Positions 1 to 28,474 of a DNA stretch of 28,474 bases are shown here, piece by piece. The notes under the pieces were generated by a model that was not told the origin of the DNA, searched no databases, and worked only from the letters and a program-made list of their open reading frames with translations. The first letter of the stretch is position 1; every line of letters begins with the position of its first letter. Position numbers and translations under genes: made by a program. Source of the stretch: a virus; the IMG/VR virus record IMGVR_UViG_3300037963_002386, positions 1 to 28,474 of that record; one strand, 5' to 3'.

Positions 1-98
1 CTTTTTCTTCTTTTTCTTTTTCTTCGTTTTGTACATCTGTTGATAGTGTTAAATTTGATTTAAACTCAGCAAGCTTAGAATCAATTAATTTTCCAATA
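1..98. repeat. Terminal direct repeat, left copy (contig closure)
   Basis: The first 98 bases are identical to 28376-28473; the last base of the window (28474, a) differs from its counterpart at 99 (g). The repeat lies inside a coding sequence whose reading frame continues correctly across the join. This points to a circular or circularly permuted molecule of about 28,375 bp read slightly more than once around. A length near 99 is also what a k-mer assembler leaves at the ends of a closed contig, so it need not be a physical terminal repeat of the virion DNA. Confidence 0.93.
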
Positions 99-520
99 GC
101 ATCCATATCTTCACTTGAAAAATAAGATTCTTTTGAAATAGCTTCAACAATCTTTTTTGGAGTTGCTATAGTTTCTGTAGGTTTGTTCGATGCTGCAACT
201 TCTTCTTCTACGGCTGGAGCTTCTTCTTTTACCTCTTCTTTTACCTCTTCTTTTACTTCCTCCTCTTTTTTAACAATGCTATCAATAATACCTTCTTCTT
301 TTACTATTAATAATCTTTCGTCCTCAAGAATATACTCGCCGATCGGTAAAGCGATTTTTTGTTCATCTTCTGTTACAATCATAACAGCATTACCTGATTC
401 AAAAGCGTCTGCCTCTAAAACAGTTATTCCGTCATTTAGTTTCATTGTTGCTAACTTAACTTCAACTTCCATTCCTAAAGCTGTTTTAATTGCGTTTAAT
501 GTATCACCTGCTTTGCTCAT
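1..520 (-). CDS. Glu-rich scaffold-like head protein (5' part; continues at right end)
   Basis: The gene starts at an ATG at 518-520, runs off the left edge and continues from 28375 down to a TAA at 28227, giving 222 residues once the circle is closed. The N-terminal third looks folded, with mixed beta-type sequence. The middle is a charged stretch with repeated Lys-Glu-Glu-Val units, and the C-terminus ends in a short basic helix with Asp-Arg-Val-Met-Glu-Arg. It lies between the XkdF-type protease and the major capsid gene, the usual place for a scaffolding protein. The acidic, low-complexity, coiled-coil-like composition fits that role. I recognise no catalytic motif. The scaffold role is inferred from position and composition; a decoration protein is the main alternative. 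Confidence 0.75.
   Translation of the reverse strand, partial: MSKAGDTLNAIKTALGMEVEVKLATMKLNDGITVLEADAFESGNAVMIVTEDEQKIALPIGEYILEDERLLIVKEEGIIDSIVKKEEEVKEEVKEEVKEEAPAVEEEVAASNKPTETIATPKKIVEAISKESYFSSEDMDAIGKLIDSKLAEFKSNLTLSTDVQNEEKEKEEK
223..258. repeat. Three tandem 12-bp repeats inside the scaffold-like gene
   Basis: Three consecutive copies of cttcttttacct, the last with one change, encode the Lys-Glu-Glu-Val units of the scaffold-like protein in the minus strand. They are in frame, so copy-number change would lengthen or shorten the acidic linker without breaking the gene. Confidence 0.85.
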
Positions 521-572
521 TTTATCTCATTTTTAAATTATTTAACTATATAATTATATAACTATTATAAAC

Positions 573-1160
573 TTACTTTGTCGTGTTTTTAATTATATCC
601 TTAATTTTTTCAACCATTAATTCATCTTCAGATAATTGTGTACTTGCTTCTAAATTTTCAAATCCTTGAAACATCCCCTCTATGGAGAAACCATTATACT
701 CCCCCTTTTTAATTAACTCCCATTCTTGTGAATTATTTATTTTCATCATAATTACCCAACTACCTAAAGGAGCATTTAATTTATATAAATTGCTCTTATC
801 ATTAGCCTCTGATTCTACGATCCAGGACTCTATAACTGTCGCATTTTTTACAGGCTTTTCATGCTCACTAGTTACGTTATTTGCGTTTAAGTTTCGCATA
901 TATAACTCTTGTGCTTTTGCAATAGTTTCTTTACTAAAATAAATGTTAAATTCTTTGTCCTTCAGCTTGCGATAAATTCTTTTTTCAGGGATTAAGGCAA
1001 TGCCAACCACTACTCTTCTATCTTCATTAGCAACTTTTAACTTTATTTCTTGTTGACTTAATGCCACCCAATTTTCTTCGATCGCTGGGTTCTCAACTAA
1101 TGATACTGCAAAAACCCCATCTTCTTTTTCGTTTCTGATAAATAATTCTATTTCTTGCAT
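573..1160 (-). CDS. XkdF-like prohead serine protease
   Basis: A 195-residue protein of the XkdF-like putative serine protease type used in head maturation. Visible marks are the N-terminal Val-Glu-Asn-Pro-Ala-Ile element near residues 22-27, a Thr-Ser-Glu-His-Glu-Lys stretch near residue 100 that would carry the catalytic His, the Pro-Leu-Gly-Ser-Trp strand, and Gly-Phe-Ser-Ile-Glu-Gly toward the C-terminus, which I take as the nucleophile Ser region. The start is ATG at 1160. It lies directly upstream of the scaffold-like gene and the capsid gene. By family analogy it would cleave the scaffold and capsid N-termini during head assembly. The family call is fairly secure; the exact catalytic residues are inferred. 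Confidence 0.8.
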   Translation of the reverse strand: MQEIELFIRNEKEDGVFAVSLVENPAIEENWVALSQQEIKLKVANEDRRVVVGIALIPEKRIYRKLKDKEFNIYFSKETIAKAQELYMRNLNANNVTSEHEKPVKNATVIESWIVESEANDKSNLYKLNAPLGSWVIMMKINNSQEWELIKKGEYNGFSIEGMFQGFENLEASTQLSEDELMVEKIKDIIKNTTK

Positions 1161-1196
1161 ATTTAAATTACTTTATTTTATTATGTATGTTTTATT

Positions 1197-3200
1197 TTAT
1201 ATCCCACTTAACTCTACTTTATCTCTTTCCATACTTTGTGCTGTTGTTACATCACCCGCGACAACAAAGGCTTTTACAGGTTGTTGATCTTGACCTAATG
1301 TTTGTGCTAGTTGATTCTCTGGACTATTACCAGCTATATTAAATTGTGGTGCACTTACCGCACTTGCTGCTGTTGGTACTGTCCCAGTTGTTGGCGATGC
1401 ACTTTCATATTTTGTATTCTTAATCTTTTTAATATTCATTGCTGCTGTAGCTGCAGCGATTGCAGCCATTAACGGCCCCATGACAATTCCGATTACAGGC
1501 ATTGCTGATCCTGATTGATAAGCACTCATAACTGATTGAATACCTGTCACAATAGCTGTTGCAAGTTGTATCTTTTTATCTCTCTCAAAAGCCTTTTTTC
1601 TAATAGCCTCTTTTTTCCTTTCATCATTTCCAGCCTTTGCAAGTTCAGCCTCTGTTATAGCTTGACTTAAACCAGATAGTCCACTCAATGCTTGACCTGC
1701 TGCCTCTAGTCCTTGTTGTGTAGCTTTAAACTTTTTATCCTCAGAGATCTGATGTAACCTTTCACTATTATCCCTAAATGCTTTCTCAATTTTACCTAGC
1801 TCCTCTGTCTCAGCTTTTTTGTTTAGTACAGCTAAATTTTGTGATACATCCGGCACATCCTTTGCCTCCATTTCAATATTAAAAGAGTCTACAATCGCAT
1901 TTCTTTTTAATCTAAATTGTTCCTCTAGCGCCAACATTCTCTCGTCATGTTGAGCTTGTGTGATCTCTCTGTTTTTTAATGCCTCATCTAGTTTTGTATT
2001 TTCTCTCTCAAATTGTATTCCTAATGTTTCAAGCTGAACAGCCATTGTCTGTTCTTTATTAGCTTGCTCCATATCCTCTGTTTGCCTGTCAAAATCTTGC
2101 CTCTTTTTGACCATAGCCTTGTATTTCTCAAAGTTTCTCCTCCTAACCTCTTGCTGTCTTTTTTCATCTTCAAGTCTATTCTTTTGTCTTGTATGCCAAA
2201 ATTGATCATCTATGTCTTGTAAGTCTTTAAGCTCTTGTCTCCTCCTATCATTATTTTCTCTAATGCTTTTAGCTGTCTCAAAATCCTCTTCCTCTAATGC
2301 TTTAAAATATGCCTCCTTGCCTTCAGCAATACCATCTTTTTTTGATTGTATAGCATTTAAGTTTAAAGCTATTTGTTCGCCTAAAAGTTTTTGCTCCATT
2401 TCAAAAATCTCTTCATCTGTAGCACCTTTTAGTTTTGCTATTTCTATTGCTTGATCGCCCTCTCTTTTAACTAACTTTATTGTTCTCTCTAATGCGGCAG
2501 CGATCTTATTGTAAGTTTTTTCTATTCTTTCATTTGCCTCAGCTGCTGTTTCTGTTGCCTCAGCTGTACCAAACCATGCACTCATTAAATTAGATACTGG
2601 ATTGAAAAGTGCAGCAACTAAAGCAATTAGTGCAGCAATACCAGCAACAATTAACCCAACAGGATTTAAAGACATTACTACATTTAAAATCTTTTGCACG
2701 ACAGTTGATGCCATGATAGTAGCTTTTAAACCCTTAAATGCTTTTATACCTTCACGAACAGAACTAATACCCTGGGTGATTGCCATAGCAGACTGCACTC
2801 TTAATAAAGCCTCATTAACAGCCTCAGACTCTACACCAAAAGTACCCATAGCTCCTGTGCCTATAGCAAATGCACCCGATACCCCTTGTATTGCACCTCC
2901 TAAGTTTTGGGCCGTAGTTTGTGCCATTGCATCAATTTGCATATCTGTTTCAATAATTACTTTTTTGTAATTACCTACTTTAGTTTGTAAATCTTTAAAC
3001 TCTTGGCTGCTTGTGTCACCTGCTGCTGCTAAAGCATACATTGCATCCTCAAGCTCACCGATCTGTGTTGTTAATGGTTTTATCCCTTTATTTGCACCCT
3101 CAAAAACCTCCTCAAAAGTTTTACCGAGTTTATCCATGTTCTTGATAGCCTCCTTAGTCTGCGCATCAATTACAATCTCTCTTACTATCTTTTTTGCCAT
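1197..3200 (-). CDS. Tail tape measure protein
   Basis: A 667-residue protein with the usual tape-measure layout. It has an N-terminal coiled-coil region, a hydrophobic stretch rich in Ala, Val, Leu and Gly around residues 165-200, a long charged helical central part rich in Glu, Lys, Gln and Arg, a second Ala- and Met-rich hydrophobic region near 570-610, and a low-complexity Ala/Thr/Ser-rich tail. It sets tail length and helps DNA ejection. At the commonly observed 0.15 nm per residue it would predict a tail near 100 nm. The start is ATG at 3200, inside the last codons of the 50-residue gene upstream. Unusually, the next gene in transcription order is the head protease, not a tail tip gene. 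Confidence 0.88.
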   Translation of the reverse strand: MAKKIVREIVIDAQTKEAIKNMDKLGKTFEEVFEGANKGIKPLTTQIGELEDAMYALAAAGDTSSQEFKDLQTKVGNYKKVIIETDMQIDAMAQTTAQNLGGAIQGVSGAFAIGTGAMGTFGVESEAVNEALLRVQSAMAITQGISSVREGIKAFKGLKATIMASTVVQKILNVVMSLNPVGLIVAGIAALIALVAALFNPVSNLMSAWFGTAEATETAAEANERIEKTYNKIAAALERTIKLVKREGDQAIEIAKLKGATDEEIFEMEQKLLGEQIALNLNAIQSKKDGIAEGKEAYFKALEEEDFETAKSIRENNDRRRQELKDLQDIDDQFWHTRQKNRLEDEKRQQEVRRRNFEKYKAMVKKRQDFDRQTEDMEQANKEQTMAVQLETLGIQFERENTKLDEALKNREITQAQHDERMLALEEQFRLKRNAIVDSFNIEMEAKDVPDVSQNLAVLNKKAETEELGKIEKAFRDNSERLHQISEDKKFKATQQGLEAAGQALSGLSGLSQAITEAELAKAGNDERKKEAIRKKAFERDKKIQLATAIVTGIQSVMSAYQSGSAMPVIGIVMGPLMAAIAAATAAMNIKKIKNTKYESASPTTGTVPTAASAVSAPQFNIAGNSPENQLAQTLGQDQQPVKAFVVAGDVTTAQSMERDKVELSGI

Positions 3201-3337
3201 GCTTTCTCTCTTTTAAGCTGTTCTTTTTTTTCTTTAATAGTCTTAGGTATTTTATACTTACCTTTTGCTATATCAATGTTTTCACTTACACCAATATATT
3301 TGTCTTGTGCTAATAGCTCTAAAATTGTATCAATCAT
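3185..3337 (-). CDS. 50-residue protein coupled to the tape measure gene
   Basis: An ATG at 3335-3337 begins one base after the TAA of the large tail protein gene. The frame stays open for 50 codons to a TAG at 3185-3187, overlapping the start of the tape measure gene by 16 bases. The product is charged, begins Met-Ile-Asp-Thr-Ile-Leu-Glu-Leu-Leu and ends in a Lys/Glu-rich helix. Tight spacing at both ends argues that it is translated. I do not recognise the family. Its place just before the tape measure suggests a tail assembly role, which is inference only; the recognised chaperone pair is elsewhere, at 10115-9370. Confidence 0.6.
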   Translation of the reverse strand: MIDTILELLAQDKYIGVSENIDIAKGKYKIPKTIKEKKEQLKREKAWQKR

Positions 3338-3338
3338 A

Positions 3339-5633
3339 TTATCCCTCTTGTCTTATTAGAATTGTTGTTGTCTCTATAGCATTACCAGCCGCATCATAAT
3401 ATGTCACAGGGATCTGTTGAGACCTTTCTGATCCTGTTGTATTTCTAGGTATTGTAATATCCAATGTTCTTTCTGTTGTATGTGTAACTGGCAATGTCAA
3501 TGTTATAAATTGTGTTTCTCTAGTTGCTGCAAAAGTTACATATCCACCACCACCATCAAATTGCTTTGTAGCATTTGGAGGTTTTAACATTTTAAAAGGT
3601 AAATTCAATGTACCAGCATCAGATGGCACAGGCGCATTTGGTGTTGCTATCACACCTTTCTCCTCAACAAAATTGGAGATCAATACAAACTCAACTACTC
3701 CAGTTGTTAAATCTGATTTCATTGTGTCAATGGTGTACTTTTTTTCACGCAATATTATATTATCATCTAGTGATAATGTGGCTAATAAATTTAAAGGTAG
3801 TATACATTTGACTGTTACCTTTCTTGATTTACTGTTAAATAAGTTCATCATATATGAGCTATAAAAAGTCATATATAAACCTTTATCTATTGCATTATCT
3901 TTTAGTGTTGAAACCTCAAAACCAAAATTTTGAGAGTGGTCCTCTAGGTTATAAACCTGATCCTGTCCAAAAGGCATGTATTGTGTTATTTGTGAAGCTG
4001 TTGATCCATCACTAAAATAAAAAGATACATTTGTATTCTTAAGCTCATCCATGAATAACTTAACAGGTTTTGGTATAAAACTCTTACCTCCACTAGCTGA
4101 GTCAACAGCATAACTTACCTGCAAGTTTGTACCTGTAAACTTATTAAAATACATATTTTCAAATGGTAGTTTTATTTTAAAGTCTTTACCATCATAGTCA
4201 AACTTTTCTTTAAGCTGCCCATAGTTTCTCCCATACTCACCCTCAAATGTTTCATTTAAAAATGCCTTTGATTTTTGCCACTCAAAACTGACAGTCTTAT
4301 ATAGTTTTAACCTATCAATTTTTATGCTTTCTGTATCTGTATACTCTGTAATATTTATCTCACCACCAAAGTTATAAAAGTCCTCTAATGGCTCAATCTG
4401 AAAATTAAGCTCTGTTTCTGTTGGATATATAGTGAGATTAAATTGTTTTAGAATACCACCAAACCAGTCAACCACTTTCATGTCTGGCGCTAGATTATTA
4501 AAGCTAATATTATTAGTTAATGCTAGTGCATCAATTGCTTGTGTAAATGTTGTTGCATTTGTAGTTAAAGATCCACCATAAGTGTAATATATATATGTGT
4601 GTCTGACTGTAGCATTTAATGTACATGCAGTTCCTTGGGCTCTAGCTTGTAATGTATAAACATCATTAAGGCTAGGACTGTTCTGTATATTTGGAGCAAT
4701 GTATATTGTTTGTGCACTACCACTATAAGTCACAGGCTGACTACTTAAAAGCTCTCCATTTTTGTATGTATCAATTATGACTGTTGTGTTTACTGATGTT
4801 GTGATATTTGTTAATATCATTTGGTGAAATGCACTACTACTAGTTGGCTCAGTATATTTAACAATGTATTCATTATTGACTAAAGTTGATCCAGATGATG
4901 TGTTGTTAAAAGTTATATTTTCTGGCTCGCCAGAGATTGATGGTGTTACTGCATTTTTAAAATATGTAAAAGACTTTTTAAAGTAGTTACTATCTATAAA
5001 GTTACCACTCCATGTCAATCCATACTTATCCTTTATAGCCTCAAGGATTGCTCTGTCCTTTAATGCAGGAAACAACTCAGTCCAAACTATTGGATAACTA
5101 CTATTTGATATATCTGTATTTGCACCACCACCATGTGTCCAGACTCTGTCAGAGCTTATTAATGGAAACCTTACATCTAGGTCTGCGGTGCTTGTTATTG
5201 AGTTTGATACATTTGTTGCATTATACTCTAGAGCATAATCATCATAATTAAGATCACTCAATTTATCATCTCCAAACAAATCTTTGAGTGTTACAATCTC
5301 ACCATAAAATGTAATCTTATAAGACTCTGGTCTATTCTTTTTTATTTGTGCACCCTCAAGCTGTACCTTACCTCTTTTAAAAGGTATGTGATTGATCTCA
5401 ATGCTTGCCTCAGCCCTAGTCCTACCTGTAAAAGTACCATCAAAGTCATTATTGTAAAACCAGCTAAATATATCATTGTTATTATCACTAGCAGGTACAG
5501 TGAATGCTTGACTAAAGTCTGACTGAGTTTTGCTAATATCTGATATAGTTTGTATACTGGATGTGATCTGTATCTTTTCATCTCCATAAAGATCTACTCT
5601 TTTATCATTTATATATAGTTGTACTGTCCTCAT
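3339..5633 (-). CDS. Tail tip/distal tail protein with C-terminal BACON-like domain
   Basis: A 764-residue protein. The N-terminal 150 residues are beta-rich, with Gln-Ser-Asp-Phe-Ser-Gln-Ala-Phe and a Phe-Lys-Arg-Gly-Lys-Val strand, a pattern I associate with large tail tip proteins of Bacteroidota phages. The middle contains Thr/Ser-rich beta segments. The last 75 residues (from about 690) end in alternating strands with Asn-Thr-Thr-Gly-Ser-Glu-Arg-Ser and a final Ile-Leu-Ile-Arg-Gln-Glu-Gly, which closely resembles a BACON domain, often linked to carbohydrate or mucin binding. The start is an ATG that overlaps the previous TAA by one base (TAATG at 5633). A host-recognition role is inferred from the domain; tail location is from context. 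Confidence 0.7.
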   Translation of the reverse strand: MRTVQLYINDKRVDLYGDEKIQITSSIQTISDISKTQSDFSQAFTVPASDNNNDIFSWFYNNDFDGTFTGRTRAEASIEINHIPFKRGKVQLEGAQIKKNRPESYKITFYGEIVTLKDLFGDDKLSDLNYDDYALEYNATNVSNSITSTADLDVRFPLISSDRVWTHGGGANTDISNSSYPIVWTELFPALKDRAILEAIKDKYGLTWSGNFIDSNYFKKSFTYFKNAVTPSISGEPENITFNNTSSGSTLVNNEYIVKYTEPTSSSAFHQMILTNITTSVNTTVIIDTYKNGELLSSQPVTYSGSAQTIYIAPNIQNSPSLNDVYTLQARAQGTACTLNATVRHTYIYYTYGGSLTTNATTFTQAIDALALTNNISFNNLAPDMKVVDWFGGILKQFNLTIYPTETELNFQIEPLEDFYNFGGEINITEYTDTESIKIDRLKLYKTVSFEWQKSKAFLNETFEGEYGRNYGQLKEKFDYDGKDFKIKLPFENMYFNKFTGTNLQVSYAVDSASGGKSFIPKPVKLFMDELKNTNVSFYFSDGSTASQITQYMPFGQDQVYNLEDHSQNFGFEVSTLKDNAIDKGLYMTFYSSYMMNLFNSKSRKVTVKCILPLNLLATLSLDDNIILREKKYTIDTMKSDLTTGVVEFVLISNFVEEKGVIATPNAPVPSDAGTLNLPFKMLKPPNATKQFDGGGGYVTFAATRETQFITLTLPVTHTTERTLDITIPRNTTGSERSQQIPVTYYDAAGNAIETTTILIRQEG

Positions 5634-6688
5634 TATTGTATGTTATTAATAATGTGATGAGCATAATCAAATGTAAGTGTGTAATTTATTAAGCCATCAT
5701 TAATACTTTCTTGCAATGCTAGGCTTTTTGTTTGTGGCACTACTGGTTTACCATCTAGTCTAATACACTCACTTAATAAGATCTGTTGTATTACATCAGA
5801 ATAACCCTCTCTTACAAACCCTGTATTAACCTGGATTTGTTCTAGTCCATTTGTATTAAAGTTTTGAGTAATGTTTTTGGAGGTGTTATAATCTACACTA
5901 GATGGCATTAGATTAAAGTTACTGCTCGTTGTGTTTATATTAGACTTAGATACTTTAAAAAATATAATAGTCTGCCATACTCCATACTTGTTAACAAAGT
6001 CACATACTAATGGAGTGTACTTAGGCTCACACACCTCTGTAAATGTAAATGTTTTATAAAGCACACTATCCTTATATATTTTTAAAGTAGATCCACCCTT
6101 GTCTTTATGTGCAGCAGGAATGTATGGTATGTGTCCATTTTCTGTGCCATTCATGTCTATATCAACATTTGCGGTCGTGCCGTCTAAACAAATGTATGTA
6201 GCGTCCCAGTCATCACCCCCTCCATGCTCTTCTTGAAAATAAAACAAAGCCCCATTGTTTTGATTTTTAAGTAGATAATACTCACCTTCATCTAGCATTA
6301 TATTAGCATCTAAAACTGGATTTTTACCATCAGCAAAATAGCCATATCCATTGTATGCTATCAAGTATAATGTTTGCTGTGTGACACCTGCCCTTTTTAC
6401 TATAGCCTTACAATAAACATACTCCGACGTCGTTGTAGCTGTTTCTCCTGTTACTGGTGTAAATGATGTGTGGCTTATGTAATATCTTAGATAATCACTT
6501 ATATCAAAGTTTACTGTCAATAGTGTTGCTGATGGCACTCTCTTAGAAAGTGAGTAAGTAGCTGACGCGGGCTCACTACTAGGATCTTGATGTATGTATA
6601 AATCTACTTGTATTAATTGTCCAACACCTGTACCAGCCTGTGTGATCATGTATGGACTCCTTACATTTATTTTAGTATATGCTGACAT
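5633..6688 (-). CDS. Tail structural protein (distal tail type)
   Basis: A 351-residue, mostly beta protein with many Thr, Ser, Asn and aromatic residues and no membrane or catalytic motif. It starts Met-Ser-Ala-Tyr-Thr-Lys-Ile-Asn-Val-Arg-Ser-Pro and contains a Cys-Glu-Pro-Lys-Tyr-Thr-Pro segment near residue 220. Proteins like this usually accompany the large tail tip protein in Bacteroidota siphophages, and here the two genes are joined by a TAATG overlap at 5633, so they are probably made in step. A distal tail or baseplate component is the best guess. The exact role is not shown by the sequence. Confidence 0.6.
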   Translation of the reverse strand: MSAYTKINVRSPYMITQAGTGVGQLIQVDLYIHQDPSSEPASATYSLSKRVPSATLLTVNFDISDYLRYYISHTSFTPVTGETATTTSEYVYCKAIVKRAGVTQQTLYLIAYNGYGYFADGKNPVLDANIMLDEGEYYLLKNQNNGALFYFQEEHGGGDDWDATYICLDGTTANVDIDMNGTENGHIPYIPAAHKDKGGSTLKIYKDSVLYKTFTFTEVCEPKYTPLVCDFVNKYGVWQTIIFFKVSKSNINTTSSNFNLMPSSVDYNTSKNITQNFNTNGLEQIQVNTGFVREGYSDVIQQILLSECIRLDGKPVVPQTKSLALQESINDGLINYTLTFDYAHHIINNIQ

Positions 6689-6699
6689 TTTATTTTATT

Positions 6700-7197
6700 T
6701 TAATTTACTTTAGTATCTGTCCCTTTTGTTACTTGATCTAAAAACTCATCTACATCAAGACCAAACTTTTCTATAATATCATCTGGTAACCTTAGAAATG
6801 CGTCCTCAAATGGCTTTGTAAAAAACAATGTAGGTTTTAGCCCTTTAGTCCAGACTGATCTAGCTACAGCAAAAGGTGAGATCCCTTTTCTTTTTGCCCA
6901 CCCCTCAAAATGTCTAGGGCTTATTTTTTTATTTCTTTTAAATCTAAAAGGTGAGTTTGGGGCTTTTAAATTTGAGTATGCCCCTCTTACCCCTTGATCA
7001 ACAAAATCACCATAATCAGCCATAACAAATGAAGCTGAAAAACTGTTTTTCATCACTTTTTCTTTAAACTGTAAAGACCCATATAAATTCCTTGTGTCAT
7101 TACTTTTATTTTTAGTTAGCTTTGACCTAGACTGTTTTACAACATATCTACCAAAATCCGACAATTCCTTAGCTACCCTCTTTGTATCAAATGACAT
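6700..7197 (-). CDS. HK97 gp10-like tail/head-tail joining protein
   Basis: A 165-residue basic protein with an N-terminal helix (Val-Ala-Lys-Glu-Leu-Ser-Asp-Phe), then Asn-Asp-Thr-Arg-Asn-Leu-Tyr-Gly-Ser-Leu and a Met-Ala-Asp-Tyr-Gly-Asp-Phe-Val-Asp-Gln-Gly-Val-Arg-Gly element. This is the usual core of HK97 gp10-like proteins, where a Tyr/Gly motif precedes a Gly-Val/Thr strand. The size matches the family, about 120-170 residues. The start is ATG at 7197, a few bases after the preceding gene. It should act at the head-tail interface or tail completion step. Confidence 0.65.
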   Translation of the reverse strand: MSFDTKRVAKELSDFGRYVVKQSRSKLTKNKSNDTRNLYGSLQFKEKVMKNSFSASFVMADYGDFVDQGVRGAYSNLKAPNSPFRFKRNKKISPRHFEGWAKRKGISPFAVARSVWTKGLKPTLFFTKPFEDAFLRLPDDIIEKFGLDVDEFLDQVTKGTDTKVN

Positions 7198-7202
7198 AAC
7201 CT

Positions 7203-7505
7203 TTAATTATTTGCAAACACATGAACAGGAGTTTTAGGAAACACTAAATATTTATATTCATCTGTTCCAAAATCTATTTTTTGCGAACTCATAACGTCTA
7301 CAAAAAAACCATCTTCATAAGTTGGCTCTGTAATTACCCTATCTTGGTCATCATACGTTCCTTCTGTTAACTGTATTTTATTTATTAAAACAACAGATTC
7401 TACACCCTCTCCATATTCTAGCTTAGAGTTTTTATAAACGCCTTTAGAAATTAGGTGTAAAATTGCCGAGTTATAATCTTCATATTTTAACTTATATACT
7501 ATCAT
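7203..7505 (-). CDS. Small head-tail joining-like protein
   Basis: A 100-residue protein with a helical N-terminus and then beta-type sequence including Tyr-Glu-Asp-Gly-Phe-Phe-Val-Asp-Val-Met and a C-terminal Phe-Pro-Lys-Thr-Pro-Val-His-Val-Phe. It starts at an ATG overlapping the upstream stop (ATGA at 7502-7505) and is followed at once by the gp10-like gene. Size and position fit a stopper or connector protein. I cannot assign a family with confidence. Confidence 0.55.
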   Translation of the reverse strand: MIVYKLKYEDYNSAILHLISKGVYKNSKLEYGEGVESVVLINKIQLTEGTYDDQDRVITEPTYEDGFFVDVMSSQKIDFGTDEYKYLVFPKTPVHVFANN

Positions 7506-9373
7506 ACTGTGCGTGTTACTTTTTTAATTCTTCCTGTACTCATTGTATATGTACTTGGATTGCTTATTACGTTTGTTGAATCATCTTCAAATGTTTCTGT
7601 TACTGTAGACGATCCTGTTAATCCTGTTACTGATAATACATCCGCATTTCTTGTAGCTTGGGCCGCTGAGGTAACTATATAAGATGATGGTGTTGAGGCT
7701 TCTTCAAGCTGTGCTCCCCAGATATATACATCGTTTGCATCGTCTCCATCAGCTGCTCTATTTATTACCCTGCAATTTGTTGATGTTTCGCCCCCAGTAT
7801 TTACTACATTGTATCTAACCCAATCAGCCGTTAATGTTACTGAGTTGCCTCCTGATCCTGCTTCTATACTAACTTTTTCCCCAGCAGTACCTTTCATCCA
7901 TATACTAAATACATGAGTGTTTGATGTTGTCACTGTACTATTTCTAAATACCCTAGCAGAATTCACTCCACCTAATGCTAGCTTTTCTGCAGTTGTTGTA
8001 CCATCCGGAGCAACCGCATCATTAGCTGTTACTGTTGAACTATTTTTTTTCCACCAAGCATTATCAAATTCTTGAGAATATAATAATAGATTAGTTGATT
8101 GTGCTTCTACTAAAATACTTGGACATGTAACACCATCATAATCTAGTCTAGGTACATTAGCCGCTACTGACTCTAATACATTACTACTATTCGTTCTGTA
8201 CGCGGTTGTAGATCTAACAACGTCCAAATCAAATCCTCCTGCTAATGGCTTCATAGCTATAAGCTTACCTGTGCCATAAGCTGATGGTTGGATCTTACCT
8301 ACAGGGGCGGCACTAAATACATCTGATGTATCTATACAAGATATTGACTCGACAACACCACCATGAGAAACTGCTTTTCCTGTGTACATATTTGTAAATA
8401 CTGTCAAAGGGTTTTGTACTACTAATGCTAATGTGTTACTTGCTAAACTTTTTGATGTTGGAGTTAGGTTTGATCCTGTTTCGTCTTTTAATGTAACAGC
8501 CGTTGTTTTAGCACTTACAAAAGTACCCTCAGAAGCTCCATTAAAATTCATTGTACTATCAGCTATAATCCCATCTGTTGTTCCTGAAACTACTGCTAAA
8601 GAGTAACTGCCATCTGAATTTCTTACTGTTCCATCTGGCGCTGTTGCTGTACCATTGACTGCCGCAGGCAAAGTGTTTGTACCTACTACAGCTCCTGCAC
8701 TATTCCTAACTGAGATCTCTATATCTCCTAATGCTAAAGTACCCTGTGCTAGTATTGTACTTGTAAAGCTATCATCTGAATTGCTGACAGTACCATTTGA
8801 AATAGCTTGTGTTAATGATCCCCCGGAAACAATTGATCCAGTATACAAAGTAGTGCCTGCTGAGTCAGTAATTTTATATGTAGCATCCTCACACACTGAC
8901 GGCGCAACTGTCCCACAGATCGTCATTTCATTAGGCACTTCTACATCAAATGTGGCTGCCCATCCAGCAAAGAAATTTTCAAACCTTTCAGTAAACGATT
9001 CAAGAGTAGGCTGTGATCCATCAGCTAAAGCAAAGTTGTCATTTCTTAAATCGCCTCTCCTCATTAATTCTAGTATTCTTGTAGCTACCGCAAATTGGGT
9101 ATTTAATACATCTTGCTCGTTATCATTACCTTTAAATTTATCTGTTGTAGCTTCTTTAGATTTATCTACTATATCCATACAAAAAACAGTAATATTAAAA
9201 ATATTAGTCCTTTCTGTTACTGTGGCGTTATTAACTTGAATATGACTTAAAGGCATTATACTCTGTTTATCTATATCGATTTCCCATATAGAACCCTCTG
9301 TCACGGAATTGCATTGTGGATCTTCTAGCAATTGTGTTTTTATTGTGTCTAATAAGTTGTAATATGTTATCAT
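7502..9373 (-). CDS. Tail-terminator-like protein fused to adhesin with lectin-like domain
   Basis: A 623-residue chimera. Residues 1-153 resemble a stand-alone tail completion protein I recall from Bacteroidota phages, with Pro-Leu-Ser-His near 41-44, Met-Asp-Ile-Val-Asp at 66-70, Gly-Asn-Asp-Asn-Glu-Gln-Asp-Val-Leu at 82-90 and a closing Met-Thr-Ile-Cys. Residues about 154-310 hold two related beta units, each with an Asn-Ser-Asp-(Asp/Gly)-Ser segment. Residues about 429-575 look like a carbohydrate-binding jelly roll of tail fibres: an Asn-Ala-Trp-Trp start, Ala-Pro-Asp-Gly-Thr-Thr-Thr-Ala-Glu-Lys, and Trp-Gly-Ala-Gln-Leu-Glu near its end. The start ATG overlaps the stop of the frameshift reading frame upstream (ATGA). 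The adhesin role is inferred. Confidence 0.7.
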   Translation of the reverse strand: MITYYNLLDTIKTQLLEDPQCNSVTEGSIWEIDIDKQSIMPLSHIQVNNATVTERTNIFNITVFCMDIVDKSKEATTDKFKGNDNEQDVLNTQFAVATRILELMRRGDLRNDNFALADGSQPTLESFTERFENFFAGWAATFDVEVPNEMTICGTVAPSVCEDATYKITDSAGTTLYTGSIVSGGSLTQAISNGTVSNSDDSFTSTILAQGTLALGDIEISVRNSAGAVVGTNTLPAAVNGTATAPDGTVRNSDGSYSLAVVSGTTDGIIADSTMNFNGASEGTFVSAKTTAVTLKDETGSNLTPTSKSLASNTLALVVQNPLTVFTNMYTGKAVSHGGVVESISCIDTSDVFSAAPVGKIQPSAYGTGKLIAMKPLAGGFDLDVVRSTTAYRTNSSNVLESVAANVPRLDYDGVTCPSILVEAQSTNLLLYSQEFDNAWWKKNSSTVTANDAVAPDGTTTAEKLALGGVNSARVFRNSTVTTSNTHVFSIWMKGTAGEKVSIEAGSGGNSVTLTADWVRYNVVNTGGETSTNCRVINRAADGDDANDVYIWGAQLEEASTPSSYIVTSAAQATRNADVLSVTGLTGSSTVTETFEDDSTNVISNPSTYTMSTGRIKKVTRTV

Positions 9374-9630
9374 TTTTTATAACTCTTTTTAATTAGTTCA
9401 GCCTCTAGCTCATTTTTTTCTTTTTCAAAACTTAAATAAGTCAAACATAAATGTATATTTAACTTGCTAACCTCGTCAAATCTTCTAACATCTCCTTGAG
9501 CGAGTTGGTAGAAATTTTGGTAAAATCCCCACTTTTTGCCAAAGCTGGAAATTCTTCCTTGAGTATCTTGATCGCTTCCTGTCTGGTAGAGTGGTGGATA
9601 TCGTTTTTTAAGTCGTTCGCTAAACTCCAA
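9370..9630 (-). CDS. Frameshift extension of tail assembly chaperone (gpT-like part)
   Basis: This frame is open from within the T-run to a TGA at 9370-9372 and encodes 86 codons. Its only initiator-like codon at the 5' end is a TTG inside the slippery run, so independent translation is unlikely. Its C-terminal half, Gly-Lys-Lys-Trp-Gly-Phe-Tyr followed by Leu-Ala-Gln-Gly-Asp-Val and a Thr-Tyr-Leu-Ser-Phe-Glu-Lys-Glu-Lys helix, looks truly coding and is of the type seen in tail chaperone extensions. Its stop overlaps the next ATG. A -1 slip at 9629-9637 would join 162 residues of the upstream protein to these 86, giving a 248-residue fusion. Confidence 0.72.
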   Translation of the reverse strand: MEFSERLKKRYPPLYQTGSDQDTQGRISSFGKKWGFYQNFYQLAQGDVRRFDEVSKLNIHLCLTYLSFEKEKNELEAELIKKSYKK

Positions 9631-10115
9631 AAAAAAACCAAGCTCCCAAGAGCAATACCTAAAGGCATATACTGCATAAGATCAGCGAACTCCTTTGTGC
9701 CTTTATACTCACATATATCATATTTATTACCTACTCTATTTGTAATAGGTCTAAACAAAACGGCCATTGCTTTGTGCATTTCACCTTCTTTGCCTAAATA
9801 AGCTGTAAGATCTGCATACTCTCCAGATGTGATCTCCTCAAAGTCAGGTATAAAACCAAACTCTTGACCTTTTATTTTAAACCTATGCTTAAACTCTACT
9901 TGACTATTTAATAACTTATGCAGCTCCTCAGCTATATATTTAACATCTGAATGTTTTAAAAGTGTAACCCTTTCAAATGGTATATTGCAAAGCACTTCAA
10001 CAGTCCTTTGATTTAAAAACTCGCCATTAATGTCTTTTGTCACCTTAACATATTTTTGATACTGACCCACAGAGATCTCGTTCAAATTATCAGGATATTC
10101 AATTTCTACTTTCAT
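9459..10115 (-). CDS. Tail assembly chaperone (gpG-like, zero-frame product)
   Basis: A 218-residue protein starting at ATG 10115. It is mainly helical and includes Gly-Gln-Tyr-Gln-Lys-Tyr near residue 18 and Phe-Ile-Pro-Asp-Phe-Glu-Glu-Ile-Thr-Ser-Gly-Glu-Tyr, a segment typical of phage proteins that set up tail assembly. Residues 154-165 are hydrophobic and encoded by the slippery T-run. The last 56 codons overlap the -1 reading frame that becomes the longer product. In lambda and many other siphophages two such products in a fixed ratio coat the tape measure. Here, unusually, the gene is some 7 kb upstream of the tape measure in transcription order and directly downstream of the terminase terminator. 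Confidence 0.7.
   Translation of the reverse strand: MKVEIEYPDNLNEISVGQYQKYVKVTKDINGEFLNQRTVEVLCNIPFERVTLLKHSDVKYIAEELHKLLNSQVEFKHRFKIKGQEFGFIPDFEEITSGEYADLTAYLGKEGEMHKAMAVLFRPITNRVGNKYDICEYKGTKEFADLMQYMPLGIALGSLVFFWSLANDLKNDIHHSTRQEAIKILKEEFPALAKSGDFTKISTNSLKEMLEDLTRLAS
9629..9637 (-). other. Candidate -1 ribosomal frameshift site (nine T)
   Basis: On the minus strand the zero frame reads GTT TTT TTT TGG. This contains the canonical T TTT TTT slippery heptamer, where both tRNAs can re-pair after a -1 slip. The shifted frame then reads TTG GAG TTT and stays open for 86 codons to a stop that overlaps the next start codon. Nine identical bases could also allow transcriptional slippage. The protein context (tail chaperone) is the classic one for this device. 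Confidence 0.75.
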
Positions 10116-10190
10116 ATTATATTTAATTAACTATTTTTTTTTGTTTTTGTCGCAAGCAATTATTATATTTACGTTTTATTGTTTATTAAC
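10116..10190 (-). promoter_or_regulatory. AT-rich leader of the structural operon
   Basis: The bases between the terminase terminator and the chaperone ATG hold no gene. If the terminator works, the structural genes need their own start here. I see a TTG near 10189 and several TA-rich candidates for the -7 box, but none matches TAnnTTTG well. It may be a late promoter read by the phage sigma factor, which would not need to match the host consensus. This is inference. Confidence 0.3.
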
Positions 10191-10234
10191 AAAAAGGGTG
10201 TTTGCGGTTTGGGAGAGTGGCAAGCACCTTTTTT
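10191..10234 (-). terminator. Intrinsic terminator after terminase
   Basis: Arms 10197-10205 and 10220-10228 pair over nine bases (GGTGCTTGC with GCAAACACC, one wobble) around a 14-base loop. On the minus strand the stem is followed by CTTTTT. It begins right at the terminase stop. A-runs on one side and T-runs on the other would let it work in both directions. Confidence 0.85.
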
Positions 10235-11432
10235 ATTGTATATAATACTGACCTCTTGTCGGATTATCTAAGTGGTAAATAATATTATATCTAGCAGCAT
10301 CTATAGCATGATTCCAATTATCTATATATAGCTTACTTGACTTATCTGCAAAAGAATAATTATTAAACTCTTTTCCTATGTTTATGCTTTCAGGATCAAC
10401 TATAATTTCAAAGTCCTGCATCCTAACTATACCGCTTTCTATTGTGCCTTTCTTTACAGCTTGAATATTTATACCCTGGTGTTTTAAATCTTCTATTAGA
10501 CGAGGTTCTGCTGAATCCGCAATAATTAAAGTATCTTTTACCTTCTCTTTTATTATAGAAGCTAATACGTGAGTTTTAAGACCCTTTTGATAAATTTCCT
10601 CCCTAAGGTATATCTTATTCTTTTTCGTGTCTATAACGCAAGAAATTAAAGCATCAGGATCTACAGAGAAGCCAAAGTCCATCCCGCACGATACTTGTAA
10701 GCCGTCAGGATTAAATTCTCCGTATGACCAATTATTAAACACTACACCTTCCGCTCTATTAATCCAAGATCCTTTTATTATATGATCAAACTTCTTAGGG
10801 TTAGTTTTTTTTATACGCTCTATTTGTGATATATAACTTGAGCTTAAATTTTCTTTATTATCTAAATACGTTGTATGTATATAAGTAATATCACCTTTAC
10901 TTGTATTTACTCCAGCTTGCATACCTACCTCCTCAAAAAACCGCTTATAAATAAAATGCTCTTTTGTAGCAGGATTAAGAATCATGATAACTCTGTTTTG
11001 AATACCTTTCTGCCTGACTGATAAATCAATTGTGTCAAAAATATTTTCATCAACTAACTCTTCCGCTTCATCGCAGACCCACGTCGTTACGCCTTGTAAT
11101 GACTTAAGATTTGCTACCTGGTTACCTGACGATGTTTTAATACCTCGAAATAAGATCTTACTTTTTGTTTCTTTGTGTATTATTTCATCTTTTGTTATAA
11201 TAAAATTATTAAACATTTTAAGATACTGTATCTTATCTACAAACTCAGGGATAATAGATATTGATGCTGATCTTAATGTGTATCGAGTAAACAAAATAGT
11301 GTGCCCTGGTTCATACGCCATTAGCAAACATAAAAGCATATTTATAGAATATGACTTACCAGACCCTCTGCCTCCTGTTACAATAAAGTATCTACTTGAA
11401 TTATTTAATGTTAAATACTTATGATTTATCAC
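10233..11432 (-). CDS. terL: Terminase large subunit
   Basis: A 399-residue DNA packaging motor of the terminase_3/PBSX type. Walker A is Gly-Gly-Arg-Gly-Ser-Gly-Lys-Ser at 20-27, and Walker B with its catalytic Glu is Thr-Trp-Val-Cys-Asp-Glu-Ala-Glu-Glu near 115-123. The nuclease domain shows Gly-Met-Asp-Phe-Gly-Phe with Asp-Pro-Asp-Ala just after it, Ile-Ile-Ala-Asp-Ser-Ala-Glu-Pro, and Asn-His-Ala-Ile-Asp-Ala-Ala-Arg-Tyr near the C-terminus. The start is GTG at 11432: no ATG lies before Walker A, and GTG overlaps the small-subunit gene by 14 bases. The protein is close to full length for the family. A terminator follows immediately. Confidence 0.93.
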   Translation of the reverse strand: MINHKYLTLNNSSRYFIVTGGRGSGKSYSINMLLCLLMAYEPGHTILFTRYTLRSASISIIPEFVDKIQYLKMFNNFIITKDEIIHKETKSKILFRGIKTSSGNQVANLKSLQGVTTWVCDEAEELVDENIFDTIDLSVRQKGIQNRVIMILNPATKEHFIYKRFFEEVGMQAGVNTSKGDITYIHTTYLDNKENLSSSYISQIERIKKTNPKKFDHIIKGSWINRAEGVVFNNWSYGEFNPDGLQVSCGMDFGFSVDPDALISCVIDTKKNKIYLREEIYQKGLKTHVLASIIKEKVKDTLIIADSAEPRLIEDLKHQGINIQAVKKGTIESGIVRMQDFEIIVDPESINIGKEFNNYSFADKSSKLYIDNWNHAIDAARYNIIYHLDNPTRGQYYIQ

Positions 11433-11709
11433 CTTTTATTAATTGTATAACTTCATTAAATGTATACCCTGTATTTAAGCTGCCTTCGATCTCTATACTA
11501 TCTTTAGGCTTACCTAGATAATACTCTAAAAATAGTTTAATCGCGTTTACGTCGCTTTTATCAACCGCTTTTTCTTTTAGCTTCTTAATTACTTCTACAA
11601 CATCTTCGGGCGAAGCAGCGAGCTCTAAAGCTTTCCTATACTCATTTTTTCTTTTATCTAAGCCTTTCGCTTTTGTACTGTTGCCTCCGTTATTTTTTCT
11701 TTTATCCAT
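11419..11709 (-). CDS. terS: Probable terminase small subunit
   Basis: A 96-residue, lysine-rich helical protein placed just before terL and overlapping it. The N-terminus is disordered and basic; then comes a helix with Lys-Arg-Lys-Asn-Glu-Tyr-Arg, Ser-Pro-Glu-Asp-Val-Val, and Ala-Ile-Lys-Leu-Phe-Leu-Glu-Tyr-Tyr-Leu-Gly-Lys-Pro near 65-75. That last motif often appears in small terminase-like proteins with this layout. I chose ATG at 11709; an in-frame TTG two codons upstream is less likely. The DNA-recognition role is inferred from position and composition. Confidence 0.6.
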   Translation of the reverse strand: MDKRKNNGGNSTKAKGLDKRKNEYRKALELAASPEDVVEVIKKLKEKAVDKSDVNAIKLFLEYYLGKPKDSIEIEGSLNTGYTFNEVIQLIKGDKS

Positions 11710-11761
11710 AATCAATACAAATCAACTATTGATTTTTTTTATCAATAGATCTTATTTTATT

Positions 11762-12196
11762 TTAGTCTTTTTCTTCATAGGCTTCATACACCTTTTTAAG
11801 CTTTCCTACTACTTCTCGTACACAGCCTCCACAGCCCATATCATTCTCTATTCTTCTGTTAAATATTCTTCTAGCTATTGCAGCCAGATCTCGCCACTGA
11901 GAGGGCCTTATTATTTTAGGATTACCTGCAAAAAACTCATCTAATATTTCATACTCATACTTATCTAAGCATTCAACTTTCCAGCTTAACAAAGCATTTA
12001 ATTTTTCTTTACGTTCTTCGCACCCGCAATCATCTCCAAATACTGCTTTTACAGCTTTTTTAATTCCAGTCTTTTCTGTGATCACTTCTACTACATCCCC
12101 TAAGCCTTCAACTTTTGGTTTGTTTTCAACCGCTTTTTTTTCTTTTTTAACCACTTTTTTAGCCGACTGTTTTTTAGTCGTTTTTTTCTTTTCCAT
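11762..12196 (-). CDS. Lysine-rich, Cys-containing protein of unknown function
   Basis: A 144-residue protein. The first 28 residues are very rich in Lys, like a nucleic-acid-binding tail. A middle part carries Gly-Leu-Gly-Asp-Val-Val and Thr-Gly-Ile-Lys-Lys-Ala-Val, followed by Asp-Asp-Cys-Gly-Cys-Glu-Glu-Arg-Lys-Glu-Lys-Leu-Asn. Cys-Gly-Gly-Cys occurs in the C-terminal quarter. The two Cys pairs could form a metal site. I have seen proteins of this general design next to terminase genes in Bacteroidota phages but know no function. Its position suggests a link to packaging, which is inference. Confidence 0.6.
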   Translation of the reverse strand: MEKKKTTKKQSAKKVVKKEKKAVENKPKVEGLGDVVEVITEKTGIKKAVKAVFGDDCGCEERKEKLNALLSWKVECLDKYEYEILDEFFAGNPKIIRPSQWRDLAAIARRIFNRRIENDMGCGGCVREVVGKLKKVYEAYEEKD

Positions 12197-12204
12197 AATT
12201 ATTA

Positions 12205-12339
12205 TTATTTGCCTTGCCCTCTATATCTTTTTTTATAATTTTTAGAGGACTTTAATTTACTTGTTTTGCTTTTACTATGTACGCCTTTTCTTTTTATCTT
12301 AGGTGTAACCAGTTTTGTTATTACTGTTCTTTTAGCCAT
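12205..12339 (-). CDS. 44-residue highly basic protein
   Basis: ATG at 12337-12339, TAA at 12205-12207. The product begins Met-Ala-Lys-Arg-Thr-Val-Ile-Thr-Lys-Leu-Val-Thr-Pro-Lys and is about one third Lys and Arg, ending Tyr-Arg-Gly-Gln-Gly-Lys. It resembles small basic proteins I recall from other Bacteroidota phages. Its start overlaps the stop of the upstream membrane peptide. It may bind nucleic acid; the function is unknown. Confidence 0.65.
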   Translation of the reverse strand: MAKRTVITKLVTPKIKRKGVHSKSKTSKLKSSKNYKKRYRGQGK

Positions 12340-12412
12340 TATTATTAAATATTATATAAACCACCACAAACGCAGCTAATATCCATGACACTATTAATAT
12401 ATCAGGGATCAC
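12332..12412 (-). CDS. 26-residue membrane microprotein with GTG start
   Basis: A GTG at 12410-12412 overlaps the sigma factor stop (GTGA), and the frame ends in a TAA that overlaps the ATGGC of the next gene. The product has one strongly hydrophobic segment (Ile-Leu-Ile-Val-Ser-Trp, then Ala-Ala-Phe-Val-Val-Val-Tyr-Ile-Ile) and a polar Asn-Asn-Asn-Gly end. Overlap on both sides and a clean membrane helix argue for translation; the short length and non-ATG start argue against certainty. Confidence 0.5.
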   Translation of the reverse strand: MIPDILIVSWILAAFVVVYIIFNNNG

Positions 12413-13011
12413 TTTATTAACTCAAAATCTTTATATAAATAATCTAAATAGTCCTCCCCTATATTTTCACGTAATCGTTTTTTACAATTTTTTAAAGTAT
12501 TAAATACTGAGGTTAAACTAATCTTTGTCTCTTTAGATAAACACCGCATGCTTTTTTCATTAGCTATATATGTATCAAATAACATGCGATCATACCAATG
12601 CCACTTTTTTGTTTCTGCGTGTATTTTATCTATTATAATTTCAAAAGCTTTTTCATTTTCTACACTTTCTTGTAATGGTACATCAAACCCTTCACCTAAT
12701 TTTATAATATACTGATTTCTTTTACGGGATTTTAAATGATTCATCGAGACTCTTTTTAGAGTAATCCACATATAAATCATGTTTACCTGGTTATTTTGAT
12801 CTAAAATTCTTTGACTTATAGGAAGATCCTTATACTTGCTGTTTACTCTCTTATCATTATCCTTATGCTTTTTTGATCCTAACTGTGATAATTCAATATA
12901 AGCATCCTGTACTATATCCTCTATATAAATATTCTGCTGATTTTCGGGGAATGATCGGACTATTTTTAAATAATCATTATGCTTTTGCGATACTATTTCA
13001 AACCATTCCAT
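12409..13011 (-). CDS. Sigma-70 family-like factor, probable late-gene regulator
   Basis: A 200-residue protein with the layout of a small group 4-like sigma factor. Region 2 is suggested by Ile-Glu-Asp-Ile-Val-Gln-Asp-Ala-Tyr-Ile-Glu-Leu near 30-41 and Tyr-Met-Trp-Ile-Thr-Leu-Lys-Arg-Val-Ser near 80-95. Region 4 is suggested by Ser-Met-Arg-Cys-Leu-Ser-Lys-Glu-Thr-Lys-Ile-Ser-Leu-Thr-Ser-Val and a basic closing helix with Cys-Lys-Lys-Arg-Leu-Arg. The start is ATG at 13011. It is the last gene before the packaging and structural genes, a natural place for a factor that turns on late transcription. No phage RNA polymerase was found, so it would act on host core enzyme. Substrate promoters are unknown. 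Confidence 0.65.
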   Translation of the reverse strand: MEWFEIVSQKHNDYLKIVRSFPENQQNIYIEDIVQDAYIELSQLGSKKHKDNDKRVNSKYKDLPISQRILDQNNQVNMIYMWITLKRVSMNHLKSRKRNQYIIKLGEGFDVPLQESVENEKAFEIIIDKIHAETKKWHWYDRMLFDTYIANEKSMRCLSKETKISLTSVFNTLKNCKKRLRENIGEDYLDYLYKDFELIK

Positions 13012-13041
13012 ATATATATAACTAAAAAATATACTATTTGT

Positions 13042-13269
13042 TTATTCAAACTGTTCGTTAATTCTCATTTGCCGCTCAATTCTATACTCTAAAAACTGTC
13101 TATTTAAAATAAGCTCTGATCCTGCTAACGTGTTTGTATATAAAATGCCTTCTGTTGAATCTAAGCACTTTGAATTATACGCATACTTACGAATAAATAG
13201 CTCTCCTTTCACCTTGTATTCTACAACATACAATATATCTTCATTTATATTTCTAAAGTAATCATTCAT
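13042..13269 (-). CDS. Hypothetical 75-residue protein
   Basis: A small, mostly beta then helical protein beginning Met-Asn-Asp-Tyr-Phe-Arg-Asn. It contains Tyr-Val-Val-Glu-Tyr-Lys-Val-Lys-Gly and ends in a charged helix. I do not recognise it. Its start overlaps the end of the GIY-YIG/MazG gene by eight bases, so it belongs to the same transcript. The 30 bases between it and the sigma gene are AT-only in large part. Confidence 0.5.
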   Translation of the reverse strand: MNDYFRNINEDILYVVEYKVKGELFIRKYAYNSKCLDSTEGILYTNTLAGSELILNRQFLEYRIERQMRINEQFE

Positions 13270-14020
13270 TTTTTACAAAAGTACCGTTAAGCATTTTGCC
13301 TTTACGCTGGCAAATTACGTTATATGCTGACTCAATACAATCCTCAATATTTAATTTTTCTAACTTTGCTAAGTTAGTTAATACAACTACGATGTCTCCA
13401 ATAGCATCTATTATTTCAGCTCGATCTTTTTTAAGAAGTGCTTTTGCTAACTCACCAGACTCTTCTTGTAATTTAACAAACTGTGTTTTGCTATCACCTT
13501 TTTCATAAATACCTCTATCCTGCGCCCACGATCGAATTTTGTTATATATATTTTCATCCTCACCAAACGAAAAAACTTTATAAGCGTTATATAAAGCTTT
13601 ACAATATAAAAAATAAGTGCCCTTTACTTTAAAAGACTCCTGCAAATTATCATAAGCCCACTTACAAATGCCATCATTATTCATTTCAATAACACCTAAT
13701 TTTGGTAAATCAAAAACCATACCTTTAAAATAATCTTTATTTATAGCTTTTTTGTTCACTTTAAAGCTTACTGTTTGATCTGTGACGTGTGTTGTTTTCA
13801 TGTTTTTAGTTTTTATTGTTATGTAATTATTATTATCTGTTTTATATTTATATTTTAATTGTTCTTTAAATTCATATAGTGACGCTTTCTTTATACTATT
13901 TGTAGTATATAAAACCGTATAGTCTTTTTTATTAAAACCCTGCTGAATTTCTACGCGCTTTTTTAAGTCTGTTGTACATCCTATTTTTTTTATACCTGGT
14001 ATATGGTAAATATAATACAT
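13262..14020 (-). CDS. GIY-YIG-like N-terminus fused to MazG-like NTP pyrophosphohydrolase
   Basis: A 252-residue fusion. Residues 1-60 look like a GIY-YIG nuclease core: Tyr-Tyr-Ile-Tyr at 2-5, Lys-Ile-Gly-Cys-Thr-Thr-Asp-Leu-Lys-Lys-Arg at 12-22 and a candidate metal Glu near 50 in Leu-Tyr-Glu-Phe-Lys-Glu. Residues 178-220 carry the all-alpha NTP pyrophosphohydrolase signature: Glu186, Glu187 and Glu190, then Glu202-x-x-Asp205 and Asp209. Residues 100-160 are unassigned. MazG-type enzymes cut dNTPs or (p)ppGpp to monophosphates; T4 dCTPase belongs to the same superfamily. Standing next to a thymidylate synthase homologue with a dCMP-type residue, this enzyme could supply dCMP or remove dCTP, which is inference. 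The GIY-YIG part is short and may be inactive. Confidence 0.65.
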   Translation of the reverse strand: MYYIYHIPGIKKIGCTTDLKKRVEIQQGFNKKDYTVLYTTNSIKKASLYEFKEQLKYKYKTDNNNYITIKTKNMKTTHVTDQTVSFKVNKKAINKDYFKGMVFDLPKLGVIEMNNDGICKWAYDNLQESFKVKGTYFLYCKALYNAYKVFSFGEDENIYNKIRSWAQDRGIYEKGDSKTQFVKLQEESGELAKALLKKDRAEIIDAIGDIVVVLTNLAKLEKLNIEDCIESAYNVICQRKGKMLNGTFVKNE

Positions 14021-14021
14021 C

Positions 14022-14780
14022 TTACTTAATTAAATCTGCTTTAATATACTCTCCATGTTTATAATTACATAAAGAGTAATCTTTATAACTTCCTTTTATT
14101 TTTGGTAAAGCATACATTTTTGACATAAGATATTTGTTAACTGCAGGTATATGACTTTTATAAATATGTGCGTCCGCCAAATTTAAGCCTAATGTAAGAG
14201 GGTTAAGACCTAATTTTTTTGCTATTGTTATTAAAAATAAAGCCCCCACAATTATATCATAAGGTAAGCCTAAAAAAAGATCGGAGCTGCGAAAAGTCAT
14301 TACCATATTTAAATTATCGTTTTGCCTTACAAAATTAAATTGTGTATAACAGCACGGCAAACTTTGATCTTTTAAGTCAGTAGGATTCCATAGCGTTATT
14401 ACTGCACGTCGTGAATTGTTTTTAATTTCTTTTATAACGTATTCTATTTGATTAAAAATACCATTAAATGAGCTTATTTGATAGCCATAAACTTTACCTA
14501 ACTTTCCTTTAATAGCGAAGTCATCCCACCAATAAATATTATTATCGTGTAAAAACTTTAAATCTGTTTTACCCTCATATATCCACTTAAACTCGGCTAA
14601 TGCTTTTTTAAAAAAAATCTTTTTACCTGTTACTATTGGGAAACCTTTACTTAAATCTATATTAATGCTTTTATTAAAAAGCTTATAAGTATCAACACCT
14701 GTTCTATTTTTACAAATAACACCCTCACTTATACATTCTTTAAGTAAATTTTTATAGGTGTTTTCAAAACCAGGACTCAT
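14022..14780 (-). CDS. Thymidylate synthase family protein, possible dCMP hydroxymethylase
   Basis: A 252-residue ThyA homologue with nearly all family landmarks: Arg26 in Asn-Arg-Thr-Gly, Glu63, Tyr98-Gly, Arg124-Arg125, the nucleophile Cys143 in Leu-Pro-Cys, Arg164-Ser-Ser-Asp, His205 and Tyr207, and a C-terminus alignable with the usual closing residues. The Asn that selects dUMP (Asn177 in E. coli, within Gly-Leu-Pro-Phe-Asn-Ile) is Asp175 here, in Gly-Leu-Pro-Tyr-Asp-Ile. In T4 dCMP hydroxymethylase the equivalent position is Asp179, and Asn-to-Asp is known to switch the enzyme toward dCMP. The His after the Cys is also replaced by Cys. The enzyme may therefore act on dCMP. It overlaps the upstream small gene (ATGA). 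Confidence 0.85.
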   Translation of the reverse strand: MSPGFENTYKNLLKECISEGVICKNRTGVDTYKLFNKSINIDLSKGFPIVTGKKIFFKKALAEFKWIYEGKTDLKFLHDNNIYWWDDFAIKGKLGKVYGYQISSFNGIFNQIEYVIKEIKNNSRRAVITLWNPTDLKDQSLPCCYTQFNFVRQNDNLNMVMTFRSSDLFLGLPYDIIVGALFLITIAKKLGLNPLTLGLNLADAHIYKSHIPAVNKYLMSKMYALPKIKGSYKDYSLCNYKHGEYIKADLIK

Positions 14781-15043
14781 GGCAGATCGTTTTTAAAGTC
14801 ATTAAGAGCTGCTATATACCCTACACAATCAAGCATTGTATCTCTTTTAGTATTAAAGCTCATCCTTGATATTTTTAAAGCTATCATGCACTTATAAAAA
14901 TCTTCTGTTGTTATTTCTTTATTGCATAGTTCTGATGCAATTTTAGCGGCTTTAGTCATTGATTCTTTAAAGCTGCCATATTGTCGTTCTTTTTCTTCAG
15001 ATCTATTAAATATTATTTCGTCTGCTTCTTGTAAAATGTTCAT
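14777..15043 (-). CDS. Small DUF6378-like protein
   Basis: An 88-residue helical protein with Arg-Gln-Tyr-Gly-Ser-Phe near 20-25 and, toward the C-terminus, Ile-Ala-Leu-Lys-Ile-Ser-Arg followed by Asp-Thr-Met-Leu-Asp-Cys-Val-Gly-Tyr-Ile-Ala. This fits a common small phage protein family (DUF6378-like) found near nucleotide-metabolism genes. The Asp-x-x-x-Asp pattern on one helix recalls all-alpha NTP pyrophosphohydrolases, but I would not claim activity. Its stop overlaps the ATG of the thymidylate synthase homologue. Confidence 0.6.
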   Translation of the reverse strand: MNILQEADEIIFNRSEEKERQYGSFKESMTKAAKIASELCNKEITTEDFYKCMIALKISRMSFNTKRDTMLDCVGYIAALNDFKNDLP

Positions 15044-15062
15044 AGTTTATTTTTATTATTAA

Positions 15063-15413
15063 TTAAAATGGCAAGTCTTTATCGGATTGTTCTTCTATAG
15101 GTTCGTTTAATTCCATAGAAGCACCATGTGCTTTTTCACATCTCCAATGAGATAAAGAATTATAAACTCGACCATTATATTCTTTTCCTCGGATATTAAA
15201 TTCAACAATTACTTGGTCCCCTACTTTATTAAATTCTAAAAAAGAATCTAAATGCTGTGTATATTCACTAGCTTTATAAATATTAAAGCTATAAGGGGTC
15301 ACATAACCATTCTCGCTTATATGATTAACCACATAATCTAATACTATTGCACCATTATCTAATGCTTTTTTTTGACCTATTGAGGCGATCGTTCCTTTAA
15401 TTTTAAAAGACAT
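15063..15413 (-). CDS. OB-fold ssDNA-binding protein (DUF3127-like)
   Basis: A 116-residue protein. The body reads as a small OB-fold of the DUF3127 kind, with Lys-Gly-Thr-Ile-Ala-Ser-Ile at the start, a Gly-Asp-Gln-Val-Ile-Val-Glu-Phe strand near 65-72 and Asn-Ser-Leu-Ser-His-Trp-Arg-Cys-Glu-Lys near 85-94. The C-terminus is acidic and ends Asp-Lys-Asp-Leu-Pro-Phe, like the protein-interaction tip of bacterial SSB. It follows the exonuclease and ERF genes, so it should coat single strands during recombination and replication. The 42 bases before it are AT-rich and may hold a promoter-like TATATTG, not strong enough to call. Confidence 0.7.
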   Translation of the reverse strand: MSFKIKGTIASIGQKKALDNGAIVLDYVVNHISENGYVTPYSFNIYKASEYTQHLDSFLEFNKVGDQVIVEFNIRGKEYNGRVYNSLSHWRCEKAHGASMELNEPIEEQSDKDLPF

Positions 15414-15455
15414 ACACTTATTTTTTAATTTATTAACTTTTACAATATACTAATT

Positions 15456-16235
15456 TTATTTTAAACTCTTATAATACTTCCTGGCAAGCGTTACTTTTTC
15501 CTTCATATCTTTAATATCTTCACCTGTTAATTTAAGCTCAAAAGACTTTACCCGCTCCCATATAGGGATCTTATCAAGGTTATGAAATTGCCTTACCTCT
15601 TCCTCTGTTTCATCACTAATTTCAATTTCTCCCCTTTTCCAAGAGGTTCTTTTAATTTCATCTTGAATTAAAATCTCTGGAGTAGGTACTAAACAGTAAG
15701 TTAAGTAAGACTTATGAATATTTGTTAGCCACATATAAGCTTTTAATTGATGTACATAATGAGTGTTTGGTATTTTTTCTTCAAAAAACGGGAACGTAGC
15801 TGCAGACCAACTTGATTTTACGTCAATTATATGTGTATCTGTAATAACATCAGGCGTGCCGCAAACAAAATCATTCTCAAAGTATTCATTATTTTTATAT
15901 AGTTCACCAAGATCTGTTGTTAATTCAGCCAACTTTATAGATAAGCTTTCAACTTCATTTCCTTTATCTATGTACTTACTATTTATTTCTTGTTTTATAT
16001 CATAGTTATTTTCTAACCATAATTGTTTCATATAAGACTTACCACCTTTTGATAGTTCAGGGGGGGCATCTCTTTTTAATAATAAAGAATCTCTTAACTC
16101 TGACTGTTTTTTAGTCAGTTTAATTTTAGATAATAGATCGTTTAGTGTAATATTTTGCTTTTCAGTTAACCTTACACCCGGGTTATCAGACATTATTTTG
16201 CCTAAACTAGAAGCTCTTATTAATAGTTTTTTCAT
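15456..16235 (-). CDS. YqaJ/lambda-exonuclease-like nuclease
   Basis: A 259-residue PD-(D/E)XK nuclease. The order of motifs fits viral recombination exonucleases: Lys-Gly-Asn-Glu-Val-Glu-Ser near 87-93, Cys-Gly-Thr-Pro-Asp-Val-Ile (catalytic Asp), Ile-Ile-Asp-Val-Lys-Ser-Ser (Asp-x-Lys core), then His-Gln-Leu-Lys-Ala-Tyr-Met, the Gln-x-x-x-Tyr helix of the family. The gene begins one base after the ERF stop codon region, forming an annealase-exonuclease pair. It should degrade 5' ends of double strands to expose single strands for the annealing protein. Confidence 0.8.
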   Translation of the reverse strand: MKKLLIRASSLGKIMSDNPGVRLTEKQNITLNDLLSKIKLTKKQSELRDSLLLKRDAPPELSKGGKSYMKQLWLENNYDIKQEINSKYIDKGNEVESLSIKLAELTTDLGELYKNNEYFENDFVCGTPDVITDTHIIDVKSSWSAATFPFFEEKIPNTHYVHQLKAYMWLTNIHKSYLTYCLVPTPEILIQDEIKRTSWKRGEIEISDETEEEVRQFHNLDKIPIWERVKSFELKLTGEDIKDMKEKVTLARKYYKSLK

Positions 16236-16236
16236 T

Positions 16237-16785
16237 TTATAATAGTTTTAGTGCTTGTACTTGAATATCTGAAAGCTCAAACTCTTGCAACATTCTTAAA
16301 AAAGCTTCTTTAGTAATTTCACCATTAGCTACTTTTTCAACTCCTGTTTCAAATCTATTATTAGTGATCGTCTTTTTTTGTTTTTTTGGAAGTTGTTCCC
16401 CTGCTGCATCTGTGTCTTTATCAGTCACTATTGCAAGCATACTAGATAAAGCATATCTGCGAATATATGTAACAGCGCTACCTAAAACCTGGTAATCATT
16501 CATGCCTTTTAAAGATACGTCCATAGGTATAGGCGTATTACTTGTTATTGTTTGGCCTGTTTCAATATGAAATAAGATCGTTTTTATACAACCCTCATCC
16601 ATAAGTTGAGTAATACCTAACTTATGTTTTTTTAATAAAGGATTAATTACTTTAAAAATTGTAGGTAAGTCCGCGTAATTATAGCCATAGCCTTTAGTCT
16701 CTTTTAAAATCACAGGGCACTCTTGGCTAAATGCGGCTAAACTTTTGTAAATACCTTTTGTCTGTTGTTTTTCTGTTTTATTCAT
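16237..16785 (-). CDS. ERF family single-strand annealing protein
   Basis: A 182-residue protein with the ERF core: Tyr-Lys-Ser-Leu-Ala-Ala-Phe, Tyr-Asn-Tyr-Ala-Asp-Leu-Pro-Thr-Ile, Pro-Leu-Leu-Lys-Lys-His-Lys-Leu, and the strongly conserved Gln-Val-Leu-Gly-Ser-Ala-Val-Thr-Tyr-Ile-Arg-Arg-Tyr-Ala-Leu near 100-114, followed by an acidic Asp-Thr-Asp-Ala-Ala. It should anneal complementary single strands in phage recombination and concatemer formation. The partner exonuclease lies directly downstream. A C-terminal helical extension may contact SSB or the nuclease. Confidence 0.85.
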   Translation of the reverse strand: MNKTEKQQTKGIYKSLAAFSQECPVILKETKGYGYNYADLPTIFKVINPLLKKHKLGITQLMDEGCIKTILFHIETGQTITSNTPIPMDVSLKGMNDYQVLGSAVTYIRRYALSSMLAIVTDKDTDAAGEQLPKKQKKTITNNRFETGVEKVANGEITKEAFLRMLQEFELSDIQVQALKLL

Positions 16786-16787
16786 AG

Positions 16788-17027
16788 TTATTTAGATTTA
16801 ATTAACTTTTGTTTTGATTTATTTTTATTACTTTTTTGTTCTTTTTTATAAGCTCGTTCACCGGCCTCTTTAGTTTTAATTGTTTTAGCTAGAAAAAAAA
16901 CCGCAACATTCACGGCCTGTGAGTTGTTACTTTTTAATCCTTCTTTTTTTAGCTCTGCTTTAATAATTGCTAAGCAATCTTCATCAGGTGCATATAACCT
17001 TTTTTTAGCGTTTGGTTTTACTTTCAT
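16788..17027 (-). CDS. Small basic protein, possibly ribbon-helix-helix-like
   Basis: A 79-residue protein with basic ends. The middle, Ala-Ile-Ile-Lys-Ala-Glu-Leu-Lys-Lys-Glu-Gly followed by Asn-Ser-Gln-Ala-Val-Asn-Val-Ala-Val, has the spacing of two helices as in small DNA-binding proteins, but the initial strand is not clear. It leads the ERF-exonuclease-SSB run and follows a terminator, so it could be an operon regulator. Function is not known. Confidence 0.5.
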   Translation of the reverse strand: MKVKPNAKKRLYAPDEDCLAIIKAELKKEGLKSNNSQAVNVAVFFLAKTIKTKEAGERAYKKEQKSNKNKSKQKLIKSK

Positions 17028-17040
17028 ATTTATTTATATT

Positions 17041-17064
17041 AAAAAAGAGGGCATTATACCCTCT
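17041..17064 (-). terminator. Intrinsic terminator after the 86-residue gene
   Basis: AGAGGG (17059-17064 read on the minus strand) pairs with CCCTCT (17046-17051) around a seven-base loop and is followed by a T-run on the minus strand. Six perfect pairs, three of them G-C. Confidence 0.82.
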
Positions 17065-17077
17065 ATTGTTATTATTA

Positions 17078-17338
17078 TTATGATAAAGCTAACTCTTTAT
17101 GTATGTTTTCTATCACTTTATTAGCAACCTCAACTGGTGGTACTAAAGTAAAGTTCAAAGATATATATCTATTTGCGTCACAAACTTTTTGTAGATCCTC
17201 AAAAGAATTATACTTTTTACTGCATAATTTACCTTTAATTAATTTAATACTTTTAAAATCTTTTACAAGTTGCTCTTTACCTTTTAATGTTATTAGCTTA
17301 ACTAATTTTTCTGTTTCTGTTAATTTTACTTTTTCCAT
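17078..17338 (-). CDS. Hypothetical 86-residue protein with its own promoter and terminator
   Basis: Begins Met-Glu-Lys-Val-Lys-Leu-Thr-Glu-Thr-Glu-Lys-Leu-Val at ATG 17338. A longer reading from a TTG at 17377 is possible on paper, but that TTG is the end of a TATATTTG promoter-like box, so I reject it. The protein is Lys- and Leu-rich and mostly helical, with one Cys in Lys-Gly-Lys-Leu-Cys-Ser-Lys-Lys and Val-Pro-Pro-Val-Glu-Val near the end. I recognise no family. A promoter-like box upstream and a terminator downstream make it a candidate stand-alone unit. Confidence 0.55.
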   Translation of the reverse strand: MEKVKLTETEKLVKLITLKGKEQLVKDFKSIKLIKGKLCSKKYNSFEDLQKVCDANRYISLNFTLVPPVEVANKVIENIHKELALS

Positions 17339-17374
17339 AGTTAGTTTTAAATAGTTTTTTTTATTATTAATACT

Positions 17375-17382
17375 CAAATATA
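17375..17382 (-). promoter_or_regulatory. Promoter -7 box (TATATTTG)
   Basis: On the minus strand this is a perfect TAnnTTTG, the -7 box of Bacteroidota housekeeping promoters, 36 bases before the ATG at 17338. A TTG at the -33 position is not evident; the sequence there is T-rich. Confidence 0.45.
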
Positions 17383-17401
17383 ATAAAAAAATATATATAA
17401 A

Positions 17402-17935
17402 CTATATACTTTTTAATTTTTTTATTTCTTTTTTGTATTTATTTATTATTTCGTATAGCTCTTGCCTTGTATATTTTTTTGTTTTATGCCTACTATTTTC
17501 TAAATATAGCACACGATCTAAGCCTACTTTTTTAATTAAATTAATTCTGTATTCAACTAAATTAGCATGCAAATATGTGTTACAATATTCACACTGGAGA
17601 TGCACATTGTCTAAATGAAAAGTAAGATATTTACAAGATCCTGAGCTTATATAGTGACCTGCATTTACTTTTTTAGGGTTTGGGTTTTGACAAGAAATAC
17701 AGGGAAGGCCGTTGTCTCTAAGGCGTATAAAACGATTAAAAACTGTCTGTGCTTCTTTAAGTAGATCTTGTACCGTCTTAAGATTTTCTTTTCTAATTTT
17801 TTTTTCTTTATTCCATTTTTTGGCAGCTTGCTTTTTTAAATATTCAAAATAAGCATTAATACAATCGTCTTTATAACAAAACTTTCTATTAAATTGTTTA
17901 GGCTCAAATTTTTCTTTACAATTTTTGCACCTCAT
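17402..17935 (-). CDS. ninG: NinG-like recombination protein
   Basis: A 177-residue protein. The N-terminus has a Cys4-like zinc site: Cys-Lys-Asn-Cys at 3-6 and Phe-Cys with a further Cys near 20-25. A long basic helix follows, then Leu-Arg-Asp-Asn-Gly-Leu-Pro-Cys-Ile-Ser-Cys, Asn-Ala-Gly-His-Tyr, and Asn-Val-His-Leu-Gln-Cys-Glu-Tyr-Cys-Asn with a nearby His-Ala-Asn. This is the NinG/Rap pattern, a structure-directed endonuclease relative with an HNH-like core that replaces or aids the Holliday junction step. It sits between replication and ERF genes, in keeping with that role. Confidence 0.82.
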   Translation of the reverse strand: MRCKNCKEKFEPKQFNRKFCYKDDCINAYFEYLKKQAAKKWNKEKKIRKENLKTVQDLLKEAQTVFNRFIRLRDNGLPCISCQNPNPKKVNAGHYISSGSCKYLTFHLDNVHLQCEYCNTYLHANLVEYRINLIKKVGLDRVLYLENSRHKTKKYTRQELYEIINKYKKEIKKLKSI

Positions 17936-18203
17936 TTTTTAATTTATTTAACATCTTTTTAATTGATAATGTACCTTCTGGTTGAGAATCGCTATATTCT
18001 CTTAAATTATATGTTTTTAAGTCCTGTTTATAAGTATCTAAAATTAAATAAGGTAAATACTCTTTTAAATGTTTAGGCACGTCTAAACGAGAATAACGAT
18101 TTACAATTACATACTTATCAAAATGTATCTCTATACTATTTAAAAATAATTCATATTTATAAGCCTTATAGTGAACGTCCGATATTTTTTCAAATGTTAT
18201 CAT
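17916..18203 (-). CDS. Hypothetical 95-residue protein
   Basis: Its ATG overlaps the stop of the ATPase gene (ATGA at 18200-18203), and its 3' end overlaps ninG by 20 bases. The product starts with beta-type sequence rich in Tyr and Lys (Lys-Ile-Ser-Asp-Val-His-Tyr-Lys-Ala-Tyr) and ends in a helix. I recognise no family. Overlaps at both ends support translation. A replication accessory role is suggested only by position. Confidence 0.55.
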   Translation of the reverse strand: MITFEKISDVHYKAYKYELFLNSIEIHFDKYVIVNRYSRLDVPKHLKEYLPYLILDTYKQDLKTYNLREYSDSQPEGTLSIKKMLNKLKNEVQKL

Positions 18204-19060
18204 ATATCTAAAGAATTAATTGCTTCACATGTAAATTTTGTTCCTTGCTCAAGCTTAAATAATACAGGCTCATTGAAGAAAGTAGGGCAGCCCCCGGTTT
18301 CACATTCTTTAATTTTAAGCACATGAATTTGAGTATACATCCAATCATGGGGGTGAGATGTATAACGATGACACGTTATAAAATCGTCACAGCGGTTAAG
18401 CCACTTGCCCCCTCCTTCAGCATCAGCCCCATTAGGGCGGATCGTCATTCCTTCATAATTATGTTTTATAGGATGTACTTTTCTTAAAGCTTCTGTTGAG
18501 GCGTGCATACACACATAAATTGTAGTATTAAACTTTTTAGCAAATAATCTTAATTTACTTGCTGTCTCATAATCATGCTCATGGCTATTTATTCCTTTAG
18601 GCTTAGCGAAAGCATTTATAGGATCTATCATTATACTATCATATTTTTTATCTATTGATTGTATGCCTTTCATAAAATCATTTATTAACCAAATTTTTTG
18701 GTGATCTATAAAATCAAAATGTCGTTCAATAAATTCTTTATTATTTTTAAGCTCAAATTTTGTTTGGTCTTTTATTTTTTTACCAGCATATAAGTCAATT
18801 AGATTTCTTTTAAGACCATTAACTGTGTTTTCGGCAGCATATATTAAATGCTTTTTTTTATGAATTTTAGATAAACAAAGTAAATAAAAGAGTACCCAAA
18901 ATGTTTTACCCACATTTGCATGGCCAAGAATAATATTAAAAGTACCGGGCTTAAAGCGAAGGTGTGTGTCTAGTGGGTTATTAATGCCTAATCCTTGAGG
19001 GATTTTATTTAGTCGAGCTTGCTCTAAAAAATCGTCGTTGTCTCGGTGGTTTATTATCAT
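18200..19060 (-). CDS. RecA/DnaB-fold ATPase, probable replicative helicase or loader
   Basis: A 286-residue single-domain ATPase. Walker A is Gly-His-Ala-Asn-Val-Gly-Lys-Thr at 46-53; Walker B is Ser-Ile-Met-Ile-Asp-Pro with Asp146; Tyr-Val-Cys-Met-His-Ala-Ser-Thr lies where RecA-fold proteins have the sensor strand. It lacks the N-terminal DnaB primase-interaction domain, so it is closer to RepA/DnaB C-terminal domain phage helicases (AAA_25 type). No primase or polymerase is encoded; the protein probably opens or loads at the phage origin and hands over to the host replisome. The neighbouring replisome-organizer-like and DnaA-like genes support this. Confidence 0.75.
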   Translation of the reverse strand: MIINHRDNDDFLEQARLNKIPQGLGINNPLDTHLRFKPGTFNIILGHANVGKTFWVLFYLLCLSKIHKKKHLIYAAENTVNGLKRNLIDLYAGKKIKDQTKFELKNNKEFIERHFDFIDHQKIWLINDFMKGIQSIDKKYDSIMIDPINAFAKPKGINSHEHDYETASKLRLFAKKFNTTIYVCMHASTEALRKVHPIKHNYEGMTIRPNGADAEGGGKWLNRCDDFITCHRYTSHPHDWMYTQIHVLKIKECETGGCPTFFNEPVLFKLEQGTKFTCEAINSLDI

Positions 19061-19082
19061 AGTTTAAAAGTAATATTATTAT

Positions 19083-19508
19083 TTAAATTCCTGTAGGTAG
19101 ATCTTTATTCCAATGTGATATTTTATTATTATTATTATTTATATCTATATTATTATTTATATTATCTTTATGCTTCAGCCTTGCTTTAGCCTTGCTTAAG
19201 CCCCCCTTCCTGCCCGCGATACTTAACTTTAAAGACTTTTCAAGAATTTCTTTTTTTTCTTCGTCAAGGAATTTAATACTTATTTTATCTCTTTTTTTAA
19301 CTAAAAACTTATTTTGTATTAGATAATCAATCTTCTGATCTTCCTTTGTTCGCTTTTTTATATCTTGAATAGTAAGACAATTTTTTCTATTCCAATACTC
19401 ACAACATACTTTTATAAATAATCCCTGTATTTCATAGCTCTCATAAGCTATATTTCCTGTCAGCCATTCGCTAACGTTAAATCTAAAAAAAGGTAGTTCT
19501 TTTGCCAT
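19083..19508 (-). CDS. Replisome-organizer-like protein (DUF4373/Lin1244-type N-terminus)
   Basis: A 141-residue protein. The first 60 residues, Phe-Phe-Arg-Phe-Asn-Val-Ser-Glu-Trp-Leu, Gly-Leu-Phe-Ile-Lys-Val-Cys-Cys-Glu-Tyr-Trp and Ile-Lys-Lys-Arg-Thr, resemble the winged-helix N-terminus of phage replication initiators such as Lin1244/DUF4373. After a basic Gly-Arg-Lys-Gly-Gly segment the C-terminus is mostly Asn and Ile from an ATT repeat, so the usual C-terminal domain is missing or reduced. It overlaps the DnaA-like gene by one base. Origin binding is likely but inferred. Confidence 0.6.
   Translation of the reverse strand: MAKELPFFRFNVSEWLTGNIAYESYEIQGLFIKVCCEYWNRKNCLTIQDIKKRTKEDQKIDYLIQNKFLVKKRDKISIKFLDEEKKEILEKSLKLSIAGRKGGLSKAKARLKHKDNINNNIDINNNNNKISHWNKDLPTGI
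19121..19165. repeat. ATT microsatellite in the replication protein gene
   Basis: Runs of ATT (attattattatt) interrupted by atatctatatt encode an Asn/Ile-rich tail of the replisome-organizer-like protein on the minus strand. Slippage here would change tail length in frame. Confidence 0.8.
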
Positions 19509-19843
19509 TATTTTAATTTGTTAATTAATACATCTTGTCCTGCTAAAATTTTATACATAGAGCTCATTAAATGATTTCTTTGAATTACACCCATAGGAAA
19601 GTCTCTGCGGATCTCTTCAGTAATCTCTAAAAATAATAAATCATCTTTAAAATAGTCATAGTTACGTAATCCATGAATTACCGTGGCATGATCTCTATCA
19701 AACAACCTGCCAATTCTTTGCAACGAGTAACCATAGGTTTGGCGCAAATAAGCAAATAAATAAAATCTTTTATATACGATTTCTCTTTTACGATTGTTTG
19801 TATCTAAGTTTTGTCTTTGAATATACTCTTTTATTTCTGTCAT
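19508..19843 (-). CDS. DnaA domain IV-like DNA-binding protein
   Basis: A 111-residue protein. Residues 35-65 match the DNA-binding domain IV of DnaA: Tyr-Ser-Leu-Gln-Arg-Ile-Gly-Arg-Leu-Phe, then Asp-Arg-Asp-His-Ala-Thr-Val-Ile-His-Gly at 49-58, the DnaA signature. No AAA+ part is present. It could bind DnaA boxes in the phage origin, or compete with host DnaA. It is followed by the replication organizer and ATPase, so it belongs to the initiation cassette. The fold assignment is firm; the role is inferred. Confidence 0.78.
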   Translation of the reverse strand: MTEIKEYIQRQNLDTNNRKREIVYKRFYLFAYLRQTYGYSLQRIGRLFDRDHATVIHGLRNYDYFKDDLLFLEITEEIRRDFPMGVIQRNHLMSSMYKILAGQDVLINKLK

Positions 19844-20046
19844 TTTAATTTATTTAGTTCTTTATTTATGTGATTAAACGTTTCGTTAAATGTAGGTTTG
19901 CCTTTAGGCCTAATTGTTTTTTTTATTTTAATATTTGGTTTGTACTCATTGTCCCATTCTACATTATTTTTAGGATTAAAAGTATTATGTATTTTTTGCA
20001 TTATAGTGCTTTTATATTCAGTAAAATATTTATCAATTTTTTTCAT
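19840..20046 (-). CDS. Hypothetical 68-residue basic protein
   Basis: Starts Met-Lys-Lys-Ile-Asp-Lys-Tyr at an ATG that overlaps the stop of the membrane microprotein (ATGA at 20043-20046), and its end overlaps the DnaA-like gene. It is Lys- and Asn-rich with Arg-Pro-Lys-Gly-Lys-Pro-Thr-Phe-Asn-Glu-Thr-Phe-Asn-His near the C-terminus. No family recognised. Confidence 0.5.
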   Translation of the reverse strand: MKKIDKYFTEYKSTIMQKIHNTFNPKNNVEWDNEYKPNIKIKKTIRPKGKPTFNETFNHINKELNKLK

Positions 20047-20168
20047 TTAAATAAGTTTTTTATATAATATATTAAATAGGTTAAAATAGGAATACCTAAA
20101 AAGATCGTAAATATGTTTGGGTGAGACTCACCACATAATCCTAATAGGTGTTTTAAAAAATGAATCAT
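20043..20168 (-). CDS. 41-residue single-helix membrane protein
   Basis: ATG at 20166-20168 overlaps the stop of the upstream gene (TAATG), and TGA at 20043-20045 overlaps the next ATG (ATGA). The product has an N-terminal amphipathic part with Gly-Leu-Cys-Gly-Glu-Ser-His-Pro-Asn-Ile-Phe and one membrane segment (Phe-Leu-Gly-Ile-Pro-Ile-Leu-Thr-Tyr-Leu-Ile-Tyr-Tyr) ending in Lys. I recall similar Cys-Gly-Glu-x-His-Pro-Asn peptides in other Bacteroidota phages. Function unknown. Confidence 0.62.
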   Translation of the reverse strand: MIHFLKHLLGLCGESHPNIFTIFLGIPILTYLIYYIKNLFK

Positions 20169-20551
20169 TATAACTCGTTATTTTTTATTTCACAAATATT
20201 GGCAAACTCATCATTTATTTGTTGTAATGTTATAGGATCAAGATTGAAATGACTTATAGATTTTCTTTCAATTTGTATGTTTTTAAAGTCATAAAACTTT
20301 TCAGTCTCTTGCTGACCTGTGATATGGCATATATCAGTTACATAATCCTCTAAGTAAAAATCACATTCACAAACATATTCATTACCATTATCATCAATTA
20401 ATAATAAGTCATCCTCATTTTTTTCAACTTCTAGTTGTTTTGTTTCGTTCACTTCAATAGTTATTATCGCGTGGTTTTGTTTAACGCCTTCTAAAAGAGC
20501 AATATCAAAATTGCTATAATACTTATTGTTTACTCGATAAATTTTTGACAT
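20168..20551 (-). CDS. Hypothetical 127-residue acidic protein
   Basis: First gene of the replication cluster after a 138-base AT-rich gap. It is acidic, beta-rich in the first half (Tyr-Tyr-Ser-Asn-Phe-Asp-Ile-Ala, Ile-Ile-Thr-Ile-Glu-Val-Asn-Glu) and has Asp-Asp-Leu-Leu-Leu-Ile-Asp-Asp-Asn-Gly-Asn-Glu-Tyr followed by Cys-Glu-Cys. No family recognised. As the first gene of the transcript it may be an early host-interaction protein, which is inference. Confidence 0.55.
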   Translation of the reverse strand: MSKIYRVNNKYYSNFDIALLEGVKQNHAIITIEVNETKQLEVEKNEDDLLLIDDNGNEYVCECDFYLEDYVTDICHITGQQETEKFYDFKNIQIERKSISHFNLDPITLQQINDEFANICEIKNNEL

Positions 20552-20689
20552 TTTTTTTATAGTTTAAAAGTTTATGACGATAAAGCTAATAATAATATTT
20601 TAGTTATTAACAAAAAATATATACTTTTTTTTCAACTTTTTTATAAGCTGCTGAAAATCAATAAAATAAAATGTAAAAAAATTTGTAGG
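20552..20689 (-). promoter_or_regulatory. AT-rich gap, probable promoter of the replication operon
   Basis: 138 bases without a gene. On the minus strand there is GTTGAAAA followed by AGTATATATTTTTTG, a loose match to a Bacteroidota promoter: the -7-like element has one T too many and the spacing is short. No convincing hairpin or run of DnaA boxes is seen. Likely a control region, possibly origin-related, but not proven. Confidence 0.35.
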
Positions 20690-21403
20690 TTATAGATTCA
20701 TCGGTTGGTTTATAGCATACTTTCCTCCAAAAATAACACTACAAGAAATAGCTGGTTTTCGAAAATTTCGACCATAAGCCATAGCATAAGTTTCATGATT
20801 GATCCCACAACCGACAGCACATCCAAAGATTTTAAAATTAGCGCCAACGGCCCACTCGACCCCACACTCCGTATGCCTATGGCCCTGCACAGTGGACATC
20901 ATATCGTCCTTAGCTTTCTTTATAGCTTTACCTGATTCTCCGTGTATATATTGAACACCATCAATTACTACACGATCCGTAAAAGTCCACCCAGGTACAT
21001 TTAATACGTCTGCATATTCTTTAATCCATTGCTTAGGTATGCCCCCACTAAAAGCTTTTCTGCGAATTAACCGATCATGATTACCCACCGTAACAAAAGC
21101 CTGAGGAAAAGCTGCATGCCATTTTGATAATTTTTTTATTGCATAATCTAACTCATCGCCCGCTCCCATACCATCAGGATCGGATTCATGATATGAGCTA
21201 TAATGATTATCGATAACATCTCCAATAAATACAACTTTATTACAATTAAACTTAGCATAGATATCTTTACAATGTTCTAAATAACCATCTAAACAAAATG
21301 GCTCGTGCAAATCTCCAATACATAAAACCCTTGTTTCTTTTTTTGTAATATGCTTAAAAGCTTTTTTTAAATTACCTCTAAGTCTTGGTCTAAAATCCCC
21401 CAT
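20690..21403 (-). CDS. Metallophosphoesterase
   Basis: A 237-residue calcineurin-like phosphoesterase with the full set of motifs: Gly-Asp-Leu-His-Glu-Pro (Asp31, His33), Gly-Asp-Val-Ile-Asp (Asp62), Gly-Asn-His-Asp-Arg (107-111), Ile-His-Gly-Glu near 154-157, and Gln-Gly-His-Arg-His near 171-175. The middle insert Asp-Pro-Asp-Gly-Met-Gly-Ala-Gly-Asp-Glu is common in phage members of the family. Substrate cannot be read from sequence: DNA ends, cyclic nucleotides or RNA ends are all possible. It stands alone between a leader hairpin (21413-21448) and the AT-rich gap. Confidence 0.85.
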   Translation of the reverse strand: MGDFRPRLRGNLKKAFKHITKKETRVLCIGDLHEPFCLDGYLEHCKDIYAKFNCNKVVFIGDVIDNHYSSYHESDPDGMGAGDELDYAIKKLSKWHAAFPQAFVTVGNHDRLIRRKAFSGGIPKQWIKEYADVLNVPGWTFTDRVVIDGVQYIHGESGKAIKKAKDDMMSTVQGHRHTECGVEWAVGANFKIFGCAVGCGINHETYAMAYGRNFRKPAISCSVIFGGKYAINQPMNL

Positions 21404-21412
21404 AATAATTGA

Positions 21413-21448
21413 ATAAAAAAAGCCCTACTAAACTAATAGCAAGGCTTT
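21413..21448 (-). terminator. Terminator/attenuator hairpin before the phosphoesterase gene
   Basis: AAAGCCTTGCTA pairs with TAGTAGGGCTTT over 12 positions (two wobbles) around a six-base loop, then a T-run on the minus strand. It lies ten bases before the phosphoesterase ATG and downstream of a promoter-like pair, so it can end the lysis transcript and also attenuate the next one. Confidence 0.85.
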
Positions 21449-21485
21449 GAAAAACTATAAACTATGAAACCTACTTAAAGGCTTA

Positions 21486-21514
21486 CAAGTATAACTATTA
21501 TTTTTAATATACAA
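21486..21514 (-). promoter_or_regulatory. Promoter-like TTG-N18-TATACTTG
   Basis: On the minus strand TTG (21512-21514), then 18 bases, then TATACTTG (21486-21493). This matches the Bacteroidota -33/-7 pattern with one mismatch in TAnnTTTG. The expected start near 21480 gives a roughly 65-base leader that ends in the hairpin at 21413-21448. Confidence 0.6.
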
Positions 21515-21515
21515 A

Positions 21516-21959
21516 CTACTTTTTTAAAATTAAAACTATAAAAGCCCCTGAGATAACACCCAAGAAAAACAAAAAGAGCCACAACATCCAACCACCACCA
21601 GACTTTCGAACCTCTGTTTGTTTAATTCTTTTATTTAATCTTTTATCTAACCTTTCAATTTTTGCAGTTTCTTTTATAGTCTTTATTTCTTTTTTTGATT
21701 CTAAGCGCGTCTGTTGCCTCGTTTTAGGGTTTTTAATGTATTTATACTTTGTTGTTATTATTGTGTCCCTAACGGTCTTAAAATACGTATAACGGATCGT
21801 ATCGTTTACAATATACGGAATAGAATCTAATGTTTCTATTTTTAATGTATCTACAATAACTCTATCCTGTAATATTTCAGGATCTTTTTTTATTGCTTTT
21901 TTTAAATAGTATGTACTTGTGCAACTAGATAATAATAAAATTAATATTAAATATCTCAT
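21516..21959 (-). CDS. Unimolecular spanin (lipoprotein with C-terminal membrane helix)
   Basis: A 147-residue protein. The N-terminus is a short lipoprotein signal ending in Leu-Leu-Ser-Ser-Cys with Cys13 as the lipid-bearing residue. A periplasmic part follows with beta-type sequence and then a Lys/Glu/Arg-rich coiled coil (about 75-115). Residues about 124-145 form a membrane helix with Trp-Met-Leu-Trp-Leu-Phe-Leu-Phe-Phe-Leu, ending in Lys-Lys. Outer-membrane lipid at one end and inner-membrane helix at the other is the layout of u-spanins such as T1 gp11, which fuse the two membranes at the end of lysis. It overlaps the amidase gene by four bases, completing a holin-amidase-spanin cassette. 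Confidence 0.85.
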   Translation of the reverse strand: MRYLILILLLSSCTSTYYLKKAIKKDPEILQDRVIVDTLKIETLDSIPYIVNDTIRYTYFKTVRDTIITTKYKYIKNPKTRQQTRLESKKEIKTIKETAKIERLDKRLNKRIKQTEVRKSGGGWMLWLFLFFLGVISGAFIVLILKK

Positions 21960-22450
21960 AAAACTGTTGGCTTTTTAGTATAGATGTTTTTTTTGTTAAC
22001 TCCTATTTCTTTTAACCAGGCTTCTACATCATAACTCGGACACGCCTTAGCAGAAAAATGATAGTGCCCTGCAATTTTCCATTGAGGTTGTAATGTTGTA
22101 TGAGCTTTAACATACATTTCTAAAGCGTCTTTTTGGGCTTGTGTTCTAGTGTCTTTTGGTTTTTTACCTTTTTTATCTACTCCGCCGACATATACAATAT
22201 GCCTACTTTGTGAGTTCTTAGAACGTACTCCGTTTGTAACTTCCCAAGAATCTACATAATGATCATCGTTATAAGGTACTAACTCTTCTATAGTACCGTC
22301 TAAATGTATCATTTCTGAATATCCAACTTGCGACCAACCGCGACCTTTTGGTTTTGGAGAGGTGTGCCACCTGTAAATATCTTCTGAAGTAACCTCTCTT
22401 CCTTCAGGCGTAGCCGTACAATGTATAATCAAATATTTTAAACTTGCCAT
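21956..22450 (-). CDS. N-acetylmuramoyl-L-alanine amidase endolysin
   Basis: A 164-residue amidase_2 enzyme close to T7 lysozyme in length and motifs: Ile-Ile-His-Cys-Thr-Ala (His10), Gly-Tyr-Ser-Glu (Tyr44), and Gly-His-Tyr-His-Phe-Ser-Ala-Lys-Ala-Cys-Pro with His129, Lys135 and Cys137 at exactly the T7 spacing. Zinc would be bound by the two His and the Cys. It has no signal peptide or cell-wall-binding domain, so export depends on the holin. The start overlaps the holin stop by one base (TAATG). Confidence 0.92.
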   Translation of the reverse strand: MASLKYLIIHCTATPEGREVTSEDIYRWHTSPKPKGRGWSQVGYSEMIHLDGTIEELVPYNDDHYVDSWEVTNGVRSKNSQSRHIVYVGGVDKKGKKPKDTRTQAQKDALEMYVKAHTTLQPQWKIAGHYHFSAKACPSYDVEAWLKEIGVNKKNIYTKKPTVL

Positions 22451-22884
22451 TAACGTAAGTTTTTACGAATATCTCTAGCCTTTAAAATTATGTCTGTAAT
22501 TTTTTGTAAAAAAGAGCAGCCTTTTACAGCCTTAAATGATTCGTCAATAGACTTAACCTCTACTGAAATTAATGCTAATGCGATTAACTTTGTCGCTAAA
22601 TAATCTATACTTATAAAATTGCTTACTAATTCGTTTATTATAAAAAAGTCTGTTGTATAAACCAACAAAACCGCAACTATATAACTCATTAATTTTGGCA
22701 CTAATCCTTTTCGTGCTTTCCTACTAGATACCTTTTCTTTTAATTTCTTTGCTCTCCAGATCCCCACAACTGTATCTAATATTGTCGATAATCCTACTAA
22801 TAATATAATAGGCTTTATTGGGCTAAAAAACACTAATATTGTTTTCATAAAAACAGATGTATGTGCTACGATTAATTGTTTCAT
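22450..22884 (-). CDS. Holin (phage_holin_4-like)
   Basis: A 144-residue membrane protein with an N-terminal hydrophobic part (Ile-Leu-Val-Phe-Phe, then Pro-Ile-Ile-Leu-Leu-Val-Gly-Leu), a Leu-Asp-Thr-Val-Val-Gly-Ile-Trp element typical of this holin family, a basic loop with Ser-Ser-Arg-Lys-Ala-Arg-Lys-Gly, two further membrane segments around 68-110, and a basic C-terminus. It should open the inner membrane for the amidase encoded next. The start at ATG 22884 overlaps the stop of the 25-residue peptide gene. Confidence 0.82.
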   Translation of the reverse strand: MKQLIVAHTSVFMKTILVFFSPIKPIILLVGLSTILDTVVGIWRAKKLKEKVSSRKARKGLVPKLMSYIVAVLLVYTTDFFIINELVSNFISIDYLATKLIALALISVEVKSIDESFKAVKGCSFLQKITDIILKARDIRKNLR

Positions 22885-22961
22885 TATTTCTTATTCTTTG
22901 TCATTAAGTAAACCTGTAATTTTTTAATGTTTACTTGTTTTGGTTTGTATACTTTTTTCAT
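22884..22961 (-). CDS. 25-residue basic microprotein
   Basis: ATG at 22959-22961 overlaps the stop of the connector gene (ATGA), and TAA at 22884-22886 overlaps the holin start (TAATG). The product starts Met-Lys-Lys-Val-Tyr-Lys-Pro-Lys-Gln-Val-Asn and is about one third Lys. Perfect overlap on both sides fills the space between two real genes. Translation is likely, if only to couple holin translation; a separate function is unknown. Confidence 0.55.
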   Translation of the reverse strand: MKKVYKPKQVNIKKLQVYLMTKNKK

Positions 22962-23509
22962 ATAGCTACATCTCGTTTATCATGCCCTTGTACTGTTTCA
23001 TAAACAGGATCTAAAACCCAACCAGAAGTAAAAGCATTTTGGTCAGGGCTCATGTCATCAGACGTATTATTATTATATTCGGGGAACAGGCTTGAATTAT
23101 TATTAATATATCTTATAAATCTTTCTGTATAGTGCTCAGCAATTTGTCTTTCTTTTTCAACTAAATAGTCAACTTCGTTCTTATCTACTGTTTCACCATT
23201 TTCTGTGCCGTGTTTGTATACTCCTTTATTAGCGATCGTATAGGCCGCAAATGGAAGGTACTCAACCATAGCGAAATGAATTAGCATCTTTTTTAAATGA
23301 TTGTTTACTAGATTTAAATAATCACCCGCTAATGTCCCCCCTGCAATATCTGCCAAAATTTTTTCTAGTAAATTACTTCCTGCATAGTTTTGGATATGTA
23401 TGTCTTGTGCTATTAAAGCAAACTGCACAAATTTATCTACATCAGTATTAGCGTTTAAGGCTGTAAACTTTGGTATATCGTTTGTTGTTATTAATAGTGT
23501 GTAACTCAT
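22958..23509 (-). CDS. Head-tail connector (DUF6712-like)
   Basis: A 183-residue protein, helical, beginning with a short strand (Tyr-Thr-Leu-Leu-Ile-Thr) and then Asp-Lys-Phe-Val-Gln-Phe-Ala and Gln-Asp-Ile-His-Ile-Gln-Asn-Tyr-Ala-Gly, like DUF6712 head-tail connector proteins of Bacteroidota phages. It follows the portal gene, as connectors usually do. The C-terminal 40 residues are polar and probably flexible. It should form the ring under the portal. Confidence 0.65.
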   Translation of the reverse strand: MSYTLLITTNDIPKFTALNANTDVDKFVQFALIAQDIHIQNYAGSNLLEKILADIAGGTLAGDYLNLVNNHLKKMLIHFAMVEYLPFAAYTIANKGVYKHGTENGETVDKNEVDYLVEKERQIAEHYTERFIRYINNNSSLFPEYNNNTSDDMSPDQNAFTSGWVLDPVYETVQGHDKRDVAI

Positions 23510-23521
23510 TCTTATATATTT

Positions 23522-25480
23522 TTAAACGTCTGATGGTAAATTAGGATTATTAGGGCTGTAGCCTTTTCTCGGTAGTTTATTAGTTTCAATCCCCGCTAAA
23601 TAATCATTTTTTGGAGGAACATAACCAAACCTTCTAGCCTCTTCTCTTGTGATCTCTACTGTGTTATAACTTGAAATATTTTCTTTCTCTGAAGCTGCTA
23701 CATATACTCTTCGGTTGAAGTAATGTTTGCAGCGAACCCCTCCTTTCCACGTGAACAGATCGTAGTTTGCACTGCCGCCCTCACCAAATCCAGGGTTTGG
23801 ATTCATTGAGCTTAGTTTATTAATATCCTCAAGTCTATACAACTTTTGTGCTCGCATCATTTCTTTGCAAAATTTTCTTTGCGGAGATGGATTGCCAGCG
23901 TAAACATATCGTACTTTAAAATAAAAGCCGTTAACTTCTTTATCCTGTTCGCTAGGTTTATTAGGGGCTGCTCTACCTGTTGCAAATTTTAAAACTTTTG
24001 ATAATGTTGTTTGATTCTTTTTTTGTAATTCAGCTTCCCACTCCCTAACCTGGTTATTATAAAACTCTTCTGTTGCGAGATCTACCGGCCTTTCATCAAT
24101 TAAAATCCAATCTTCTGATTCTTCCTCCCCTAGTTCTGATATAGCTTTAAATAATTCTTTATCTGAATTTAAAGTTACTGCAGGATCAACATTACCATCT
24201 TCTTTTATCCCAACAATTGCTCTAGCTCGCTCCTCGTTAATAGTAGGGAAACCTGCTTGTATAACTTGTACTCCGGATTCTGGTGTTAAAGTGCCTTCCC
24301 CCACTGCTTGTACAATAGATACAAGACTACTAATCTGCGCACCATTCATGGCTGTAGCTGCTACATTTTCAGCATCAGCAGTTATTGCCATCTCTTGAAC
24401 AGATTCCATTAAGTCAAGGCGTTTAAAATAAAGATTTAAAGCACAGTTATTAAAAGCTAAATAGCTATTTACTTTTTCAATAATAGCATCTTGAAAAGTT
24501 TTTATACTTTGATTATAAAATACCTTTACAGCCATTTCTATTTCATCAGCATTTGAGCTAAAACCGTGGTTTTCATTAGTGATTCCAACGAGCATTGGGC
24601 TCACAATTTGATGAGCATTCAATAGCTTAGCTTGGGCCTCGTTAGATAAATAAGCGTAATGCTCAGGAGCATCTGAAAGTGCTATATCGTCTATAGTAGT
24701 TTTCGATTCCTGGTTAGAATTAAAAGCTACAATAACTCGATCACCTTTTGCCCCAGTTAACTTACCTTTTACTTGTCTTGATATAGCACGTTGTTCTTCA
24801 TCCGAAGGTACCCCATTATTAAAATTAATAACTTTAGATCCGCTGAAAGAGTTGTTAACATCATTAATTTGAAATTCAGAAATAGATTCTTCAAGAACCG
24901 CATAAGGCAAACCACCATGATAATCCACATCTGTATAGTATTTTTTGTCAACCGAAATTAATTTAACGCAATCTATTTCGATTGGATCTTTACTTGTACC
25001 AAAAGCAGAGTATTTTACAGGCGGGTATTTTCTTACATTTTCCCAATCGTCTGAATAATAGTATGTATCAATAACACCTTCCTCGTTACATTTACCTACT
25101 CTAATTAATCTTGTTGGTATATAATCAACCTTAACAATTTTAGTATGTTGCTTATTATAAATAATCTGGAAATATCCAGCTCCTAGCATTTTAAAGTTAA
25201 GAGCTATCCCTCTTAATACGTCTCCACTAATCATAGCTTTCATCATAGCATACTCATTAGGCTTTCTTGAAGCGTCTAAAGCATGCAATCCTCTACCATA
25301 AATTAACTTTGCTACGTTGTTGATCACGGCATTGTTCGTTGTTGAGTTTTTATATCGCTCAATTATCCAATCATAATAATCATTTTTAATACCATATTCT
25401 ATCCAATCCTTATTATTAGATTCTATTACCTCAGGCTTTTCGTAAGTTGCTAATTCTACTATATGTATGTTATTATCCAT
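23522..25480 (-). CDS. Portal protein with C-terminal Cys/His extension
   Basis: A 652-residue portal. The N-terminal 450 residues have the family course: Trp-Ile-Glu-Tyr-Gly near 26-30, Tyr-Gly-Arg-Gly-Leu, Gly-Ala-Gly-Tyr-Phe-Gln-Ile, Val-Asp-Tyr-Ile-Pro, Asp-Val-Asp-Tyr-His-Gly-Gly-Leu-Pro-Tyr and Glu-Ala-Gln-Ala-Lys-Leu-Leu. From about residue 517 there is an extra domain with Arg-Lys-Phe-Cys-Lys-Glu-Met-Met (Cys538), Phe-Gly-Glu-Gly-Gly, Phe-Thr-Trp-Lys-Gly-Gly-Val-Arg-Cys-Lys-His (Cys584) and Asn-Arg-Arg-Val-Tyr. This may be a minor-head-like (MuF-type) module. The start overlaps the upstream stop (TAATG). Portal is clear; the extension is not. Confidence 0.82.
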   Translation of the reverse strand: MDNNIHIVELATYEKPEVIESNNKDWIEYGIKNDYYDWIIERYKNSTTNNAVINNVAKLIYGRGLHALDASRKPNEYAMMKAMISGDVLRGIALNFKMLGAGYFQIIYNKQHTKIVKVDYIPTRLIRVGKCNEEGVIDTYYYSDDWENVRKYPPVKYSAFGTSKDPIEIDCVKLISVDKKYYTDVDYHGGLPYAVLEESISEFQINDVNNSFSGSKVINFNNGVPSDEEQRAISRQVKGKLTGAKGDRVIVAFNSNQESKTTIDDIALSDAPEHYAYLSNEAQAKLLNAHQIVSPMLVGITNENHGFSSNADEIEMAVKVFYNQSIKTFQDAIIEKVNSYLAFNNCALNLYFKRLDLMESVQEMAITADAENVAATAMNGAQISSLVSIVQAVGEGTLTPESGVQVIQAGFPTINEERARAIVGIKEDGNVDPAVTLNSDKELFKAISELGEEESEDWILIDERPVDLATEEFYNNQVREWEAELQKKNQTTLSKVLKFATGRAAPNKPSEQDKEVNGFYFKVRYVYAGNPSPQRKFCKEMMRAQKLYRLEDINKLSSMNPNPGFGEGGSANYDLFTWKGGVRCKHYFNRRVYVAASEKENISSYNTVEITREEARRFGYVPPKNDYLAGIETNKLPRKGYSPNNPNLPSDV

Positions 25481-25800
25481 TATATTATTATAAAGTCATT
25501 ATTAGATGATCTCTCTGTATATGTACCGCTATTAATTGTATAGTCTGCAATAGTTTGATTTGTACAAAATATTCTACCCTTATAAACTATCTCTGTTCCA
25601 TTCTTTACATCAAAACTGTATTGCTGACCTTGCTTTAAAGTAAACGTCCCTGAGATAACCATAAAGTATCTATCAAAGGTAGGTGTTATAGAATAGCTTG
25701 TTGATCCTTCAACACCTTTTATAACTAAACTGTCAGCCTGGTTTACTCTTGGAATTATTTTAAAATTTTGGCTTGTGCCTTGTTCTTTTAATATTACCAT
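25480..25800 (-). CDS. Small beta-rich structural protein
   Basis: A 106-residue, nearly all-beta protein: Asn-Phe-Lys-Ile-Ile-Pro-Arg, Tyr-Ser-Ile-Thr-Pro-Thr, Val-Tyr-Lys-Gly-Arg-Ile-Phe-Cys-Thr-Asn, and a closing Asn-Asp-Phe-Ile-Ile-Ile. I recall similar proteins next to head genes in Bacteroidota phages, but with no known function. Sits between two hairpin-flanked structural genes and the portal. A decoration or adaptor role is possible. Confidence 0.5.
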   Translation of the reverse strand: MVILKEQGTSQNFKIIPRVNQADSLVIKGVEGSTSYSITPTFDRYFMVISGTFTLKQGQQYSFDVKNGTEIVYKGRIFCTNQTIADYTINSGTYTERSSNNDFIII

Positions 25801-25837
25801 ACTTATATAACTATTTTTTAGGTAATTTGTTTATATA

Positions 25838-25864
25838 TAAAAAAACCCACCGATTATGGCAGGT
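25838..25864 (-). terminator. Terminator-like hairpin before the 106-residue gene
   Basis: ACCTGCC pairs with GGTGGGT (two wobbles) around a six-base loop, followed by eight T on the minus strand. It lies between the 229-residue gene and the 106-residue gene. Confidence 0.72.
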
Positions 25865-25887
25865 TAATTTATTTAGCTTTATGCTTT

Positions 25888-26577
25888 TTAAACTAGCTGA
25901 TCTAGATTATATCTTTTTCTTAATGTAAACCAATTATTATAGTGTGTTATTAGGTCACTTAATGCAGCCACACTATTGTTTGGTAGGCCTAAATCTTTTA
26001 ATGCTTTTTCAGTTTCAGTTATAAGACCTTGACTTTTTTTTGCAATAGGATTTCCTCGCGCAGCTAATTGCGCCAAACGAGATTCAACTTTTTGGTATTC
26101 TCTGCCAATTTTTTCAACTTCTTTACCCCAAGCTTCAAAAGCTTGTGCCATTTTTTTTACATCGTTTGCTATAGCTAATTCGACTTTTTCAGATTTTAAC
26201 TCAACCTCTTCTTTTTTAGTTAGTCTGTTTAAGACTCTTTGATAGTTAGTCATTTTTAAATTTTTTTCTTTATCAATTTGTTTTAACTTTCTTTGTGCCC
26301 ACTCAACACCAGCATCTCCTCCCCAAGCTAACCACATTAAACGACCACATCCATCACCCAATTTTTTTTTTGAGTTTTGTCTATGACGCTCGAACGCTGC
26401 CATCCGAGCAATTGTATCACGGCTCAAAGGCTTACGATTAGCGAGATCGTTGGCCCGACGTTTTCCAACAGGCGTACCACAAGATCCCCATCCATTTTCC
26501 TCTGCGTACCTTAAAGCGATCTTAGCATTCTCAGAAGCTTGCTTAGGGTAATCGGTATATGATTCTAACTTTATCAT
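25888..26577 (-). CDS. Structural-region protein with a conserved Trp-Gly-Gly domain
   Basis: A 229-residue protein from ATG 26577; an in-frame TTG six codons earlier lies inside a hairpin and is rejected. The first half has Tyr-Thr-Asp-Tyr-Pro-Lys, Gly-Lys-Arg-Arg-Ala-Asn-Asp-Leu, Leu-Ser-Arg-Asp-Thr-Ile-Ala-Arg-Met-Ala, Phe-Glu-Arg-His, and Leu-Met-Trp-Leu-Ala-Trp-Gly-Gly-Asp-Ala-Gly-Val-Glu-Trp-Ala, a small domain I associate with phage head genes of Bacteroidota. The second half is a helical coiled coil. No catalytic motif. A head-assembly accessory is the best guess. Confidence 0.6.
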   Translation of the reverse strand: MIKLESYTDYPKQASENAKIALRYAEENGWGSCGTPVGKRRANDLANRKPLSRDTIARMAAFERHRQNSKKKLGDGCGRLMWLAWGGDAGVEWAQRKLKQIDKEKNLKMTNYQRVLNRLTKKEEVELKSEKVELAIANDVKKMAQAFEAWGKEVEKIGREYQKVESRLAQLAARGNPIAKKSQGLITETEKALKDLGLPNNSVAALSDLITHYNNWFTLRKRYNLDQLV

Positions 26578-26580
26578 AGT

Positions 26581-26614
26581 AAAAAAATAGAGCAAAGAAT
26601 ATACTCTGCCCTAT
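26581..26614 (-). terminator. Terminator-like hairpin after the tube-like gene
   Basis: ATAGGGCAGAG pairs with CTTTGCTCTAT over 11 positions (two wobbles) around a six-base loop, followed by a run of seven T on the minus strand. Confidence 0.8.
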
Positions 26615-26623
26615 TAATTAATA

Positions 26624-27169
26624 TTATGATCCTGCAACTACTGTAATTCCGTTACCTGACAATCCAGATTCAGACGAACAATCTAAAAATGGTGCTGGAA
26701 TTTTTTCTTGAGCAACCAATGTTAATGTATAACCTGAGAGATCACCCATCGCTGTTCCCGTAGAAATTGCTGCGGTCGTTACCTCTGCTCCGTTATCAAC
26801 TCCCATAAGCCAAAAATTAGAATTGTAATCTTCAACTATAACTCTTGGTCTACCAAAAGAAAGTAATTTAATTTGTTTATGTGTAGCAATATCTTGTTTT
26901 TTTAATACTGCTGTTAAAGTCTGTTCCACAAATGTAGTACCATTTTCACGAGAACTTGTAACTGATTGCTCAAAATTATTTCCCCCTTTCAATTCGTACT
27001 TATATGCACTTGGACTTCCTGTTACAGCTTCAATAACATCCTCGTTTCCTGCTGTAGAAAGATATGTTATTCCTGTAACTGCTGCGTAGTTCATAAAGTA
27101 TATGTTTTTTATACCTCCGACTACATCTTTGCAAGGCTCAATTCTACCTGCTGATATATCACAACTCAT
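26624..27169 (-). CDS. Probable major tail tube protein
   Basis: A 181-residue protein starting Met-Ser-Cys-Asp-Ile-Ser-Ala-Gly-Arg-Ile-Glu-Pro-Cys-Lys-Asp, then Val-Gly-Gly-Ile-Lys-Asn-Ile-Tyr-Phe-Met-Asn-Tyr. The rest is beta-rich with Tyr-Lys-Tyr-Glu-Leu-Lys-Gly and Phe-Trp-Leu-Met-Gly-Val-Asp-Asn-Gly-Ala-Glu. The Cys-Asp-Ile/Glu-Pro-Cys-Lys N-terminus occurs in abundant structural proteins of Bacteroidota phages that are usually called tail tube. It directly follows the capsid gene and is bracketed by hairpins, consistent with high expression. Tube versus another abundant structural protein cannot be settled here. Confidence 0.6.
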   Translation of the reverse strand: MSCDISAGRIEPCKDVVGGIKNIYFMNYAAVTGITYLSTAGNEDVIEAVTGSPSAYKYELKGGNNFEQSVTSSRENGTTFVEQTLTAVLKKQDIATHKQIKLLSFGRPRVIVEDYNSNFWLMGVDNGAEVTTAAISTGTAMGDLSGYTLTLVAQEKIPAPFLDCSSESGLSGNGITVVAGS

Positions 27170-27192
27170 TTGTAAATATTTTTAAATGTTAT

Positions 27193-27225
27193 AAAAAAAG
27201 GCAGGCATTTTTACCTACCCTTTTT
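27193..27225 (-). terminator. Terminator-like hairpin after the capsid gene
   Basis: AAAAAGGGTAGG pairs with CCTGCCTTTTT, with one bulged G and one wobble, around an eight-base loop, and runs into T on the minus strand. First of three hairpins after successive structural genes. Confidence 0.75.
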
Positions 27226-27244
27226 AAACTCTAGTTAATTAATC

Positions 27245-28201
27245 TTATACTCTGTACCAAACAATATCAGAAGCAATACCTGTTTGTACCGCTGCAGAAA
27301 ATCGCATAATTATTCTTACATTTTGACTCCCATCAATTGGCGCCATATCGATCACACGTACTTCTTGTGTGTCTGAAAGTAGAGAACATCCGAAAAATAA
27401 GTTTGACTTTTGAGCACATACTGCTTTATTAGCACCAAGCCCTTGAGCAACTACTACAGGAATACCATCAAATGATAATGCTGATCCTCCGTTAGCTGTT
27501 GAATACCACATTGTACCTTGACCATTTATACCGTTAGCTCCTAGTCCAGCAGCTCCGTAACCTCCAAGACTTCTCACGTAAGCGCGGGCTACGTTTGGTG
27601 CTACATAAATATGTAGATCTTCCTTCCCATATAAAGGAGTAGGTAAAGCATCAACGATTTTTCCAAGCTCAGCTTGAACAGTTGCAGATGCACCAATTGC
27701 TGTAGATGCACCAGCTACGTCAACAACGTCAGCGTCAGCGTCTAAAAGATCAGAGAACCCTGTAAATTCGTCAGCGTCTCCCGTTGATCCTTCCCAAATA
27801 TTTGACTCAATGTTATTAGCTACCTTTGCCGCTGTATAAGCGATCACAAACTCTTCAAAAGAAGGAGCTAAGTTATCAAATGCAGAGAACCCCATTTGTT
27901 CTGCTTGCCATGAATTATGTAATTCTTTTTTACATAAGCTCATATTTACTTGATAATCAGATACTTCGATAACACGTTCAGTTAATGTTAATGCACCACT
28001 TGCTGTAAAATCACAAGTTGCTGCTTTTACCACGTTGTTATCTAATGAACCTACTTGTAAAACTGCTTTGTGTTTTACGTTAGGCATAATTGTAATTAGA
28101 CCTTTGTCTAATGTTGATGCACTCAATAAAGCTGCGGATATGTATTTCCCCGCGAATTCCCCATTATAAGTGCTAGTTAAAGCTGGATTTCCTGTCGCCA
28201 T
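27245..28201 (-). CDS. Major capsid protein
   Basis: A 318-residue protein of the Bacteroidota phage capsid type, very likely HK97-fold. Features: Tyr-Asn-Gly-Glu-Phe-Ala-Gly-Lys-Tyr-Ile near 12-21, Asp-Lys-Gly-Leu-Ile-Thr-Ile-Met-Pro-Asn-Val-Lys, Val-Asn-Met-Ser-Leu-Cys-Lys-Lys-Glu-Leu, Ile-Glu-Ser-Asn-Ile-Trp-Glu-Gly, Gly-Lys-Glu-Asp-Leu-His-Ile-Tyr-Val-Ala-Pro, and Phe-Asp-Gly-Ile-Pro-Val-Val-Val-Ala near 245. It follows the protease and scaffold-like genes, the canonical order for those three. Codon use looks more GC-rich than that of the neighbouring small genes, as expected of a highly expressed gene. Confidence 0.88.
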   Translation of the reverse strand: MATGNPALTSTYNGEFAGKYISAALLSASTLDKGLITIMPNVKHKAVLQVGSLDNNVVKAATCDFTASGALTLTERVIEVSDYQVNMSLCKKELHNSWQAEQMGFSAFDNLAPSFEEFVIAYTAAKVANNIESNIWEGSTGDADEFTGFSDLLDADADVVDVAGASTAIGASATVQAELGKIVDALPTPLYGKEDLHIYVAPNVARAYVRSLGGYGAAGLGANGINGQGTMWYSTANGGSALSFDGIPVVVAQGLGANKAVCAQKSNLFFGCSLLSDTQEVRVIDMAPIDGSQNVRIIMRFSAAVQTGIASDIVWYRV

Positions 28202-28226
28202 TTTTTTACTTTTTTATAAATTAAAA

Positions 28227-28474
28227 TTATGAATTACTTATTCTTTCCATTACTCGATCTAAAGTAGACTTCGCTCTGTTTTGTGCGTATTTAACTTTAA
28301 TACCTGTTGATGTATTTTCAGGGTTATGAGTAATTGGTTTTGCAGCCGCTAAATCTTCTGATGTTAGCTCTACTTCTTTTTCTTCTTTTTCTTTTTCTTC
28401 GTTTTGTACATCTGTTGATAGTGTTAAATTTGATTTAAACTCAGCAAGCTTAGAATCAATTAATTTTCCAATAA
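28227..28474 (-). CDS. Scaffold-like head protein (3' part; start at 520 across the junction)
   Basis: This is the 3' end of the gene that starts at 520. From the junction (28375) the frame runs Val-Glu-Leu-Thr-Ser-Glu-Asp-Leu-Ala-Ala, then Thr-His-Asn-Pro-Glu-Asn, and ends Asp-Arg-Val-Met-Glu-Arg-Ile-Ser-Asn-Ser at a TAA (28227-28229). Bases 28376-28473 duplicate 1-98. The capsid ATG follows after 25 bases. Confidence 0.75.
   Translation of the reverse strand, partial: IGKLIDSKLAEFKSNLTLSTDVQNEEKEKEEKEVELTSEDLAAAKPITHNPENTSTGIKVKYAQNRAKSTLDRVMERISNS
28376..28473. repeat. Terminal direct repeat, right copy
   Basis: Identical to 1-98. See the left copy for interpretation. Confidence 0.93.

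Follow-up and report, generated by a model that had tools for sequence, protein, structure and literature searches.

Cytosine methylation at the level of the nucleotide is a known but rare means by which phages evade the DNA-cutting enzymes of their hosts. Ordinary ThyA and MazG enzymes are common in phages, where they serve pool control; in T4, a dCTPase of the MazG superfamily partners the dCMP hydroxymethylase. Replacement of all cytosine by 5-methylcytosine was described for phage Xp12 (PMC9206674, PMC7653180), and such fully substituted DNA is suspected in a few of its relatives. DNA of the Xp12-group phage AXL1 withstands most restriction enzymes with G or C in their sites; its authors, who took the AXL1 ThyA for a thymidylate enzyme, counted the mechanism among the unknowns (PMC9206674). 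According to literature quoted in PMC8670742, exchange of Asn for Asp at position 177 (N177D/N229D) moves ThyA from dUMP to dCMP and yields 5-methyl-dCMP. MetaGPA contigs selected experimentally for modified cytosine mostly encode Asp177, with position 147 as the other top residue (PMC8670742). Hydroxymethylases carry a different signature, comprising Asp or Glu three residues ahead of the catalytic Cys, Ser or Thr two residues before Tyr and the lack of a C-terminal tail, and D145N by itself abolishes hydroxymethylation in T4 (PMC6400193). Finally, MazZ of the Z-DNA phages (S-2L) shows that a MazG enzyme can supply a base-modification enzyme with its substrate (PMC8342488).

A conserved three-gene cassette

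The window, the whole viral stretch of 28,474 nucleotides analysed here, contains three minus-strand genes at positions 13262–15043, arranged head to tail in the order DUF6378, ThyA, MazG. The original prediction had placed a possible cytosine-modification cassette at this location, and gene calls together with Pfam profiles bear out the three genes. The first (14777–15043, minus strand) encodes an 88-aa protein that is predicted to be helical and conserved in the family; its match to PF19905 (E=4.3e-16) confirms the small DUF6378-like protein that had been proposed. It overlaps by 4 nt the gene for the ThyA-family enzyme, a predicted dCMP 5-methylase of 252 aa (14022–14780, minus strand; PF00303, Thymidylat_synt, E=1.2e-62), which is separated by 1 nt from the gene for a MazG-type pyrophosphohydrolase, also of 252 aa (13262–14020, minus strand; Pfam MazG E=3.3e-6, PRA-PH E=4.7e-6; MazG in PHROG). 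In a first scan, the gene directly upstream of ThyA was DUF6378 in 50 loci; the gene directly downstream was MazG in 50, and in 5 more an antisense ORF had been called there instead. Homologues of MazG are present in 110 and those of DUF6378 in 91 of 112 family loci, which represent about 89 distinct contigs (some fetched twice) and include loci cut by contig ends. ThyA and MazG form a unit that is conserved across the relatives.

The MazG domain occupies residues 156–252 of its protein and retains the metal-binding residues of the EExxE...D motif, conserved in the family as EExGEL...DAxGD; the enzyme could make dCMP from dCTP. The protein had been described as a GIY-YIG/MazG fusion, of which the MazG half stands on its Pfam matches. 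The GIY-YIG-like N-terminal part gave matches below the cut-off (T5orf172, E=0.013; MUG113, E=0.011–0.049), and about a third of the relatives' genes (19/51) encode MazG alone (~100 aa), the rest carrying the GIY-YIG-like part. A profile comparison of the window-family MazG with an Xp12-type MazG set, both as shallow alignments, was not significant.

The model of the DUF6378 protein reached a pLDDT of 65 and had no PDB match. Comparison by hhalign with MazG-like proteins was not significant, nor was the comparison for an Nmad1 (DUF1599) relationship, made with the DUF1599-like C-terminus of Xp12-type MazG, itself recognized through weak DUF1599 matches (E=0.006–0.1). PHROGs (PHROG 474/1167) and mycobacteriophage RefSeq records give DUF6378 homologues the label phosphofructokinase; no sequence basis was seen for applying this label to an 88-aa domain, and it was set aside.

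The ThyA active site

Alignment of the window ThyA to E. coli ThyA showed that R21, E58, W80, Y94, R126, R127, C146, R166, S167, D169, H207 and Y209 are kept (E. coli numbering), in agreement with the earlier claim that the catalytic Cys, Arg and His survive. The changes are W83 to Phe, P145 to Cys, H147 to Tyr, Q151 to Asn, C168 to Ser, F176 to Tyr and N177 to Asp. The catalytic residue, Cys144 (E. coli Cys146; codon at 14349–14351, minus strand), is the second Cys of a PCC motif and is followed by Tyr145 at the place of E. coli His147. The replacement of Asn177, the base-selecting residue, by Asp175 had been foreseen and holds up in the alignment, in the GAT codon at 14256–14258 (minus strand) and in its invariance within the family; the same alignment verifies that T4 dCMP hydroxymethylase has Asp at this place. 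The AlphaFold2 model (pLDDT 92) has only thymidylate synthases as its best PDB matches. By its profile, its catalytic Cys, Arg, His, Asp and Glu residues and its fold, the enzyme is a member of the thymidylate synthase/pyrimidine hydroxymethylase superfamily (PF00303).

Asp177 is invariant in an 18-row alignment of family members that are 54–70% identical to the window ThyA. It is present in all 67 distinct viral family sequences, a set fetched partly with motifs covering the neighborhood of the Asp, and the first scan, which did not use that stretch, had the same outcome; position 147 is Tyr or Phe throughout. Asp177 occurs in none of 76 bacterial ThyA sequences, all of which have Asn177 and His147, in a motif-fetched set in which Pseudomonas and Saccharibacteria are overrepresented. 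Asn177 and His147 are also found in the nearest ordinary phage enzymes, those of SIOphi, NF-1, Correa, Shagrat, B40-8, BUCTxx99 and ct76p945. Because of its invariance in the family alignment and its distribution between viral and bacterial sequences, Asp175 is not a chance substitution. By these residues the window enzyme departs from the ordinary state at both positions that mark the MetaGPA contigs, 177 and 147, and it is an Asp-type ThyA that presumably selects dCMP. The assumption that this swap favors dCMP, which was part of the original prediction, agrees with the literature quoted in PMC8670742.

The phylogeny that had been proposed as a check, against ordinary ThyA and dCMP hydroxymethylases, does not put the window enzyme among the Asn-type sequences. 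A single branch with support 98/96 sets off all of the latter in a tree of 51 rows, and the window clade groups with the enzyme of AP013540 (99/99); the same split is recovered at 96/93 when T4-type sequences are left out together with every diagnostic column. The tree is unrooted and contains long branches; the Asp may have arisen once or several times. Asp177, Tyr147 and the tree argue against an ordinary dUMP-specific ThyA.

The comparison with hydroxymethylases concerns the remainder of the active site. T4 gp42 belongs to the same superfamily and has Asp at 177, but it lies far off on the tree and lacks a tail; like the enzyme of Microbacterium phage Pikmin, it has Asp at −3 from the catalytic Cys and Ser two before Tyr. 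The window enzyme differs in all three features: Leu141 (E. coli Leu143; 14358–14360, minus strand) stands three residues ahead of the catalytic Cys, where hydroxymethylases have Asp or Glu, Lys stands two before Tyr, and residues 240–252 (YKHGEYIKADLIK; 14025–14063, minus strand) match the closing tail of thymidylate synthase. This tail includes IKADLIK, and several relatives end in IKAPLAI, compared with IKAPVAI in E. coli. The residue at −3, the residue two before Tyr and the tail argue against identity as a T4-type hydroxymethylase. Features of a methylase, by contrast, are retained: Leu143, Trp80, the tail and the thymidylate-synthase fold. Because the hydroxymethylase signature is absent, methylation is favored, and T4 is the wrong model and the Xp12 group a better one. 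Of the two products originally proposed, 5-hydroxymethyl-dCMP becomes the less likely, and 5-methyl-dCMP is the better prediction from these residues.

The genome and its host

A longest-match search identified a 98-bp terminal direct repeat at 1–98 and 28376–28473, the two copies being identical and the last base of the window (28,474) differing. Since the first 98 bases recur at the window end, the window probably represents an entire genome of ~28.4 kb whose assembled ends overlap. Its GC content is 32%. No homologues of the AP013540 kinase and deaminase, the AXL1 DHFR and deaminase, the kinase part of RDJL3 or T4 beta-glucosyltransferase were detected in the window or in the 112 family loci, and Pfam scans of most window proteins (the remaining few are mostly from the structural region) revealed no polymerase, nucleotide kinase or relevant transferase. 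These searches of an apparently complete genome uphold the earlier statement that no dNMP kinase or glucosyltransferase is present. Host kinases, folate enzymes (DHFR) and polymerase are assumed to be needed because no such homologues were found in the window.

The window terminase is closest (59%) to those of Nonlabens phages P12024S/L, isolates from seawater that infect Flavobacteriaceae. A marine flavobacterial host is likely, and the window phage is small and probably marine. A prophage-based host search yielded no close relative on any bacterial genome contig. By homologue search, all three cassette genes are absent from P12024S, which encodes a DNA methyltransferase (L230, 32699–33376); the two phages may thus protect their DNA by different means.

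Elsewhere in the window, a small protein encoded at 19508–19843 contains a DnaA C-terminal DNA-binding domain (E=2e-11) and is perhaps a replication initiator. The gene at 12409–13011 is placed as the sigma-70-like gene of P12024S is, upstream of the terminase genes, and matches no clear Pfam family. GATC occurs at 1.5 times the Markov expectation (122 sites) and GGCC, CCGG, GCGC, CATG and TCGA at about 0.7 times, counts that come from one genome and involve too few sites to be weighed for avoidance.

A model for the cassette and its relation to known systems

The genes, their residues, the conservation of these residues, the linkage and the tree, all observed directly, have led us to propose a model whereby 5-methyl-dCMP is made before replication and the phage DNA is built with 5-methylcytosine, a reading that we consider probable. 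MazG would cut dCTP to dCMP, so that the normal competitor is depleted and ThyA receives its substrate. The Asp-type ThyA, as its residues and relatives suggest, would then methylate dCMP with methylene-tetrahydrofolate by normal thymidylate-synthase chemistry, including hydride transfer. Host CMP/dCMP and NDP kinases would raise 5-methyl-dCMP to 5-methyl-dCTP, which a polymerase, apparently not encoded by the phage, would incorporate in place of some or all cytosine. The resulting 5-methylcytosine would block many restriction enzymes. The DUF6378 protein is taken to belong to the same unit.

Three other explanations were weighed. The enzyme might instead be a dCMP hydroxymethylase that gives rise to DNA with 5-hydroxymethylcytosine, perhaps decorated further. 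Asp177 is common to the window ThyA and T4 gp42, and the T4 enzyme likewise has its MazG-superfamily partner. In phage Thanatos, too, a dCTP pyrophosphatase accompanies an enzyme of similar kind (PMC12838424). However, none of the three hydroxymethylase features is present, in a setting where D145N alone ends hydroxymethylation by T4 (PMC6400193). No T4 beta-glucosyltransferase homologue was found, and Pfam scans of window proteins revealed no other sugar or carbamoyl transferase, leaving this explanation unlikely. A plain thymidylate synthase that uses dUMP and tolerates Asp, within a cassette that balances dNTP pools, would be in keeping with the ThyA-like tail, the other catalytic residues and the frequent carriage of ordinary ThyA and MazG by phages for that purpose. 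We regard it as the most improbable of the explanations, as the loss extends to His147, the Asp is invariant across the 67 distinct sequences, the tree keeps the enzyme apart from the Asn-type sequences also when the diagnostic columns are removed, and the N177D/N229D swaps favor dCMP in the work quoted by PMC8670742.

A dCMP methylase could also serve a thymidine detour, in which 5-methyl-dCMP is deaminated to dTMP and feeds dTTP for an AT-rich genome whose DNA remains unmodified. The 32% GC of the window would suit such a role, and both AP013540 and the Xp12 group have a dCMP deaminase next to a relative of the ThyA. No homologues of these deaminases were found in the window or in the 112 family loci, however, so deamination would fall to the host. 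The same deaminase also occurs in the Xp12 group, one of whose phages does carry 5-methylcytosine; we consider the detour quite unlikely. The preferred reading, synthesis of 5-methyl-dCMP for incorporation into DNA, can be extended to a more ambitious proposal: that widespread small aquatic phages, kin to phages of marine Flavobacteriaceae, replace cytosine by 5-methylcytosine using three linked genes and no phage kinase or DNA polymerase, and that DUF6378 is a new required factor that, for example, steers MazG to dCTP and away from 5-methyl-dCTP. We put this forward tentatively, as a possibility on the doubtful side.

If the model is correct, a trait known from Xp12 would exist in a separate, common aquatic lineage with genomes of ~28–31 kb, on the strength of three genes and host kinases. 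These phages would withstand many restriction enzymes of their hosts, and methylation-dependent enzymes may attack them. A compact and testable gene set would become available for producing 5-methylcytosine DNA in a laboratory strain, DUF6378 would gain a function, and it would serve as a warning that phage genes named thymidylate synthase can be cytosine methylases.

Several described systems resemble the window cassette. The S-2L Z-cluster (datZ, mazZ, purZ) likewise has a MazG-type enzyme beside a base-making enzyme whose substrate it supplies, but it acts in the purine pathway with an unrelated synthetic enzyme. The Asp177 ThyA of the MetaGPA contigs (PMC8670742) shares the changed residue at 147 and co-occurs with PRA-PH/MazG-type domains; those contigs, unlike the window contig, were picked experimentally for modified DNA. 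The closest annotated enzyme, 55% identical, is that of AP013540 (Votkovvirus S28C10, a marine autographivirus), with the same Asp, Leu143 and Tyr147 and a pyrophosphohydrolase in the same operon. No DUF6378 adjoins it, and the AP013540 operon (L058, 19164–21185) is a fuller version of the cassette, running from the pyrophosphohydrolase through a thymidylate-kinase-like protein and the Asp-type ThyA to a dCMP deaminase; the kinase-like protein and the deaminase are additions relative to the window.

The same Asp and the RSSD and PYD motifs are found in ThyA of the Xp12-group phages DLP4, AXL1, PaMx28, Mallos and Donnerlittchen, Asp177 thus having been read in relatives of Xp12 rather than in the Xp12 sequence, and also in ThyA of Roseobacter, Rhodobacter and Achromobacter phages. 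All of these phages have MazG beside or near ThyA, and dCMP deaminase and DHFR usually come next. In Roseobacter phage RDJL3 (L087, 1892–2986) and Rhodobacter phage RcRudolph (L086, 1729–2853), the MazG protein beside the Asp-type ThyA has an additional P-loop part that resembles a dNMP kinase (in RcRudolph a weak match to DNMK, E=0.02); the extended protein possibly unites a pyrophosphatase and a kinase of the same pathway. The RcRudolph ThyA (L086, 2857–3747) is annotated as ThyX-like, but it aligns with ThyA and carries ThyA motifs.

The Xp12 group is, by analogy, the closest functional parallel. It shares with the window cassette Asp177, the loss of His147, Phe83 and a MazG gene directly beside ThyA, its MazG protein being extended by a small helical domain (DUF1599/Nmad1-like, weak). 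The Xp12-group enzymes have Asn143/Pro147 and another C-terminus, with dCMP deaminase and DHFR as usual, perhaps not defining, neighbors. In the window, the enzyme combines Leu143/Tyr147 with a ThyA-like tail, DUF6378 is encoded by a gene of its own, and no deaminase or DHFR gene adjoins. Given these differences at 143, 147 and the C-terminus, the resemblance of the two types covers the Asp but not the active site as a whole. Asp177 offers an explanation for the resistance of AXL1 DNA to restriction, and the window cassette is, as judged from its genes and residues, probably a stripped-down, widespread form of a known type of dCMP-methylating system.
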